Positions 1 to 64,000 of a DNA stretch of 64,000 nucleotides are shown piece after piece (position 1 is the first letter of the stretch; each line of letters starts with the position of its first letter). The notes beneath the pieces were generated by a model. It did no database searches, was not told the origin of the DNA, and saw only the letters and a program-made list of their open reading frames with translations. The DNA lies in assembly GCA_030055615.1 (NCBI GenBank), contig JASFYN010000002.1:251245-315244 (forward strand), written 5' to 3'. The DNA is from Methanothermobacter sp. (GTDB taxonomy: Archaea; Methanobacteriota; Methanobacteria; Methanobacteriales; DSM-23052). The translations under genes and the position numbers were made by a program.

Positions 1-1
1 T

Positions 2-181
2 CCTCTTGCTATTTCAGATGAATATGGTATCCTAGTAGATAACTTGGATTATAGTGGCTATTGGAAAGTTTTAGATATTCTTATGAAGTTATCAGAGAAT
101 AATAAAACTATTAGTGATGCTGATATGATGGACTTTTGGGTATGGGTAATTGGAGTGATGGTACACCCATTAAAAAAATGA
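2..181 (+). CDS. C-terminal fragment of an unidentified protein (cut by window edge)
   Basis: An open frame enters from the left edge and runs 59 codons to a TGA at 179-181, ending in MVHPLKK. Composition is mixed and soluble-looking, with two Trp in a short WVW segment. The start lies outside the window and I do not recognise a family. Because the flanking kilobases contain decayed genes, this could also be a remnant rather than the end of an intact gene. Confidence 0.4.
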   Translation, partial: PLAISDEYGILVDNLDYSGYWKVLDILMKLSENNKTISDADMMDFWVWVIGVMVHPLKK

Positions 182-328
182 AGATCATGAGCTAAAATAT
201 GTAAGCCTAATACACTTCTTATCAAAAAAAAGATTATTTTTTCATGAACTCATATATTAGATGAATTGGTGGAAAGTACCGTAGGTTCACCCAACAGTTC
301 TGGTTGGGGAATCGCTAAGGTGTGCTTT

Positions 329-601
329 ATGGTATCTTTTAGTAGGATTAAGGTTAATGTGAAGAGGAGCATGGAATTAGCAAAGGCTTTGAAAGAAGAT
401 GAACGGGTTCCCAGAGTTTCTAAGATTCTTTTAGCTGTTGCTTTGGGATACTTTTTTCTCCCAATAGATCTCATACCTGATTTTATCCCAGTGCTGGGCC
501 AATTGGATGATTTGATAATAGTTCCTTTGTTAGTGTTTTTAGCGATAAAGTTTATTCCAAGAGAAGTTTTCTTGGAACATTATAAAGAAATCTTCAAATA
601 A
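329..601 (+). CDS. DUF1232 (YkvA-like) small membrane protein
   Basis: A protein of about 90 aa with the DUF1232 signature: a membrane segment followed by LPIDLIPDFIPVLGQLDD, then a second hydrophobic stretch (LIIVPLLVFLAIKFIP). The family is widespread and small; its function is not settled. I chose ATG 329 because AAGGTG lies 6 nt upstream; a TTG at 266 would add 21 residues of unlikely composition. The N-terminal basic stretch VNVKRSMELAKALKEDERVP precedes the membrane part, as is usual in the family. It stands alone; the next intact gene is over 1 kb away. Confidence 0.75.
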   Translation: MVSFSRIKVNVKRSMELAKALKEDERVPRVSKILLAVALGYFFLPIDLIPDFIPVLGQLDDLIIVPLLVFLAIKFIPREVFLEHYKEIFK

Positions 602-1766
602 AATAGAGTGTCTTTTTTTTTGAACTCCTGACTATTAGGTTTCCCATTTTGTAAATAAAAAGTTGGCTGGGAAGTAACCCTAATGTTATACTAATTTTGC
701 ACCATCAAGGCAGTCACATTATCTCTGAGGGGAATATAGCACAATAGGGGCTGTCTACTTTCAAAAAAAATGTTTATAGTATGTGTGAATCTTTACATGA
801 AAAAATGATATTATAGAGAAAATTTTTTTGGATAATATTGGCTTGGGGGGTTTTGATGGGTTATATTAAAGGTGAAAGTATTGGGGGGCCTATTTCAAGG
901 CTTACAAGGCAATATTAGATGCTAAATCACCCCCAGTAGTACTTGATGGTTCATATTTCGCGGCCGATTTTGAATAATTCAATGAAAATTCTTCTTTGGA
1001 TGTTACTGATTGGCTTAAAGTTACAAACGTGGAAAAAAAGAATATATGAAGCTCTCAACAACTTCAAATTTTCTAAAAAAGATGAATGGGCCGGCAGCTG
1101 CTCAAGCAAGGACTAAATAAACAATAGAATAAAAGAACTCTTAAACGAGGAAGGCTACTATAAAAAGAGCCTAACAGAAGAATTTTTTTTCTTCGACCAA
1201 CTCAAGGAAATAGAAAAAAGGTTATCTGCGGGATAAAAATGGCAATGCATGGAGGCCCAACAAACGCACTAGTATGCATATTATTCTCACCAACGGACTT
1301 AAAAGCTGCATGCAGACCATCCCCATGGGCAGAAAGAGTAAGATGCCTAATCCAGATCGATTTAAAAAATAGACATCGAAACTAATGGCAGTTTTCAAGA
1401 GCCAATTTTTGATACGAAGGTACATGGAAACTTCATCGCACCGACATAGTACTCTATAAAATGTGTCAGACAACTTTGATATAAAACGAAGGTTGTTTGT
1501 ATCCACAGCTAATAAAGTAACATTTGATGGCCATAAAGATGATCTTTTATAAACATTTAAGGGCAAATATTGGAGGACATATCACTCATCAGCAAGCATT
1601 AGATATATAAGTTTAAAACATCCCCCCAAGGAATCCGTTAGGAATTAATTTGTAGAAATAATCTCAAAAGGAAAAAATAACATGATAGCACAATAAACTT
1701 AAAAAAATCCTAATAATCATTCAAAAATTAACCTAACCCCCCCAGACAAAGCACAAAATAAAAACC
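602..1766. other. 1.2-kb stretch with no intact gene
   Basis: No convincing intact reading frame. The segment around 888-1236 reads as broken coding sequence (listed separately). The rest is A+T-rich with several homopolymer runs. A 114-codon minus-strand frame at 1222-1566 is Cys/Leu-rich and is probably chance. The region just before 1767 is the 3' flank of the HEAT-repeat gene. Confidence 0.6.
888..1236 (+). pseudogene. Remnant of an unidentified gene, nonsense and frameshifted
   Basis: One frame (888-1049) reads AYFKAYKAILDAKSPP..., passes a TAA at 975 and continues FNENSSLDVTDWLKVTNVEK. A one-base shift near 1045 then gives YEALNNFKFSKKDEW, a TAA at 1114, and INNRIKELLNEEGYYKKSL through to a TAA at 1234. 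The composition (Glu/Lys/Leu, amphipathic) looks like real protein in both frames, so the simplest reading is a decayed gene with two stops and a small indel. The family is not recognised. Confidence 0.4.
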
Positions 1767-3398
1767 CTACCAAACACCCAACTCCTCAAGGGCCAAGGCC
1801 GCTGCCCGGCGAACATGCCACTTTTGGTCCTTTAACGCCCGTATTAAAGGCTCTACTGCACGAGAATCACCTATCTCTCCAAGTGCCAAAGCTGCTTCCC
1901 TGCGAACATGCCACTTTTGGTCCTTTAATGCCCGTATTAAAGGCTCTACTGCACGAGAATCACCTATCAGTCCAAGAGCCAAAACTGCTGCCCGGCTAAC
2001 ATTCTCATTTTGGTCTTTTAATGCCTGTATTAGAGGTTCTACTGCACGAGAATCACCTATCTCTCCAAGTGCCAAAGCTGCTTCCCTGCGAACATGCCAC
2101 TTTTGGTCCTTTAACGCCCGTATTAAAGGCTCTACTGCACGAGAATCACCTATCAGTCCAAGGGCTAGGGCTACTGCCCAGCGAACATTCTCATTTTGGT
2201 CTCTTAGTGCCTGTATTAGCGGTTCTACTGCACGAAAATCACCTATATATCCAAGTGCCAAAGCTGCTACACTGCGAACATCCTTGTCCGGGTCTTTTAA
2301 TGCCTGTATTAGAGGTTCTACTGCACGAGAATCACCTATCAGTCCAAGAGCCCAAGCTGCTGCCCGGCTAACATTCTCATTTTGGTCTCTTAATGCCTGT
2401 ATTAGAGGTTCTACTGCACGAGAATCACCTATCTCTCCAAGTGCCAAAGCTGCTTCCCTGCGAACATCCTTATCTGGGTCCCTTAATGCCCACATTAACG
2501 GTTTTACCGCACGAAAATCACCTATATATCCAAGGGCCCGGGCTGCTACACTGCGAACATCCTTATCTGGGTCCCTTAATGCCCACATTAACGGTTCTAC
2601 TGCACGAGAATCACCTATCTCCCCGAAAGCCCGGGCTACAGGCTCATCTATATATCCAAGGGCCCGGGCTGCTTCCTCGCGAACATGCCATTGTGGGTCT
2701 TTTAATGCCTGTATTAGCGGTTCTACTGCACGAGAATCACCTATCAGTCCAAGAGCCCGGGCTGCTGCCCAGCGAACATTCTCATTTTGGTCTCTTAGTG
2801 CCTGTATTAGAGGTTCTACTGCACGAGAATCACCTATCTCTCCAAGTGCCAAGGCCGCTGCCCGGCGAATATCCTTGTCCGGGTCTTTTAATGCCCGTAT
2901 TAACGGTTCTACTGCAGGCTCACCTATCTCTCCAAGTGCCAAGGCCGCTGCCCGGCTAACATTCTCGTTTTGGTCTCTTAGTGCCTGTATTAGAGGTTCT
3001 ACTGCACGAGAATCACCTATCTCTCCAAGGGCTCGGGCTGCTACACTGCGAACATGCGATTGTGGGTCTTTTAATGCCCGTATTAACGGTTCTACTGCAG
3101 GCTCACCTATCTCTCCAAAGGCCAATGCTGCTCCCCGACGAACATACGCATCTGGGTCTTTTAATGCCTGTATTAGAGGTTCTACTGCAGGCTCACCTAT
3201 CTCTCCAAAGGCTCGGGCTGCTGCCCAGCGAACATGCGATTGTGGGTCTTTTAATGCCCGTATTAACGGTTCTACTGCAGGCTCACCTATCTCTCCAAAG
3301 GCCAATGCTGCTCCCCGACGAACATACGCATCTGGGTCTTTTGGTTCTTTTATTAGCTTTTTTATTTTTTGGCTGAAAAGGCGGTCTAGTAGTCCCAT
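1767..3398 (-). CDS. HEAT-like (PBS-lyase type) repeat protein
   Basis: A 543-aa protein made almost wholly of 17-18 tandem HEAT-like units. The usual unit is 31 aa ([20 protein letters not shown] followed by IQALKD); some are 29 aa with EP replacing DSR. Each unit would form a helix pair in a solenoid used for protein binding. The N-terminus ([19 protein letters not shown]) is a short cap and the C-terminus ends in EELGVW. One unit near residue 255 is truncated ([17 protein letters not shown]), so two repeats were joined by an internal deletion. Units 1 and 3 are identical in protein. ATG 3398 has AGGGGA about 7 nt upstream. The artificial alphaRep scaffolds were derived from this family in M. 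thermautotrophicus. The binding partner is unknown. Confidence 0.85.
3048..3342. repeat. Exact 115-bp direct repeat inside the HEAT gene (180-bp period)
   Basis: Bases 3048-3162 and 3228-3342 are identical over 115 bp. Other units across 1767-3340 repeat at about 93 bp, or about 186 bp for pairs, with only a few changes. This shows recent tandem duplication or gene conversion of HEAT units rather than old divergence. Confidence 0.85.
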
Positions 3399-3924
3399 TT
3401 TGAGTCCCCTTTTTTAGGATTGTATAGAATATTTTTTCATTTGTTATTTTAATCTTTTTTTTATGAGCGCTCTTTTATTCTTTGTTGATGATGATAAGGT
3501 GAAAAACATGAAATTAAGGTAAAACTTTTACTTTCCCAAAGCTTATAAAACCTGTCAAATGAGTACCCTTAATCTTAGAGTATATAATTAGAACAAGTAT
3601 CATTAGGACTCTCATGAGGTGGAATTTTGCTGACACTTACATAATGTGGTATCAGACCAGGAACAATAGGGATGTTAGATAAGCCAAAAAATAAATTAGA
3701 TCGGAACATCTAAAGGAAAGAAAAAACTGTCCTCCCCAGAAAGCTTAAAAATATTATTATCTTTAAGAGCTTATTATAATCCGCGTATTGGAATCAATGA
3801 GAAAGTCCCCCAAATTTCATGCACAAAATAAAAAGAGACCGCTACTTGATAATATAGATGCAAAACTGAAGAATATGATATGTTGAGAAACCTGATATCA
3901 CTCATTCGAGAGATAATGGGTATT
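3399..3924. other. 526-bp intergenic stretch
   Basis: Separates the 5' end of the HEAT gene from the 3' end of the P-type ATPase. It is A+T-rich, with TATA-like segments near 3541-3550 and 3578-3588. The longest sensible frame is under 25 codons. I see no RNA gene or repeat. Confidence 0.5.
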
Positions 3925-5946
3925 TTATTTTTCAATTTTGAGGAATCTGGAATTAATTGCTACGATGATTGTGCTTAGGGCCATTAGCGCCGCTCCTTCT
4001 GCGGGTGTTAAGAGGACTCCGTAGGCGTATAGTACGCCAGCTGCTGCTGGGATTGCGAAGATGTTGTAGCCTGTTCCCCATATTAGGTTTTGGATCATTT
4101 TTCTGTAGGTTGACTTGGCAAGTTTAATTAGGTATAATGCATCAAGTGGGTTGCTTTTTACAAGGATAATGTCTCCGGTTTCGATGGCAACGTCTGTGCC
4201 GGCGCCAATTGCGATACCAACATCTGCTTGGGCGAGTGCGGGCGCATCATTTATACCATCACCTGTCATGGCCACGGTTAATCCCTTAGATTGGATTTCC
4301 TTTACTTTTTCGGCTTTTTCTTGTGGTAGAACTTCTGCGAAATATTCGTCAAGTCCTATTTTGTTTGACACCCATTCTGCAACTTCTTTTTTGTCTCCTG
4401 TTATCATTATGCATTTGATCCCCATTGATTTAAATTTTGAAACTGCTTCCTTTGATTCGGGTCTTATGATGTCTGCTAGGGCGATTGCACCTTTTAGATC
4501 TTCGTTGATAATTACAAAGACGATGGTTTTTCCTTGTGATGAAAGTTTTTCCACTTTCTCGTTATTAAATGAGATGTTGAGTTCTCTTAGATATCCTGGA
4601 CTTACAATTTCGACTTTTTTTCCATTTATGTTGCCTTGTATGCCTTTTCCTGGGATTGCCTGGAAATCTTCTACAGGGAAAGTTTCTTTTGCAGCTGATA
4701 CGATTCCCTTTGCAATAGGATGTTCAGAGTATTTTTCGAGGGATGCGGCATATTTTAAAATTTCATCTTTATCATATTCATCGTTTAGAGCGAGGATATC
4801 AGTTATGCCAAATTTTCCCTCGGTTAGGGTGCCTGTTTTATCGAAAATTATGGCATCAACGTTTCGTGTATTTTCGAATGCTACACGATCCCGTATTAAT
4901 AATCCATTACTTGCCGCTAGAGCTGTAGATACTGCGACAACTAGGGGAACTGCGAGTCCAAGGGCATGGGGACAACTAATAACCATAACGGTTACGGCTC
5001 TTTCCAGTGCAAAATTAAGAGTTTGATGGGTCAAGCCTAACCATACTGAAAAGGTTATAAGAGCGCCTGTAAGGGATAGTATTGTGAGCCAGAGTGCAAA
5101 ACGGTTTGCTATGTCCTGGGTTTTTGACTTGCTTGCCTGTACTTCTTCAACAAGATTTATAATTTGGGAAAGGAATGAATCCTTGCCAGTCTTTTTTATT
5201 TCTACTGTGATGGATCCATCGCCATTTATTGAACCGCCTATAACCTCATCGCATTCTTTCTTGAAAACGGGCTTTGATTCTCCTGTGAGCATGGATTCAT
5301 CAATGGAAGTGCTTCCATTTACAATTTCCCCATCTACAGGGATTTTTTCTCCGGGTTTCACTATAACTTGGTCTCCCACACTTAATTCATCCAATGAAAC
5401 TTCCATTATTTTTCCACTGGGCATTAATTTATGGGCACTTGATGGCATGAGTTTTGCAAGTTCTTCAAGTGCACTGGAAGCTCCAAGAACAGATTTCATT
5501 TCAATCCAGTGTCCTATAAGCATGATATCTATAAGAGTAACCAGCTCCATGAAAAATTCGCTTCCACCAAGTCCAAAAACAATTGCACTACTGTAAATAT
5601 ACGCGCTTGTAATCGCCACACTGATTAATGTATCCATTCCCGGAGTCCGTGATTTAAGTTCATTGTAAATACCCTTAAAAAATGGATATCCACCATAAAA
5701 GTAAACAAATGATGATAATATGAAAACCACATATAAATCACCAGGAAATCTGATAAACTCAAGTCCAAAAATTTCCTGAATTAAAGGCGATAAAAGTAGA
5801 ATAGGAACCGTTATAATTATACATACTATAAATCTCCTCTTTAAGTCCTCAATCATGCCAGCATGAACATGCTTCCTTTCCATTTTATGCTTTTTATGAT
5901 GCATTTCATGTTTAATCCTAACCCCAAAGTGAGTTGGAAGTAACAT
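3925..5946 (-). CDS. copB: CopB-type copper/silver-translocating P1B ATPase
   Basis: A 673-aa heavy-metal P-type ATPase. The N-terminus is His/Met-rich (HEMHHKKHKMERKHVH, residues 13-28) and lacks the CxxC metal-binding domain of CopA. The key motifs are TGES at 221-224, CPH at 325-327 in the sixth membrane helix, DKTGT at 369-373 (Asp369 is phosphorylated), the SEHP motif near 407-410 and GDGIND at 562-567. CPH instead of CPC, together with the His-rich tail, marks the P1B-3 (CopB) class, which exports Cu or Ag from the cytoplasm. The length is normal. The ATG at 5946 lacks a clear ribosome-binding site and Met15 (5904) is an alternative start. The gene is monocistronic. Metal specificity is inferred from the class. 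Confidence 0.88.
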   Translation of the reverse strand: MLLPTHFGVRIKHEMHHKKHKMERKHVHAGMIEDLKRRFIVCIIITVPILLLSPLIQEIFGLEFIRFPGDLYVVFILSSFVYFYGGYPFFKGIYNELKSRTPGMDTLISVAITSAYIYSSAIVFGLGGSEFFMELVTLIDIMLIGHWIEMKSVLGASSALEELAKLMPSSAHKLMPSGKIMEVSLDELSVGDQVIVKPGEKIPVDGEIVNGSTSIDESMLTGESKPVFKKECDEVIGGSINGDGSITVEIKKTGKDSFLSQIINLVEEVQASKSKTQDIANRFALWLTILSLTGALITFSVWLGLTHQTLNFALERAVTVMVISCPHALGLAVPLVVAVSTALAASNGLLIRDRVAFENTRNVDAIIFDKTGTLTEGKFGITDILALNDEYDKDEILKYAASLEKYSEHPIAKGIVSAAKETFPVEDFQAIPGKGIQGNINGKKVEIVSPGYLRELNISFNNEKVEKLSSQGKTIVFVIINEDLKGAIALADIIRPESKEAVSKFKSMGIKCIMITGDKKEVAEWVSNKIGLDEYFAEVLPQEKAEKVKEIQSKGLTVAMTGDGINDAPALAQADVGIAIGAGTDVAIETGDIILVKSNPLDALYLIKLAKSTYRKMIQNLIWGTGYNIFAIPAAAGVLYAYGVLLTPAEGAALMALSTIIVAINSRFLKIEK

Positions 5947-6155
5947 GTTGGATTTGCCATTATTTTAATTGTAACTAATATTATAGAATATTATAACTGA
6001 AAACCATATTTTTTGGGATCCAAAAAAAAGTTTGGTAACGGATAATTTTAATATGATTTTTGGTAAATAGCATTCATCTCGTATTTCATAATTTATATCC
6101 ATTATTTTGTTCCAAAATCATCAAAAATTAGTGGAAAAGTGAAACTTATAATATT

Positions 6156-6764
6156 TTAAGGTTCATTTTCTTCCAATATCCTTTTGAGCTCTTCCACGAT
6201 GATTTTAGCCTGTTCTATGAGTGGCAGAGCCCTCTGCGGGGCCAATTCTATAAATTTTTCGAAACATTCTATGGCTTCTTGGTATTTTCCTATGAGCCTT
6301 AGGGCGGATCCTTTACCGGCCCATGCTTCGGAATTTTTCGGGTTTATCTTTAAGGCTTGGTTGAAACATTCTATTGCTTCCGGGTGTCTTTCAAGGCAGA
6401 AGAGGGCGGTTCCTTTGTTGGTCCATGTTCTGCTACTTTCAGGTCTTAATTTTAGGGCTTTGTCGAAGCATTCTATGGCCTCATTGTATCTTCTGAGGGC
6501 TCCGAGTGTAACTCCCATGTTAGACCATGCTTTAGCATTGTCTGGTTTCAGTTCTAAAGCTTTTTCGAAGCATTGTATTGCTTCTATGTGTTTTCCCATG
6601 TCTGATAATACGACTCCTTTGTTATCCCATATTCTTGTATTTTCTGGGTCTGCTTCAAGGGCTTTATCATAATAGAAAAGGGCTTCTTCGTATTTGTTTT
6701 CTATTAGAAGATGGTTAGCTTTTTTAAACCATTTTTTGGCCTTTGGATCTTTAAAGTCGTTCAT
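6156..6764 (-). CDS. Tetratricopeptide repeat protein
   Basis: A 202-aa protein with five consecutive TPR units of 34 aa spanning about residues 9-180, each with the AW.NKG..L...G...EAI.CF.KALE..P pattern, followed by a short helical tail (IEQAKIIVEELKRILEENEP). There is no signal peptide or membrane segment, so it is a cytoplasmic protein-protein interaction scaffold. TPR proteins of this kind are numerous in Methanobacteriales and partners are mostly unknown. It starts at ATG 6764 behind a weak GTGA. It stands between the copper ATPase promoter region and a divergent membrane-protein pair, with no operon partner. Confidence 0.85.
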   Translation of the reverse strand: MNDFKDPKAKKWFKKANHLLIENKYEEALFYYDKALEADPENTRIWDNKGVVLSDMGKHIEAIQCFEKALELKPDNAKAWSNMGVTLGALRRYNEAIECFDKALKLRPESSRTWTNKGTALFCLERHPEAIECFNQALKINPKNSEAWAGKGSALRLIGKYQEAIECFEKFIELAPQRALPLIEQAKIIVEELKRILEENEP

Positions 6765-6963
6765 CTTTTCACTAAATTTGTAGTATTCAGGGGGACAATA
6801 TTTTTCTCTTTTTAGTTATTATTCTAATAAATCATATTCTTATAATCTTTGATTTTGTTTCATGCTATGAGTACCTTATTTTAAAGTTTTTCTTATTGAA
6901 GGGGAATATTTTATTTGGTAGCGGGACTCTAATATTGATAATAGAATTATGGTGGGTGATCGT

Positions 6964-7248
6964 ATGATCCCTTATGGGCCTGAATTTCGGCTTGCTCAAT
7001 TTATATCCACGGTTATAACTGGTTTAAGTCTTGTTTATATGATAAGGGTCTCATTGCATGATAGAAAATGGGTTAATATGACCCTTGCGGTTTTCATGTT
7101 GTTTATATCAACTATCATGGGTTTTATGAGGGAATTTTTATTTTTCAACCTTTTCAGAACAATTGAATGGACTTTCATTGTATTTGCAACTTTCTTGTTC
7201 TTTTATGCTACTTTCAAGTCAAATAGGAAACTGGAGGCTAATCTATGA
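6964..7248 (+). CDS. Small three-helix membrane protein, first of a coupled pair
   Basis: About 94 aa with three hydrophobic segments (roughly residues 11-29, 39-56 and 67-86), each flanked by basic residues (RVSLHDRKW, KSNRKLEANL). I chose ATG 6964 because GGTGAT lies 4 nt upstream; ATG 6949 has no ribosome-binding site. The stop codon overlaps the next start as ATGA, so the two products are probably made together and may form a heteromer. I do not recognise a family. The size and spacing resemble membrane sensor or input modules without their output domain, but that is only an impression. Confidence 0.55.
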   Translation: MIPYGPEFRLAQFISTVITGLSLVYMIRVSLHDRKWVNMTLAVFMLFISTIMGFMREFLFFNLFRTIEWTFIVFATFLFFYATFKSNRKLEANL

Positions 7249-7526
7249 TAATATTAATACTTAAATTTATTGCGCTCGTCTTCATGGCCCTTGCAAGCAT
7301 AATAGCAATAAAAAATTATATGTTAACAAAATTTGCCTCAGGCATCTGGGGCCTTATATCTATTAGTTTTTTAACTGGGACCATATTATTATTTGTAAGA
7401 TTCATAAAGGAGTTCATACCTTTAGTTGAGCTCGAAGTTGTGAAGATATGTCTTCTCCCAGTAATGATGGCTTTTATATTCGCAGCATCATTTGAACTTG
7501 AAAGAAACATCCTAAAACCAGTCTAA
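7245..7526 (+). CDS. Small three-helix membrane protein, second of a coupled pair
   Basis: A 93-aa protein with hydrophobic segments near residues 3-22, 33-52 and 64-83, ending ELERNILKPV. The ATG at 7245 overlaps the upstream stop by 4 nt, implying translational coupling. It shares overall layout with the upstream protein (three helices, an acidic/basic loop before helix 3, a basic tail), so the pair may derive from an old duplication, although residue identity is low. The family is not recognised. A T-rich stretch follows the stop. Confidence 0.55.
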   Translation: MIILILKFIALVFMALASIIAIKNYMLTKFASGIWGLISISFLTGTILLFVRFIKEFIPLVELEVVKICLLPVMMAFIFAASFELERNILKPV

Positions 7527-7692
7527 ACTTTTTTAATGAAATTCTAAAAAGCTGGGGGAAAGTTAATATCAACCTTTATCATAAAAAAGTAAAAAATCTA
7601 ATCCATATGGTAGGATCAGAATTTGGGCACTATTGTTTTAGTTTATCATCTTCAGGGGGTTCAGGTTTAAAATCCTTGGTTCCGCTCGACTT

Positions 7693-7716
7693 GGGGGTTA
7701 AGCTCAGCTTACCCCC
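7693..7716 (-). terminator. Hairpin directly after the tspO stop
   Basis: An inverted repeat, GGGGGTTAAGC / GCTTACCCCC around a TCA loop with one bulged base, abuts the tspO stop codon (7717-7719). It is strong for such an A+T-rich region. It may act as a transcription terminator or 3'-end stabiliser for tspO, or serve the convergent pair at 6964-7526. The assignment is by position and structure only. Confidence 0.4.
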
Positions 7717-8202
7717 TTATACATTTAGGATGTATACTGCGTAGTTTAGTACTGCTGCTATGGTCACCCATGTGATGTATGGTATGAGGATTATAGCCGC
7801 TGGTTTAAATATCCGGTAGAATACGATTATTGTCAGAAGTATCATTATCCAAAATGGTGCTATTATGATGAGAGCTCCTAGGATAGATTTAAAAGCGAAA
7901 AACACCACCGACCATAAAATGTTTAATATAAGCTGTAGACCGAATATCCCCAAGGCAATTTTAACTTCTTTTTCATAGAATCCTTCACGCCACACTAGAA
8001 AAGCTGCTATACCCATTAGTATGTAGAGTGTAGTCCAGATCGGCGCGAATAGCCAGTTTGGCGGGGTCCAAGCCGGTTTTGTTAGGGAAGCATACCATGT
8101 GGGTATAGATTGTATTGTGGCAAGCGAACCTAAAAAACCCGCGATTAAACATATTAATATTGAAATGACTAACTTTAAGACTTCTACGAGCTTTAGGTTC
8201 AT
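7717..8202 (-). CDS. tspO: TspO/MBR family membrane protein
   Basis: A 161-aa integral membrane protein with five predicted helices. It has the family hallmarks: the aromatic-rich WYASLTKPAWTPPNWLFAPIW segment after helix 1 (split across residues about 35-56), LYILMGIAAFLVW for helix 2, and ILNILWSVVFF for helix 3. TspO proteins bind tetrapyrroles and cholesterol-like ligands and modulate porphyrin-linked stress responses in bacteria; the archaeal role is unclear. It begins at ATG 8202 with AGGGA upstream. It lies 18 bp downstream of a TerB-like gene on the same strand and is probably co-transcribed with it. Confidence 0.88.
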   Translation of the reverse strand: MNLKLVEVLKLVISILICLIAGFLGSLATIQSIPTWYASLTKPAWTPPNWLFAPIWTTLYILMGIAAFLVWREGFYEKEVKIALGIFGLQLILNILWSVVFFAFKSILGALIIIAPFWIMILLTIIVFYRIFKPAAIILIPYITWVTIAAVLNYAVYILNV

Positions 8203-8220
8203 TGTAGTTCCCTAGTAAAA

Positions 8221-8646
8221 TTATATTATGCCATCGAGTATCCCCATTACTATCGCTATGGCTTTTCCTTCGTCTTCGACGATTCCCCCAGAGGAACCTG
8301 CAACTCTTATTGCTATTTTTAATAGTATTTTTTTGAAATTTTGGGCTTCTGAATGTTTTATTCTCCCTAACAAATCGGCAACTATCTTAAGGCCCTCCAC
8401 GGGGTTCTTTTCCAGTAATTTCTTGAATTCAGGGTTGTTGTTCAGCATATTAGTGACATGGTCTCTGAAGACTTCATAGGTAAATCCTGAAGAATATTCT
8501 ACCACATTTTTTATCTGATTTGTTACTTCTATCATTTCTTCTAGATCAACTCTACCATCTGCCACGGCTACAACCTCAAAAACCCAAATAGGAGCTGCTT
8601 GCAAAGTTAACCATTCACTTTCAGTAAATTGGTTCCTAAATGCCAC
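8221..8646 (-). CDS. TerB-like helical protein, copy A
   Basis: A 141-aa all-helical protein. The motif EVVAVADGRVDLEEM (residues about 24-38) and the C-terminal EDEGKAIAIVMGILDG resemble the TerB/tellurite-resistance fold, where an acidic ADG loop binds metal. No membrane segment or signal. The start is GTG 8646 with GGGGTG 5 nt upstream. A second gene of identical length and about three-quarters identity lies at 16428-16853. It is probably in an operon with tspO. TerB-domain proteins act in membrane-associated stress and defence complexes; a specific role here is not shown, and the fold assignment is by motif only. Confidence 0.55.
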   Translation of the reverse strand: MAFRNQFTESEWLTLQAAPIWVFEVVAVADGRVDLEEMIEVTNQIKNVVEYSSGFTYEVFRDHVTNMLNNNPEFKKLLEKNPVEGLKIVADLLGRIKHSEAQNFKKILLKIAIRVAGSSGGIVEDEGKAIAIVMGILDGII

Positions 8647-8913
8647 TTTAACACCCCCCCAAAAAAAATATTAAATAATATATGTTTGGAGTTTATTATA
8701 TTTAATTTTTTCTATTTTTCGTCAAAACCTTAAAATGTCAATAAGTATCTATCATTGTATATTCGATTTTAGTGGGTTGCTTAGAATCATGAAAGATCCA
8801 GATTGGCCAAATTATGGCGTAATATTGTGTTGAATGGATTTTTTAAATTAAAAATGATATGAATAGGTCGGATTTTATCATAAATTTTTTAGGGGCCTTT
8901 TATATGTAAAGTC

Positions 8914-9239
8914 ATGAAGGTGTATGTATGGTTGAAATTTAACTTCGTTAAACATTGCTATAACGAAATAAACCCGCCAAGAAATGGAATTTTTAATAAG
9001 CTTGGCGTTTTTCACCATTCGAAAGAATACTTTCAATTATTAGCCATGTCCCAGTTTTTTGTACCCTATTTTCGGTGAACTGGAATGCTCTTGCATGCTT
9101 ATCGGCCGGCTTTTCACGCTTCTGCTTTTTAATTGAAATCATCGGCTGCAGCCGTGGTAGAAGCGTTAAATGGCTTGTCAGACCTTCTTCGACGATTGAC
9201 GATGATGTTATGTTGGAGGCTGTTCACAGTTCTTTTTAG
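8914..9239 (+). pseudogene. Degraded unidentified gene
   Basis: From ATG 8914 a frame reads MKVYVWLKFNFVKHCYNEIN and continues to a TGA at 9076. The same frame goes on (TGMLLHAYRPAFHASAF) to a TAA near 9130. Reading one base over then gives FLIEIIGCSRGRSVKWL and IDDDVMLEAVHSSF before a TAG at 9237. The two segments join if one T is missing from the T-run near 9128. The segments look coding, so this is best read as a dead gene, possibly of mobile-element origin given the setting, but no transposase motif is visible. A TATA-like TTTATATG lies at 8898-8905. Confidence 0.4.
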
Positions 9240-9497
9240 TTTTCTCCCATTTCTTTCTTTTTATAAAGGCTTTGATTTAGGACTCTCCATACAAAAAATT
9301 TTTTATCTTCTCTTTGTGGGATGAAGTAGAAAATAAAACAATAAAGGATGAAGCTCTTTTTTGGATGTTATTATGTGGGGGCACGGTTCCCCAATAACGA
9401 GAAGACACAAACGATGAAAAATTAGGGGAATAAAAAAGTACATTGAAAAAAGATTAACTCCAAGAACACCAAAGATAAGTAAAAAGAGGAAGTTAAG

Positions 9498-9629
9498 ATG
9501 AAAGAAGTAGGATCAATAACATACCAACTCGAAAAAGTAAACTGTGGTAAAGAAGGATGCACAAGGTACCCCCATAGCCCATACTGATATGCTTATTGGC
9601 CCGAAGGCAGAAAAGTCAAATCAAAATAA
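9498..9629 (+). pseudogene. Broken DUF6788-like gene
   Basis: ATG 9498, preceded by GAGGAAG, opens MKEVGSITYQLEKVNCGKEG followed by CTRYPHSPY, then a TGA at 9585-9587, then YAYWPEGRKVKSK and a TAA at 9627. In DUF6788 proteins the corresponding segment is CGK..C.....HGPYWYLYWREGGK, so the TGA replaces a Trp codon (TGG to TGA) and the rest of the gene is gone. The family is typical of mobile and accessory regions. This supports the view that the stretch upstream of 9770 is an eroding insertion region. Confidence 0.55.
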
Positions 9630-9737
9630 AAAATTATTAATGTAGAGGATTCGCCCCCTTTGTGGAGAATTGAACCGTGAAAAAATACAGTTTCCCTCCC
9701 TTGAAAGAATGTAAAATTAATAAACACAGAAAAAATG

Positions 9738-9745
9738 TTTATAAA
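9738..9745 (+). promoter_or_regulatory. TATA box of the HD/PD-(D/E)XK gene
   Basis: TTTATAAA preceded by an A-rich BRE-like stretch (AGAAAAAATG). Transcription would begin about 25 nt downstream, near 9767-9770, which coincides with the ATG. This suggests leaderless translation; no ribosome-binding site is present before the ATG. Confidence 0.5.
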
Positions 9746-9769
9746 GAAGTGGTTTAATAGTGAAATTGT

Positions 9770-11626
9770 ATGAAAGCAACTGTCATCCGGGAATATTTGC
9801 CTATTTTAGAAAGAGGCATAAATTTAACGCTTTATGGTAAAGCTGCTGAATTTTATAAATTGTTAGAGGAAAATGGATTCATTGATAGGTTAAAGAAAGT
9901 TGAACAGTTGGGTGTGATTAGTCAAATTGAAAAGTCTGCTTCACATACAAGATGGGAATATATGATTCTCCAATTATATCTGATTCAAAAATTGATACGT
10001 GAAGAAAGAGGAAGATTCGGTAAAATTAAGGAGCTTAACATTTTTGGCGTTGAAGTTTTGCAATTGTGGGTATTTCTTTTTAATATGGGGCATCCTCCGG
10101 GCACTTTTGCCACAATAAGGGGAATAGTGTCAGTTCTGTACCAAGATGATGAAATGTTAAAAGAAAAAGTTCCCAAGAGACTTAAAGATATATTTAAAAA
10201 GGTTGTCAAGAGGAAAGATATTTTTAGTTTTCCCAAAATTTTATCAGCAATATACTTAAAAGAACTAAAGGAGAATATACAGGCTATTGACGATAAAATG
10301 TATGATTTGTCTCTCAAATTATTACTTTATTACTTTGAAGAAGGTGGAAGGCCTGAAAGAATAGAAGTATTGAAATCTTATTTTGAAATGATAAGGCGTT
10401 TATCTTTCCTATTTTTAGATTTAAGTCATATAAGATCTCCGATAATAGATATTGACATTTCTGAGATATTCTTGGATCCGAGAAGTTATGATGAGATGCT
10501 GGAACCTTCTAGCCAATTTAGCAAAACTTTAGAGACACTCGAGGATCTCCTTTCCGTAACATTATATCATTCAAAGATTACAATAACCCAAATGGGTATC
10601 CATTCAAAAAGAGTTGAAGAAATCTTTAAGGAGTGGCTTTTTAAAAACGGGAAACATGAAAGTTTCAATAACTTTATAGAAGAGAAAAAAAGTAAGCTTT
10701 ATCCAGGATTTCGACAACCAATGTTAACTTTCCATGTCCTACTTGACCTAGAAAAAAAAGAATTCCGTTATTTAGACAAAAAGGGATTCCATAGTATTTT
10801 TTATAAACTAGAAGAAGAGTTAAATGAAGAATATTATCATAAAAAAGATGGAAGGAATAACGAGAGAAAGGAAGCTCTAGTAACATATCAACCAGGGTCT
10901 AATAACAAACATATCGTGATAAATCTCGCAATTTACAAAGAAAACAGAATAGGAAAATTAATAAGAGACTTTGTCTTTAAACTTTCCGAAATTTTGAGAA
11001 ATATAAATAAAGACATTAAAAAAGATGTTAAAAAGATAAAAAAATCCCATAAGGAAGAAAAATTAGAATTCATATTATTTAAAATAAAATTCTTTAAATT
11101 ATTTAGAAACGAATTCTATCCTCGATTTTTCAAATTCATATTAAGAACGATATTTCAGAAATATTCTTTCAAAAAGTTTCATTTTGACACTATCGAAGAT
11201 AGATTATTTGTAGGCGAAAAGAAAGAACTTAAAAAGCAAATAGAAAGGAAAATTCAAAAAATAGAAAACAGACTACAAAATGAAAAAAATCAAGATAAAG
11301 TAAAAGAACTTAAAAGCAAAAAAGCAGAATTCAAGTCTCTAAATAAGGTAATAGATAATTTAAAATTTAAAATAGGTATTATAGGGCAAAGAATTAATTT
11401 GATAGATCAAAATAGAGATACTATTGGAGAGTTCGATGGCCTCGGTGTAATCATAGATAAAAACTTGGAAATATTATTCCTAGAAGCAAAGACGAGTAGA
11501 GCAGAAAAAGCAGAGAATCAGTTGCGAGATTCTATGAAAAAAATCTTAAATTTACAATTAGACAATGATGAAATCCAAAGCGGCAAAGAGAAAGATTTTG
11601 CATATGCATATTGCATTAAAAGGTAA
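9770..11626 (+). CDS. Degenerate HD-domain protein with C-terminal PD-(D/E)XK nuclease motif
   Basis: A 618-aa cytoplasmic protein not assignable to a named family. Residues 40-120 resemble the SAMHD1/dGTPase-type HD fold: QLGVISQIEKSASHTRWEY matches the conserved QLG...PGATHTRFEH stretch (His59). The usual LLHDIGH is FLFNMGH (residues 102-108), so the catalytic His-Asp pair is lost while the following Gly-His is kept. Residues about 395-520 are very Lys/Glu-rich and partly coiled coil. The C-terminus has EFDGLGV (Glu554, Asp556) and LEAKT (Glu572, Lys574), the D-X(n)-EXK pattern of PD-(D/E)XK nucleases. A TATA box (TTTATAAA, 9738-9745) sits about 25 nt before ATG 9770, implying a leaderless mRNA. 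It is flanked by pseudogenes. A sensor-plus-nuclease role, perhaps in defence, is inference. Confidence 0.6.
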   Translation: MKATVIREYLPILERGINLTLYGKAAEFYKLLEENGFIDRLKKVEQLGVISQIEKSASHTRWEYMILQLYLIQKLIREERGRFGKIKELNIFGVEVLQLWVFLFNMGHPPGTFATIRGIVSVLYQDDEMLKEKVPKRLKDIFKKVVKRKDIFSFPKILSAIYLKELKENIQAIDDKMYDLSLKLLLYYFEEGGRPERIEVLKSYFEMIRRLSFLFLDLSHIRSPIIDIDISEIFLDPRSYDEMLEPSSQFSKTLETLEDLLSVTLYHSKITITQMGIHSKRVEEIFKEWLFKNGKHESFNNFIEEKKSKLYPGFRQPMLTFHVLLDLEKKEFRYLDKKGFHSIFYKLEEELNEEYYHKKDGRNNERKEALVTYQPGSNNKHIVINLAIYKENRIGKLIRDFVFKLSEILRNINKDIKKDVKKIKKSHKEEKLEFILFKIKFFKLFRNEFYPRFFKFILRTIFQKYSFKKFHFDTIEDRLFVGEKKELKKQIERKIQKIENRLQNEKNQDKVKELKSKKAEFKSLNKVIDNLKFKIGIIGQRINLIDQNRDTIGEFDGLGVIIDKNLEILFLEAKTSRAEKAENQLRDSMKKILNLQLDNDEIQSGKEKDFAYAYCIKR

Positions 11627-12151
11627 GTAAGAGTCTATTTTTAAGAGACTCTAATGAACTTCAAAGAAACAACCAAAAACAAACAATGAATTAACGACAC
11701 TCCTTTCCATTATTTTTTTAGATTTGATGCTAATAAGTATGGTGATCTTATATAAAGTTCAAGTCTATGATCTACAAGTTGGAATCACTTCAACCTTGTT
11801 TGGTATAATATCTTATTTTTTCATTTCTTCAAGTGTTTGTTTTTTTTTTTTTTTTTTTTTTGCTTTCCAATTTGTTAATAGGTCGATAAGTTCATTCCTT
11901 TTTAAAATGTTTTTTTTTGTTGGCCAGTATTTTTTTGTCAACCCTCACACTCTAACTTTTTATTACGGATGCTTCCTAAGACCTTTTTTCATATCTACAA
12001 CGTGAAAGATTTCTTCTTCTATGAAAAGTATCCTTGATGTTGGGAACATTGCGTCGTAGAATATAGTCAAAATTACACAATTTAACAAAAAATAGAAAAA
12101 TATTTTATCAAGATATTTCAGAAAAACCCTTTTAACAATAAATGAAGGTTA
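11627..12151. other. 525-bp stretch with a T22 tract
   Basis: No convincing gene. A 93-codon plus-strand frame across 11724-12005 exists only because the T22 run encodes Phe. On the minus strand short coding-like pieces (ELIDLLTNWKAK, LEEMKK, VVDMKKGLRKHP) suggest remains of a lost gene. The right end holds the promoter region of the histidine kinase (AAAATATTTTATC around 12100). Confidence 0.45.
11840..11861. repeat. Homopolymer tract of 22 T
   Basis: An uninterrupted run of T from 11840 to 11861, far longer than expected by chance even at this A+T content. It could be slippage-prone or an assembly artefact. It could work as a terminator for the 9770 gene, but it lies 213 bp after that stop. 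Confidence 0.8.
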
Positions 12152-13714
12152 TTGGTGATCTTGGTGGATTCCTTGGTATTTGCGAGGCGGTTTTCAATTT
12201 TCCTGGGAATGGTGATAGTTGGTCTTGCGCCTGTTGAATTTTTGATTAGTGGGGTTGTTAGTGGTGTGGGATTTTTTGTTGTTGGAGTTTCCATGATCCT
12301 TTTGGGTTTGGATCAAAGAAAACCCATAATAGCGCTTCTTGCCTTCATTATATTGGCCGCTTTGACCTCCCCTCTTTCTTCAGGAATCCTATTCTTCATG
12401 TATGCTTTAATTTTCCTGTTTTTCTTTTTTGGGTTTTATGGTTTTGGCCAAATCTTTGGATATGTTGTGGGTATAGTGGCATATTGTAGTGTTGTGTCTT
12501 GTTTAACTGGTTTGTTACCTTCTCCAAGACTTCAAATGCCCTTGTTGGATGGTTTGTTGCATTTGTTAGCTGCTGTAAGTATATTGTCCATTTATCCTGG
12601 TGAAGGTGTTGTTGCACCGTTTCATTCGAAATATGCTGGAGGTCAAATGGCAAGAAAACTAATACCTTCACTTGTAACCATCATCCTCATCATAGGACCT
12701 GTGATATTATCATTGAGGGAACACCTACCATTTCCAAGTGGAATATTTCTTCTTGCAATGGCATTGGCCACCAGCCTCTTCATGATAAGTGTTGCGGTTG
12801 AGCGCCTTAACAGGATGGACCAGAAAAGGGCGAAATCCCACCAAGAAGCCCTAAATGCATGGAAATTCTTTGAAGGTGTTGTGGAGAATATAGGAGATGC
12901 CATAGCAGTCCTGGACAAAAAAGGAAAAACAATATACAAGAACAAGCAAATGGAAAAACTAAACTTCAAAATCCAAGATTATTGGGAAAAACTTAAAGAT
13001 ACCCCTGTCCATATCAAAAAGGATAACAGGTACTTTACTGGTTGGGTCGTCCCACTCGACAAAGAAAAATCCATAATATCCCTAACAGAAATAACAGACC
13101 TCATCAAAGCACAAAAACAACTAAAAGAAACCATCAAGGAGAAAGACGCCCTCTTAAGAGAACTACACCACCGCATAAAAAACAACCTACAAATCATAAT
13201 AAGTCTATTAAATCTTCAAGCCCAAAAGGCAGACCCAAAAACAAAAAAAGTCCTATCAGAAGTGCAAAACCGCATAAAATCCATGGCCACAATACACGAA
13301 ACACTCTACGAAACCAAAACACACAAAATAGACATGCAAAAATACACAGAAAAACTCACAAACAGCCTCAAAACCCAACACAAAAACATAAAATTCCAAA
13401 CAAACTGCAAAACCAAACTAAACCTAGAAACCAGCATACCACTAGCCATGCTCATCAACGAACTACTCCAACAATCCATCAAAACAAAACCCACCAAAAT
13501 AAAAACAAAAATCCAAAAACACAAAAAAGAACACAAACTAACCATAACACACAACGGAACACCAACCAGCCACCCGGGGGGGGGGGGAGATCAGAAACCT
13601 CCTGATAAAAGCACTAACACAACAACTCGACGCAAAACTACAAACAAAAAACAACAAAACCACCATAACATTCAAAGAACTAAAATACAAAAAAAGAGCA
13701 TAAACTTCAGTTAA
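12152..13714 (+). CDS. Membrane histidine kinase (HisKA_2 type), frame broken at a G12 tract
   Basis: Residues 1-230 hold about seven hydrophobic segments, followed by a PAS-like region (FEGVVENIGDAIAVLDKKGK). Next comes the dimerisation/phosphoacceptor region LLRELHHRIKNNLQIIISLL (about residues 333-352; His in HHRIKNN) and an ATPase domain with INELLQQSIKT and LTITHNGTPTS. After HPGGGG, at a run of 12 G (13576-13587), the frame loses the family pattern (DQKPPDKSTN...). The alternative frame continues IRNLLIKALTQQLDAKL and TTITFKELKYKKRA to a TAA at 13701-13703, the normal end of such a domain. One fewer G restores it. The start is TTG 12152 or GTG 12155 behind GAAGGT. No response regulator is adjacent. 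Confidence 0.75.
   Translation: MVILVDSLVFARRFSIFLGMVIVGLAPVEFLISGVVSGVGFFVVGVSMILLGLDQRKPIIALLAFIILAALTSPLSSGILFFMYALIFLFFFFGFYGFGQIFGYVVGIVAYCSVVSCLTGLLPSPRLQMPLLDGLLHLLAAVSILSIYPGEGVVAPFHSKYAGGQMARKLIPSLVTIILIIGPVILSLREHLPFPSGIFLLAMALATSLFMISVAVERLNRMDQKRAKSHQEALNAWKFFEGVVENIGDAIAVLDKKGKTIYKNKQMEKLNFKIQDYWEKLKDTPVHIKKDNRYFTGWVVPLDKEKSIISLTEITDLIKAQKQLKETIKEKDALLRELHHRIKNNLQIIISLLNLQAQKADPKTKKVLSEVQNRIKSMATIHETLYETKTHKIDMQKYTEKLTNSLKTQHKNIKFQTNCKTKLNLETSIPLAMLINELLQQSIKTKPTKIKTKIQKHKKEHKLTITHNGTPTSHPGGGGDQKPPDKSTNTTTRRKTTNKKQQNHHNIQRTKIQKKSINFS
13576..13587. repeat. G12 tract inside the histidine kinase gene
   Basis: Twelve consecutive G in an otherwise A/C-rich coding stretch. With 11 (or 8, or 14) G the kinase would keep its ATP-binding domain frame to 13703. 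With 12 it ends in an unrelated tail at 13714. Such tracts are typical sites of slipped-strand length change. Confidence 0.85.
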
Positions 13715-14278
13715 AGCAGTAGCCTCCCCATATCATGATTTAATTTGCACAGAATTTTACACCCTATTCAAATTCATAGTGTTATAACGAACAAAACTAC
13801 AAGGGAAACATTCAAATACATATTATGAGCAATAATAAAGAACTGGAGATTAAATTATATAATAGTTTATATTTAAAGTTTTAGTTAAGTAATCTATAAT
13901 CTTTAAATTATTTTTGTCGGTATTATAATCTTTTAAATGTATATTGGGCATCTGACGTCCATACTTTTTTATAATGGAGTTTTGATATCTTCACTTTGTT
14001 GAGTGAAAGGACGGTTAGATTAGCCTCAGACCATCTATAAAGGTTCTTTTGGGAAAATAATAATCCAAATCGCCTCTATGATTGAAAATTACAATGGAGA
14101 AAACTTATCTTAAAAACATTATATAGTGGGCTTCTCAGCGACCTTTAAATCTTAAAAAGAGTTCTATAGTCGTTTTTTTCCGGAAAAAAAACCAAAACAT
14201 TTATATATTATATCCATGCGACTATGTACTCATACAAAAAAATAACAATCCTATTATATAGGATATGGAGGCGGTAAA
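13715..14278. other. Long upstream region of the endopeptidase gene
   Basis: No open frame of note. It is A+T-rich (several TTTAAAT/TATATT stretches from 13850 to 13925). The right end carries the promoter elements of the next gene: an 18-bp palindrome TTTTTTTCCGGAAAAAAA at 14173-14190, a TATA box at 14201-14210, and an inverted repeat ATAGTCG (14166-14172) / CGACTAT (14219-14225) enclosing both. Confidence 0.5.
14166..14225 (+). promoter_or_regulatory. Promoter with palindrome and flanking inverted repeat, upstream of the pseudomurein endopeptidase
   Basis: The TATA box TTATATATTA (14201-14210) is preceded by CCAAAACAT. The perfect palindrome TTTTTTTCCGGAAAAAAA (14173-14190) lies immediately upstream, and ATAGTCG/CGACTAT arms bracket the whole. 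Transcription would start near 14232-14236, giving a leader of about 45 nt. Palindromes touching an archaeal TATA/BRE are common regulator sites, and an autolysin would need tight control; the regulator is not known. Confidence 0.45.
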
Positions 14279-15277
14279 ATTAAGCGAAAATGGATATTCC
14301 CAATGCTATTACTTTTCGGTATAGCATTGGTTTTAAATGTCAGCGACGTTTCCGCTGCAACCGGTAACAATTCAACCACCTTAAATTCGCAGGCAACGTC
14401 GCAAGTAAGTTCTCAAGTAACCTACACGCCAAATGAAGTAAATGACGCGGCAACTAAAGTGAAAAACTTTTGTGACGCCAACCATAGATTACCGGATTAT
14501 GTGACCATCAAAAATAAACAGGTTAAAATGCCTCAATTTCTATACCTTCTAACTACAGATGTTGTGCAGACCAGTCAAGGTTCAGTAGCATCAATAACGC
14601 TTAAAAACGTGCAAGCACCTTCAAATTCCATTGGAACAACAAAAGGTGGAACTTTAACAAGAACAGAATACACTAACTTGGCCCGGAATATAAAAAGTAT
14701 CATAGATTCAACTGGCAGAGCGCCAGGCAACGCCAGCACATCAATAGGACAAATAAAATACGAGACACTAGTCTACATCTTCGCCAAAATCATGGACTTC
14801 CAAAAAACCAACAAAAGACTACCAAACTACGTAACAGTACCAAGTACCGTCAACGGCAACGGAGGAAATGGAATTATCAGCGGTAACGGAGGAAATGGAA
14901 TTACCACTTTCGGAAATGGCCAATTAAACGGGTTACAAGGAATCGAAGGTCTACAAATTCTAGCAAAGTATATCAATAAAAACCTGAACCATCAGTATGG
15001 AGCAGCCACCACAGCAGAAGGTGTGGAAAGAACCGGACGTGGAGACTGCTGGGGCCTATCCGCTTGGACGGCTAAAGTATTACACGACAATGGATACACC
15101 GTTAGAATAGTGCAGGGAGCATCAGTAGAAGCAAGTAATCACCGATGGGTACAAGTACTAATAAATGGCAAATGGATAAACTTCGACCCATCCCTAGTTA
15201 CCAGAAAGTACGGAAGTAAACCGTATTATACCACATGTGCGAGTGTAAGACAAATCATCGCAACATACTACGCCTAA
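14279..15277 (+). CDS. Secreted pseudomurein endopeptidase (C71/PeiW-like) with pseudomurein-binding repeats
   Basis: Two pseudomurein-binding repeats (about residues 53-98 and 130-188, each with a RLP.YVT motif) are followed by a Gly/Asn linker and a transglutaminase-like cysteine peptidase with GRGDCWGLSAW, SNHRW and NFDPS. The triad Cys257-His288-Asp303 is counted from the start chosen here. Relatives are PeiW/PeiP, the lysis enzymes of Methanothermobacter viruses psiM100 and psiM2, which cut pseudomurein peptide cross-links. The first ATG (14303) would give a signal peptide without a basic n-region and has no ribosome-binding site. GGAGG (14267-14271) lies 7 nt before ATT 14279, and reading from there gives xKRKWIFPMLLLFG, a normal signal peptide with cleavage near VSA|AT. 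The start is therefore probably AUU, or a sequence error for ATG. Confidence 0.8.
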   Translation: MKRKWIFPMLLLFGIALVLNVSDVSAATGNNSTTLNSQATSQVSSQVTYTPNEVNDAATKVKNFCDANHRLPDYVTIKNKQVKMPQFLYLLTTDVVQTSQGSVASITLKNVQAPSNSIGTTKGGTLTRTEYTNLARNIKSIIDSTGRAPGNASTSIGQIKYETLVYIFAKIMDFQKTNKRLPNYVTVPSTVNGNGGNGIISGNGGNGITTFGNGQLNGLQGIEGLQILAKYINKNLNHQYGAATTAEGVERTGRGDCWGLSAWTAKVLHDNGYTVRIVQGASVEASNHRWVQVLINGKWINFDPSLVTRKYGSKPYYTTCASVRQIIATYYA

Positions 15278-15299
15278 ATAATCATTGGATATTCCATAT

Positions 15300-15350
15300 G
15301 GAGGGCATTATAATCCCTCCTAAATTTTCATTTTAAATTCTCTTTTTTTG
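15300..15350 (+). terminator. Hairpin plus T-run between converging genes
   Basis: GGAGGG (15300-15305) and CCCTCC (15315-15320) form a 6-bp stem around a 9-nt A+T loop, followed by T-rich sequence ending in T7 near 15344-15350. It lies 22 bp after the endopeptidase stop and faces the PsbP-like gene ending at 15391, so it suits termination of the endopeptidase transcript. Confidence 0.5.
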
Positions 15351-15390
15351 TACTCACAGAAAAAGGGGGAGAAAAAGATGGAGTTGTTTA

Positions 15391-16032
15391 TTATACTCCA
15401 TTAAGGATGCCCCATTTTAACAGTTTAAAGCTGTTTATCACTAATTCGAATTCAGGCAGCGTCTCCTTGTACTCGCTTAAGGGCGTGACACATCCTATTC
15501 TATAATACTTGGATCCTGGGACGGCTTCAATATGCACAGTTAAAGCTTGATATTGTATTCCATCTGCGTGCCATGTTTTAATGAGCTCGACGGCCCGCAT
15601 CCCATTGACTGTAATGTTTCGTTCTGAAACTTCCGTCTGCCCAATTTTTGCAATATCTCTCCTATATCGACTGAGTTGTTCATCAAGGGATCTTACATTT
15701 AACTGTTTAATGTAAAAATAGGTTCTAATATCAGCTTCAGTGCGATTACCACTTGGATCATAAAAAGCCACGATAGGATCTGGAGGGTATCCCCACCTAC
15801 TGGGGCTATGAAGGTTCTTTATAGGTTTCCAATCCGCAGGATATTTAAAAGTGATCCCATTATCGGCATATGTTTTGTAAGGAATTAATGGAGTAGTATT
15901 ATTGGAAGTATTATGCCAATATGAATGAACATGAAATAAACTTGTATAAAAGATTACAAAAGCAATTATTAAAATTATAGCTGTTGAGATAAAAATTTTC
16001 TTAAATTTCCCAATTTTAAGCTTTTGAGTTAT
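15391..16032 (-). CDS. Membrane-anchored PsbP-like protein with a non-ATG start
   Basis: About 213 aa. A basic N-terminus (TQKLKIGKFKK) precedes one hydrophobic anchor (IFISTAIILIIAFVIFYTSL), then an outside domain beginning DNGITFKYPADWKPI. That resembles the PsbP/DUF1795 fold (ITFKYPADW) seen in many methanogen surface proteins. The first conventional start, GTG 15771, would delete the anchor and cut into the domain. The frame is open up to 16057. GGAGGG (16044-16039) stands 6 nt before ATA 16032, which I take as the probable start (AUA, or a mutated ATG). The role is unknown; it is cell-surface and close to cell-wall genes. Confidence 0.6.
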   Translation of the reverse strand: MTQKLKIGKFKKIFISTAIILIIAFVIFYTSLFHVHSYWHNTSNNTTPLIPYKTYADNGITFKYPADWKPIKNLHSPSRWGYPPDPIVAFYDPSGNRTEADIRTYFYIKQLNVRSLDEQLSRYRRDIAKIGQTEVSERNITVNGMRAVELIKTWHADGIQYQALTVHIEAVPGSKYYRIGCVTPLSEYKETLPEFELVINSFKLLKWGILNGV

Positions 16033-16427
16033 AAGAAACCCTCCACAGATTATGTTGTTTTAATTCTTTGATCCCCCCATTAAAGTGTTTTAACCCACCA
16101 ACCTCTTTATCTGTTGTTTTCCCCCCATATAAAAGTTTTGATGGAATCTAGTTTTATCACTTTTTGCGATAAAAAGTCTCCTATTTTGTGGAACAAACCC
16201 CACTGTAACCATTCAACAATGAGCTTATGGATCCTTTTTAACCAGTTGAAAGTCCATTCCCAGGTTGGTGGCTTCTTTGCAATTAAATCGAAAGCTAGCC
16301 AAGGGATGATGGAGTGGGAATTTAGTGGACAAAAAAATAAAGTGTTTGGGATTTTAGTCGCCTTTTAAATGTGATAATGCTTCGAGAATAAGAATAAAAT
16401 TTCGCGTGAAGGGGGTGGAATAATATC
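16033..16427. other. 395-bp intergenic stretch
   Basis: Lies between the 5' end of the PsbP-like gene and the 3' end of the second TerB-like gene. It contains a small inverted repeat TTTTATC/GATAAAA near 16152-16176 and a TATA-like CATATAAAAG near 16126. An 84-codon plus-strand frame (16114-16368) shows no family and odd composition. Nothing else is visible. Confidence 0.5.
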
Positions 16428-16853
16428 TTATAACATGCCGTCGAGTATCCCCATTACTATTGCAATGGCTTTTTCTTCATTTTTATCAACTCCACTTGAA
16501 GAGTCAGCGACTTTTATCGCCATCTTTAATAATACTTTTTTGAAATTTTGAGCCTCAGAATGTTTAACTCTCCCTAACAAATCTGCGACTATCCTAAGGC
16601 CTTCCAAAGGGTTCTTTTTCAGTAAAATTCTGAATTCAAGATTGTTATTCATTACAGTGGCGACATGATCCCTGAAGACTTCATAAGTAAATCCACTGGA
16701 ATATTCTATCACATTCTTTGATTGATTTAACACTTCTTCTAATTCCCTTTCCTCAATTCTACCATCAGCTATGGCTACGACTTCAAAAACCCAAATAGGA
16801 GCTGCTTGTAACGTTAACCATTCTCTCTCATTGAACTGATCCCTAAATACCAA
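16428..16853 (-). CDS. TerB-like helical protein, copy B
   Basis: A 141-aa paralogue of the protein at 8221-8646: the same length and, by my count, about 104 of 141 residues identical. LQAAPIWVFEVVA, EYSSGFTYEVFRDHV and KHSEAQNFKK are identical in both. Differences cluster in the segment after ADGR (IEERELEEVLNQ against VDLEEMIEVTNQ) and before the C-terminal KAIAIVMGILDG. The start is TTG 16853 with GGGGGTG 8 nt upstream. Unlike copy A it has no tspO partner and stands alone. The fold assignment to TerB is by the acidic ADGR..E loop only. Confidence 0.55.
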   Translation of the reverse strand: MVFRDQFNEREWLTLQAAPIWVFEVVAIADGRIEERELEEVLNQSKNVIEYSSGFTYEVFRDHVATVMNNNLEFRILLKKNPLEGLRIVADLLGRVKHSEAQNFKKVLLKMAIKVADSSSGVDKNEEKAIAIVMGILDGML

Positions 16854-17077
16854 TTGTGAAACACCCCCATAACGTAATATGATATTACAAAATATTATTT
16901 ATTTCTTACCTATATATTTTACTATTCTCCAAAAAAATTATTAAAACAGTCATAGTTCGGATAGGATTCTTCAACCCCTCCAAAATTCCTATAAATTGGG
17001 ATTGTCTACATGCGGGATATCCCTATTCAATTTCTCTGAATAAGGTTTATATTGAACATTGTAAAAAGCATAAGATT

Positions 17078-18106
17078 ATGAGAAAAAACATAATCATAGT
17101 AGCTGTTGTCTTTTTAATCATTACTTTGTTATATTTTAATATTACAAATCCAAAGGAACGAGTGTCTGAGCCGGAAAAACCCATTAACATCACTTTTACT
17201 GGGGATGTGATGTTAGGGAGAAATGTTAACCCGGTTTTATATGAGGATCCACAACCATTCAAAAACGTGATCAACATCACCAATGGGACAGATCTAACCG
17301 TTATAAACCTAGAATCACCAATCACCACATCAACCAACCAAAGAGATAAACTGATAACATTCAAAGCAGATCCACAATTTACAAAATCACTCAAAGACGC
17401 TGGAGTTGACGTTACATGCCTCGCAAACAATCATATCATGGACTACGGGGAAGAAGGCCTCAATGACACCATAAAAAACTTGGAAGCAAATGATATAATG
17501 TATGTGGGTGCCGGCTCTAATATAACAGAAGCCTACAAACCCCTCATAATAGACATAAAAGGAAAAAGGATAGCTATCATACAAGCATCAGAATTCGCAG
17601 ATGAATATTATATGCCACCTGCAACCAAAAACAGGCCCGGTTTCGCTCCAATATCATGGAATCATATAAAATCCGCCATAGATGATGCCAAAAAGGCCGG
17701 GGCTAATTATATTATTTGCGAGTTCCATTATGGGAATGAGTACCGTTACACTCCAAATGACCTACAAAGGAACATATCACATAAATGTATTGATGAAGGC
17801 GCGTTCATGGTAGTTGGACATCATCCTCATGTTCCAGGTGGTATAGAAGAATATAAAGGCCATTTAATTTTTTATAGTCTTGGAAATTGCGTGTTTGACA
17901 TGCAAAACCCTGAGACGAAAAAATCTATGATAATAGTTGTAACAATTAAAGGTAACAGTTCCCTCGTCCATATTTATCCTATAAATATAGGTTATTACCC
18001 CTATCCAATGGATGTGGATGAGGCCAACAAATTCCTAGAGGAGCTCGAATCATATTCAAACATAGAAATCCAAACCAAAAATGGTATAGGAATAATCAAA
18101 ACTTAA
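17078..18106 (+). CDS. capA: CapA-family metallophosphoesterase-like surface protein
   Basis: A 342-aa protein with an N-terminal signal anchor (IIIVAVVFLIITLLYFNI, residues about 4-21). The CapA/PgsA motifs follow: ITFTGDVMLGR, INLESPIT, CLANNHIMDYGEEGL, EFHYGNEY and VVGHHPHVPGGIE with YSLGNCVFD. In bacteria CapA takes part in poly-gamma-glutamate export and anchoring, and the fold is a calcineurin-like phosphoesterase. In methanogens the natural polymer is not known. A TATA-like GTTTATATTG at 17045-17054 lies about 25-30 nt before ATG 17078, which suggests a leaderless mRNA. It stands among cell-surface genes. Confidence 0.85.
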   Translation: MRKNIIIVAVVFLIITLLYFNITNPKERVSEPEKPINITFTGDVMLGRNVNPVLYEDPQPFKNVINITNGTDLTVINLESPITTSTNQRDKLITFKADPQFTKSLKDAGVDVTCLANNHIMDYGEEGLNDTIKNLEANDIMYVGAGSNITEAYKPLIIDIKGKRIAIIQASEFADEYYMPPATKNRPGFAPISWNHIKSAIDDAKKAGANYIICEFHYGNEYRYTPNDLQRNISHKCIDEGAFMVVGHHPHVPGGIEEYKGHLIFYSLGNCVFDMQNPETKKSMIIVVTIKGNSSLVHIYPINIGYYPYPMDVDEANKFLEELESYSNIEIQTKNGIGIIKT

Positions 18107-18120
18107 GCCAAGATCTCATT

Positions 18121-18876
18121 TTGGGGGGGATCCCAATTTTGTCATCCAATCAAAAACTAAAATATAAAGAACTGATCTTGAACCTCCCGTATATTGGTAG
18201 ATATAATCGCCATAATCTATATATCATTTTATCCGACCAAATCAATATATTCCATTACTGTTTCGATTTTCTACTCTGTGTAATATTATTCATAGAATTC
18301 TCTATAATATTAAAATGGAAGATGATAAGTGGGGTCTTCATCAAAGAGAATTGGACTGATATAATAGCATTCATACCCCATTTATTACTTCAGGATTTTC
18401 AAGTTTGCAATGTTTATCAGACTATTACGCCTCTTGAAAACTTTAGTACTATTTAAAAGGTATCTCAAAAGCTTGTTCAAATTCTCATTGAAACACATAT
18501 GGATCAAGCGATTGGGATACTCCTATTCGCCATGTTCTGCGGCACACTCCTATTCTATAGCACAGAATGGGGTGTAAATCCATTCCTCAAGAATCTCGCA
18601 GATTCCTTCTGGCATACCATAACAACCAAAATGGCTGGAGAAGTTGTAATAACCCCCCATAACATTCTATGATAAAGTTATAACAATTTTTTAATGTTTG
18701 TAGGGATAACATTCTTCGGCTTTCTAACAGCCTCACTAGCATCATGGTTTGTTAAAAACCCAGAAGAAGGAAAAAGAATTACAAAATAAAATTCATAGAA
18801 AAAAAAGATAGACAAAATTCAAAGTGAAATCAGAGAATTAAAAGAAATCATGAAAAAATTAATCCCCAAATTTTGA
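18121..18876 (+). pseudogene. Broken voltage-gated-type K+ channel gene
   Basis: Three frame segments together spell a six-helix channel. From 18121: DFLLCVILFIEFSIILKW and KENWTDIIAFIPHLLL, matching helices S2-S3 of archaeal KvAP-like channels. Around 18428-18515 in another frame: RLLKTLVLFKRYLKSLFKF, the basic S4-S5 part. From about 18499: GILLFAMFCGTLLFYSTEWG then FWHTITTKMAGEVVITPHN, where the selectivity filter TTVGYGD should be but is ruined. Then GITFFGFLTASLASWFVKNP, the last helix, and a coiled tail KIQSEIRELKEIMKKLIPKF to a TGA at 18874-18876. Several frameshifts and stops plus the lost filter mean no functional channel. Confidence 0.65.
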
Positions 18877-18937
18877 CCGTTAATTTTATAGGTTGGGAAG
18901 CCTATTCTATAGTAAAAAAATTTCACCGGGATCGCAA

Positions 18938-19624
18938 ATGACAAAGGCTACCTACATTCTCATAGGATTAATAGCCCTATTCGGAGTCTACCTTTACATT
19001 GCAACTATCACAGGCCCCTTCGAACCCGTTGGACGTCTCGGAATAGTTAAACTCGCAAACCCCGACATGGCAGCCGGACACCCACAATCAAAAGTCGCTG
19101 CCAATTACGCCAAAAAGAAAGGATCTAAATGCGTCGTCATAGTACACTATGCTGGAGACGCTTCCTACTCCCACTACCAGGAAGGAAATATTACAATAAT
19201 AAACTTCGCATTCATCGACCCAAAAGGCCCTAGAACAGACATTGACTGGAACGAAGTCATACAAACATTCATATTCGGGATCCCCGATGACAAATACCGT
19301 TACAGAGTCGACGGGTACGAATTCGACACACTAGACGAGGCAGTCGCATATGTCCAGAACCTAGCCAAAGAAAATGGCCAAGAAGGTCCAATACCATTAT
19401 ACTTCCATGGTACAGTCCGTCAAGGCAACGTATTCATCAACCCAGGATGCGGCTTCCCATTATATGTACAACTAGTATGGAAACAATACGGCAGACTCGG
19501 CGCATACTACTACATAGCACGGGGCCTTATAGAACCTTACCTCAGCAATCCATATGCAGTCTATGAGATGATGCACGCTTCAGACCTCCAAAAACTTTAC
19601 AACGAAGGATACCTAAACTACTAA
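18938..19624 (+). CDS. Single-pass membrane protein of unknown function
   Basis: A 228-aa protein with one N-terminal hydrophobic segment (YILIGLIALFGVYLYIATI) and a 200-residue outside or soluble domain with KKGSKCVVIVHYAGDASYSH, VIQTFIFGIPDDKYRY, TLDEAVAYVQNLA and GTVRQGNVFINPGCGFP. Two Cys lie far apart. I chose ATG 18938 because GGGAT is 6-7 nt upstream; a TTG at 18893 would add 15 unlikely residues. I do not recognise a family. The region between it and the dead channel is only 61 bp, and it sits with surface genes (capA, endopeptidase). Confidence 0.6.
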   Translation: MTKATYILIGLIALFGVYLYIATITGPFEPVGRLGIVKLANPDMAAGHPQSKVAANYAKKKGSKCVVIVHYAGDASYSHYQEGNITIINFAFIDPKGPRTDIDWNEVIQTFIFGIPDDKYRYRVDGYEFDTLDEAVAYVQNLAKENGQEGPIPLYFHGTVRQGNVFINPGCGFPLYVQLVWKQYGRLGAYYYIARGLIEPYLSNPYAVYEMMHASDLQKLYNEGYLNY

Positions 19625-20136
19625 ACCAGATCAATTATTCTAAGCGCTACTGAACCATTAAACCCCCATTGAATGATATTAGGGGGATGATATCAGAAGA
19701 AGAAAAAAATACTGGGGAGTTGCTTCCTCCCCCATTCTATAAAAGTTTTTTTACATTTTTCAATTATCTAGGACGAAATAATCTGTGTTTCTCTGTCCTA
19801 GATCCAATCATTTTGTCCGGCGCTCTTGTAGTCATTTCAGAATATCATTTTGAAGTTTTGATAATACACTGGCATAACCACCAGCTTCTATTTCCACCAT
19901 CACTGCACTCAAATTATAATTAGAGGAACATTTTATCATATTTCCATTAAGGAAGTCCTCGGAATCTCTAAAAAAAAGATAGTTCTAAGACTCTTCTCTG
20001 GTGATATCCCCCTAAATTCATGTCGGTTTTGGGGGGGATGTCTCTTTTTATAATACGTTTATAAAAGTTCTGAGTGTTGGGGAACTCTTATTATGGAAAA
20101 GTAAAAATAGGATAAAAATTAAATTATAATCTTGAA
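19625..20136. other. 512-bp stretch holding a gene fragment and a promoter
   Basis: The left part carries a minus-strand remnant (19832-19984, listed separately). The right part has tandem TATA-like segments TTTTATAATA (near 20045) and GTTTATAAAAG (near 20058), a likely promoter for the protease gene at 20137. The 84-codon plus-strand frame at 19669-19923 lies antisense to the remnant and has no family features. Confidence 0.45.
19832..19984 (-). pseudogene. C-terminal remnant of an unidentified protein
   Basis: A 50-codon minus-strand frame without a start reads NYLFFRDSEDFLNGNMI, then NLSAVMVEIEAGGYASVLS, ending QNDILK and a TGA. The regular strand-helix pattern (LSAVMVEIE, VLSKLQNDILK) is protein-like. 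It is stopped upstream by TAG at 19985-19987. No family recognised. Confidence 0.3.
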
Positions 20137-20619
20137 ATGTGTATCGGGCCTGGTTCAATAATTCGGTGCAATAAGAAAAAGGCTGTGATAGGTGCAGTTC
20201 TCCCAGGAGATGGAGATTTTAAGGTTATAACTGTTCAACATCTTTTAAAGGTTGGAGGTTGTCATCTGAAGGATCCTGTCTATGTTGGGAAATTTAAAGG
20301 TATAATCACTGAAATATTATATGATTTGGATCTTGCAATCGCAACTTTCAAGGTGCCTTCTTCAATTGTTAAATTGGTGGAGATAGGTTCTCCTAGGCTC
20401 GGACCAGCTTACTCCCTTAATGAAGGGAAGAAAAATTATTGTACTATCCTATCTGTGGGTAGAACTTTTCATTACCTTGCATTTGCCCATAGAAGGTTGC
20501 CATTGCCAGGTGATAGTGGATCTCCAATCATACAAGATGGTAAAATTGTTGGTGTTTTGTCTTCTGTATTTTTTAATAGTGCAACAGCCATCGCATCCTC
20601 CCTTGAAAGATTCCTATAA
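20137..20619 (+). CDS. Small trypsin-fold serine protease
   Basis: 160 aa with the chymotrypsin-clan triad in order: His35 in VITVQHLL, Asp65 in YDLDLAIATF, Ser127 in LPGDSGSPI (the GDSG motif). After the serine comes VGVLSS, a usual beta-strand of the fold. There is no signal peptide, membrane anchor, PDZ domain or pro-region, so it is a bare, intracellular, near-minimal protease domain, shorter than the 220-odd residues of typical family members. The promoter candidate at about 20045-20068 implies a leader of 40-60 nt. It converges on the phosphoribosyltransferase, whose stop abuts its own. The substrate is unknown; a degenerate or regulated protease is possible, but all three catalytic residues are present. 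Confidence 0.75.
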   Translation: MCIGPGSIIRCNKKKAVIGAVLPGDGDFKVITVQHLLKVGGCHLKDPVYVGKFKGIITEILYDLDLAIATFKVPSSIVKLVEIGSPRLGPAYSLNEGKKNYCTILSVGRTFHYLAFAHRRLPLPGDSGSPIIQDGKIVGVLSSVFFNSATAIASSLERFL

Positions 20620-21303
20620 TTAGGATTCATCAAGTATACTTATGACTTCCTCCTCTGATACGTCTGACCAATGTTTGTAGGCGTCTGCAACTGCATAAGG
20701 GGATACTTGTCTTATGTTAGGAGAACATATTATATCCACTCTCCCCTCTAGTTTTTTGATGGCATCTAAATTGGCTGTGGGCACTGCGACGATTATCTTC
20801 GCGGCACCAGCCTTTCTAAGAGCCTCCAAAGCCGTGAGCATAGTATATCCTGATGCTAAACCATCATCGACCACTATTACAGTCTTGCCTTTAAGCTCTA
20901 AAGGTTTTTTACCCTTCCTGAAAATATGAACCCTCCTTTTAACTTTCTTAAGGGTTTCTCTGATACCAGCTTCTACCTCTTCCCCGGTTAATCCAAGTGA
21001 ATTTATAAGTTGTTGGTTTAACTTTATGGTCCCATCGAATGCCACCGCACCATACCCTGCTTCCCTATTCCAAGGTAATGTTATCTTACTTACAACTAGG
21101 ACATCCAAAGGTAAGTTGAGGTTTTTCGCTATAATAGATGCTACTGGAACGCCACCTGCAGGGATGCCAAGTACAATAGCATCAGAATCTCTATAATCCT
21201 CTAGCATCTTGGCGAGAATTTCCCCAGCTTCTTCACGATCCTTGAAAACAAAAAATTTATCCCTAAAATCTCTATTTTCTATTATTTTTGTCAAATTTAC
21301 CAA
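20620..21303 (-). CDS. Phosphoribosyltransferase-family protein
   Basis: About 227 aa with a type I phosphoribosyltransferase fold. The PRPP-binding loop is VIVVDDGLASGYTM (two Asp followed by G..SG.T), the N-terminal P-loop-like GIPAGGVPVA, and YGAVAFDG. This large-N-terminal variety, with LPLDVLVVSKITLPWN, is widespread in archaea and usually annotated only as predicted phosphoribosyltransferase; it often sits with dienelactone hydrolase or erythromycin-esterase genes, not seen here. ftsY ends at 21315, so TTG 21303 or TTG 21294 is more likely than a start inside ftsY. It is the last gene of the minus-strand translation/secretion cluster, 11 nt after ftsY. Confidence 0.75.
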   Translation of the reverse strand: MVNLTKIIENRDFRDKFFVFKDREEAGEILAKMLEDYRDSDAIVLGIPAGGVPVASIIAKNLNLPLDVLVVSKITLPWNREAGYGAVAFDGTIKLNQQLINSLGLTGEEVEAGIRETLKKVKRRVHIFRKGKKPLELKGKTVIVVDDGLASGYTMLTALEALRKAGAAKIIVAVPTANLDAIKKLEGRVDIICSPNIRQVSPYAVADAYKHWSDVSEEEVISILDES

Positions 21304-21314
21304 CCGTAAAATTA

Positions 21315-22346
21315 TTATGTGAATAGTTGGTGGATCATCCATTCTGGTTTGAATTCCACGAGGTCTTCATAATCTTGACCTGTTCCAAGGAATATTATTG
21401 GCTTTTTTATAACATAGCCTATTGAGAGGGCCGCGCCACCTTTTGCATCAGCATCCGCCTTTGTCAGTATTATAGCGTCGATCCCAACGCTCTCATTAAA
21501 TTTTATGGCCTGTTCAACAGCATCATTACCTGTGAGCGAATCTCCAACGAATATTATGAAGTCTGGTTTCACAACCCTTTTTATTTTTGCCATTTCATCC
21601 ATGAGATTGACATTTGTCTGCATCCGACCAGCAGTATCAATTAAGACAACATCTTTTCCCTTTGCCTTGGCATGTTCTACCGCATCGAATGCTACTGCGG
21701 CTGGGTCGGCGCCTTTTTCATGCTTTATTATTTTCACTCCAAGTTTTTCTGCATGATGAGTTAATTGTTCTATTGCCCCTGCCCTGAAGGTGTCTGAAGC
21801 CGCGATGACTGGAGTTAATCCTTTATCTAGGAAGTATTTCGCCATTTTTGCTATGGTTGTTGTTTTGCCTGTGCCGTTGATGCCCACAAACATTATTATA
21901 AATGGTTCTTTTTTATTTTGTTTTTCTTGGAGGATACTCTCCATGTCTTTACCACTGACGGTTAATATATCTCTTATACTATCTTTTAGGGCTTCTTGTG
22001 TGTGTTCAATGATGTCGGTGCTCCTTTTGACTTTTTTGCCTACTAGTTGTTTTTTGAGTTCTTTTGTTATTTTTTCGGCTACATCTATTGCTACGTCACT
22101 TTCAAGTAGTGACATTTCAAGGTCCCAGAGCACATCTTCGATATCTTTTTCAGAGATTGTCTTCTCTCGTATAAAAGAGAAAATTTTTAACTTTTCACCT
22201 TTTTCTACTTTATCCGATTCTTTTATAGTTTCTTCTACGGTCTTATCTTCTGGTTTTTCCTCGACGGTCTCTTTTTCTTTATCTGAGATTTTTTCTGTGA
22301 TCTTAGTGATTGTTTTGTTGATTTTTTTCTTCAGTGCTTCGAACAA
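21315..22346 (-). CDS. ftsY: Signal recognition particle receptor FtsY
   Basis: A 343-aa SRP GTPase. It has a short charged N-terminal A region (KKKINKTITKITEKISDKEK onward, to about residue 55), then the four-helix N domain, and the G domain with GINGTGKTTT (G1), DTFRAGAIEQL (G2), DTAGRMQ (G3) and TKADADAKGG (G4/G5). FtsY docks SRP-ribosome complexes at the membrane. The gene starts one base after the pfdA stop and so is co-transcribed with prefoldin and ribosomal genes, the usual archaeal order. Confidence 0.95.
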   Translation of the reverse strand: MFEALKKKINKTITKITEKISDKEKETVEEKPEDKTVEETIKESDKVEKGEKLKIFSFIREKTISEKDIEDVLWDLEMSLLESDVAIDVAEKITKELKKQLVGKKVKRSTDIIEHTQEALKDSIRDILTVSGKDMESILQEKQNKKEPFIIMFVGINGTGKTTTIAKMAKYFLDKGLTPVIAASDTFRAGAIEQLTHHAEKLGVKIIKHEKGADPAAVAFDAVEHAKAKGKDVVLIDTAGRMQTNVNLMDEMAKIKRVVKPDFIIFVGDSLTGNDAVEQAIKFNESVGIDAIILTKADADAKGGAALSIGYVIKKPIIFLGTGQDYEDLVEFKPEWMIHQLFT

Positions 22347-22790
22347 TTACCCTTCACTTCCTCTGATTTTTTGGTATAATTCTTCTGCTTGTGGAGATAA
22401 TTTGAGTATTATATCTGTTACCTTTTTAAGATTTTCGGACAATTTGCCCATAGCATCTTCCAATTCCTTTTTTTGTTCGTCTATGATCCTCCTAGCATCC
22501 TTTAGTGTTTTTTTCATAGCTACACCTGCTCCTATGCTCATTATGACCTCGTCAGTGTCTTTGAGCTGGGCTTTTATAAATGAACCAGCGCCTACCGGTA
22601 CTAATGCCTCAGCGCCCTCATTACCCTCCACAGCCTCCAAAGTATCCTCCAGCACTTCTAATTCTGTTAATGAACTTCTCATCACCTCTATCTGGTTTTG
22701 GATCAGCTCTGCTTGTTCCTTGTAAAAATTTAACTGGTTTACGATCTCCTCTAGGCGTTGCTGGTCATCCGATGGCTGCTGTTCTTCCAT
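22347..22790 (-). CDS. pfdA: Prefoldin alpha subunit
   Basis: About 147 aa. N- and C-terminal coiled coils ([20 protein letters not shown] and [20 protein letters not shown]) flank a beta-hairpin region ([29 protein letters not shown]). This is the alpha-class prefoldin layout with two hairpins. Two alpha and four beta subunits form the jellyfish-shaped chaperone that hands nascent proteins to the thermosome. I chose the second ATG (22790), which is 10 nt from GGAGG; the first ATG touches it. The start overlaps the end of rpl18a. Confidence 0.92.
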
Positions 22791-22795
22791 TAAGA

Positions 22796-23026
22796 TCATG
22801 CCTCCAATATAGCCTTTAATATAGGATCCTCCACCTCATCAGGAGAGATTTCCTCTATACTCCTTATGTATATCCTGTTGCGGCCTATACCATGTTTACT
22901 GCCAAATTCAGAATATATTTTTTCATAAACTTCTTCCTTTTTAATCGCCTTTAATTCCTTAGTGAATGGCTGTAATTTCTCACCCATCATAAAATTTCCC
23001 TTTACTCTGAATATTCTCGTCTTCAT
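22796..23026 (-). CDS. rpl18a: Large ribosomal subunit protein L18a (LX)
   Basis: A 76-aa protein [15 protein letters not shown]..., matching the archaeal LX/eL20 family in size and in the [14 protein letters not shown] core. I set the start at ATG 23026, the canonical N-terminus; a start at 23044 would overlap eif6 and add six residues. It lies between eif6 and pfdA, as in most euryarchaea. Confidence 0.92.
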
Positions 23027-23040
23027 ATATAATCCCCCTT

Positions 23041-23703
23041 TCAAAGAAAGCCTAAAGCCTCTTCTATCCTGGCTAATTCCGGGCCTGTAGTATTTTCACT
23101 TACTATGGCCCCATTTGAGTTGGCTATGGAACATGCGCCTATCATGGTCATGCCATGATTGATCGTCCCAACATCAGCCGGCACTTTCAAGATTTCTTCG
23201 ACAAATTCTAATTCTTCCACTGCAACTTTTGGATGTAATAGTACACCCTTGTTTGTAGCTGTTGCGACGGATCCTACAATGTTGAAACCAGCTATTGTCC
23301 CCTGTTCGACTTTAACTTCCAATGCCTTTTCTATTAATTCCATTGACTCATCAGAAAACAACGGACTTACAAGAGCACCATAATCATTTGCTAATATCAA
23401 ATTGCCTACTGCAGTGAACTTTTCAGGTAACACAAAAACTTCAAAACCTGCTTTCTCTAATGATTCTATCTCTCTTTCGAGGATATAAGGAGAAACTATG
23501 ATACCATTAGAATTTCCAACAGATAATATACCGTTTAAGCTGCTGCCTGCTATGGTGGCCCTGAAAACTTCCACTTCTAATACTTCTTCTATTATTTCCT
23601 CTATTTTTGTGGATGCGTGGAATGGTATGAGTGCTTGGGTTTCCGTGACCGAAATATAAACTCCTATGTTAGGGTTTCCGTCGAGGTTTGTTCTCTTTAT
23701 CAT
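23041..23703 (-). CDS. eif6: Translation initiation factor 6 (ribosome anti-association factor)
   Basis: 220 aa with the five-fold pseudo-symmetric eIF6 (pentein) pattern: repeated segments such as GNPNIGVYI, NSNGIIVSPYI, ANDYGALVSPLFS, ATNKGVLLHPKV and NSNGAIVSENTTG. It binds the 50S subunit and prevents premature joining with 30S. ATG 23703. It lies between rpl31e and rpl18a. Confidence 0.95.
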   Translation of the reverse strand: MIKRTNLDGNPNIGVYISVTETQALIPFHASTKIEEIIEEVLEVEVFRATIAGSSLNGILSVGNSNGIIVSPYILEREIESLEKAGFEVFVLPEKFTAVGNLILANDYGALVSPLFSDESMELIEKALEVKVEQGTIAGFNIVGSVATATNKGVLLHPKVAVEELEFVEEILKVPADVGTINHGMTMIGACSIANSNGAIVSENTTGPELARIEEALGFL

Positions 23704-23716
23704 ATTACGAAACCTT

Positions 23717-23962
23717 TTATTCTGCTAGTTCTGCTTTAACTGTTCCGTCTTCTTCTTTGATGGCTTTTATTTTAATCTTTGGTGGGATTTTTTGAATGCC
23801 TCTTTCCCATACTTTTTCATTGATTGATGAGTCTAATATTATATCTTCAGATTTCATGTGCTTTTTTAGGAATTCACGGATGAATCTTATTGCTCGGGGT
23901 GCTCTTTTCGTTCTTGGAACACTTTTGACCTTTCTCAATGGTATGATATATGTTCTCTCCAT
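23717..23962 (-). CDS. rpl31e: Large ribosomal subunit protein L31e
   Basis: 81 aa: [40 protein letters not shown] and a C-terminal [20 protein letters not shown]. This is the typical L31e length and pattern. It lies immediately downstream of rpl39e, an order conserved in archaea. Confidence 0.95.
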
Positions 23963-23977
23963 TTTTATCCACCACTT

Positions 23978-24133
23978 TTAGACTTTTAATTTGGTTCTTC
24001 TCCAATGCCTCATCTTGGGATGGGTGCGTACTTTACGGTTTGTTTTTAAGAGAACCCATACTGGGACTCTTCTATTCTGTTTTCTAGCCTTTGATAGTCT
24101 TATTTTCTTGGCAACATGTTTGTTTCTGCTCAT
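23978..24133 (-). CDS. rpl39e: Large ribosomal subunit protein L39e
   Basis: A 51-codon gene that length filters easily miss. It reads [20 protein letters not shown], then [20 protein letters not shown] and [11 protein letters not shown], the canonical eL39 sequence: very basic, with the conserved VPVW and the C-terminal RHWRRTKL. eL39 lines the peptide exit tunnel. It lies 15 bp before rpl31e and 14 bp after the PP-loop gene, in one operon. Confidence 0.97.
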
Positions 24134-24147
24134 TTGCTTATTCCCTC

Positions 24148-24735
24148 CTATCTCCATCCTATTACTCGTGTCTGATAATGTTCCGGGAAGAATTTTGAAG
24201 ATTCGCCTCTACCTTTTATTTTATCTATAAGGTATCTTATCTCTATCTCATAATCCGAATTATTATGAATATCTGATTTTTCCCTTTTTAGTATAAATAA
24301 TTGGGATGCAAGCCTATTTATTGTTTTATAACCGAAACCTGCGAGATTAATATATTCAACAGAATTTCTATCTTCAAAACTTCTTATTTCATTCTTTGTA
24401 AGTTTGGGGGTTCTATCATCCCTTCTTGTACCATCTGCTATTATATTATATTCTTCCGCGGCAGCTTCTAATACTTGTCGGTGAACAAAATCTATACCAT
24501 TGTTCGGGAAACCATCACCTATTATCTTCTCGACGGCCTCATCTAGTATGCTTCTATCTAATTTTAGGATTTTATGTGGGAATCCAAGAGCTTTTGCCGA
24601 TTCTGCGGCGGGAATCCATGATTTGTAAACTCCAAAGTTTGCGGTTACAAGTTCAACCTTTAAATTTAATCTTTTGAGTATTGTGGCCATTAATGAACTG
24701 TCCTTCCCGCCACTGTAAAGTACACAAGCCTTCAT
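24148..24735 (-). CDS. PP-loop ATPase (N-type ATP pyrophosphatase family)
   Basis: About 195 aa. The PP-loop SGGKDSS (residues about 8-14) binds ATP; further conserved parts are [44 protein letters not shown] and [12 protein letters not shown]. The fold adenylates a substrate carbonyl, as in tRNA-modifying or queuosine/archaeosine enzymes. This particular small family is conserved in the archaeal rpl39e-rpl31e cluster and lacks a firm function, so a tRNA or rRNA modification role is only suggested by context. ATG 24735 begins [13 protein letters not shown]. Confidence 0.75.
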
Positions 24736-24751
24736 AAGCACGAAAATAATA

Positions 24752-25087
24752 TCATCTGCGAATGATCCTTATATCCCTCTTTTTACCGCTGATTCTCCTT
24801 AAAAGTTCCTTTAGCTGTTTATCCGTGATCTTTGAACGTATCTGACCTGCTTGGGCTAATTGTATTAATTGTAATTCGATTTGTTCAACGAATTCGGGTC
24901 TTGTAAGCCTTAGGTTTGCGAGTCTGCTTCTAGCCTCAGGGGTTAGTATTTTCATGAGTAACTGTCTCTTCTGTATTTCAAACTGTCGCCGCAATTGTTC
25001 CTCCTTTTCAGCTTCCGCAGCTTGTTGCTGCGCCCTCTGCTGCATTTCTAACATTTTTCTCCGGCGTATCTCTTCTATGTCTGTCAC
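24752..25087 (-). CDS. PDCD5-family DNA-binding protein
   Basis: 111 aa. It has a long N-terminal helix rich in Arg/Gln/Glu ([20 protein letters not shown]), a three-helix core with the hallmark [15 protein letters not shown] and a basic tail [11 protein letters not shown]. The family (MTH1615 in M. thermautotrophicus) is related to human PDCD5 and is annotated as DNA-binding; the true cellular role in archaea is unsettled. It lies between rps19e and the PP-loop gene. Confidence 0.93.
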
Positions 25088-25105
25088 CTTTAATAAACCC
25101 CCAGT

Positions 25106-25543
25106 TTAATATTTTTCGAGTTCTTTAACCTCATTTTTGACCTTATATGCGATTTTGTCAAGGAATGCTCTCCCCTTAGAAGTTATTTTCCTCCCACCTT
25201 CAACCTTTTCTATGAAACCTGCTTCTTCTAATTGTTGAAGAGCCCTTCTTATGATGGCGCCACTGCCCCTCCTAAATTTTTCAGGCCTTGAACCTCGATC
25301 CTTTTTACCACCGTATCTTGTCCTTAATCTGTTCACACCTATCGGACCATCAATGTATACTCTTCTAAGGAGTGCTGCAGCCCTTACATACCACCAATCT
25401 GGATTGTCTGGGCGTCTTTCTTTATGGACGCCTGTTTTGACGAATGGCACCCATTCTGGTGGTTTGACCTTTTTTTCTTTGCGTAATTCATTTGCAACCT
25501 GATTTATGAGTAAATCTGCTGGCACATCATAAACTGTGGTCAT
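25106..25543 (-). CDS. rps19e: Small ribosomal subunit protein S19e
   Basis: 145 aa with the eS19 pattern: [83 protein letters not shown] and [14 protein letters not shown]. The length is normal. Clear ATG start. It sits downstream of the yhbY-like gene. Confidence 0.95.
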
Positions 25544-25557
25544 CTTAAATTTCCTCC

Positions 25558-25821
25558 CTATCCTTTTTTCTTGAATATTATGGCAACGTTTCCTCTTAAA
25601 TCTATGAGCTTGGCATTGGTTTTTCTGATGATCTCGTTAATATAAGTTTCCTTTTCAGAAGATATACTCTTCGCGAACCTTATCTTTATCAGTTCTTTAT
25701 CCTTTAATTGCCTTTTAATCTCTTTTATAACCTTCTCATTGACTCCTGCTTTCCCTATCTGTAGTGTTATTGCCGATAGGGATCTTCTCATTAGCTCTTT
25801 TTTTGAAGGTGTGATATTCAA
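25558..25821 (-). CDS. YhbY/CRM-domain RNA-binding protein
   Basis: An 87-aa single CRM domain: [41 protein letters not shown] and the C-terminal [16 protein letters not shown], which contains the conserved RGN..I/V..RK-like end. Bacterial YhbY binds the precursor of the large ribosomal subunit. Its ATG (25821) lies 86 nt inside the rnp4 gene in another frame, and the domain begins right at this start, so the overlap seems real. Confidence 0.9.
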
Positions 25822-26152
25822 TTTTATTTCTCCTTCTAATCTTTTTTTCCCGAATATATGGGAATCTCATAATCCTCCCACATTCTAGGCAGTGGTAATG
25901 TATTTTACCCCTGGACAATCTTATCTTACAATTGTAACCAGGCTTCAGGAACCTGTAACAACTTTTACAGAACCTCCTTTTCCATTTCCTTGGGATTCTC
26001 AAATTATATTTTTTCGAGATCCTCCTTGCAAGTTCAACATAACGATGGGATCTTTCAGGATGCTTCGAGAATTCCCTATCCGCTAACTGGAAAAGGATGT
26101 CTATTCTCTCCTTGGCTATCCTTATTACCCATCGTGGCCTTCTCCCCGGCAA
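25736..26152 (-). CDS. rnp4: Ribonuclease P protein component 4 (Rpp21)
   Basis: About 138 aa. A basic N-terminal helical part ([20 protein letters not shown]) is followed by a zinc ribbon with CKSC and CLEC and intervening [15 protein letters not shown]. This is the Rpp21 architecture, which with Rpp29 binds the specificity domain of RNase P RNA. The C-terminal 28 codons overlap the yhbY-like gene. TTG 26152 ([13 protein letters not shown]) has AGAGGAT 6 nt upstream; TTG 26167 is possible but lacks one. Confidence 0.9.
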
Positions 26153-26269
26153 ACTAGATCCTCTCAAATCAGACTAATAGAATAGACAATCCCCTAATAT
26201 TTCCCTATGCAAAGGAATATTTTTACTATTACAAGAAGGATTATTATGTAAGATCTTATATTTAATCAT

Positions 26270-26830
26270 TTAAAAAGTTTCCCCTTCTTCAAGGAACCAT
26301 TCCACGAAATCTACACTACCAAATGTGCAGGGCTTCTCACCTTTAATGACTCTGATAATCTCATCTAATACTTCATCAAGGGATAAGCCAGTGGTATCTA
26401 TTTCATGGACCATGTCATCATGTAACTGGTAAGCTTCATAAGCACACACTCCAAGAGCCTCAGCCTCAACATTCTCTTTCACCTTCCTCTCATCGTATCC
26501 TCTCTTTTCCAGTCTTTGGAATAAAATCCTCGGATGCAATCTTAAAACTATTACGAGATCGCAGATCTTGCAATAATGTGACAAATGACCCTCCACGATA
26601 TTAAAAGAATCATCATCTATAACATTAACGATCTCCTTACAAAGGGAGGGTATATCCACAATCTTATAACCCCTAACCGGATCCTCTCCAATGAAAAGAT
26701 CTTTCTCCTCAGCTAACCTGTTAACTTCGACCAGATTCCCATCCAACTCTTCACTAAGCCGATGGGATATGCTTGTCTTACCCACCCCAGGCGTTCCTGT
26801 AATACATATAATTGGCTTCATCATCTTCAT
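26270..26830 (-). CDS. AK6/Fap7-type adenylate kinase-like protein
   Basis: 186 aa with Walker [10 protein letters not shown] near the N-terminus, a VEGHLSHYC segment and [20 protein letters not shown], the lid and helix typical of archaeal AK6/Fap7-like putative adenylate kinases. Fap7 relatives release late 40S assembly factors, and the fold also has broad nucleoside monophosphate kinase activity. The start overlaps the thi4 stop (ATGA), so the two are co-transcribed. The substrate in this organism is not established. Confidence 0.88.
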
Positions 26831-27615
26831 CTCAATTTTTCCATGATGAGGTCAGCCACCCTTTTACCGGAAAGTAGCATACCCCCAAAGATTGGTCCCA
26901 TCCTATACGAACCATGAACAGCATTACTCGCCATACCAGCCACATAAAGGTTAGGATAAACTTCACGAGTATTCTCAAGTAGGCTCGCCTCTCCCTTATC
27001 AGCCCACATCGGCTTCTCACCCATGATCTTACCAGTTTCGGTCATCAGCCTTGGGCCTATCTTTTTCTGCACAACTTTCACTATTTCACAATCATGGCCT
27101 GTTGCATCTATAACGGTCTTTGACCTTATAGTTAAGGGGTCAATGTGTAAACCTGCCATCTCTACTGCAGTCCAATTTAGTACTAGGCCTGTTATCCTAT
27201 CATCTCTTATCATAACGTCCTCAATACTTATCAGGTTAAATATTTTAAGACCGGCCTTGCAAGCCTTTGAACATAGAGTGGAGACGGCTTCTATGGAATC
27301 GGCAACATAATAGCCTTTTTCGTGTTCTCTGCAGTTCACTCCAAATTCTCCTTCGAGTATTTCTTTTCCAGCCTCTTGGACCACTATTTTATTAAACATC
27401 ATGCCACCGCCCCACATTCCACCCCCAATTGAGAGTTTTCTTTCAAATAGACTCACTTTAAATCCGGCCTTGGACAGGTAATAGCCTGCTGTGAGCCCTG
27501 ATGGTCCTCCACCACCAATAGCCACGTCAACATCGAGATAATCCACTAATTCATTCATGTATTCTTCTATTATCGCCTTTGAGATTTTTATATCATCCAG
27601 CTTCAATTTTCGCAC
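26827..27615 (-). CDS. thi4: Thi4-type thiazole synthase (sulfide-dependent class)
   Basis: A 262-aa FAD/NAD-fold protein: [19 protein letters not shown] (dinucleotide binding, from about residue 33), [18 protein letters not shown], and [16 protein letters not shown] near the end. Thi4 makes the thiazole carboxylate precursor of thiamine from NAD and glycine. Yeast Thi4 donates sulfur from its own Cys (suicide reaction); here the equivalent position in [15 protein letters not shown] is His157, as in the M. jannaschii enzyme shown to use free sulfide catalytically. The start is GTG 27615 or TTG 27606 (6 nt after GAGGGTG). It lies between the DRG GTPase and the AK6 gene. Confidence 0.93.
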
Positions 27616-27619
27616 CCTC

Positions 27620-28714
27620 TTATCTTCTTGTTATTATGGTTATCAGATCTCCATCTTCTAGGATATGGTCCATTCCAACCTTTTGGCCTTGGAATTTCAC
27701 AGAATTGCCCCATACTCTTGCATAGCGGAATTTCTTTATGAAATCCCTATGGAGTTTTCCACATACATCCTTTACTGTTGATCTTTTCTTGATTATGAGT
27801 GGCTCATCATAGTCTGGTTCGCCATGTTGAGGTTTCAGGTAAACCCTTATAAGGTTGAGTTTTTCAAATATCTTCTCTTTAACTTCATCGATATTAATCT
27901 TCTCTTTGGCAGATATAAAAACGGATCCCGGCACCTCCGCTTGGATCCTCTCCACATATTCTTCATCTACAAGATCCATTTTATTAAAGATTGTTAAAGT
28001 GGGTATGTATACCCTGTTACCTTCTATGACATCTATGAACTGATCTATGGTAACATCATCCCTCAAAATAACCTCAGCATTGTGTATCCCATATTCATTG
28101 AGTATGGATCTTATTATTTGTTCGTTAAGATGAGTTGCTTGTATTGTGGCTGAAACTTGGATGCCACCCCTTTTTTTCCTTTTCACTTTAATGTCTGGAG
28201 GTTTTTCATCAGGTCTTATACCAACATTCCTCAACTCTTTTAGTACAATATTCCTTTGTTTGGGGTCTAGAATGTCTATTATCATTACTATAAGGTCTGC
28301 GTTTCTTGCAACTGACAATACTTCCCTTCCCCTGCCTTTACCTTTTGAAGCTCCTGGTATTATCCCTGGTATGTCTAATACTTGGATCCTGGCACCTTTA
28401 TATTCCATGATGGCTGGTATGACATCTAATGTGGTGAATTGGTATTCTCCAACCTTTGCCTGGGCATTTGTTATAATATTGAGTAAAGTGGATTTACCCA
28501 CCGAAGGAAAACCTACAAGAACTATAGTAGCATCACCCGACTTCTTAACATGGAAACCCCTACCTTTCCTCGCGGTCCTTGAAGCGGCCTCCTCCCTCAA
28601 CCTAGATAATTTAGCCTTCAATTTACCTATATGATGTGCAGTGGCCTTATTGTATGGTGTTTTCCTGATCTCATCCTCAATTTCTTTTATTTTTTCTTCT
28701 ATGTCCATGGCCAT
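27620..28714 (-). CDS. DRG-family GTP-binding protein
   Basis: A 364-aa OBG/DRG-type GTPase. It has an N-terminal helical pair with [21 protein letters not shown]1 GFPSVGKST, the switch segment [13 protein letters not shown]3 DIPG, G4 NKMD and a C-terminal TGS domain ([20 protein letters not shown]...VWGNSVKF). DRG proteins bind translating ribosomes; their archaeal role is not well known. ATG 28714 or 28708 is the start. A divergent promoter separates it from the CBS gene. Confidence 0.93.
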
Positions 28715-28780
28715 CACAAAGATTAGATACTAAAATTTTTTATATAAAGTCCATCCATAATAATGGTATTAGGTGTCTTT

Positions 28781-29158
28781 ATGAAAGTGAAGGATGTTAT
28801 GGTTAAAGATGTGGAAACACTTGATATTAACAGTAATCTTGAGGATGTTTTAAGGAATTTTGTGGAAAAGGGACATGGTAGCGCTGTAGTGACAAAGGAT
28901 AACGTGAAGGTTGGGATAGTAACGACATGGGATGTTCTTGAGGCCATCGCCGAGGGTGACGACTTAAGTGAAGTGAAAGTATGGGAGGTTATGGAAAGAG
29001 ATCTTGTTACAATATCTCCCGAGGCAAGTATCAGGGAAGCAGCAAATAAGATGGTTACCAATGTAGTCTGGAGGCTCCTAGTAGAAGAGGACGATAAGAT
29101 TATCGGAATGATAAGTGCTACTGACATTCTAAAGGCTAAAATGGCGAAGAGATATTAA
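28781..29158 (+). CDS. Two-CBS-domain protein
   Basis: A 125-aa protein formed only by a CBS pair: first [22 protein letters not shown] to about residue 62, second [23 protein letters not shown] to the end ([15 protein letters not shown]). CBS pairs bind adenine nucleotides and act as energy or ligand sensors, here without an attached effector domain. ATG 28781 has AGGTG 5 nt upstream, and TTATATAAAG at 28740-28749 is the TATA box. The last 4 bp overlap the convergent aglB stop. Confidence 0.88.
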
Positions 29159-31662
29159 GCCCTCGTCCATACAAGAACTCCAGGTTCTTGATGGAGTAAC
29201 TTGAAGGATGTCTGGTTAAAACCGCCTAAGAGGAAAAGTTTTGTGAACATGGAATCTTCAAGTTTCTTATCCATTATAACACTCATATATGAACCTTCAC
29301 TCCCTATCACAAGCAAACCAAAAGGACTATTCTTATCTACTATCTCATTTTTAACTAGTTGATTACCCTCAATGAATATTAACTTGTGGGGTTTTATCTT
29401 TTCGGACGTGCCATTAGCCCCAACTACTACTATGGTTGCATTAGTTTCATTAGCCTTCTTCTCTATGAGGACTCCTACCATACCTGAGGGATCATTCACG
29501 GTAACAATCCTCGTCACATTATCACCGGTCACTTCAGGTTTCGAAGCCGCCAATGAAGTATAATAAGCAGAATGCTCACCCTCCTTTTTATCAAAGTTCC
29601 AACTTCCGAAGTAGCTCCACCATGCAGCCTTTGCCAACATGTCAGAACTTAATATTAAGGCAAAAGGCTTTTTCTTATCAGGATGGGAATACCTTAACAC
29701 ATTATCGGCCTGATCTGCTGTTAACTTATACTTGTTTATCATAATTTCTCTGGCTTCATCCTTGGGGACTCCTAAGGTCTCTGTGAGTATCTTAACAGAC
29801 AATGAAGTATTATGGGTATAATTATCAAGTGTATTATATGCCATGTCACCACTTGTTGACAACATTGTAAGTATGCCAAGTGATAATGACTCATTATCAG
29901 TTAAGAGGGCCTTACCGATCCAGAATGCTCTTGGACTATTCTGAGAACCCCCATCGAATGTCACTGGCCTGTCAGCAGCCACTGCAAAAAGGTGTCCAAA
30001 GTCCCACCAAGACATCACCACAGTATCTTTACTTGTATTATTCTTTATCCATGTTAGGGAATTCCACATTCCATCATCTGTCCCAGGGACTACCGATGAA
30101 GTTAGTGCATGAGCTCCGCTTATAGGTGCAGAGACTATAGCTAATGTTACAAGTATCATCATAGAAGTAGCCCTGAATTTTTCGTTTTTTATCGATAATA
30201 CTAGGGTTATTGCTATCATCCCTGCTAATATTTTAGCTAGCACGGAAACTTTGAAGGGGTAGATTATAAGTATTCCTGCTATGAATGCCACGATAGCAAT
30301 AGATGTCGTGCTTTTAAGATTATCTTTAAGATACTCTACAAAGTATCCTGTGAATATCCCTGCAGATATCCCTAGTGGCATGGCGAATAATGACACAAAC
30401 CTGAAACCTTTTGTAACTGCGTATCCGGTTAATAGGAACCATGCTAACATTAATGATAAGTATGATAGGTATTCTTTTTTCTTCTTCCCTAGGTTGGGGA
30501 TATTCTGATATTTAATGAATTTGCTCTTCTTACCGGCACGTTTACCCTTCTTTTTCACTTCTACTCTAGGCGCTTCTAATGATATTATTCTCCATATAAG
30601 CGCCCCCACACCAAGTAATCCGCAGAGGAAGGGTAATAGTCCGCCAACACCCCCGAGTACTGATACTTGGTTGGGTAAGAGCGGATTACCCTCTGTGAAA
30701 GTTGGCACTTGTAACTCGGAAACCGAAACATAAACATTAGGATAATTGGTGGTCTGGGCCGTGGCTTGCAACTGCACACCTGAAACCAGTAAAGAAATTG
30801 AATTTATGAGTGCTGGGAATCCTTTCAAGAGTCCGAAGAGGAACCCTCCTATGATTATGAGGAGTAGGAACATTGAAAGTTCCCTTTGATTAATTAGCCA
30901 TTCAATTTTACTCTTATAAGTTTCCCTTTCCACGCCCATCAAATGCTTTAAAAAGAAATAGACTATTGTGAAAACTCCTATAACCGCAATATAGAATATA
31001 TAGCCTACCCATGCCATTGAAAAGAGCAAGAGTGATATGATAGCCGCTAATACGAATGCTAATCTCCTTTTAAGATTATCAGAGTTTATACTCTCAATAA
31101 AAAACCATATAAATAATAATGGTAAGATCATGTTAAACATGTCAGTGTCAAAGAAGCCAGCATAAGTATGTGATACATATACTGGTGTAAGTCCTATTAA
31201 TATCGCCGCGGCCACACCACCATAATCATTGCTTATCTTCCTTGTGAAAAGATAGGCCGGTATTACACATAACGAGCCTATGATAGCCCCTATCCAATAA
31301 GCAACAACAGTGAGGGAATAATCACCAAACATGTTAGCAAGACGATAAGCAAAACTTGTAACATATACTATAAGTGGGGGGTAATCCACGGGCCTACCTG
31401 GGGGATAATATGAATGTAGATCCCATTCTTGCCCATTAACTTTTGTATCGCCTAAAATGCCCTTATTTAAGTAATTCATTGTCAGCCTATAATTGTAATA
31501 GGAGTCCATTTCACTGAAATAGGGAAGACCATTCTGATCCTTGTAGAATTGTTTAGAGTCCTTTGGGACTCCACCAATATTATAGGCTTCCGCTCTGATA
31601 GCGAATGCCAATAGGAATAAAACTGTGATGATTATCAAGGGTTTGATCTTCTCTAGTTTCAT
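29155..31662 (-). CDS. aglB: Oligosaccharyltransferase AglB (STT3 family)
   Basis: An 835-aa protein. About 13 membrane helices occupy residues 1-500, and a C-terminal outside domain carries the catalytic-site signature [10 protein letters not shown] (near residue 552; WWDxG recognises the +2 Ser/Thr of the sequon). The early loop contains FDTDMFN (DxD metal site) and the N-terminal loop has YYNYRLT. It transfers lipid-linked glycans to Asn of secreted and surface proteins such as archaellins. The length is normal. It converges on the CBS gene and lies 61 bp after topA, possibly transcribed together with it. Confidence 0.94.
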
Positions 31663-31723
31663 GGTAGATCTTCACAATATTTTTTTGTTGGATATGATTA
31701 TCTTACCTTGTATAAATATTTTT

Positions 31724-33862
31724 TTATCCTTTTTCTATAACTTCTTGTACTGAAGCTGTGAAACGACACTTTGGGAATCCTTTGCAACCTATAAATTCAC
31801 CATATCTTCCTGAACGTTTCACAAGGTCGTTTCCACATTTTGGACATTTCCCCACAACTTCCATCTTATCTTTTTTAGTTTTACCGCAATGGGGGTCTAG
31901 GCATGCTCTCTGCCGGGGCCGGCCATAAGATATTAATGGGAGGCCACATTTTTCACATTTGCTTTTTAATATACGAGCACCTTTTGGTAGTGGATATACT
32001 ATTTTACATTCTGGGAACCTTGAACAGCCGACAAAACTGCTCTTAGTCTTATCTGAATACTTTATTAGTAGGTTACCTCCGCATTCTGGACATTCTCCTA
32101 TTATACGTCCTTTTTGGTAAGCCTTGTAAAGGTGTTTTCCTATTTCCTCTTTGTTCTTTTCTATCTCTTCTATTATTGATATGATCTCTTCTTTGGCTTT
32201 TTTGATGATTTTATCCTTTGATGTTTTTCCTTTCATTATCTTTTTGAGTTCTTTTTCGAATTGTCTCGTGAGTTCTTCGCTGGTTATCTTTTCACAGTAT
32301 TTTTTAAGGGTGTCTATTATATTCTCTCCGAGTGGTGTTACCTGTATTTTTTTTCCTTCGATGTATTTTCGATCATAGAGTATTGAGATTATATCCGCTC
32401 TTGTTGATTTAGTTCCAAGACCCCTCTTTTCCATCTCTTTTATGAGCGATGCTTCATTGTATCTTGCTGGCGGCTTTGTCTCTTTTTCTTCTGCTATTAT
32501 TTCCTTGACGGGGATTTTTTCTCTTTCTTTTAATTCTGGGAATCTTTCATTTTCTATTTTCTGGTAAGGGTATTGTTCCATCCAACCTTTCTTCGCAACC
32601 CTTTTTCTCGAAAATTTAAAAATTTCCCCGCCTATATTTAATTTTGCATTTATTGACTCAATGATGGCTTTTTCACCGAATGCGCTTATGAACCTGTATA
32701 CTATCAATTCATAAACCTTTTCTTCATATTTTCCCAGCCTTTCGGGTAGTAGTCCTGTAGGGTGGATTGCTGGATGTGCTTCATCCTCTTTTTTGCCCTC
32801 ATGCGGTTTTAACGGCTTTTTCAAATTTTTTATTTTTTCTTTAAATCTCGGATCCTTTGAAAGTCCTTTGAGGATTTTCTCATATTGTATAGTTTCTGGA
32901 AGTTTCTGAGATGACGTCCTTGGATATGATATATAACCTTCAAGGTAAAGGTTCTGGGCGACACTCTGTGTCTTTTTAGGGCTTAAACCGAATATCCTGT
33001 ATGCTTCGGCTTGAAGACCCCCAAGATTGAAAGGTGGAGGGGGCATCCTATTTATCTTGTTTATTTTAACCTCTTCTACAATGGCATCTTTCCCCTGGCA
33101 TTCTCTTAGTATACTTTCAACTTTATTTTTCTGGAATATCCTACCCCTCTGGTTTAATGCTATTATATCATTTTCTAGAATGGCTTTTATGATCCAGTAA
33201 GGTTCTGGTTTGAAGTTCCGGATGGCTTTTTCCCTGTCTACCAATATCGAAAGGGCTGGGGTTTGAACTCTCCCTGCTGAAAGTTTTATGAACCTGTTAG
33301 TTGATTCTTTAACTGATTTCATCAATGAACGTGAAATGTTAACTCCGAAGATGAAATCTAACACGTGCCTAGCTATTCCACTGTCTACCTGGCCATAATC
33401 AAGTTCTATAGGGTTCTTATAAGCTTTTATGATATCATCCCTTGTTAGTGTGGAGAATTTCATCCTCACGGTCTTCTGGAGGGCTTCATCCCCACAGAGG
33501 TGTTTGAGGACATTGTAGCCTATGAGAGTCCCCTCTATGTCATAATCACAAGCATGGAAATATCTATCCGCATTTTTAGCCAAACTATCAATGGCATCTA
33601 TGTAATCTTGGATATAACGTTTCTTTTTATCAACTTCGGGTACAGGAGCCCATTCAAGGTCGAAAAAAAGTTCATCATTTGGATTTTTCGGCTTTAGGGT
33701 GTAAAGGTGGCCTACTGCCGGTATTATTATGGTTCTTTTATCTTCTTCTTGATGTTCCCAGTAGTATGTTTTTTTATATTTTTTCTTTTTTGCATTTGGG
33801 AATAGTGCTTTGGCTATTTTTTCTGATGAGCGTGGTTTTTCGCATATTATGACTTCATCCAT
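31724..33862 (-). CDS. topA: DNA topoisomerase I (type IA)
   Basis: A 712-aa type IA topoisomerase. The Toprim domain starts at the N-terminus ([18 protein letters not shown]), the acidic triad region is [14 protein letters not shown], and the active-site tyrosine is in [11 protein letters not shown]. Three C-terminal C4 zinc fingers follow: CPECGG...CSRFPEC, CEKCGL...CLDPHC and CPKCGN...CKGFPKC. It relaxes negative supercoils. ATG 33862 follows GTGATC; a GTG at 33871 is the alternative. A small zinc-ribbon gene lies directly upstream. Confidence 0.95.
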
Positions 33863-33874
33863 GGTGATCACATT

Positions 33875-34024
33875 TTATAGGTAGAATCCGTAAAATTCGC
33901 TGCAGTAATTACACATTGGATATTTTCCATAATGATAGTGGCTGTTGTCATCAGCTTTTATGTTGAATTTTCTTTGGCAAATGAAACAAGTTTCTATTTT
34001 TTCTTTTTTGTTTTTGGATTTCAT
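33875..34024 (-). CDS. 49-aa zinc-ribbon protein
   Basis: A short gene between serB and topA: MKSKNKKEKIETCFICQRKF, then NIKADDNSHYHYGKYPMC, then NYCSEFYGFYL. The two CxxC pairs (CFIC, CNYC), 24 residues apart, make a zinc ribbon, and the basic N-terminus suggests nucleic-acid or ribosome contact. It has an ATG start and no internal stop, is 5 bp after the serB stop and 12 bp before topA, all in one direction. It is too short for standard length cut-offs, so it may be missing from annotations. Function unknown. Confidence 0.7.
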   Translation of the reverse strand: MKSKNKKEKIETCFICQRKFNIKADDNSHYHYGKYPMCNYCSEFYGFYL

Positions 34025-34029
34025 CTTTA

Positions 34030-35505
34030 CTATACTATTTTGTATCTTTGTAAGAGTAATAATTCGTCTTTTGTGAGCTTTTTACCATCCTTGAATAATT
34101 TGTATATTTCTTCTGCTTTTTTCTTTTCTAGTATCCTTCTTTTATGGTCTTTAGCCGCGTCCACTTTATCCATCCTCGATTTAATCCTCTTTATTTCGAT
34201 GTTAGCTTGTTTTATCTTTCTTATGATCTTTTTTGATTCTTTATGTTTCTTTGATGCTAGTTTCATGAATTTCACGAACTCATTGTGGGCTTCATCTGCC
34301 TTAGCTCTTATTTTGTCCGTTTTATTGAATTGTTCTATCATTTTTTCATGGTATTCTTGGGCTTCCTTGGAGAGTTTGACAACATTTTCATGGTATTTTT
34401 CTGATAATCTTTTAAGTTTAAGGGCCTTCTTTCGTGTTTTTTCATCTTCGCGTATCTTTGCCAGTTCTCTTCTGAGATCGTTTGCTCTTTTAACTAGTTC
34501 GTTTTCTTTTTTCATATCTAGGACTTGTGTTTCGATTATTTTATCGATTTTTTTAATCTCTTTTTCTAACTTTAAACGTTTTCTACTAGTAGGTGACCAT
34601 TTTAATTTGCGGATCTTCTTATTGGTCTCGTCTCTAAGTCTTTTGTTCTCTTCAACCATTTTATTTATTTCATTTCTTTTATCCCTGAATTCAATGGCTA
34701 AATCCAGATTTTCTTTAACTTTCTTGTTGAGTTTGTCTCGGAGTTCCTTTTTTTCTTTAGCTTTCTCGTTGAATTCTTCCCGTTCTTTTAGGGTGGTTGA
34801 AAGTTTATCCTCGTATTCCTTTTTTTTATCGAGAACCTCTTCGAGACTTACATCATGGGTTTCTTCAAGTTCTTCTAGGAGAGGTATTATCTCCCTGAGA
34901 TCCTTTTTTTCTACTATGGCATCGGCTTTTTCTTTGACTATTGGTTTAGCATTGAATGCTATGCCCAACCTGGCAGATTCTATCATGGATATATCATTTG
35001 CACCATCGCCTACGGCAACACACTCATCAAAACTAAAACCTTCATCTTCTAATAATTTTTGTAGAACATCATATTTTGTCTTTTCCACAAGGGGCCCGCT
35101 AACTTTCCCTGTTAAGAAGCCATTTTTTTGGTGTAATTTGTTACAGATTATATAATCTAGGTTCAATTTTTTACCTATTATATCTGCTATAATATCAAAA
35201 CTGCCTGTTATAGTGGCTATCTTGTAGCCTTTCTCCTTGAGATATTGGATGGTTTCCTCGGCTCCTTTCATTAATGGGAGTTCTTGGGCCAATTTTTTTA
35301 TATCATCCACCTTAGCTCCTTTAAGGAGTTTCACTCTTTCTTCTATTGATTCTTTGAAGTCCATTTCCCCTTCCATGGCTTTTCTTGTGAGTTCCATTAT
35401 CTTTTCCTCGACCCCCATTAGTTTTCCGATTTCGTCTATGGCTTCTGCGTCTATTATCACGTTATCAAGGTCAAAGACTACAAGTTTAATCAATAATATC
35501 ACCAT
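34030..35505 (-). CDS. serB: Phosphoserine phosphatase (SerB-type HAD) with long coiled-coil extension
   Basis: 491 aa. Residues 1-205 are a complete SerB-type HAD phosphatase: VVFDLDNVIID (Asp12, nucleophile; Asp14), TITGSFD, the conserved Lys in VEKTKYDVL, and GDGANDISMI. SerB makes L-serine from phosphoserine. Residues from about 210 to 491 are almost wholly charged coiled coil (KKKEYEDKLSTTLKEREEFN and so on), absent from ordinary SerB of about 210 aa. The ATG (35505) overlaps the tbp stop by one base; TTG 35493, preceded by GGTGAT, may be the true start. The tail suggests an added structural or partner-binding role. Confidence 0.85.
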   Translation of the reverse strand: MVILLIKLVVFDLDNVIIDAEAIDEIGKLMGVEEKIMELTRKAMEGEMDFKESIEERVKLLKGAKVDDIKKLAQELPLMKGAEETIQYLKEKGYKIATITGSFDIIADIIGKKLNLDYIICNKLHQKNGFLTGKVSGPLVEKTKYDVLQKLLEDEGFSFDECVAVGDGANDISMIESARLGIAFNAKPIVKEKADAIVEKKDLREIIPLLEELEETHDVSLEEVLDKKKEYEDKLSTTLKEREEFNEKAKEKKELRDKLNKKVKENLDLAIEFRDKRNEINKMVEENKRLRDETNKKIRKLKWSPTSRKRLKLEKEIKKIDKIIETQVLDMKKENELVKRANDLRRELAKIREDEKTRKKALKLKRLSEKYHENVVKLSKEAQEYHEKMIEQFNKTDKIRAKADEAHNEFVKFMKLASKKHKESKKIIRKIKQANIEIKRIKSRMDKVDAAKDHKRRILEKKKAEEIYKLFKDGKKLTKDELLLLQRYKIV

Positions 35506-36050
35506 TAAATAAGATCCAGCTCGGCAAGGCGGGCTTTTGTCCTTTCAACGCCAAGCTTGGCATCTTCAGCACTTTTAGCCCCTGTGCAGACAACTTTACC
35601 CGATCCGAAGAGTAAAAGGACAACTTTAGGATCATCTAAACGATATACGAGTCCCGGGAATTGTTCAGGTTCATATTCAGTGTTTTCAAGGCCTAATGCC
35701 ACGGCTTCTAAGTTAAGGGGTTTCCCCAGGTTAGCAGAAGCCACTATATTCTGTATTTTAATTTCGAAATCCTCTGGAATTTCAGGGTCCATTGTCCTCA
35801 TTTTATCCACTGTTATTTTTATGGCCCTTTTGGAATCTTCGATTGACTTTGCACCTGTACATACAAGTTTGCCTGAGCCGAATATCAAGGCGGCTGTCTT
35901 TGGATTCTTCAATTTATATACAAGTCCTGGGAACTGTTCTCTGTTAAAATCAACATTCTTCAGTGCTTTAGATACTCTTGTAAGGTCTATAGATTTTCCA
36001 AGGGTTGCAGAGGCCACTATATTTTCTATTTTAATGTCTACATCATTCAA
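35505..36050 (-). CDS. tbp: TATA-box-binding protein
   Basis: 181 aa made of two direct repeats (residues 5-90 and 95-180), each with IENIVASA.LGK, EQFPGLVY, LIFGSGK.VCTGAKS. These form the saddle that binds TATA boxes and recruits TFB. The start is TTG 36050 with a perfect GGAGGT 7 nt upstream; no ATG is in frame nearby. It shares a 1-nt stop/start overlap with serB. The promoter lies in the 36051-36307 divergent region (TATAATATTATAAG near 36111-36124). Confidence 0.97.
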   Translation of the reverse strand: MNDVDIKIENIVASATLGKSIDLTRVSKALKNVDFNREQFPGLVYKLKNPKTAALIFGSGKLVCTGAKSIEDSKRAIKITVDKMRTMDPEIPEDFEIKIQNIVASANLGKPLNLEAVALGLENTEYEPEQFPGLVYRLDDPKVVLLLFGSGKVVCTGAKSAEDAKLGVERTKARLAELDLI

Positions 36051-36307
36051 TTATTATACCTCCCAGTGAAGTTGAAAATCTACATTGGAGTCTTTAAACG
36101 CTAAATTATATAATATTATAAGTACTTAAAAATTGATTACTATCAAATACCAATTTTTTATTACACACTCTTCAATTTAAAATCTTTTCAAACAAACACA
36201 TGAAACATTATAATAATTATATAAATTATCCCATATAATAATAAAAAAATCACATGAAAAAACAATTGATAATCTCAGTCATCTAAAAATAGGATCGGTG
36301 AGCCTCC

Positions 36308-36826
36308 TTGATCGAAGTAGAAGTAAAAGCCAAAACAGACCCCATGATAAAAAAGAAACTTGAATCCATCGGAGCCCAAAAAATCAGAACAGAAAAACAA
36401 GAAGACATATACTTCAACGCACCCCACAAGGATTTCAAAGTCACAGATGAAGCCCTAAGAATAAGAAAAACACCAACAAAAACCCTCTTAACATACAAAG
36501 GGCCTAAAATAGATGAAAAAAGCAAAACCCGACAAGAAATAGAAACAGAAATCCCAAACCCCCAAAAAATGACAAAAATACTAGAATGTCTAGGATTCAA
36601 AAAAGCACACAAAATAGTGAAAAAAAGAGAAATATACCAATTAGACGATTTCACAGCCACCATCGATAACGTTAAGGGCCTTGGAACCTACATCGAAATA
36701 GAAAAAGATATAAAAGAAAATGAAGATTATGATGAAACACTCCAAAAAATCTTCAAAATCTACAAAAAACTCGGAATCCGAAAAGGATTCCAAAGAAAAT
36801 CATACCTCGAATTACTACTTGAATGA
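36308..36826 (+). CDS. cyaB: CYTH-domain protein (class IV adenylate cyclase-like)
   Basis: 172 aa with the CYTH signature at the N-terminus (IEVEVKAK, the ExExK motif), followed by IYFNAPHKDF, EALRIRKTP, LLTYKGPK and LGTYIEIEKD. The fold binds triphosphates with metal in a beta-tunnel; members are adenylate cyclases, thiamine triphosphatases or inorganic triphosphatases. Which activity applies cannot be told from sequence. The start is TTG 36308 with GGTGA 7 nt upstream. It is divergent from tbp and upstream of aksA. Confidence 0.88.
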   Translation: MIEVEVKAKTDPMIKKKLESIGAQKIRTEKQEDIYFNAPHKDFKVTDEALRIRKTPTKTLLTYKGPKIDEKSKTRQEIETEIPNPQKMTKILECLGFKKAHKIVKKREIYQLDDFTATIDNVKGLGTYIEIEKDIKENEDYDETLQKIFKIYKKLGIRKGFQRKSYLELLLE

Positions 36827-36862
36827 TACTATCCCCATCAAAAAGATCTGGGTGGTAATCAC

Positions 36863-38038
<1,176 letters not shown>

Positions 38039-38047
38039 TGATCCCCC

Positions 38048-39307
38048 ATGAACATGACCGAAAAGATACTAGCCAAAGCCGCGAATAAAAAAGAAGTACA
38101 ACCCGGCGAAATCATTGAAGTCAATGTCGACCTTGCAATGACACACGATGGTACAAGCCCACCCACCATAAAAACCTTCAAAAAAATAGCCGAAAAAACA
38201 AGAAAAAAAAGAGTATGGGACCCTAAAAAGATAGTAATAGTCTACGACCATAACATACCCCCAAACAACATCGGCGCGGCTGAATTCCAACAAATAACAA
38301 GAGAATTCGCAAAAGAACAGAGAATAAAAAACATTTTCAAGCACGGGGAAGGCATATGCCACCAAGTACTCCCAGAAAAAGGGTTCATAAAACCAGGAAC
38401 CATCATAATAGGAGCGGACTCACACACATGCACCTACGGAGCATTCGGAGCATTCGCCACTGGAATGGGTGCTACAGACATGGCCATGATATTTGCAACT
38501 GGCAAAACATGGCTAAGAGTCCCGGAATCGATGAAAATAGAAGTCGAAGGCAAATTCCAAGAACATGTAACAGCCAAAGACCTCATATTACACATCATAG
38601 GAGAACTTGGAGTCGACGGCGCAACCTACAAATCCATTGAATTCACAGGAGAGACCATAAAAAGGCTCGGAGTCCCAGAAAGGATGACCATCTGCAACAT
38701 GACAGTAGAAATGGGAGCCAAAAATGGGATAATAGAACCCAACAAGGCCATCATAGAATACCTCAAAAAAAGAACCTCTCAAAAAAAATTTGAAATCTAC
38801 ACTTCAGACCCAGATTATGATTACCATGAAGAATTTTATTTTAACATAGATAATCTTGAACCACAAGTAGCATGTCCAAACTCAGTTGACAATGTCAAAG
38901 ATGTTAAAAGAGTCATTGGAACCCATATAGATCAGGCCTTCCTGGGTTCTTGTACAAATGGAAGATTTAAAGACCTTAAAATGGCGGCTGAAATACTGAA
39001 AAATGAAAAGATACACGATGACGTGAGGATGATAGTAGTCCCAGCATCTTCTGAAATCTACCTCAAAGCCCTAAAGGAAGGTATCATAAAGATCTTCATA
39101 GATGCGGGGGCTATAGTATGCAACCCAGGCTGTGGCCCATGCCTCGGAGCCCACATGGGTGTCCTAGGCCCCCGGGAAGTTTGCATATCTACAAGTAACC
39201 GAAACTTCCAAGGACGTATGGGAGACCCCAAATCAAAGATTTACCTTGCAAATCCTATAATAGTAGCCCAATCAGCCATCAAAGGTGAAATCTCCATACC
39301 AGAATAG
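38048..39307 (+). CDS. aksD: Homoaconitase large subunit AksD
   Basis: A 419-aa aconitase-superfamily large subunit. It has DLAMTHDGTSPP, IIGADSHTCTYGAFGAF, the [4Fe-4S] cysteines in FLGSCTNGRFKDL and CNPGCGPCLGAHMG, and the C-terminal STSNRNFQGRMG. It dehydrates and hydrates homocitrate and higher homologues in coenzyme B synthesis, and related paralogues (LeuC) act on isopropylmalate. Pairing with aksA supports the Aks role. The small subunit (aksE) is not in this window. ATG 38048; ATG 38054 is an alternative. Confidence 0.9.
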   Translation: MNMTEKILAKAANKKEVQPGEIIEVNVDLAMTHDGTSPPTIKTFKKIAEKTRKKRVWDPKKIVIVYDHNIPPNNIGAAEFQQITREFAKEQRIKNIFKHGEGICHQVLPEKGFIKPGTIIIGADSHTCTYGAFGAFATGMGATDMAMIFATGKTWLRVPESMKIEVEGKFQEHVTAKDLILHIIGELGVDGATYKSIEFTGETIKRLGVPERMTICNMTVEMGAKNGIIEPNKAIIEYLKKRTSQKKFEIYTSDPDYDYHEEFYFNIDNLEPQVACPNSVDNVKDVKRVIGTHIDQAFLGSCTNGRFKDLKMAAEILKNEKIHDDVRMIVVPASSEIYLKALKEGIIKIFIDAGAIVCNPGCGPCLGAHMGVLGPREVCISTSNRNFQGRMGDPKSKIYLANPIIVAQSAIKGEISIPE

Positions 39308-39324
39308 GAAAAAGGGGATATGGA

Positions 39325-39855
39325 ATGGATATAGATGTTGTGGAGGAAATCAGAAGGCTTGAAAGACTAATAGGCCCGCTTTCGAATACTCAAAAGATAT
39401 TATTGGCAACTGATGGTTCAGTTACAAGAATACTCGACGTCATTTTTGGGGAAGTGACTATAAAAACCTTGGTACAAGAGTTTAGAGAAGCCAGCGAAGA
39501 AATCGCTGAAAAACTTGACATAGCTGCCGGGGAAAAAATAAATTACAGAATAGTTCTAATTGGTAACAAAAAGCCCCTCATACATGCGATATCATATATC
39601 CCCCTTGCAAGATTAAACAACGACTTTAAAGAGGATCTGATAAGGGCAGACATACCAATCGGGAAAATACTACGCAAACATAACATCGAATCAAGAAGAG
39701 AAGTGGAAAAAATAGACATTGAAGAACCCACAAGGGATCTTAAAAGGATATTCCACACAAATTCATTAATGTTAACACGCACATATAATATCATACACAA
39801 AGACAAAATCCTAATAAGAATAAAAGAAACATTCCCACTCACATACTTCAAATAG
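39325..39855 (+). CDS. Chorismate lyase-like protein (DUF98)
   Basis: A 176-aa member of the DUF98/chorismate pyruvate-lyase fold (MJ0807 in M. jannaschii), with ERLIGPLSNTQKILLATDGS, YRIVLIGNKKPLIHAISYIP and MLTRTYNIIHKDK. The M. jannaschii protein has been linked to forming 4-hydroxybenzoate from chorismate for methanopterin; I apply this by family, not from unique residues. ATG 39325 has AGGGGAT 8 nt upstream. It is in an apparent operon with aksA-aksD and fen1. Confidence 0.8.
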   Translation: MDIDVVEEIRRLERLIGPLSNTQKILLATDGSVTRILDVIFGEVTIKTLVQEFREASEEIAEKLDIAAGEKINYRIVLIGNKKPLIHAISYIPLARLNNDFKEDLIRADIPIGKILRKHNIESRREVEKIDIEEPTRDLKRIFHTNSLMLTRTYNIIHKDKILIRIKETFPLTYFK

Positions 39856-39884
39856 GGATGAGAACATTTTGGAGTTATAAAACT

Positions 39885-40871
39885 ATGGGTGTTAAACTCA
39901 AGGATATAATATATTCCTCTAAGATAAAATTCGAGGATCTGAATGGGCGCATTATAGCAATCGACGCCCCAAACACCATATACCAGTTCCTCTCCAGTAT
40001 TAGACAAAAAGATGGAACACCCCTAATGGACAGAAAAGGGAGAATAACATCACATCTTAGCGGCATACTTTATAGAACCTCAGCCATCATAGAAAAGGGC
40101 ATAAAAGTAGTTTATGTGTTCGATGGTAAAAGCCCACACTTAAAAATGGAAACAATCACAAAAAGGAAATCTGTAAGAGTTGAAGCCGAAAAAAAATGGA
40201 AAGAAGCCCTCAGAGAAGGAGAAATCGATGAAGCCAGAAAATATGCTGTAAGATCCGCCAGAATATCCCCTGATATAATATCCACTTCAAAAAAGCTTTT
40301 AGATTTGATGGGCATACCATTTGTTGAAGCACCGGCAGAAGGCGAAGCTCAAGCGTCTTATATAGTCCAAAAAGGTGATGCATGGGCTGTCGCGTCACAA
40401 GACTACGACTGCCTACTATTCGGAGCCCCAAGAATCGTTAGAAACCTTGCCATCACAGGAAGAGCACAAGAACTAGAACTTCTAGAATTAGAAGTTATCC
40501 TAAAAAGATTGGAAATCACACGAGAACAGTTAGTTGACATAGCATTACTTGTAGGCACGGACTTCAACAAAGGAATAAAAGGGATAGGCCCAAAAAGAGC
40601 CCTTAAACTTATAAAAGAAAAAGGCAACATCTATAACGTACTAAAAGATCTAGGCGAAGAACTAGATGAAGACCCTGAAATTTTAAGGGAGATCTTCCTC
40701 AATCCAGAGGTTACAGATGATTACAAACTTTCATGGAGGAGCCCAGACAAGGATGGTATAATAAAGTTCCTTTGCCATGAACATGAATTTTCAGAAGAAA
40801 GGGTGCAAAACGCCATAAAAAAGATGCAAATTGAAAAATCTATCCAGAAAAGTTTGACAGACTGGTTCTAA
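39885..40871 (+). CDS. fen1: Flap endonuclease 1
   Basis: 328 aa beginning with the canonical MGVKLKDII. The N-domain contains IAIDAPNTIYQFL and YVFDGKSP; the I-domain contains EAPAEGEAQASYI and ASQDYDCLLFG (metal acidic residues) and VGTDFNKGIKGIGPKRAL (helix-hairpin-helix). The C-terminal QKSLTDWF is a PCNA-interacting (PIP) box. FEN1 removes 5' flaps during Okazaki fragment maturation. I chose ATG 39885 (GGAG 10 nt upstream) over a possible start at 39858. The last 32 bp, including the PIP box, overlap the convergent helicase gene. Confidence 0.95.
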   Translation: MGVKLKDIIYSSKIKFEDLNGRIIAIDAPNTIYQFLSSIRQKDGTPLMDRKGRITSHLSGILYRTSAIIEKGIKVVYVFDGKSPHLKMETITKRKSVRVEAEKKWKEALREGEIDEARKYAVRSARISPDIISTSKKLLDLMGIPFVEAPAEGEAQASYIVQKGDAWAVASQDYDCLLFGAPRIVRNLAITGRAQELELLELEVILKRLEITREQLVDIALLVGTDFNKGIKGIGPKRALKLIKEKGNIYNVLKDLGEELDEDPEILREIFLNPEVTDDYKLSWRSPDKDGIIKFLCHEHEFSEERVQNAIKKMQIEKSIQKSLTDWF

Positions 40872-42813
40872 CAGACTCTTTCCCAAGCCTATAATAAAAA
40901 CCCTTTTTAATAGAATACCTTATAAGCCTCCTATAAGATGGATGCGCTTGAAGAGTCTCCGAATCACCTATAATCACAAGTTTTCTCCTAGCCCTTGTAA
41001 GTGAAACATTAAGACGCCTTAAATCGCTGAGAAAGCCTATCCTACCATCCTTATTGCTCCTAACCATGGATATAATTATAATCTCCTTCTCACGTCCTTG
41101 ATAGCCATCAACAGTATTGACCTCCACTTTAGCATGGGATGATATAAGATCCACCTGATCATCATAAGGTGTTATAATACCAATATCAGAAGGTTTAACA
41201 CCCTTCCTCATAAAAAGATTGGAAACTATAACTGCAAGATCAGCCTCTAATTGATTCTGTAATGAAGGTGACCCTCTCACCCTCCTCTCAAACTTTCCTT
41301 CAATATCAGCAGTGTCTATGAAAAGCAATGGCTTTCCAGGGTTTAAAAGTTCCCTTCCAAGCTCCCATTCACAGTCTGTATCATCCACAAGATCCTCTAT
41401 AGTGAAATATTCTAGGCCAGGTGCTGCTTTTATTCTACCATCATAAAATTCCATGTTGGGGAATTCCATCAACTGAGGATTCATGCGATACTGAACATCC
41501 AACATGTATGCCTTGTACGGGTACAATCTTATCAATTCTTCAAATAATGTCTTCTCTAACTCAATAGCATCCTGATTCAAAATAGTTGGAGGCAACTGTT
41601 TATGATCACCCGCCAAAACAAACCTTCCACCACGTGAAAGAGGGATGAGAATACTTGGTATTGTTGCCTGAGAAGCTTCATCCACCACTATAAGATCAAA
41701 CTTGATACCATCAAGGTACTCCAAGGCTGCTGATGAATTAGTTGAAAGTATAACAGGCGCCTCATCCAATATATCAGCCACTATACTACTTTCTATATCT
41801 TCTATCATCTCGTACAATTTATCTATTTTCTTGTTGATTTTAATCCACTTTGCCATGGATATCATGACATTAGGCGATATTCCTCTACTCCCTCTTCTTT
41901 TCATCGCATTTGCCAATATCTGACGGTCACTTAAACCTCTCCTGAATGATGGTGTGGGCTTATGATATCTTTCCCTTTCTCTTATTAGCTCTTGGATCTT
42001 TTCTTCCAATTCAGAGATCCTCTCATAATCTGGATGATTCTCCACCTTATAGGCCAAACTTTTTTCTATGTTTTCCTTTGAAACCCTCTGCGGATGTCCA
42101 AGTCTCACACATTCGACTTTCCCATCTAATCCTTCTAGGATATTATCCACAGCCAAGTTACTCTCCGCTGTTACGAGCAATTTTCCACCCTTTTTAACCT
42201 CTTGGAATATGAGTTCGAGGAGTGTTCTCGTTTTACCCGTACCAAAGGGGCCATGGATCAGGAAAAAATCCTTAGAGGCTAATGCCCTTGATATCGCCTC
42301 CCTCTGGGAATTGTTAAGACTTTCATCTTCTAACTCGAATTCCACTCTTCTAACTTTGGTTGTGGGTTTCCTCTTCTCCAAGAGGAATTCTAAAATATTA
42401 TAAGTGTTCTTGTTAAGTTTTTTCAGATTATCTTCCATCCTTTGGAATGTGATGTCATTGGCATATAAATCGATTCTAACATTTTTTAAAGCCCATCTTG
42501 GCACCTTTTCCATGGCCACAATTATAAACCTGCTACCTTTCTGGGCCACAGTACCTGTAAGGTCGCTTCTGAGTGGATTACCCCTACTTATAAGTACAAG
42601 GTCACCAACGCTTATCTCAGTTTCGATGGGGGTTTTCCTACCATATTTGACAAGGGTGAATCCAAGTTCCCTGCCAAGGATCTTCCCATCAAGGTTGGTA
42701 ATGGCCCTGCCTATCTTTTCACGTTTTGAAGCTGATAAACGCTTTATCTCCGAGATCATGGCTTCGATCTCGGCCTTTCTTTCCATTTCGACAAGTTCTA
42801 GTAATCTTTTCAC
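40840..42813 (-). CDS. Superfamily 1 helicase (Upf1/SMUBP2-like)
   Basis: A 657-aa SF1B helicase. An N-terminal beta-barrel region (GRELGFTLVKYGR..., residues about 48-130) precedes Walker A HGPFGTGKTRTL, VTAESNLAVDNIL (Ia), VVDEASQAT (II), VLAGDHKQLPPT (III), LDVQYRMNPQ (IV), TVDGYQGREKEI (V) and RLNVSLTRARRKL (VI). It is close to IGHMBP2/Dna2-like helicases of euryarchaea; DNA or RNA substrate cannot be told. The start is GTG 42813 or an internal ATG. Convergent with fen1 with a 32-bp overlap, which also suggests a DNA-replication setting. Confidence 0.9.
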   Translation of the reverse strand: MKRLLELVEMERKAEIEAMISEIKRLSASKREKIGRAITNLDGKILGRELGFTLVKYGRKTPIETEISVGDLVLISRGNPLRSDLTGTVAQKGSRFIIVAMEKVPRWALKNVRIDLYANDITFQRMEDNLKKLNKNTYNILEFLLEKRKPTTKVRRVEFELEDESLNNSQREAISRALASKDFFLIHGPFGTGKTRTLLELIFQEVKKGGKLLVTAESNLAVDNILEGLDGKVECVRLGHPQRVSKENIEKSLAYKVENHPDYERISELEEKIQELIRERERYHKPTPSFRRGLSDRQILANAMKRRGSRGISPNVMISMAKWIKINKKIDKLYEMIEDIESSIVADILDEAPVILSTNSSAALEYLDGIKFDLIVVDEASQATIPSILIPLSRGGRFVLAGDHKQLPPTILNQDAIELEKTLFEELIRLYPYKAYMLDVQYRMNPQLMEFPNMEFYDGRIKAAPGLEYFTIEDLVDDTDCEWELGRELLNPGKPLLFIDTADIEGKFERRVRGSPSLQNQLEADLAVIVSNLFMRKGVKPSDIGIITPYDDQVDLISSHAKVEVNTVDGYQGREKEIIIISMVRSNKDGRIGFLSDLRRLNVSLTRARRKLVIIGDSETLQAHPSYRRLIRYSIKKGFYYRLGKESVRTSLSNFSG

Positions 42814-42847
42814 GTATTCTTTGATTTTGATTTTGCAAACCCCCCAG

Positions 42848-43459
42848 TTAAAATGGTGGATAATCGCCGAAAAATTCTATGGCATATCTTCTTGCAGTTT
42901 CAACTTGTTCAGGGTATTTCTTCACGAGCTTTTCCTCCAATTCTGGACGATCTTTTATTGATGCTATGACCTTCAAAATACTAGTATAGGTTTTAAGGGC
43001 TTTGGTGTCTATTTTATCTTTGATGCATGGCATTTCAAGGGTGATGCAAACATCAGCCCGTTTAAAAAAGGTAGTCCTTATATGCGGGGATACTGAGCCT
43101 ATTAGAACACCATTTTCTAATTCGATGAGGGGTGGTACTCCAATCCTCCTCTTACGATTAGGATCTATAAGTCTTTTATAATTTTTGTAACAATGCGCCT
43201 CAACGTAAATTGATGGTTTATAATATTTTATTAATGAAATTATCTCCTTTCCTTGTCTTGTATTATAATATGATCTTTCCAAGGTGCTCAGGTAGGATGT
43301 TGGATCACAATTATAAATTACAAGTTTACCATTTTTCACATCCTCAAAACTCAATGCTTTAAGGGCCTTTATTGTTGTAAGACCTTCTTTTCCGTGTAAG
43401 CCCCCCACGAATAATCTCCTCGGCTCATCTCCTTTTTCTATCAGTCTGAAGAAACTCAT
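42848..43459 (-). CDS. DUF2119 protein (M14 zinc-carboxypeptidase-like)
   Basis: 203 aa with [13 protein letters not shown] near the start and [10 protein letters not shown] in the middle. These look like the HxxE...H zinc site of M14/succinylglutamate-desuccinylase folds (His in GLHGKE with Glu three residues on, later His in EAHC). DUF2119 is nearly restricted to methanogens and uncharacterised. ATG 43459 overlaps the ahcY stop (ATGA), so it is translationally coupled to ahcY and may act on a methanogen-specific metabolite. Confidence 0.8.
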
Positions 43460-44709
43460 GTTCCTTCCTGCCAATTACTCAAATATTCCACTTGCCTGGG
43501 TGTTAATTCGTCTATCTCTATGTTCATGGATTTTAGTTTCAACCTTGCAACTTTTAAATCGATTTTATCAGGGGATTTATAAACTCCTGGTTCATAATCC
43601 ATGCTTAAAAGATGTTGTGCAGAAAGTGCTTGGAGTGAAAAACTCATATCCATTATCTCTGCAGGGTGGCCTTGTCCCCTGCTTGAAGCCAAGTTAACTA
43701 ATCTACCCTCAGCGAGAAGATATAGTCTTCTACCGTCATTTAATATGAATTCCTCAATATCCTCCTTGATAATCCTATTATCAATTGAAAGACTTAAAAG
43801 ATCATCACGGTTTATTTCCACATTAAAATGCCCAGCATTAGCCATTATACAACCATCCTTCATCTTCTTAAAATCTTCTAGGGAGACAACATCAATATTC
43901 CCAGTGGCTGTTATAAGTATATCAGCATATTTAACAGCCTCATTAACTTTCATAACTCTGAAACCATCCATTCTAGCCTCTAGGGCCCTTATAGGATCCA
44001 CCTCAGTTATGATAACATTAGCTCCAAGGCCCTTAGCTCTCATGGCGATCCCGCGACCACACCATCCATAACCACAAATAACAACAGTTTTGCCCGCTAT
44101 TAACATGTTAGTTGTGCCCATTATAGAATCAAGGGTTGACTGACCAGTACCATACCTATTATCGAAAAGATACTTTGTATAAGCGTCATTAACTGCCATT
44201 ACAGGGAATCGTAGCGCCCCATCCTCTGCCATGGCCCTGAGACGGTGTATACCTGTGGTGGTCTCTTCACATGCACCTTTTATTTTATCTAATAATTCGG
44301 GTCTTTCTCTGTGGGCGAGGAATATCATGTCTGCTCCATCATCTATTAGGATGTCTGGCTCATGATCAAGGACACGATGTATATTTTCATAATATTCTTG
44401 GGTTGTTTCACCCCGCCAACCATAAATGTTAAGGCCGAGGGATGCTCCCGCTGCCGCAGCATCATCTTGAGTGGAAAGTGGGTTGCAACCTGTCATAGCG
44501 ACTTCGGCCCCTCCGGCCATTAATGTTAGTCCAAGGTTGATGGTTTTTGGCTCGAGGTGTAAACATGAAGCTATTGTAATTCCCTCAAATGGTCTTTTTT
44601 CTTCGAACTCTCTTTTTATGTGTTCTAAGACTGGCATGTGCCTTTGAACCCATTCTATCTTCTCTTTCCCTTTTGGGGCTAATGAAATATCTTTTACATT
44701 ATATGGCAT
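43456..44709 (-). CDS. ahcY: S-adenosylhomocysteine hydrolase-family enzyme (likely S-inosylhomocysteine hydrolase)
   Basis: A 417-aa NAD-dependent hydrolase: [74 protein letters not shown] (NAD binding), NAGHFNVEI and the tail. It clears S-adenosylhomocysteine after methylation. In M. jannaschii the orthologue acts on S-inosylhomocysteine after deamination by DadD, so the real substrate may be SIH. ATG 44709. DUF2119 follows in the same operon. Confidence 0.93.
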
Positions 44710-44765
44710 GAGAATCCCTTTCTCCTCTATAAAGAAATGTTAAAAAAAGGTCTGGGGAGGTTCTT

Positions 44766-46967
<2,202 letters not shown>

Positions 46968-47109
46968 CTATTATCTTATTTTTTTGTTATTTTATAATAT
47001 TATGGGGGTTACCCTAATATTTTAGTAAATTTTTGTAACTATAATACAAATGCACTTTATATTATATAAACTTTTCGGTAACTTTAAATATGATAAGATA
47101 AAAATTGTA

Positions 47110-48414
47110 TTATCTTATGATCGCGCCAAAACCTTCAAGTAAACCCTTAACCCTTTCATAAACTCCCCGATCTATAACTTCAAACCTAAAAGTCACACTT
47201 ACCATCCCAGAAGGAATCTGATCACCTTTATAAATATCAACTACACTAGCCCTCACAACACCATCCAAACCTTCAATAACACTTCTTATAACCTCGGGAT
47301 CACAACCTTCAAGAAACATGGCTGAAATATCATAACTACGCCTAGGAAGATTCTTCACCTTCCAATCCCAAAGCTCCTCCTTATCCAAAACCCGAATATT
47401 TGACACTTTAAGTCTCACACGCCTCTTACCAACCTTCAAAACAGCGAAATCAGGATCAACAGACTCTAAAACACCAACATGAACATTACCAGAATAAATA
47501 TGTTTAAGACCAACCTCCTTACCAACAGAATCCTTCAGAACATCCAATTCTTTATTCAAAGCAAAAATAGCCTTATCAGATCTTCCAAGAGAAGCCTCAA
47601 CATCATCAAGACTCTTAGCGGCGAAACTCATCCACCTAACAAAGTCATCCTTCTCTCCACGCCTTAAAAGATCCTCCAAACGTTCAACAGCCCCTATAAA
47701 CTCTCTACGCACTCTTTCACCATACCTATTATAAACTTGTATAGAATAAGCCAAATAAGGATTCTGCGAAACTATCCTAGCAATAGTATCAAGCATAAGA
47801 TTATAAATAGGACTCGCAAACCGCCTAGACTCCCCCACATCAACACCCAAATCCCTAATAGTCAACGCAATACTAATATAAGCAAAATGAGTAAGCACTT
47901 GAACAACACTCATCATCCTATCATGCTTCTCAGGCGAAGTAATCAAAACCCTAGCACCACGATCCCTCAAAAAACTAACAGCCCTTTCAACCCACCTAGA
48001 CTTCCTCAAAGGAGTTAAAACCACAACCTGCCCAGCAAGTGAACGTATCCTAGGACCAAACATAGGATGAGCAGGAAGAACATCAACACCTTCAGGGACA
48101 AGTTCCTCCATCAAACGGGCAGGCTCCTCCTTCACAGAAGTCACATCAACAAGTAAAGAACCCCTCCGCATATTAGGAGCAACCTCCCTGATAACATCAA
48201 GAGTATTCTCAATAGGCACAGATATAATAACAACATCAGCACCCCTCGCAGCCCTAACATTATCAGGACAATACTCCACACCAAGCTCCCTACCAGCATT
48301 CTCCCCAGTAACCCTATCCCTACCAGTTATAATAACCTTAAAACCTTCACCCTTAAGAAAACCAGCTATCCACTTTCCAAGGCCCCGTGTACCGCCGATA
48401 ACCGCAATATCCAT
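47110..48414 (-). CDS. tyrA: Prephenate dehydrogenase with C-terminal ACT-like region
   Basis: 434 aa. An N-terminal NAD(P) Rossmann domain (IAVIGGTRGLGKWIAGFLKG) is followed by VIISVPIENTLDV, VDVTSVKEEP and LPAHPMFGP (conserved His), an all-helical dimerisation part (THFAYISIALTIRDLG...), and from about residue 300 a region ending in a sequence with VSVTFRFEVIDRG that looks like a regulatory ACT domain. It oxidatively decarboxylates prephenate for tyrosine. Codon use is unusual: T-ending codons and a G/T-rich coding strand, unlike its A/C-ending neighbours. ATG 48414 lies 1 nt after the upstream membrane-protein gene. Confidence 0.88.
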   Translation of the reverse strand: MDIAVIGGTRGLGKWIAGFLKGEGFKVIITGRDRVTGENAGRELGVEYCPDNVRAARGADVVIISVPIENTLDVIREVAPNMRRGSLLVDVTSVKEEPARLMEELVPEGVDVLPAHPMFGPRIRSLAGQVVVLTPLRKSRWVERAVSFLRDRGARVLITSPEKHDRMMSVVQVLTHFAYISIALTIRDLGVDVGESRRFASPIYNLMLDTIARIVSQNPYLAYSIQVYNRYGERVRREFIGAVERLEDLLRRGEKDDFVRWMSFAAKSLDDVEASLGRSDKAIFALNKELDVLKDSVGKEVGLKHIYSGNVHVGVLESVDPDFAVLKVGKRRVRLKVSNIRVLDKEELWDWKVKNLPRRSYDISAMFLEGCDPEVIRSVIEGLDGVVRASVVDIYKGDQIPSGMVSVTFRFEVIDRGVYERVKGLLEGFGAIIR

Positions 48415-48415
48415 A

Positions 48416-48787
48416 TTACCCTACCTGCTCAGTTTTACCCAGCTGGGATGCCTTAACAGCCAAAAAACCGCCTAAACCGCCAAGACAAACTGCCAAGAAA
48501 CATATTAAAAGAAAACCAGCAACAAAACTGAACATATCAACCCCAAGCATACTACTTATCCAATATGGCATCTCGGGCCCCATTATCATATTATAAATGA
48601 ATAACATAATTGCAAGGATCAAAGTTGCTATTGCACCCACACTAGAACTCCTATCCTCCTCCTTAGTCAGATAAGTGGCGATAAAACCTACAAAGACGTA
48701 TATAAAAACTCCCCCAAAAAATACGAACATCACAATCCCAAATATTATACCGATCAAAGTGGCTGTTCCAGCTTCATAATCACCCAT
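48416..48787 (-). CDS. Small four-helix membrane protein upstream of tyrA
   Basis: 123 aa with four hydrophobic segments (about residues 9-33, 49-65, 78-90 and 92-113), Gly/Phe-rich (GIIFGIVMFVFFGGVFIYVF, LLICFLAVCLGGLGGFLAV). It starts at ATG 48787 and is followed by tyrA after 1 nt, so the two share an mRNA. It resembles the many small DUF membrane proteins of Methanobacteriales; no function is known. The loop LTKEEDRSSS between helices 1 and 2 is the only charged part. Confidence 0.7.
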   Translation of the reverse strand: MGDYEAGTATLIGIIFGIVMFVFFGGVFIYVFVGFIATYLTKEEDRSSSVGAIATLILAIMLFIYNMIMGPEMPYWISSMLGVDMFSFVAGFLLICFLAVCLGGLGGFLAVKASQLGKTEQVG

Positions 48788-48884
48788 TCAACATCTCCTC
48801 CCTAACATATTATATCATTCTAAGCATAACCTAAGTATTAGTGTAAGTCCCTTATATTATTAGATCTTTCTATGGTGTGAATCA

Positions 48885-49940
48885 ATGAGAATAATCCAAG
48901 AGGACCAAAAAAAAGGAATAATAGAATTAATCCCTGAAACCCTTGACGACCTATGGCACCTATCCCATATAATAGAAAAAGGCGACCTTGTATCTTCAAA
49001 GACCACTCGCAGAATACAAGATACCAGTGGCGAAAGGATAAGAAGTGACAGAGGCGTGAAAAAAACATTCTATCTAGGAATCCGCGTAGAATCCGTGAAA
49101 TTTCATAAATACACCGGCAAATTAAGGGCAACAGGAACCATAGAAAAAGGCCCTGAAGATCTAGTACCACTAGGCTCACACCATACACTAGAAATCAAAT
49201 TAAACACACCATTACGCATAAAAAAAGAAACCTGGTCCAAATGGGCTCTGAAAAGATTAAAAGACGCCATAGAATCATCAAAAAAATTATATGCTATAAT
49301 ATTAGCATTAGAGGACGACACAGCCGATATAGGGCTTATAAGACAATATGGGATAGAATATTATGGCCCCATTATCGGGGGTATCCCAGGCAAAAGAATA
49401 CAACAAAAAGACCGAAGAAAAAAAATCATCCAGTTCTATGAAAAAATAATAGAAGCCATAAAAAACCTGAAAGGAATAGAACTCATCGTCATCGCAGGAC
49501 CAGGATTCACAAAAACAGACTTCCACTCCTACCTAAAAGAAAAACATCCAAAATTAGCTAAAATTTCAATAATAGAAAGCACAGGAACAGGAGGCCGTGT
49601 AGGAATACAAGAAGTCCTAAAAAAGGGTACAATCGAATGCGCAGCCACAGAAAACAGAATAGCAAAAGAAATCAGAAACGTCAACGAAATACTAGAAAAA
49701 ATAGCAAAATCATCAGATTTGATCGCCTATGGAGAAAAAGAAGTTACAGAAGCAGCTAACATGGGCGCAATAAAAAAACTATTAATACTAGACAAACTTG
49801 TAAGCGAAAAAGAAACATTACTAGATCTCGTCGAAAACATGGGCGGTGAAATAATACTAATAAGCAGCGAACACGAAGGCGGCAAACAACTAGAAGCACT
49901 TGGAGGAATAGCAGCCATATTAAGATTCAAAATACACTAA
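48885..49940 (+). CDS. pelA: Pelota (Dom34) ribosome-rescue factor
   Basis: A 351-aa three-domain protein. Domain 1 is an Sm-like fold (GIIELIPETLDDLWHLSHII); domain 2 follows (YAIILALEDDTADIGLIRQY); domain 3 is an eRF1-like fold with GEKEVTEAANMGAIKKLLIL and ISSEHEGGKQLEALGGIAAI. It lacks the GGQ of release factors, as expected. With aEF1A and ABCE1 it splits stalled ribosomes. ATG 48885. It is divergent from the membrane/tyrA operon and 24 bp before the radical SAM gene. Confidence 0.95.
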   Translation: MRIIQEDQKKGIIELIPETLDDLWHLSHIIEKGDLVSSKTTRRIQDTSGERIRSDRGVKKTFYLGIRVESVKFHKYTGKLRATGTIEKGPEDLVPLGSHHTLEIKLNTPLRIKKETWSKWALKRLKDAIESSKKLYAIILALEDDTADIGLIRQYGIEYYGPIIGGIPGKRIQQKDRRKKIIQFYEKIIEAIKNLKGIELIVIAGPGFTKTDFHSYLKEKHPKLAKISIIESTGTGGRVGIQEVLKKGTIECAATENRIAKEIRNVNEILEKIAKSSDLIAYGEKEVTEAANMGAIKKLLILDKLVSEKETLLDLVENMGGEIILISSEHEGGKQLEALGGIAAILRFKIH

Positions 49941-49964
49941 AAAAACCCATTGAGGGACCAAAAA

Positions 49965-51149
49965 ATGGGGATAACAATCAGCAACTGCAGAAGATGCAAC
50001 ACTTGCAAACTAGTACTATGCCCCGCAGGAAACGTTAAAAAAGCTGCAGATAAAGGTGAATGTTTCGAATGCGGAGCATGCACACTAGCATGCCCATATG
50101 AGGCCATAAAAGTGGAAAAAACCAGAAAAGAAAAAGTAGAGGTTACAGTAGACGGTAAAAAAGTGAAAGTAGCCGGGCTCGTGAAAGACGCCCTAAAAGC
50201 CGCTGGAATAGACGCAGGGAAATCACCAAAAAACACAATATTCATGCCATGCGAATGCGGAGGCTGCTGGGCCTGCGCAGTCAAAATCAACGAAAAAATA
50301 GCACTATCATGCATAACACCACTATCAGAGGGCATGGAAATAAAAACAAAAATCAAAGCCCCATTGAGAGTTATAAGTGGCTTCGGCGCCCACATGGTAG
50401 GTGGCGTTGGAACACCCTATTATTTAAAAAATAGCATAACACCCATAGAAGTTGTCGGATTCACACACGGTTGCAACTTAAGATGCCCACAATGCCAAAA
50501 CCATCGCATCGCCTTCACAGCGAAAGCTCCACTACTAGAACCCAAAGAAACAGCCAATATACTACTAGGCCTCGAATCAATATACATGACAGGCACAATA
50601 ACATTCTCAGGCGGAGAATGCACACTAAACAAGGAATGGTTACTCGAAACAATCAAAAGAATAAAAAAGGAAAGAAAGGTTAACATACACGTCGACACAA
50701 ACGGAACAATCCTAAACCCAACATACATAGACCAACTAGTAAAAAAAGGAATGACACAAATAGGCATAGACCTCAAAGCACTCAAAATAGGGACATTCCA
50801 ACACATCACAGGCATAAAAGACAAAAAAATCGCCAAAGAATACCTAAAAAATTCGTGGAACGCCACAGAATACATCAACGACAACTACAAAGAAGAAGTA
50901 TACATAGGAGTCGGCATACCATACAATAAAAAACTAATAACCATAAAAGAAATCAAAAAAATGGGAGAAAAAATCCGCAAAATCAACCCAGAAATCCAAG
51001 TCTGCGTACTAGACTATAGGCCAGAATTCAGAAGACAAAATATCAAAAGACCATCATTCAGTGAAATGATCCAAATAAAAAGAATACTAAACAACGAAGG
51101 CCTCAAAACAGTCATTGTCCAAACTACACACGGTCACATCGGACCATAA
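49965..51149 (+). CDS. Radical SAM protein with ferredoxin-like and [2Fe-2S]-like Cys clusters
   Basis: 394 aa with three Cys-rich parts. At the N-terminus are CRRCNTCKLVLCP and CFECGACTLACPYEA (about residues 7-44), a ferredoxin-like [4Fe-4S] binding region. Next VEVTVDGKKVKV and CECGGCWACAVKI...SCIT resemble a plant-type [2Fe-2S] site. The radical SAM core has GFTHGCNLRCPQCQNH (CxxxCxxC), FSGGECTLN and VDTNGTI. The closest named group is the PFL-activating-enzyme-like family, but the target is unknown. ATG 49965 has GAGGGA 9 nt upstream. It follows pelA and precedes an MraY-like gene. Confidence 0.75.
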   Translation: MGITISNCRRCNTCKLVLCPAGNVKKAADKGECFECGACTLACPYEAIKVEKTRKEKVEVTVDGKKVKVAGLVKDALKAAGIDAGKSPKNTIFMPCECGGCWACAVKINEKIALSCITPLSEGMEIKTKIKAPLRVISGFGAHMVGGVGTPYYLKNSITPIEVVGFTHGCNLRCPQCQNHRIAFTAKAPLLEPKETANILLGLESIYMTGTITFSGGECTLNKEWLLETIKRIKKERKVNIHVDTNGTILNPTYIDQLVKKGMTQIGIDLKALKIGTFQHITGIKDKKIAKEYLKNSWNATEYINDNYKEEVYIGVGIPYNKKLITIKEIKKMGEKIRKINPEIQVCVLDYRPEFRRQNIKRPSFSEMIQIKRILNNEGLKTVIVQTTHGHIGP

Positions 51150-51164
51150 GATGGTGGAAGTGCC

Positions 51165-52028
51165 ATGTTAAACAAAATCATCATCGCAACAATCATAACA
51201 CTAATACTAACACCAACAATAAAATTTTTCATAGAAAAATATGCTAGATCCACTAACCTCTACACTAAAATTCGTGGAGGCACTCCACGCGGAATCGGCC
51301 TGGCACCATTCATTATCCTCATATTATTTTTGCCCGTACCTTACAACCTCTTAGTGGGTATAATGGGTATTTTAGCGTTCATCGACGACATCATAGGACG
51401 AAAAAAGATAAAAAACTTAAAAATTGAATGGGGACAATTAGCAAGAGGTATCGGAATAATAACCATTTCAATTGTGGGATATCCTATTATGGGTGCTTCA
51501 AGCATCTTGGTAGCTTTGATGATACAACCTTTGAACATTGCAGACATGCAACCAGGAGCTGCCTGCACCACCATAATAATAACCTCAATTTTAGTTATAG
51601 TCTTATCATTTTTCAAAAACCAACCAATATACCTCCCCCTTTTACTATTAGTTACTTGTCTTGCATATTCACCCTTAGATTACAAAGGAAAGATCATGAT
51701 GGGTGAAATAGGTAACCACAGTTATGCCATAGCCCTCGGAATAAGCTTCCACCTCCTCGGGGGATTCGAGACCGTTCTGATGTTTTTCCTACTCACAACA
51801 TTTATAATAGCCCTAATAAGAAGAAAAAACTTGAAAAAGTATATCCAAGAAAACCTCAGAATCGAAAACCCAACATTAGGCGACTGCTTCATGGATGTTA
51901 TAAGTGGGGGAGGACTCGGAGACTTGCTAAGACAATTGATACTAAAGGATAGAAAATTCAAGATCAAAAATAGGATTTTAAAAGCCCTAGGATTTAGAAG
52001 ACTATTTCACAATCCTCACAATATGTGA
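51165..52028 (+). CDS. MraY-like phospho-sugar transferase (candidate pseudomurein lipid I step)
   Basis: A 287-aa polytopic membrane protein of about nine helices with the family aspartates in AFIDDIIGRKK (residues about 71-81). The conserved region near the C-terminus is GEIGNHSYAIALG in place of the bacterial GD.GS.ALG. It belongs to the MraY/WecA superfamily, which loads a sugar-phosphate peptide onto a polyprenyl phosphate. Pseudomurein-making methanogens need such a step, and a MurG-like gene is 1.9 kb away; the match to the lipid cycle is inferred. ATG 51165 behind GGTGG. Convergent with the UbiB gene. Confidence 0.7.
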   Translation: MLNKIIIATIITLILTPTIKFFIEKYARSTNLYTKIRGGTPRGIGLAPFIILILFLPVPYNLLVGIMGILAFIDDIIGRKKIKNLKIEWGQLARGIGIITISIVGYPIMGASSILVALMIQPLNIADMQPGAACTTIIITSILVIVLSFFKNQPIYLPLLLLVTCLAYSPLDYKGKIMMGEIGNHSYAIALGISFHLLGGFETVLMFFLLTTFIIALIRRKNLKKYIQENLRIENPTLGDCFMDVISGGGLGDLLRQLILKDRKFKIKNRILKALGFRRLFHNPHNM

Positions 52029-52036
52029 ACCCACGA

Positions 52037-53707
52037 TCAATGGTATTTTCCACCTTTTAAGATAGAAAATAGAAGTCCTAGGCCTATCAGAAAACTGAGA
52101 ATGAACCCAAGCGATCCAATGTAAGGTATTCCAGGTGCTATGCGAAGTTCTGCTGTTATAACCATGGATGATCCGATGATCAACGCAGAAGCTAATAATG
52201 CAAGTGATATTCTATTACTTGAGCGTTCAATTCTCTCTGCTAATTCATCAAGGTTTTTGTGTTCTAATTCTATTTTTATTGTCCCTTCTTCTATTACTTG
52301 GAGACCCCTTATGAGGGTTTGGGGGATTTTACCTATCAGATGTTCCAATTGGATAATCTTTTTCATGTCCACTTTGAAAATGTTTAATGGGTTTAAACGG
52401 GCTATGATTAACTTCTGAACCATCTCCTGAGCTATTTCTAACCCATTAAATTGAGGATCCAATCTTTCACCTATACTTTCGATCATGCTTATTGCCCTTA
52501 CAAGGAGTACGAAGTTTCGAGGGATTTTCATCTTGTGTCGTATTAGCATTCTAGGCATTGTAAATTCCTTCATGATATTTCCAATCCTTTGAAGATCCGC
52601 CCCATAATATCTTTCTAATAAATCCATTATATCATACTTAAGAGCTTCCTTATCAGTTTCTGCGCTTATTATCCCCATCAACTCAATCTTTTCTATTATA
52701 CCATTCACATCATAATCTATAATCGAAATTAGCAATTCTATGAGCTTATCTCTGAAATCCTCATCGATGTATCCAACCATCCCAAAATCTATGAAATATA
52801 ATATTCCACCCTCCTGGATTATAATATTAGCCGGATGGGGATCAGCATGGAAAAATCCATAAATAAAAACCTGTTTAAAATAACATTCAAATCCCCGCTT
52901 AGCTATAACCCTCCCATTGAATTTAATTGGCGATCTCAAAATATCTGATAACTTCACACCCTCAACATATTCCATTGTAAGAACTCGAGAAGTGGAATAC
53001 TCCCTATATACCCTAGGCGCATTAATCATCTCATCATCTGCAAAAAGAGAACGAAACATTTCTATATTATTAGCTTCATTGTAATAATCAAGCTCTTTAA
53101 GTATACTCCTCTCAAATTCCTCCACAATACCTGGAAGATTATAATATCTAAGTCTTGGAACATTCCTATCCACAAGCTTCGCAAGGTACTTCATTATAAT
53201 AATATCCTTACGTATTTTATCCTCTATACCCGGCCTCTGGACTTTAACAGCAACCCTTCTACCATCCCTCAACCTAGCTTCATGAACTTGGCCAACAGAA
53301 GCAGATGCAATCGGATCCTCCCTAAAATCCCCAAAAATGTCATTTATAGACCTTTTAAGTTCCCCCTCTATAGTCTCCTCAACTTCCTTATAAGTCAATG
53401 GTCTTGCTTCATCTTGTAACTTTGATAATTCCTCTGCAATTTCTTCACCCACTATATCCGGGCGAGTGCTTAACATCTGCCCCAACTTTATAAAAGTAGG
53501 CCCAAGCTCCTCAAAGGCCAATCTAAGCCTCTGGGGTGCCGAAGCATCAACTTCCATCTCAGGATCCCTAAAATATAATCTAAATGGCTGGAATAACCTC
53601 CTCTTAAATTTGGTTTTTCCAAGGAATTCACCAAACTGATACTTCCAGAATACTCGGATTATTTCCCTAAGTCTCTTTATATCAGGCTTTTCTGGATAAA
53701 ATTTCAT
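52037..53707 (-). CDS. UbiB/ABC1-family atypical protein kinase
   Basis: About 556 aa. The N-terminal extension carries the KxGQ motif (FIKLGQMLSTRPD) and the kinase-like core has ASVGQVHEA (Ala-rich nucleotide loop), VKVQRPG (Lys), HADPHPANI and YFIDFGMVG. Two C-terminal membrane helices follow (LALLASALIIGSSMVI, LGFILSFLIGLGLLF). In bacteria and mitochondria the family supports ubiquinone and lipid metabolism; methanogens lack ubiquinone, so a role in membrane lipid or isoprenoid handling is more likely. ATG 53707. It lies between the MraY-like and MurG-like genes on the opposite strand. Confidence 0.88.
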   Translation of the reverse strand: MKFYPEKPDIKRLREIIRVFWKYQFGEFLGKTKFKRRLFQPFRLYFRDPEMEVDASAPQRLRLAFEELGPTFIKLGQMLSTRPDIVGEEIAEELSKLQDEARPLTYKEVEETIEGELKRSINDIFGDFREDPIASASVGQVHEARLRDGRRVAVKVQRPGIEDKIRKDIIIMKYLAKLVDRNVPRLRYYNLPGIVEEFERSILKELDYYNEANNIEMFRSLFADDEMINAPRVYREYSTSRVLTMEYVEGVKLSDILRSPIKFNGRVIAKRGFECYFKQVFIYGFFHADPHPANIIIQEGGILYFIDFGMVGYIDEDFRDKLIELLISIIDYDVNGIIEKIELMGIISAETDKEALKYDIMDLLERYYGADLQRIGNIMKEFTMPRMLIRHKMKIPRNFVLLVRAISMIESIGERLDPQFNGLEIAQEMVQKLIIARLNPLNIFKVDMKKIIQLEHLIGKIPQTLIRGLQVIEEGTIKIELEHKNLDELAERIERSSNRISLALLASALIIGSSMVITAELRIAPGIPYIGSLGFILSFLIGLGLLFSILKGGKYH

Positions 53708-53882
53708 AACCACCAACAAGAAAAATTATATTATAATTTATTATGTAAAGTTTTAGGATAATAGTCATCTCAGCAGTTACAACATAGAGGCCCAATATCT
53801 TATCCATTGGATTTTACAAACGAATTATACAAGCTAATCCTTGGGTAGACTTTAAGAGTCTATGAAAAATACCCCCATAATG

Positions 53883-53897
53883 TGGAGGACCCCTCCA
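53883..53897 (+). promoter_or_regulatory. Small hairpin just upstream of the MurG-like ribosome-binding site
   Basis: TGGAGGACCCCTCCA forms a 6-bp stem with a 3-nt loop, ending 1 nt before TTGAGGTGA, the ribosome-binding site of ATG 53915. It might influence translation of the MurG-like gene or be a coincidence. It contains a GGAGG, which the hairpin hides. Confidence 0.25.
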
Positions 53898-53914
53898 TTT
53901 GAGGTGAAAAGAAA

Positions 53915-54964
53915 ATGAAAGCACTGTTCATGATCACAGGCCGTGGTATGGGTGGTGACGCTGTAATGGGACTTAATATAGCGCAGAATCTTTCTACTAG
54001 AGGCTTTGAATGCGAATTTGCATTAGATCACACAGCACCTGGTATACTATTCAAAAAAAGAAATATAAAATGGCACAAGATTCTGATACCACAAGCCGGA
54101 GGCCATGCCGCCACAAAATCTAGCCTATTTAAAGCTGCTTTAAAAGCCCTAAAGGGTACATGGGAAGGTTATAAACTGATAAAAAGGGTTAAACCGGATA
54201 TAGTGGTTGGTGTTATAGGTGGCGGGGCCGTAATCGGCTGCCTATCGGCTAAATTAGCCAGAGTACCTGCTGTGGGCATCTCAAACACACCAACCGATGC
54301 TAGAATATGTAGAATCCTCAATCCAACTATAATGTTACCAGAATCAGGCCTTTTCAAAATCAAAAACATGAAGAATGTTTACAGTTCATACTCTCCAATA
54401 GACCCAAAGATCACAATGGGCAACCCTGATAATGCGCTTAAAAATATGCCACCATCATTCAACGAAGATTTTCCAACAATATTATTTTCCTCTGGTTCCT
54501 CACTTTTTGAACTAATGGCAAAAGCCGCCAAAAAAATAAGTGAAACTGACATAAAAGCTAATATTATTGTAATAGGCCACCCACTAAAAGATCGCTACGA
54601 AAAATACCTTCAAAGTCCTAGGATCATAAACCTAGGATATATAGATTGGGTTCCAGACCTTTACAGTCTTGTTGACCTTGCAGTGTTATCTGATGACGGG
54701 GTCATGATACATGAAGCCATAGCATGCAAACTTCCAATAATTGCATTAAAAGGTGTTAAGTATGGTAGATATCATAACATGGCATCCGTGTTCCCTGGCG
54801 CCGTTTTTGAAAGCGATTTTAATAATCTCGAAGACACTTTGAAAAAAGCTCTTAAAATGAAAGATGAAATGAAGGAAAAAGCATCCTCTTATAGTGAAAA
54901 GGTTATAAAAGCTGGTGACAGAATCGCCAATATAATCATGAAAGTTGCAATGGGGGAAATTTAA
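53915..54964 (+). CDS. MurG-like GT-B glycosyltransferase (candidate pseudomurein lipid II step)
   Basis: 349 aa. The N-domain starts MITGRGMGGDAVMGLNIAQN (a Gly-rich acceptor loop) and has KPDIVVGVIGGGAVIGCLSA. The C-domain has FSSGSSLFELMAKAA, GYIDWVPDLYSLVDLAVLSD and MIHEAIACKLPIIALKG (the HE motif of GT28 donor binding, like bacterial MurG). There is no membrane segment. It could add the second amino sugar (N-acetyltalosaminuronic acid side chemistry differs) to a lipid-linked pseudomurein precursor; the donor is unknown. ATG 53915 behind GAGGTGA. The last 4 bp overlap the convergent flavoprotein gene. Confidence 0.7.
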   Translation: MKALFMITGRGMGGDAVMGLNIAQNLSTRGFECEFALDHTAPGILFKKRNIKWHKILIPQAGGHAATKSSLFKAALKALKGTWEGYKLIKRVKPDIVVGVIGGGAVIGCLSAKLARVPAVGISNTPTDARICRILNPTIMLPESGLFKIKNMKNVYSSYSPIDPKITMGNPDNALKNMPPSFNEDFPTILFSSGSSLFELMAKAAKKISETDIKANIIVIGHPLKDRYEKYLQSPRIINLGYIDWVPDLYSLVDLAVLSDDGVMIHEAIACKLPIIALKGVKYGRYHNMASVFPGAVFESDFNNLEDTLKKALKMKDEMKEKASSYSEKVIKAGDRIANIIMKVAMGEI

Positions 54965-56253
54965 TATTTTGCAAAGAAACGCATTAACTTGTAAATGACA
55001 TCAGTCGAAGGGTGAGTTTCTATAAATTTTTCGAAATCATAGGTTTTAAAGCCTAGCTTTAAGAGGAGCGATAGATAAGATACCACATTACGACTTGAAG
55101 GGGCTATTGAATAAACTTTTTCTATAGTTCCCGTTTCAAGGTCTACCTGGACCTTACCCAAACCCGTATTACCATCTAAGACTTTCCAGAATGAACCAGG
55201 ACCCGCAGCTCCTGGTATTTTCCCTTCAACGGATCTTTCTCCTTTTGTTTCTTCCATTTCGATGTAACTTACATCATAGCCTAGTGATATTGCATGTGGG
55301 ATGTAGGTATAGTCCATCCTTTTTTCTATTCCCGCAGCATTTAATCCTGCTATTGCACCTTCCATGCGAGCCACTGGCGTTGTTCCAATCCCACCAATAA
55401 CATCACCTGCAGCATAAATGTCTTTGCAACTTGTCTGCATCCTATCATCGACTATGATATTCCCTCTTTCACCTTTTTTAACAATATCTATTATCTCTGA
55501 ATTGGGGATCATACCTGTAGCCAAGAATGGAAGCCCCTTAAAATACCCTTTGTCTGTTTTAACAGCTCCTCTTTTTATATTTTTTATGGTAGTGTTTGTG
55601 TGGATTTCAACATCCTTTAATAGTATTCTAGTTATGTAATCTCTTATTTCACTGTCTATTCTTGCTAGGAATTCTCTTCTGCATATGATATGAACCTTAG
55701 ATCCCAGTATTGAGAATATGTTGGCTACTTCAGCGGATATAACACCGCTGCCGATTATAATTAAACTTTCTGGGATCTCTTCTAGGTTTAAGATGTCCCG
55801 GTAGTTTATGGCGTTTTCACTCCCTTTGATTGGGGGTGTGTATGGTCTCGCGCCTGTTGCTATAATCAGTTTATCATAGTTGAATCTTTCACCTTCTACT
55901 TCTACATGTTTATCGTCCGGGACTTTTGCTTCTCCGTATATTACTTCTATCCCCGCATCTTTGGTTTCCTTTTCTGTTATCTTCCTTATCCTTGTGATTG
56001 TCCTTTTGATTCCATCTGCTATTTTCTTATATTCTATGTTGTAATCAACTTCAAGTATTTGGTGTTTATTGAGGGTTTTGGCATCAGATAAAAAGTTTGT
56101 TATGTCTCTTAATCCGCATATGACCATGCAACCTTGGTTTAGGCATGTGCCGCCTAGGTGATCCTTTTCTATGATTGTAACATCTTCTTCTAGTGATGCT
56201 AATTCTAGGGCAGCTGCTCTTCCAGCAGGCCCCCCTCCTATAATGATATTCAT
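54961..56253 (-). CDS. Lpd-like FAD/NAD disulfide oxidoreductase
   Basis: About 430 aa in the dihydrolipoamide dehydrogenase/mercuric reductase family. It has the FAD motif IIIGGGPAGRAAALELASL and the redox disulfide GGTCLNQGCM (CxxxxC). Next are the second dinucleotide motif SLIIIGSGVISAEVANIFSILG, DRMQTSCKDIYAAGD (second FAD contact) and the interface end FIETHPSTDVIYK. In classical Lpd that end is HPTxxE; here the Glu is replaced by Val, so the catalytic His-Glu pair is incomplete. No 2-oxoacid dehydrogenase genes are near. The natural substrate is unknown. ATG 56253. Confidence 0.85.
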   Translation of the reverse strand: MNIIIGGGPAGRAAALELASLEEDVTIIEKDHLGGTCLNQGCMVICGLRDITNFLSDAKTLNKHQILEVDYNIEYKKIADGIKRTITRIRKITEKETKDAGIEVIYGEAKVPDDKHVEVEGERFNYDKLIIATGARPYTPPIKGSENAINYRDILNLEEIPESLIIIGSGVISAEVANIFSILGSKVHIICRREFLARIDSEIRDYITRILLKDVEIHTNTTIKNIKRGAVKTDKGYFKGLPFLATGMIPNSEIIDIVKKGERGNIIVDDRMQTSCKDIYAAGDVIGGIGTTPVARMEGAIAGLNAAGIEKRMDYTYIPHAISLGYDVSYIEMEETKGERSVEGKIPGAAGPGSFWKVLDGNTGLGKVQVDLETGTIEKVYSIAPSSRNVVSYLSLLLKLGFKTYDFEKFIETHPSTDVIYKLMRFFAKY

Positions 56254-56360
56254 AGGATGTGCCCCCATTAGATTTTATCCCATTTAACAATCTTTATAAG
56301 TAAGCTGTTTCAAGTATCATATTATAGTGTTATCTGTATATATATGGAGAGGGATTAGCA

Positions 56361-56603
56361 ATGTGTATAGCAGCGCCTGCTCAGATAATAGAGATTGACG
56401 AGAAAGAGAATAGTGCAGTAGTTGATTTTGGTGGTGTAAGGCAGAAGGTTAAGCTTGATCTTGTAGATGATGTTAGAGAAGGGAGATATGTCCTTGTACA
56501 TTCAGGGTATGCTATTGAGGTGCTGTCTGATCAGGCTGCGAGGGAGTCTTTAGAAGCGTGGGATGAACTTTTAAAGGTTCTTGAAGAAGAGAACCTAGAT
56601 TAG
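56361..56603 (+). CDS. hypC: Hydrogenase maturation chaperone HypC
   Basis: 80 aa beginning with the diagnostic MCIAAPAQI (N-terminal Cys binds the iron-cyanide-CO intermediate), then VDFGGVRQKVKLDLVDDV and GRYVLVHSGYAIEVLS. HypC carries the Fe(CN)2CO unit with HypD to the large subunit of [NiFe] hydrogenases, essential for hydrogenotrophic methanogens. Its stop overlaps the convergent trpY stop by 4 bp. T-ending codons dominate, unlike the following trp genes. Confidence 0.93.
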   Translation: MCIAAPAQIIEIDEKENSAVVDFGGVRQKVKLDLVDDVREGRYVLVHSGYAIEVLSDQAARESLEAWDELLKVLEEENLD

Positions 56604-57103
56604 TATATTGAAACTCTTTTCACCCCTTCTATTTTTAAGAATTTTTTGAGGAGATCGCCTGGGATAGGTTTTTCTGTTATAATTGTCAGTTTCGGGTTTT
56701 CTTCAAGTTCTGGGTCGCTTGCATGTGCTTGTCTTATACTTATACCCTTTGAGGCTATTAGGGTCGCGGCTTTTGCTAATATGCCTGGGCTGTTGGCGTT
56801 TGCTTCTATTTCAACCACTCCAAATTCGAGATTTTTCGCTGTTTCTTTGAGAAGGGCTCCTGCTGGTATTATGTTCTCGAAGATTTCTCTTAGGTCTTTG
56901 TCTTGGAGTATGACTTGTGTGGTTGCTCTTATTGTCCTTCTGTCTACGTTAGTGGCTCTTGCAAGTGCCATGTCGCTTATTTCCACGTCTCCACAATATA
57001 TTTTCCCAGTGGGGTCTACTCTGAGTCCGAGTTCTACGATCTTTTTTGCCACGCTTATTCTTGCAGGGTACTTTTGGAATTTGTGTTTTATTTTTTCCCA
57101 CAT
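56600..57103 (-). CDS. trpY: Tryptophan-responsive transcription regulator TrpY
   Basis: About 167 aa. The N-terminal part holds a helix-turn-helix-like stretch (MALARATNVDRRTIRATTQV, residues about 44-63). The C-terminal part is an ACT domain (VVEIEANANSPGILAKAATL and IASKGISIRQAHASDPE), which would bind Trp. TrpY of M. thermautotrophicus (MTH1654) is divergently transcribed from trpEGCFBAD and represses that operon and itself through TRP boxes (TGTACA); the same arrangement and a TGTACA box are present here. ATG 57103 has GGTGA 6 nt upstream. Confidence 0.88.
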   Translation of the reverse strand: MWEKIKHKFQKYPARISVAKKIVELGLRVDPTGKIYCGDVEISDMALARATNVDRRTIRATTQVILQDKDLREIFENIIPAGALLKETAKNLEFGVVEIEANANSPGILAKAATLIASKGISIRQAHASDPELEENPKLTIITEKPIPGDLLKKFLKIEGVKRVSIY

Positions 57104-57115
57104 CAAAATCACCAA

Positions 57116-57174
57116 TGTACATTATTATACAGGTAAGATTTAAATAGTACTTTAAAGTATAAGTATTTTGTGCA
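57116..57174. promoter_or_regulatory. trpY-trpE divergent control region with TRP boxes
   Basis: A perfect TGTACA at 57116-57121 lies by the trpY start and a near match, TGTGCA, at 57169-57174 lies close to the expected trpE transcription start. TTTAAATA at 57139-57146 can be the trpE TATA box. The 12-bp palindrome TACTTTAAAGTA at 57148-57159 can contain the trpY TATA element. TrpY binding here would block both promoters, as described in M. thermautotrophicus. Confidence 0.6.
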
Positions 57175-57196
57175 TAGACAACAAGGAGCAATAACC

Positions 57197-57232
57197 ATGC
57201 AAGGAAGTGAATATTTTTGGAAAAACCCCTAA
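57197..57232 (+). other. 11-codon ORF with a Trp codon overlapping the trpE start
   Basis: ATG 57197 opens MQGSEYFWKNP and stops at TAA 57230-57232, in a different frame from trpE (GTG 57207). The strong AAGGAG at 57183-57188 is 8 nt before this ATG but 18 nt before the trpE GTG, so ribosomes should prefer the small ORF. It includes one Trp codon (TGG 57218). It could be a leader affecting trpE translation, or the trpE start may be misread. Confidence 0.3.
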
Positions 57233-58562
57233 AACGTTCAAACTCGACTTAAAAGACCCATTTAAATTATTCAAACAACTATACTACAATAACGATTCTG
57301 TTTTTCTCCTAGAATCAATGGAAAGCGACACAGGACTCTCAAGATATTCATTCATAGGATTCAATCCCATCTTAACCATCAGAGCAAGATCAAACATCCT
57401 CGAAATAGAAACAAAAGACAACAAAGAAAAAATACACACCAAAAACCCATTTAACATTATAAAAAACTTCCTAAAAGAAAAAAACAAATCCAAAGGCTTC
57501 GCAGGCGGACTCGTAGGATACATCTCATACGAATCAGCAAGATTTTTCGACAAAATCCCCATAAAAAACCCCGATTTCCCAGACTTCGAATTTGGCCTAT
57601 TCCTTGATGGAATAAAATTCAATCATCTAACAGGTAAATGCACCTACATAACACTTTCAGAAAACCGATTAGATCACATAAAAGAAGTCTCAAAGGATAA
57701 CACCCAAGACCAAAATAAACTCTCATTCAAATACAAAGGAAGAATCTTCTCCAAAGACCAATACGAAGAAATGGTCCTAGAAACAAAAGAAAGGATAAAC
57801 AAAGGAGAAATATTCCAAGCAGTAATATCAAACGCCCATAAATACAAAATAAAAGGCAACAAACTCCACTTCTACGAAGTCCTGAGAAAAGTTAACCCTT
57901 CACCATACATGTACCACCTCAAACTAGGCGAAAGAGAGATCATAGGCTCCAGCCCAGAAATGCTCGTAAGAGTCGAAAACAGGACAGTTGAAACATTCCC
58001 CATTGCAGGGACGCGCCCAAGGGGATCTAACGAAAAAGAAGACAAAAAGATCGCAGCCGAACTTCTATCAGATGAAAAAGAATTAGCAGAACACCTAATG
58101 CTAGTAGACCTTGCAAGAAACGACATAGGAAAAATCAGTGAATACGGATCAGTCAAGGTCAAAGAGTACATGAGTATAAAAAAATTCTCACACGTACAAC
58201 ACATCTTTTCCCATGTAAAAGGAAAACTCAGAAAAGATAAAACAGCAATCGACGCATTAGCATCAGTATTCCCTGCAGGAACGGTCACAGGAGCCCCCAA
58301 AATACGTGCAATGGAAATAATAGATGAAATAGAAAGCACACCAAGAGGTGCATATGCAGGAGCCCTAGGCTACTTCTCATTAAACGGAAATGCCGATTTT
58401 GCAATCACAATACGATCCCTCATAACCCAAGGAACCGAAGGGAAAATACAAGCCGGCGCAGGCATAGTATACGACTCAATACCAGAAAAAGAATTCCTAG
58501 AATGCGAAAACAAGGCAAAAGCACTCCTACATTCACTCAAAATAGCAGGTGAAAAAAGATGA
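57207..58562 (+). CDS. trpE: Anthranilate synthase component I
   Basis: 451 aa. The N-terminal feedback site has FLLESMESDTGLSRYSFIGF (LLES motif, Trp binding). The chorismate-utilising C-domain has SPSPYMYHLKLGE-like text, SSPEMLVRVENRTVETFPIAGT and VFPAGTVTGAPKIRAMEII, plus the final GAGIVYDSIPEKEFLECENKA. It makes anthranilate with TrpG. GTG 57207 is the first in-frame start after a TAA at 57192; its own ribosome-binding site is poor. The end overlaps trpG by 4 nt. Confidence 0.96.
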   Translation: MNIFGKTPKTFKLDLKDPFKLFKQLYYNNDSVFLLESMESDTGLSRYSFIGFNPILTIRARSNILEIETKDNKEKIHTKNPFNIIKNFLKEKNKSKGFAGGLVGYISYESARFFDKIPIKNPDFPDFEFGLFLDGIKFNHLTGKCTYITLSENRLDHIKEVSKDNTQDQNKLSFKYKGRIFSKDQYEEMVLETKERINKGEIFQAVISNAHKYKIKGNKLHFYEVLRKVNPSPYMYHLKLGEREIIGSSPEMLVRVENRTVETFPIAGTRPRGSNEKEDKKIAAELLSDEKELAEHLMLVDLARNDIGKISEYGSVKVKEYMSIKKFSHVQHIFSHVKGKLRKDKTAIDALASVFPAGTVTGAPKIRAMEIIDEIESTPRGAYAGALGYFSLNGNADFAITIRSLITQGTEGKIQAGAGIVYDSIPEKEFLECENKAKALLHSLKIAGEKR

Positions 58563-59146
58563 TACTCCTAATCGACAACTATGACTCCTTCACATATAAC
58601 CTGCACCAACTCATCGGAGAAATCATAAAAGAAAAAAACCTCGAAGAACCCCTTAAAGTGTTGAGAAACGACGACAAAAAGCTCCTAAAGCTCAATAAAT
58701 CAAAAATCAAAAGCATAATAATATCACCAGGCCCAGGCAATCCCCTAAACAAGAAAGACTTCGGATTCTGCCATGAAATAATCAAAAAATTCAAAAACAA
58801 ACCAATATTAGGCGTCTGCCTCGGACACCAGGGAATATATGCAACCTTCGGCGGCAAACTACGCTACACAAAACCCACCCACGGAAAAATAACAACAATA
58901 TTCCACAACAACACCCACATTTTTAAGAATATTCCAAATCCCATCAAAGCCACACGCTACCACTCCATTGCATGTGACCCACTCCAAAAACCACAAGAAA
59001 TCGAAATAATAGCATGGTCCACAGACGGCATAATCATGGCAATAAAACACAGAAAATACCCAATCTATGGTTTACAATTCCATCCAGAATCGATAGGAAC
59101 AGACTATGGAAAAGCAATACTTAAAAACTTCCTACTAAATGGGTGA
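58559..59146 (+). CDS. trpG: Anthranilate synthase component II (glutamine amidotransferase)
   Basis: 195 aa class I amidotransferase: LLIDNYDSFTYNLHQLIGEI, IISPGPGNP, GVCLGHQGI with nucleophile Cys87, and YGLQFHPESIGTDYGKAI with the catalytic His-Glu. It supplies ammonia to TrpE. ATG 58559 overlaps the trpE stop (ATGA), giving coupled synthesis of the two subunits. Confidence 0.96.
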   Translation: MILLIDNYDSFTYNLHQLIGEIIKEKNLEEPLKVLRNDDKKLLKLNKSKIKSIIISPGPGNPLNKKDFGFCHEIIKKFKNKPILGVCLGHQGIYATFGGKLRYTKPTHGKITTIFHNNTHIFKNIPNPIKATRYHSIACDPLQKPQEIEIIAWSTDGIIMAIKHRKYPIYGLQFHPESIGTDYGKAILKNFLLNG

Positions 59147-59151
59147 ATCCA

Positions 59152-59946
59152 ATGATACTCAAAAAAATAATCACAGAAAAAAAGAAACAAGTCTCTCAAA
59201 TCAAGACTAAAGAAACAATCAAAGACTTAAAAGACAAAATAAGTGTAAATGAACCCCCAAAAGATTTCAAAAAAGCACTCAATGGAAAATTTTCCATAAT
59301 ATGCGAATATAAAAGGGCATCACCATCCACAGGACCCATATCATCAAAAAGACTAGAAGAAAGTATAAAATCATTTGAAAATGGGGGCGCAGCCGCCATA
59401 TCAATTATAACTGAAAAAAAATTCTTCAATGGAGACATTAAATACATTAAAACGGCTAAATCAATAACAAACCTTCCAATCTTAATGAAAGATTTCATAA
59501 TAGACGAATACCAAATATTCCAAGCAAGAGCCTATGGAGCAAGCTCAATACTTTTAATAGCTAACATATGTCCCAACCTAGAAAAATTTATACACTTATC
59601 CAAGAGTCTCAACATGGAACCCATCATAGAATGCGAAAATTCCATAGAAATCTACAAAGCCCTCGAAAACGAAGCCGAAATAATAGGAATAAACAACCGA
59701 AACCTAAACGACTTCACTATCAATTTCAACAGAACAAAAGCATTTGCACCCCTCATACCCAACGAAAAAATCCTAGTATCAGAAAGTGGCGTGAAAGAAC
59801 CAGAAGATGTTAAAATACTCCGCGAATACGGTGCAGATGCAATTTTAATAGGAACAGAGCTAATGAAATCAAAAAATCCAAGAGATTTCATAAAAGACCT
59901 TTTAATAGCAGGAACTAACACCCCTAAGGGAGGGATCCACAAGTGA
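59152..59946 (+). CDS. trpC: Indole-3-glycerol phosphate synthase
   Basis: About 264 aa TIM barrel with IICEYKRASPSTGPIS (catalytic Lys), the core LMKDFIIDEYQIFQARAYGA, INNRNLNDF and LVSESGVKEPEDV. It closes carboxyphenylaminodeoxyribulose phosphate to indole-glycerol phosphate. I use ATG 59152 with GGGTGA 5 nt upstream; GTG 59143 overlaps trpG. It overlaps trpF by 4 nt. Confidence 0.94.
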   Translation: MILKKIITEKKKQVSQIKTKETIKDLKDKISVNEPPKDFKKALNGKFSIICEYKRASPSTGPISSKRLEESIKSFENGGAAAISIITEKKFFNGDIKYIKTAKSITNLPILMKDFIIDEYQIFQARAYGASSILLIANICPNLEKFIHLSKSLNMEPIIECENSIEIYKALENEAEIIGINNRNLNDFTINFNRTKAFAPLIPNEKILVSESGVKEPEDVKILREYGADAILIGTELMKSKNPRDFIKDLLIAGTNTPKGGIHK

Positions 59947-60602
59947 ATATCAAGATTTGCGGTATAACAAACAGAAAAGACCTCAAACTAGTCAATGATA
60001 GAGTAGATTACATAGGATTTATAAACATTAAAAGATCACCCCGCCACCTCCCATTATCCAAAATCATAGAATTGACAACTGACAAAGAAAAAGCCGTACT
60101 CGTATTAGAACCAGAAACTCCAGAAGAAGTCATAGAAAAAGTCGAAAAAACAAGCATATCCAATGTTCAACTCCACTCCCTCAAACCATCACAAATAAAA
60201 AAACTAAAAATTCAACTCCCAGAGAACATACTACTCATAAAAGCCGTGGGAATCCCGGAAAAGTTATCCCCCAAAAAAAGAAGAGAGATAAAATCCTTCG
60301 CCAAAGTCTCAGACGCCATACTATTCGATTACGAACTCCAAGGAAAAACAGGAGGAACAGGAATCCAAATACCAATAGATATAGCATGCCAAGCAGCAGA
60401 TATCGCCACACAAGCAAAAAAGAGCATAAAACTTTTTCTTGCAGGTGGAATGAACCTCCAAGCTTTAAAAAAGAATTACAAGCTTATAAATTCCCATTTC
60501 GATGTTGTAGATTTCAACTCATCCCTCGAAAAATCACCCGGAATAAAAGATCCCACTAAAATCAAAGAACTGCTAGACTACGTTAACAAGGTGATCAAAT
60601 GA
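59943..60602 (+). CDS. trpF: Phosphoribosylanthranilate isomerase
   Basis: 219 aa: [16 protein letters not shown] (catalytic Cys in the KICG motif), [46 protein letters not shown] and [11 protein letters not shown] near the end. The start is GTG 59943, overlapping the trpC stop (GTGA). It shares 4 nt with trpB. The VQLH and D..GGTG motifs are intact, so it is expected to be active. Confidence 0.93.
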
Positions 60603-61777
60603 TAAAAAATGGTAAATTCGGCAAATATGGCGGAATATTCGTACCAGAACTTTTAATACCCGCATTAGAAGAGTTAGAATCAGCATTCTTCAAATACAAA
60701 GATCATAGCAAATTCAACAAAGAACTCGATTATTACCTGCGAGAATTCGCAGGAAGGCCAACCCCATTATATTTCGCATCAAACCTCTCCAAAAAACTAG
60801 GATGCAAAATATACTTAAAAAGGGAGGATCTACTCCACACAGGAGCCCACAAAATAAACAACACACTAGGACAAGGACTATTAGCAAAATACATGGGTAA
60901 AAAAAGACTAATAGCTGAAACAGGCGCTGGACAACATGGTATAGCAACTGCAGCAGTTGGTGCAATGCTAAAAATGCCAGTAGATGTTTACATGGGAGCT
61001 GAAGACATAGAACGCCAAAAACTCAACGTATTTCGAATGGAAATCTCAGGAGCAAAGGTAATACCAGTAAATACAGGATCAAAAACATTAAAGGATGCCA
61101 TCAACCAGGCAATGAGAGACTGGATAAGCAACATAGAAGACACACACTACCTAATAGGCTCCACAGTAGGCCCACATCCCTATCCCACAATAGTAAAACA
61201 CTTCCAGAGCATAATCGGAAAAGAAACAAAACAACAAATACTAGAAAAAGAAGGAGAACTACCAGACGCCATCATGGCCTGCGTAGGTGGTGGTAGCAAC
61301 TCCATAGGGATATTCTCAGCATTCATAGAAGACAATGTAGAACTTATAGGAGTCGAAGGAGGTGGGAAAGGCCTAGAATCGGGCGAACACGGAGCCACAC
61401 TTTGCAAAGGAACCACAGGAATATTACACGGTTCACTATCCAAAGTACTACAAAATAAAGATGGCCAAATAAAAGAAGCACATTCAGTATCTGCCGGACT
61501 AGACTATCCAGGGGTTGGACCAGAACATTCATACCTCAAAGAAATTGGAAGAGTAGAATACGTCGCTATAACAGACTCCGAGGCTCTAAGAGGTTTCCAA
61601 TTACTTTCAAAATATGAAGGTATCATGCCAGCCCTTGAAAGCGCCCACGCAATAGCCTACATGGAAAAATATGCTAAAAAGCCTGAAAACAAAGGCAAAA
61701 CAATCATAGTAAACCTTTCAGGTCGAGGAGACAAGGACATGTTCTTAGCAGCCAAACTACTAGGAGTGGAAACATGA
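60599..61777 (+). CDS. trpB: Tryptophan synthase beta subunit
   Basis: 392 aa PLP enzyme of the TrpB1 class: [13 protein letters not shown], the PLP Lys85 in [37 protein letters not shown] (phosphate loop) and [16 protein letters not shown]. It condenses indole with serine. ATG 60599 overlaps the trpF stop (ATGA) and the end overlaps trpA the same way, as expected for a beta-alpha pair that forms a complex. Confidence 0.97.
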
Positions 61778-62580
61778 AAACGTACCATGAAATGTTCAAA
61801 GATCTTAAAGAAAAAAAAGAAGCTGCTCTCATGCCATTCATCGTAATAGGAGATCCCGATTACAAAACTTCATTAAAAATAGCAAAAACCCTAATCAACA
61901 ATGGTGCAGATGCGCTCGAAATAGGATTCCCCTTCTCTGATCCAATAGCAGACGGTGCAACAATACAAGAAGCAGACACAAGAGCCCTTAAAAATGGAAT
62001 AACAGTAGACAAGTGCTTCAAATTTCTAAAAAAGTTGAGAAAATCCACACCAATACCTATAGGATTACTTGTTTATTATAATCTCATCTACCAACATGGC
62101 GTGGAAAAATTCTACGAAGATGCCATGAAAGCCGGTGTTAACAGCATACTAATCGCAGATTTACCCCCAGAAGAAGCAAAAGAAGCCCTTAAAGCCTCAA
62201 AAGAATATGGTATTAATCAAATATTCATCATAGCCCCCACCACCTCAAATGAGAGACTGAAGATGATTTCAAAACATGCATCAGGATTCCACTACCTAGT
62301 ATCGGTCATGGGAGTCACAGGCGCGAGAAAAAAAGTTAAAAAAAGCACCCTCACCTTCATAGAAAGAGTCAAAAAAAATGGGAAACTTCCAATAATGGTT
62401 GGTTTCGGAATCTCCAAACCATCACATATAAAGGAAATAATCAAAGCAGGAGCTGATGGAGCCATCGTAGGAAGCGCAATAATAGATATAATAGCAAAAA
62501 ATTTGGATAACCGGGAAAAAATCCTCAATGAAATCGCAAAATTCACCAAAAAGATGAAAAAAGCTACAAGGAGGCCATAG
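61774..62580 (+). CDS. trpA: Tryptophan synthase alpha subunit
   Basis: 268 aa TIM barrel with Glu49 and Asp60 in [14 protein letters not shown], the same numbers as the catalytic residues of the Salmonella enzyme, plus [11 protein letters not shown] near the end. Other parts are [32 protein letters not shown] and MVGFGISKP. It splits indole-glycerol phosphate and passes indole to TrpB. It ends with TAG directly before the trpD ATG. Confidence 0.96.
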
Positions 62581-63721
<1,141 letters not shown>

Positions 63722-63770
63722 TACCTAATGACTTTTTTGCATTCTAGTATTTTCTCTTATAAATCTTTTA

Positions 63771-64000
63771 CTATGAAGTGCGTTGATGGAGTATTAATAG
63801 CTTTTTCATCTCATTTAGTGTTTCTTTAAACTCTATGTTTTGGATTATGTATAGTGTGCATCCTATTATGGCAGCGGATATCATCATTGATATCCTTAAC
63901 ATTTCTATGTGTTCATTTAAAGTTTTTATTGTATCTTTTATCCTCTTTTTCGCGTCAAGTTTTCTTCTCAATAATATAAGTTCTGGGGGCGATTCTATAA
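63771..64000 (-). CDS. C-terminal part of a membrane-associated protein (cut by window edge)
   Basis: The minus-strand frame is open to the right edge, giving 75 residues that end IEFKETLNEMKKLLILHQRTS-like text and a TAG at 63771-63773. It has a basic helical part (RRKLDAKKRIKDTIKTLNEH), one hydrophobic segment (ISMMISAAIIGCTLYII) and a charged tail. Only a fragment is present and no family can be named. It lies upstream of the tRNA-Ile promoter on the same strand. Confidence 0.5.
   Translation of the reverse strand, partial: IESPPELILLRRKLDAKKRIKDTIKTLNEHIEMLRISMMISAAIIGCTLYIIQNIEFKETLNEMKKLLILHQRTS

Follow-up and report, generated by a model that had tools for sequence, protein, structure and literature searches.

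A conserved SAMHD1-type HD domain without its metal site, joined to a putative PD-(D/E)XK nuclease: a tentative nucleotide-sensing immune protein of methanogenic archaea and Bacillaceae plasmids

In animals as well as bacteria, SAMHD1-like enzymes act in cell defence through the destruction of dNTPs. Another type of immune protein is the sensor-nuclease effector, in which a CARF or SAVED domain is fused to a PD-(D/E)XK nuclease (Can2/Card1, Cap4). The metal ligands of SAMHD1 are H167, H206, D207, and D311; the triphosphate is contacted by R164, and the phosphate oxygens by H210 and H215 (PMC4592219, PMC8177086). The bacterial anti-phage system Clover (CloA-CloB) is built on an HD dNTPase that is regulated by nucleotide ligands (PMC12265719). 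An HD domain can also diverge and lose hydrolysis in a protein that is still functional, as in the pseudo-HD domain of RelA (PMC8177086). A fusion of an HD domain with a PD-(D/E)XK nuclease in defence was not described in any text that our searches, with partial coverage of the literature, retrieved, and a survey of archaeal immunity made no mention of an HD domain, SAMHD1, or a dNTPase (PMC12988326). Here, we describe a family of proteins in which these two parts appear to be joined.

The gene was found in a window of 64,000 nucleotides, the whole stretch of DNA that was analysed, from a 1.49-Mb genome of the order Methanobacteriales, the order to which Methanobrevibacter curvatus also belongs. 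It is a single, intact ORF with exactly the boundaries given in a preliminary description of this DNA (Table 1). The sequence elements on which that description was based, QLGVISQIEKSASHTRWEY, FLFNMGH, EFDGLGV (with D556), and LEAK (with E572 and K574), were all located at the residues it had assigned to them. Searches of Pfam, NCBIfam, PADLOC, and PHROGs gave nothing convincing for the protein, and the PADLOC-DB 2.0.0 models matched neither this protein nor its relatives from M. curvatus, G115, G130, and Peribacillus. When PDB sequences were searched with phmmer, the top match was the HD phosphohydrolase 2q14 (residues 35-138, E 0.01); matches to SCAF8/RBM16 and to photosystem chains were judged to be due to chance. 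By eye, no obvious Shine-Dalgarno-like sequence was present upstream of the ATG, and this, together with the TATA-like TTTATAAA, would be compatible with a leaderless-type archaeal promoter and transcript.

Table 1. Positions of the gene, of its recognisable or predicted parts, and of the surrounding variable region in the window.
Feature	Position	Strand	Remarks
Whole gene, pseudo-HD/putative PD-(D/E)XK protein	9770..11626	+	618 aa, ATG to TAA; five full-length relatives
TATA-like TTTATAAA	9738..9745	+	25-32 nt 5' of the ATG; by eye
HD core of the SAMHD1 type lacking the metal site, residues ~30-147	9857..10210	+	hhalign E 9.6e-11, 0/60 decoys; canonical counterpart L036 in the same genome
R61 (= SAMHD1 R164, kept) to Y64 (= metal ligand H167, lost)	9950..9961	+	Both invariant, 6/6
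F104-N105 replacing the HD ligand pair; H108 (= SAMHD1 H210) kept	10079..10093	+	From alignments
R209 (tentative replacement of D311), D217 (tentative equivalent of D319)	10394..10420	+	Both invariant; not independently significant
Middle region, residues ~291-480	10640..11210	+	Poorly conserved, no recognisable domain
Putative PD-(D/E)XK nuclease domain, residues ~508-618	11291..11623	+	D556, E/Q572, and K574 conserved in six members and the Priestia fragment
Putative catalytic triad	11435..11491	+	D556 (11435-11437), E572 (11483-11485), K574 (11489-11491)
Variable region holding the gene	6769..13889		Corresponds to ~2.7 kb in congener G001, where different, surface-protein-like ORFs are found

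Full-length relatives that are 21-45% identical to the window protein were found in four other Methanobacteriales genomes and on one Peribacillus plasmid. The archaeal relatives were revealed by whole-genome searches, among them that in the congener G002 (576 aa, 45% identity). The M. curvatus protein (G045 = NZ_LWMV01000194; 614 aa) is 28% identical to the window protein, and those of G115 and G130, from the same order, are 26% identical. The bacterial member, WP_309559452.1 from plasmid pA of Peribacillus sp. R9-11 (622 aa, 21% identity), was detected by tblastn against plasmids, and it led in turn to a 5'-truncated copy on Priestia megaterium pBMG4 that encodes the C-terminal domain alone (L050, 9001-9516). 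All six members are intact ORFs, 20-52% identical to one another. In a search that extended from the order outwards, the family was carried by only 5 of 396 genomes; M. curvatus was the sole match in scans of genome contigs, and no member was found in the viral contig and phage collections that were searched. The family is real and apparently undescribed. A protein considered as its seventh member, G143:C24, was excluded as a canonical HD protein in which the HD motif is present.

The N-terminal region had been proposed to be a degenerate SAMHD1-type HD domain, and the comparisons bore this out for the family of six rather than for a single decayed copy. A six-member profile of residues 1-150 was aligned by hhalign with a profile of canonical methanobacterial HD proteins, with a probability of 97 and an E of 9.6e-11. 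The score of 75.8 was not reached by any of 60 column-shuffled decoys, the maximum of which was 32.3. Weak matches to residues ~27-150 in ~55 Methanobacteriales genomes corresponded to canonical HD phosphohydrolases of ~400 aa. The window genome itself also encodes a canonical HD protein, L036, which matched SAMHD1 and related solved HD phosphohydrolase structures. As judged by profile and motif, the HD core is homologous to SAMHD1-type HD phosphohydrolases. With these dNTP triphosphohydrolases (L036; PDB 2hek, 2q14, 2o6i, SAMHD1) it shares the QLG...HxRxE(H/Y) helix, the (H/F)(D/N)xGH motif, and the equivalents of R164 and H210. In contrast to them, H167, H206, D207, and perhaps D311 are replaced in every member of the family, and an extra C-terminal part of ~330 aa is present.

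The first metal-binding histidine is gone, as FEH is changed to WEY64 in the window and to W/M-E/D-Y64 across the family (6/6). The HD pair is gone as well: LLHDxGH is changed to L-F104-N105-x-G-H108, with L-S-N in Peribacillus (6/6 without HD). R61 and H108, which correspond to SAMHD1 R164 and H210, are invariant in all six proteins, and Y64, N105, R61, and H108 are identical even where overall identity falls to 20%. The joint alignment paired the fourth ligand, D311, with R209, and SAMHD1 D319 with D217, both of which are invariant. The mapping of R209 is tentative, because 5 of 60 decoys reached the score of this stretch by itself. A claim that all four metal ligands are lost was softened for the same reason, the alignment of this third motif being insignificant alone. 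Because metal ligands are absent from all six members while the contact residues are invariant, the domain represents a conserved pseudo-dNTPase and not random decay, and we regard a conserved pseudo-HD domain as close to certain. That the gene is merely a degraded remnant of an ordinary HD enzyme was dismissed, because six intact ORFs of such divergence share these replacements as fixed features. The pseudo-HD domain may bind a (deoxy)nucleotide or a nucleotide-like signal without hydrolysing it. Retention of enzyme activity through a different site, either metal-free or with another metal geometry (Y64, N105, R209, H108), was weighed against this. Such a re-purposed site would agree with the invariance of the replacement residues Y64, N105, and R209 themselves, but the HD hydrolases known so far require the His/Asp metal cluster (PMC8177086) and the mapping of R209 is uncertain, so that it appears highly improbable.

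The C-terminal region had been described as a PD-(D/E)XK nuclease. The window protein contains ten patterns of the type D-x(10-22)-[DEQ]xK, and only the one formed by residues 556, 572, and 574 is kept in all six members. In an alignment of seven sequences (the six members and the Priestia fragment), these residues fall into a block [DE][FI]D...(E/Q)(A/S)K in which D556 and K574 are invariant; position 572 is Q instead of E in M. curvatus, and the truncated Priestia copy retains the D, E, and K of the triad. For profile comparisons, alignments of Mrr_cat and HSDR_N_2 were built from related genomes. Against Mrr_cat (PF04471), hhalign placed FDG...EAK onto IDG...QAK in the right register, with a weak score that was reached by 5 of 59 decoys. 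Against HSDR_N_2 (PF13588), EAK was placed onto ExK, and none of 59 decoys reached the score, but the match was weak (prob 7). The D...(E/Q)xK motif is therefore in the same register as in these two families, with an overall profile similarity that is not significant. Shedu SduA_C, used as a further comparator, was unmatched anywhere, including in the controls, and so gave no information. AlphaFold models built from a two-sequence alignment (window and M. curvatus) had a pLDDT of 37 for the whole protein and 53 for the C-terminal part. In this low-confidence C-terminal model the elements around the motif follow a helix-strands-helix order, and a Foldseek search with it returned nothing relevant. 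Given the weak profile scores, the low-pLDDT models, and the empty Foldseek search, the PD-(D/E)XK assignment is made at the level of the motif: triad invariance upheld the earlier proposal there, but weak profiles and low-confidence models did not extend it to the fold. The C-terminal domain is probably a nuclease, most likely of the PD-(D/E)XK type.

Alternatively, the C-terminal motif could be coincidental or structural and the protein not a nuclease but a pseudo-HD regulator of, for example, surface-glycan synthesis. The C-terminus showed no significant profile or fold match, and the genomic surroundings point partly in this direction: homologues were not found consistently in housekeeping operons, but the G002 copy is embedded in a glycosyltransferase cluster without an adjoining defence gene, and glycan genes are also present near the G115 and G130 copies. 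However, glycan loci are commonly hypervariable islands, and glycan genes are absent from the vicinity of the other three copies. Moreover, of the ten patterns only D556/E572/K574 is kept in archaeal and Bacillaceae members alike, and in Priestia, where this domain occurs by itself, all three triad residues are still present. We therefore consider a non-nuclease regulator unlikely and retain the assignment as a probable nuclease.

The preliminary description had also taken the gene for an acquired one, and this was borne out on several counts. Its GC content (0.293) and GC3 (0.264) are the lowest among the 30 long ORFs of the window (medians 0.391 and 0.345), and the region that holds it is replaced in a congener (Table 1). 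The alleles of the window and of G002 are 45% identical as proteins and lie at different loci, whereas the shared syntenic DNA is ~85% identical, which points to independent acquisition. Horizontal transfer is thus supported by the patchy occurrence of the gene, its low GC, and the divergence of its alleles. A single gene of low GC that occurs patchily on mobile or variable DNA, with an integrase close by in Peribacillus, would also suit a selfish or toxin-like element, such as an addiction or homing nuclease, maintained with no antiviral benefit to its host. No conserved antitoxin-like partner ORF lies alongside the gene, however, and the viral contig and phage collections, as described above, held no member, and we judge a selfish origin to be quite improbable.

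Known or candidate defence genes were present at four of the six loci (M. curvatus, G115, G130, and Peribacillus). In M. curvatus, a PLD-SNF2 helicase gene (HKD+Snf2, 3.3e-43) precedes a type IIG methyltransferase gene (PADLOC REase_MTase_IIG, E 8.6e-145), and the family gene starts 11 bp after the latter on the same strand, in an apparent operon. PDC-S39/DUF4209 lies just upstream of the G115 gene, a canonical gene of the HD/dGTPase-like type follows 3.4 kb downstream, and OLD/Ari-like and HEC-02A-like ATPases are encoded 1.7-8 kb from the G130 gene. In Peribacillus, a divergent PDC-M01A/B pair lies on one side and the integrase on the other. The Priestia fragment is located downstream of dndD/dndE, beside a DUF6602 gene. 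At the window locus, no defence gene adjoins the family gene and modification genes are absent beside it; the operon of type IIG methyltransferase and PLD-SNF2 helicase was present only in M. curvatus. Ten random 14-kb loci from the same and related genomes, used as a control, also gave strong PADLOC matches, including a CRISPR cluster and HEC-01. The defence-gene neighbours are therefore suggestive but uncalibrated, and a claim of statistical enrichment in defence islands was dropped for the same reason. The defence role suggested earlier is thus favoured by the neighbours at four of six loci but not by those in the window. Taking neighbours and mobility together, we consider such a role somewhat likely.

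The tight apparent operon in M. curvatus and the nuclease-domain fragment beside the dnd cluster in Priestia could also indicate an accessory nuclease or specificity protein of modification systems (type IIG-PLD-SNF2, Dnd). The dead HD domain would then be an oligomerisation or docking scaffold, and the partner helicase/methyltransferase or DNA-modification system would direct cutting. Yet no modification genes lie beside the copies in the window, G002, G115, G130, and Peribacillus, and a scaffold would not need invariant nucleotide-contact residues. An accessory of this kind is in our estimation as unlikely as the non-nuclease regulator. Two further observations concern the neighbourhoods of the relatives. 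In G002, an ORF 6.3 kb from the relative (L022, 17570-18163, - strand) resembles a CARF-wHTH CRISPR regulator (CasR/Csa3-like); a CasR/CARF model was matched among the pooled neighbours, without assignment to a single ORF. In M. curvatus, broken ORF pieces directly follow the gene (L021, 13873-14477), the first of which is a weak match to PifA (E 6e-5) and resembles the start of a KAP-type ATPase.

A dead pocket with kept phosphate-contact residues, a probable nuclease, and a position on mobile DNA near defence genes together fit a sensor-effector, and the protein may sense a nucleotide or phage cue and cut nucleic acid. The likeliest of the readings considered is that the gene encodes a horizontally moving, single-polypeptide sensor-effector of an unnamed family, that is, a nucleotide-gated defence nuclease; we put it at nearly an even chance. 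Nucleotide gating of the nuclease in the following manner is plausible, though we hold it with slightly less conviction. Viral infection would bring about a change in the pool of nucleotides, in a modified nucleotide, or in a signal. Filling or emptying of the dead pocket would then alter the oligomeric state, and this change would license the nuclease to cut DNA, which could be viral or, in abortive infection, the host's own. Only tentatively do we propose that proteins in which a dead SAMHD1-type dNTPase senses nucleotides, and so gates the PD-(D/E)XK nuclease to which it is fused, form a new class of prokaryotic immune proteins, found in methanogenic archaea and on Bacillaceae plasmids, either alone or attached to RM-like operons.

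Such a protein would follow the same logic as Can2/Card1 and Cap4, a ligand-binding domain joined to a nuclease, but its sensor would be a dead dNTPase fold, and no cyclase or CRISPR partner was seen. It differs from Clover, in which CloA is active, depletes dGTP, is partnered by the nucleotidyltransferase CloB, and has no fused nuclease (PMC12265719): the HD motif is absent here, and no CloB-type nucleotidyltransferase was recognised among the neighbours of the family. With RelA, which makes (p)ppGpp and has no nuclease, it would have in common a divergent HD domain that has lost hydrolysis. If the proposal is true, the family would be a sensing counterpart of SAMHD1-like defence, in which nucleotide levels are read out rather than depleted, and would link dNTP-based immunity with sensor-nuclease immunity. 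It would also enlarge the thin archaeal defence repertoire beyond CRISPR and RM (PMC12988326). Because a bacterial member exists (the Peribacillus plasmid protein), the proposal is directly testable in bacteria.

In the window, the gene has a TerB-like gene on one side (8221-8646) and, on the other, a histidine-kinase-like ORF (12152-13714). The TerB-like gene is present in two copies, at 8221-8646 and 16428-16872, both on the - strand, with DNA that is 78% identical. In congeners there is a single main TerB-like copy, at the equivalent of 16.4 kb, and the duplication therefore accompanies the variable stretch. The preliminary description had placed the gene amid pseudogenes. This is true of a remnant at 9498-9629 (+ strand), in which MKEVGSITYQLEKVNCGKEGCTRYPHSPY and YAYWPEGRKVKSK are separated by an in-frame TGA, but intact genes also flank the gene. 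The remnant may resemble the DUF6788-like group of small, zinc-finger-like proteins. The last ~60 residues of the histidine-kinase-like ORF (+ strand) look like the result of a frame change, and its DNA is 77% identical in G003. Elsewhere in the window, the ORF at 1767-3398 (- strand) encodes a protein that consists almost entirely of HEAT/PBS-like repeats; its DNA is repetitive and locally reaches 49% GC.
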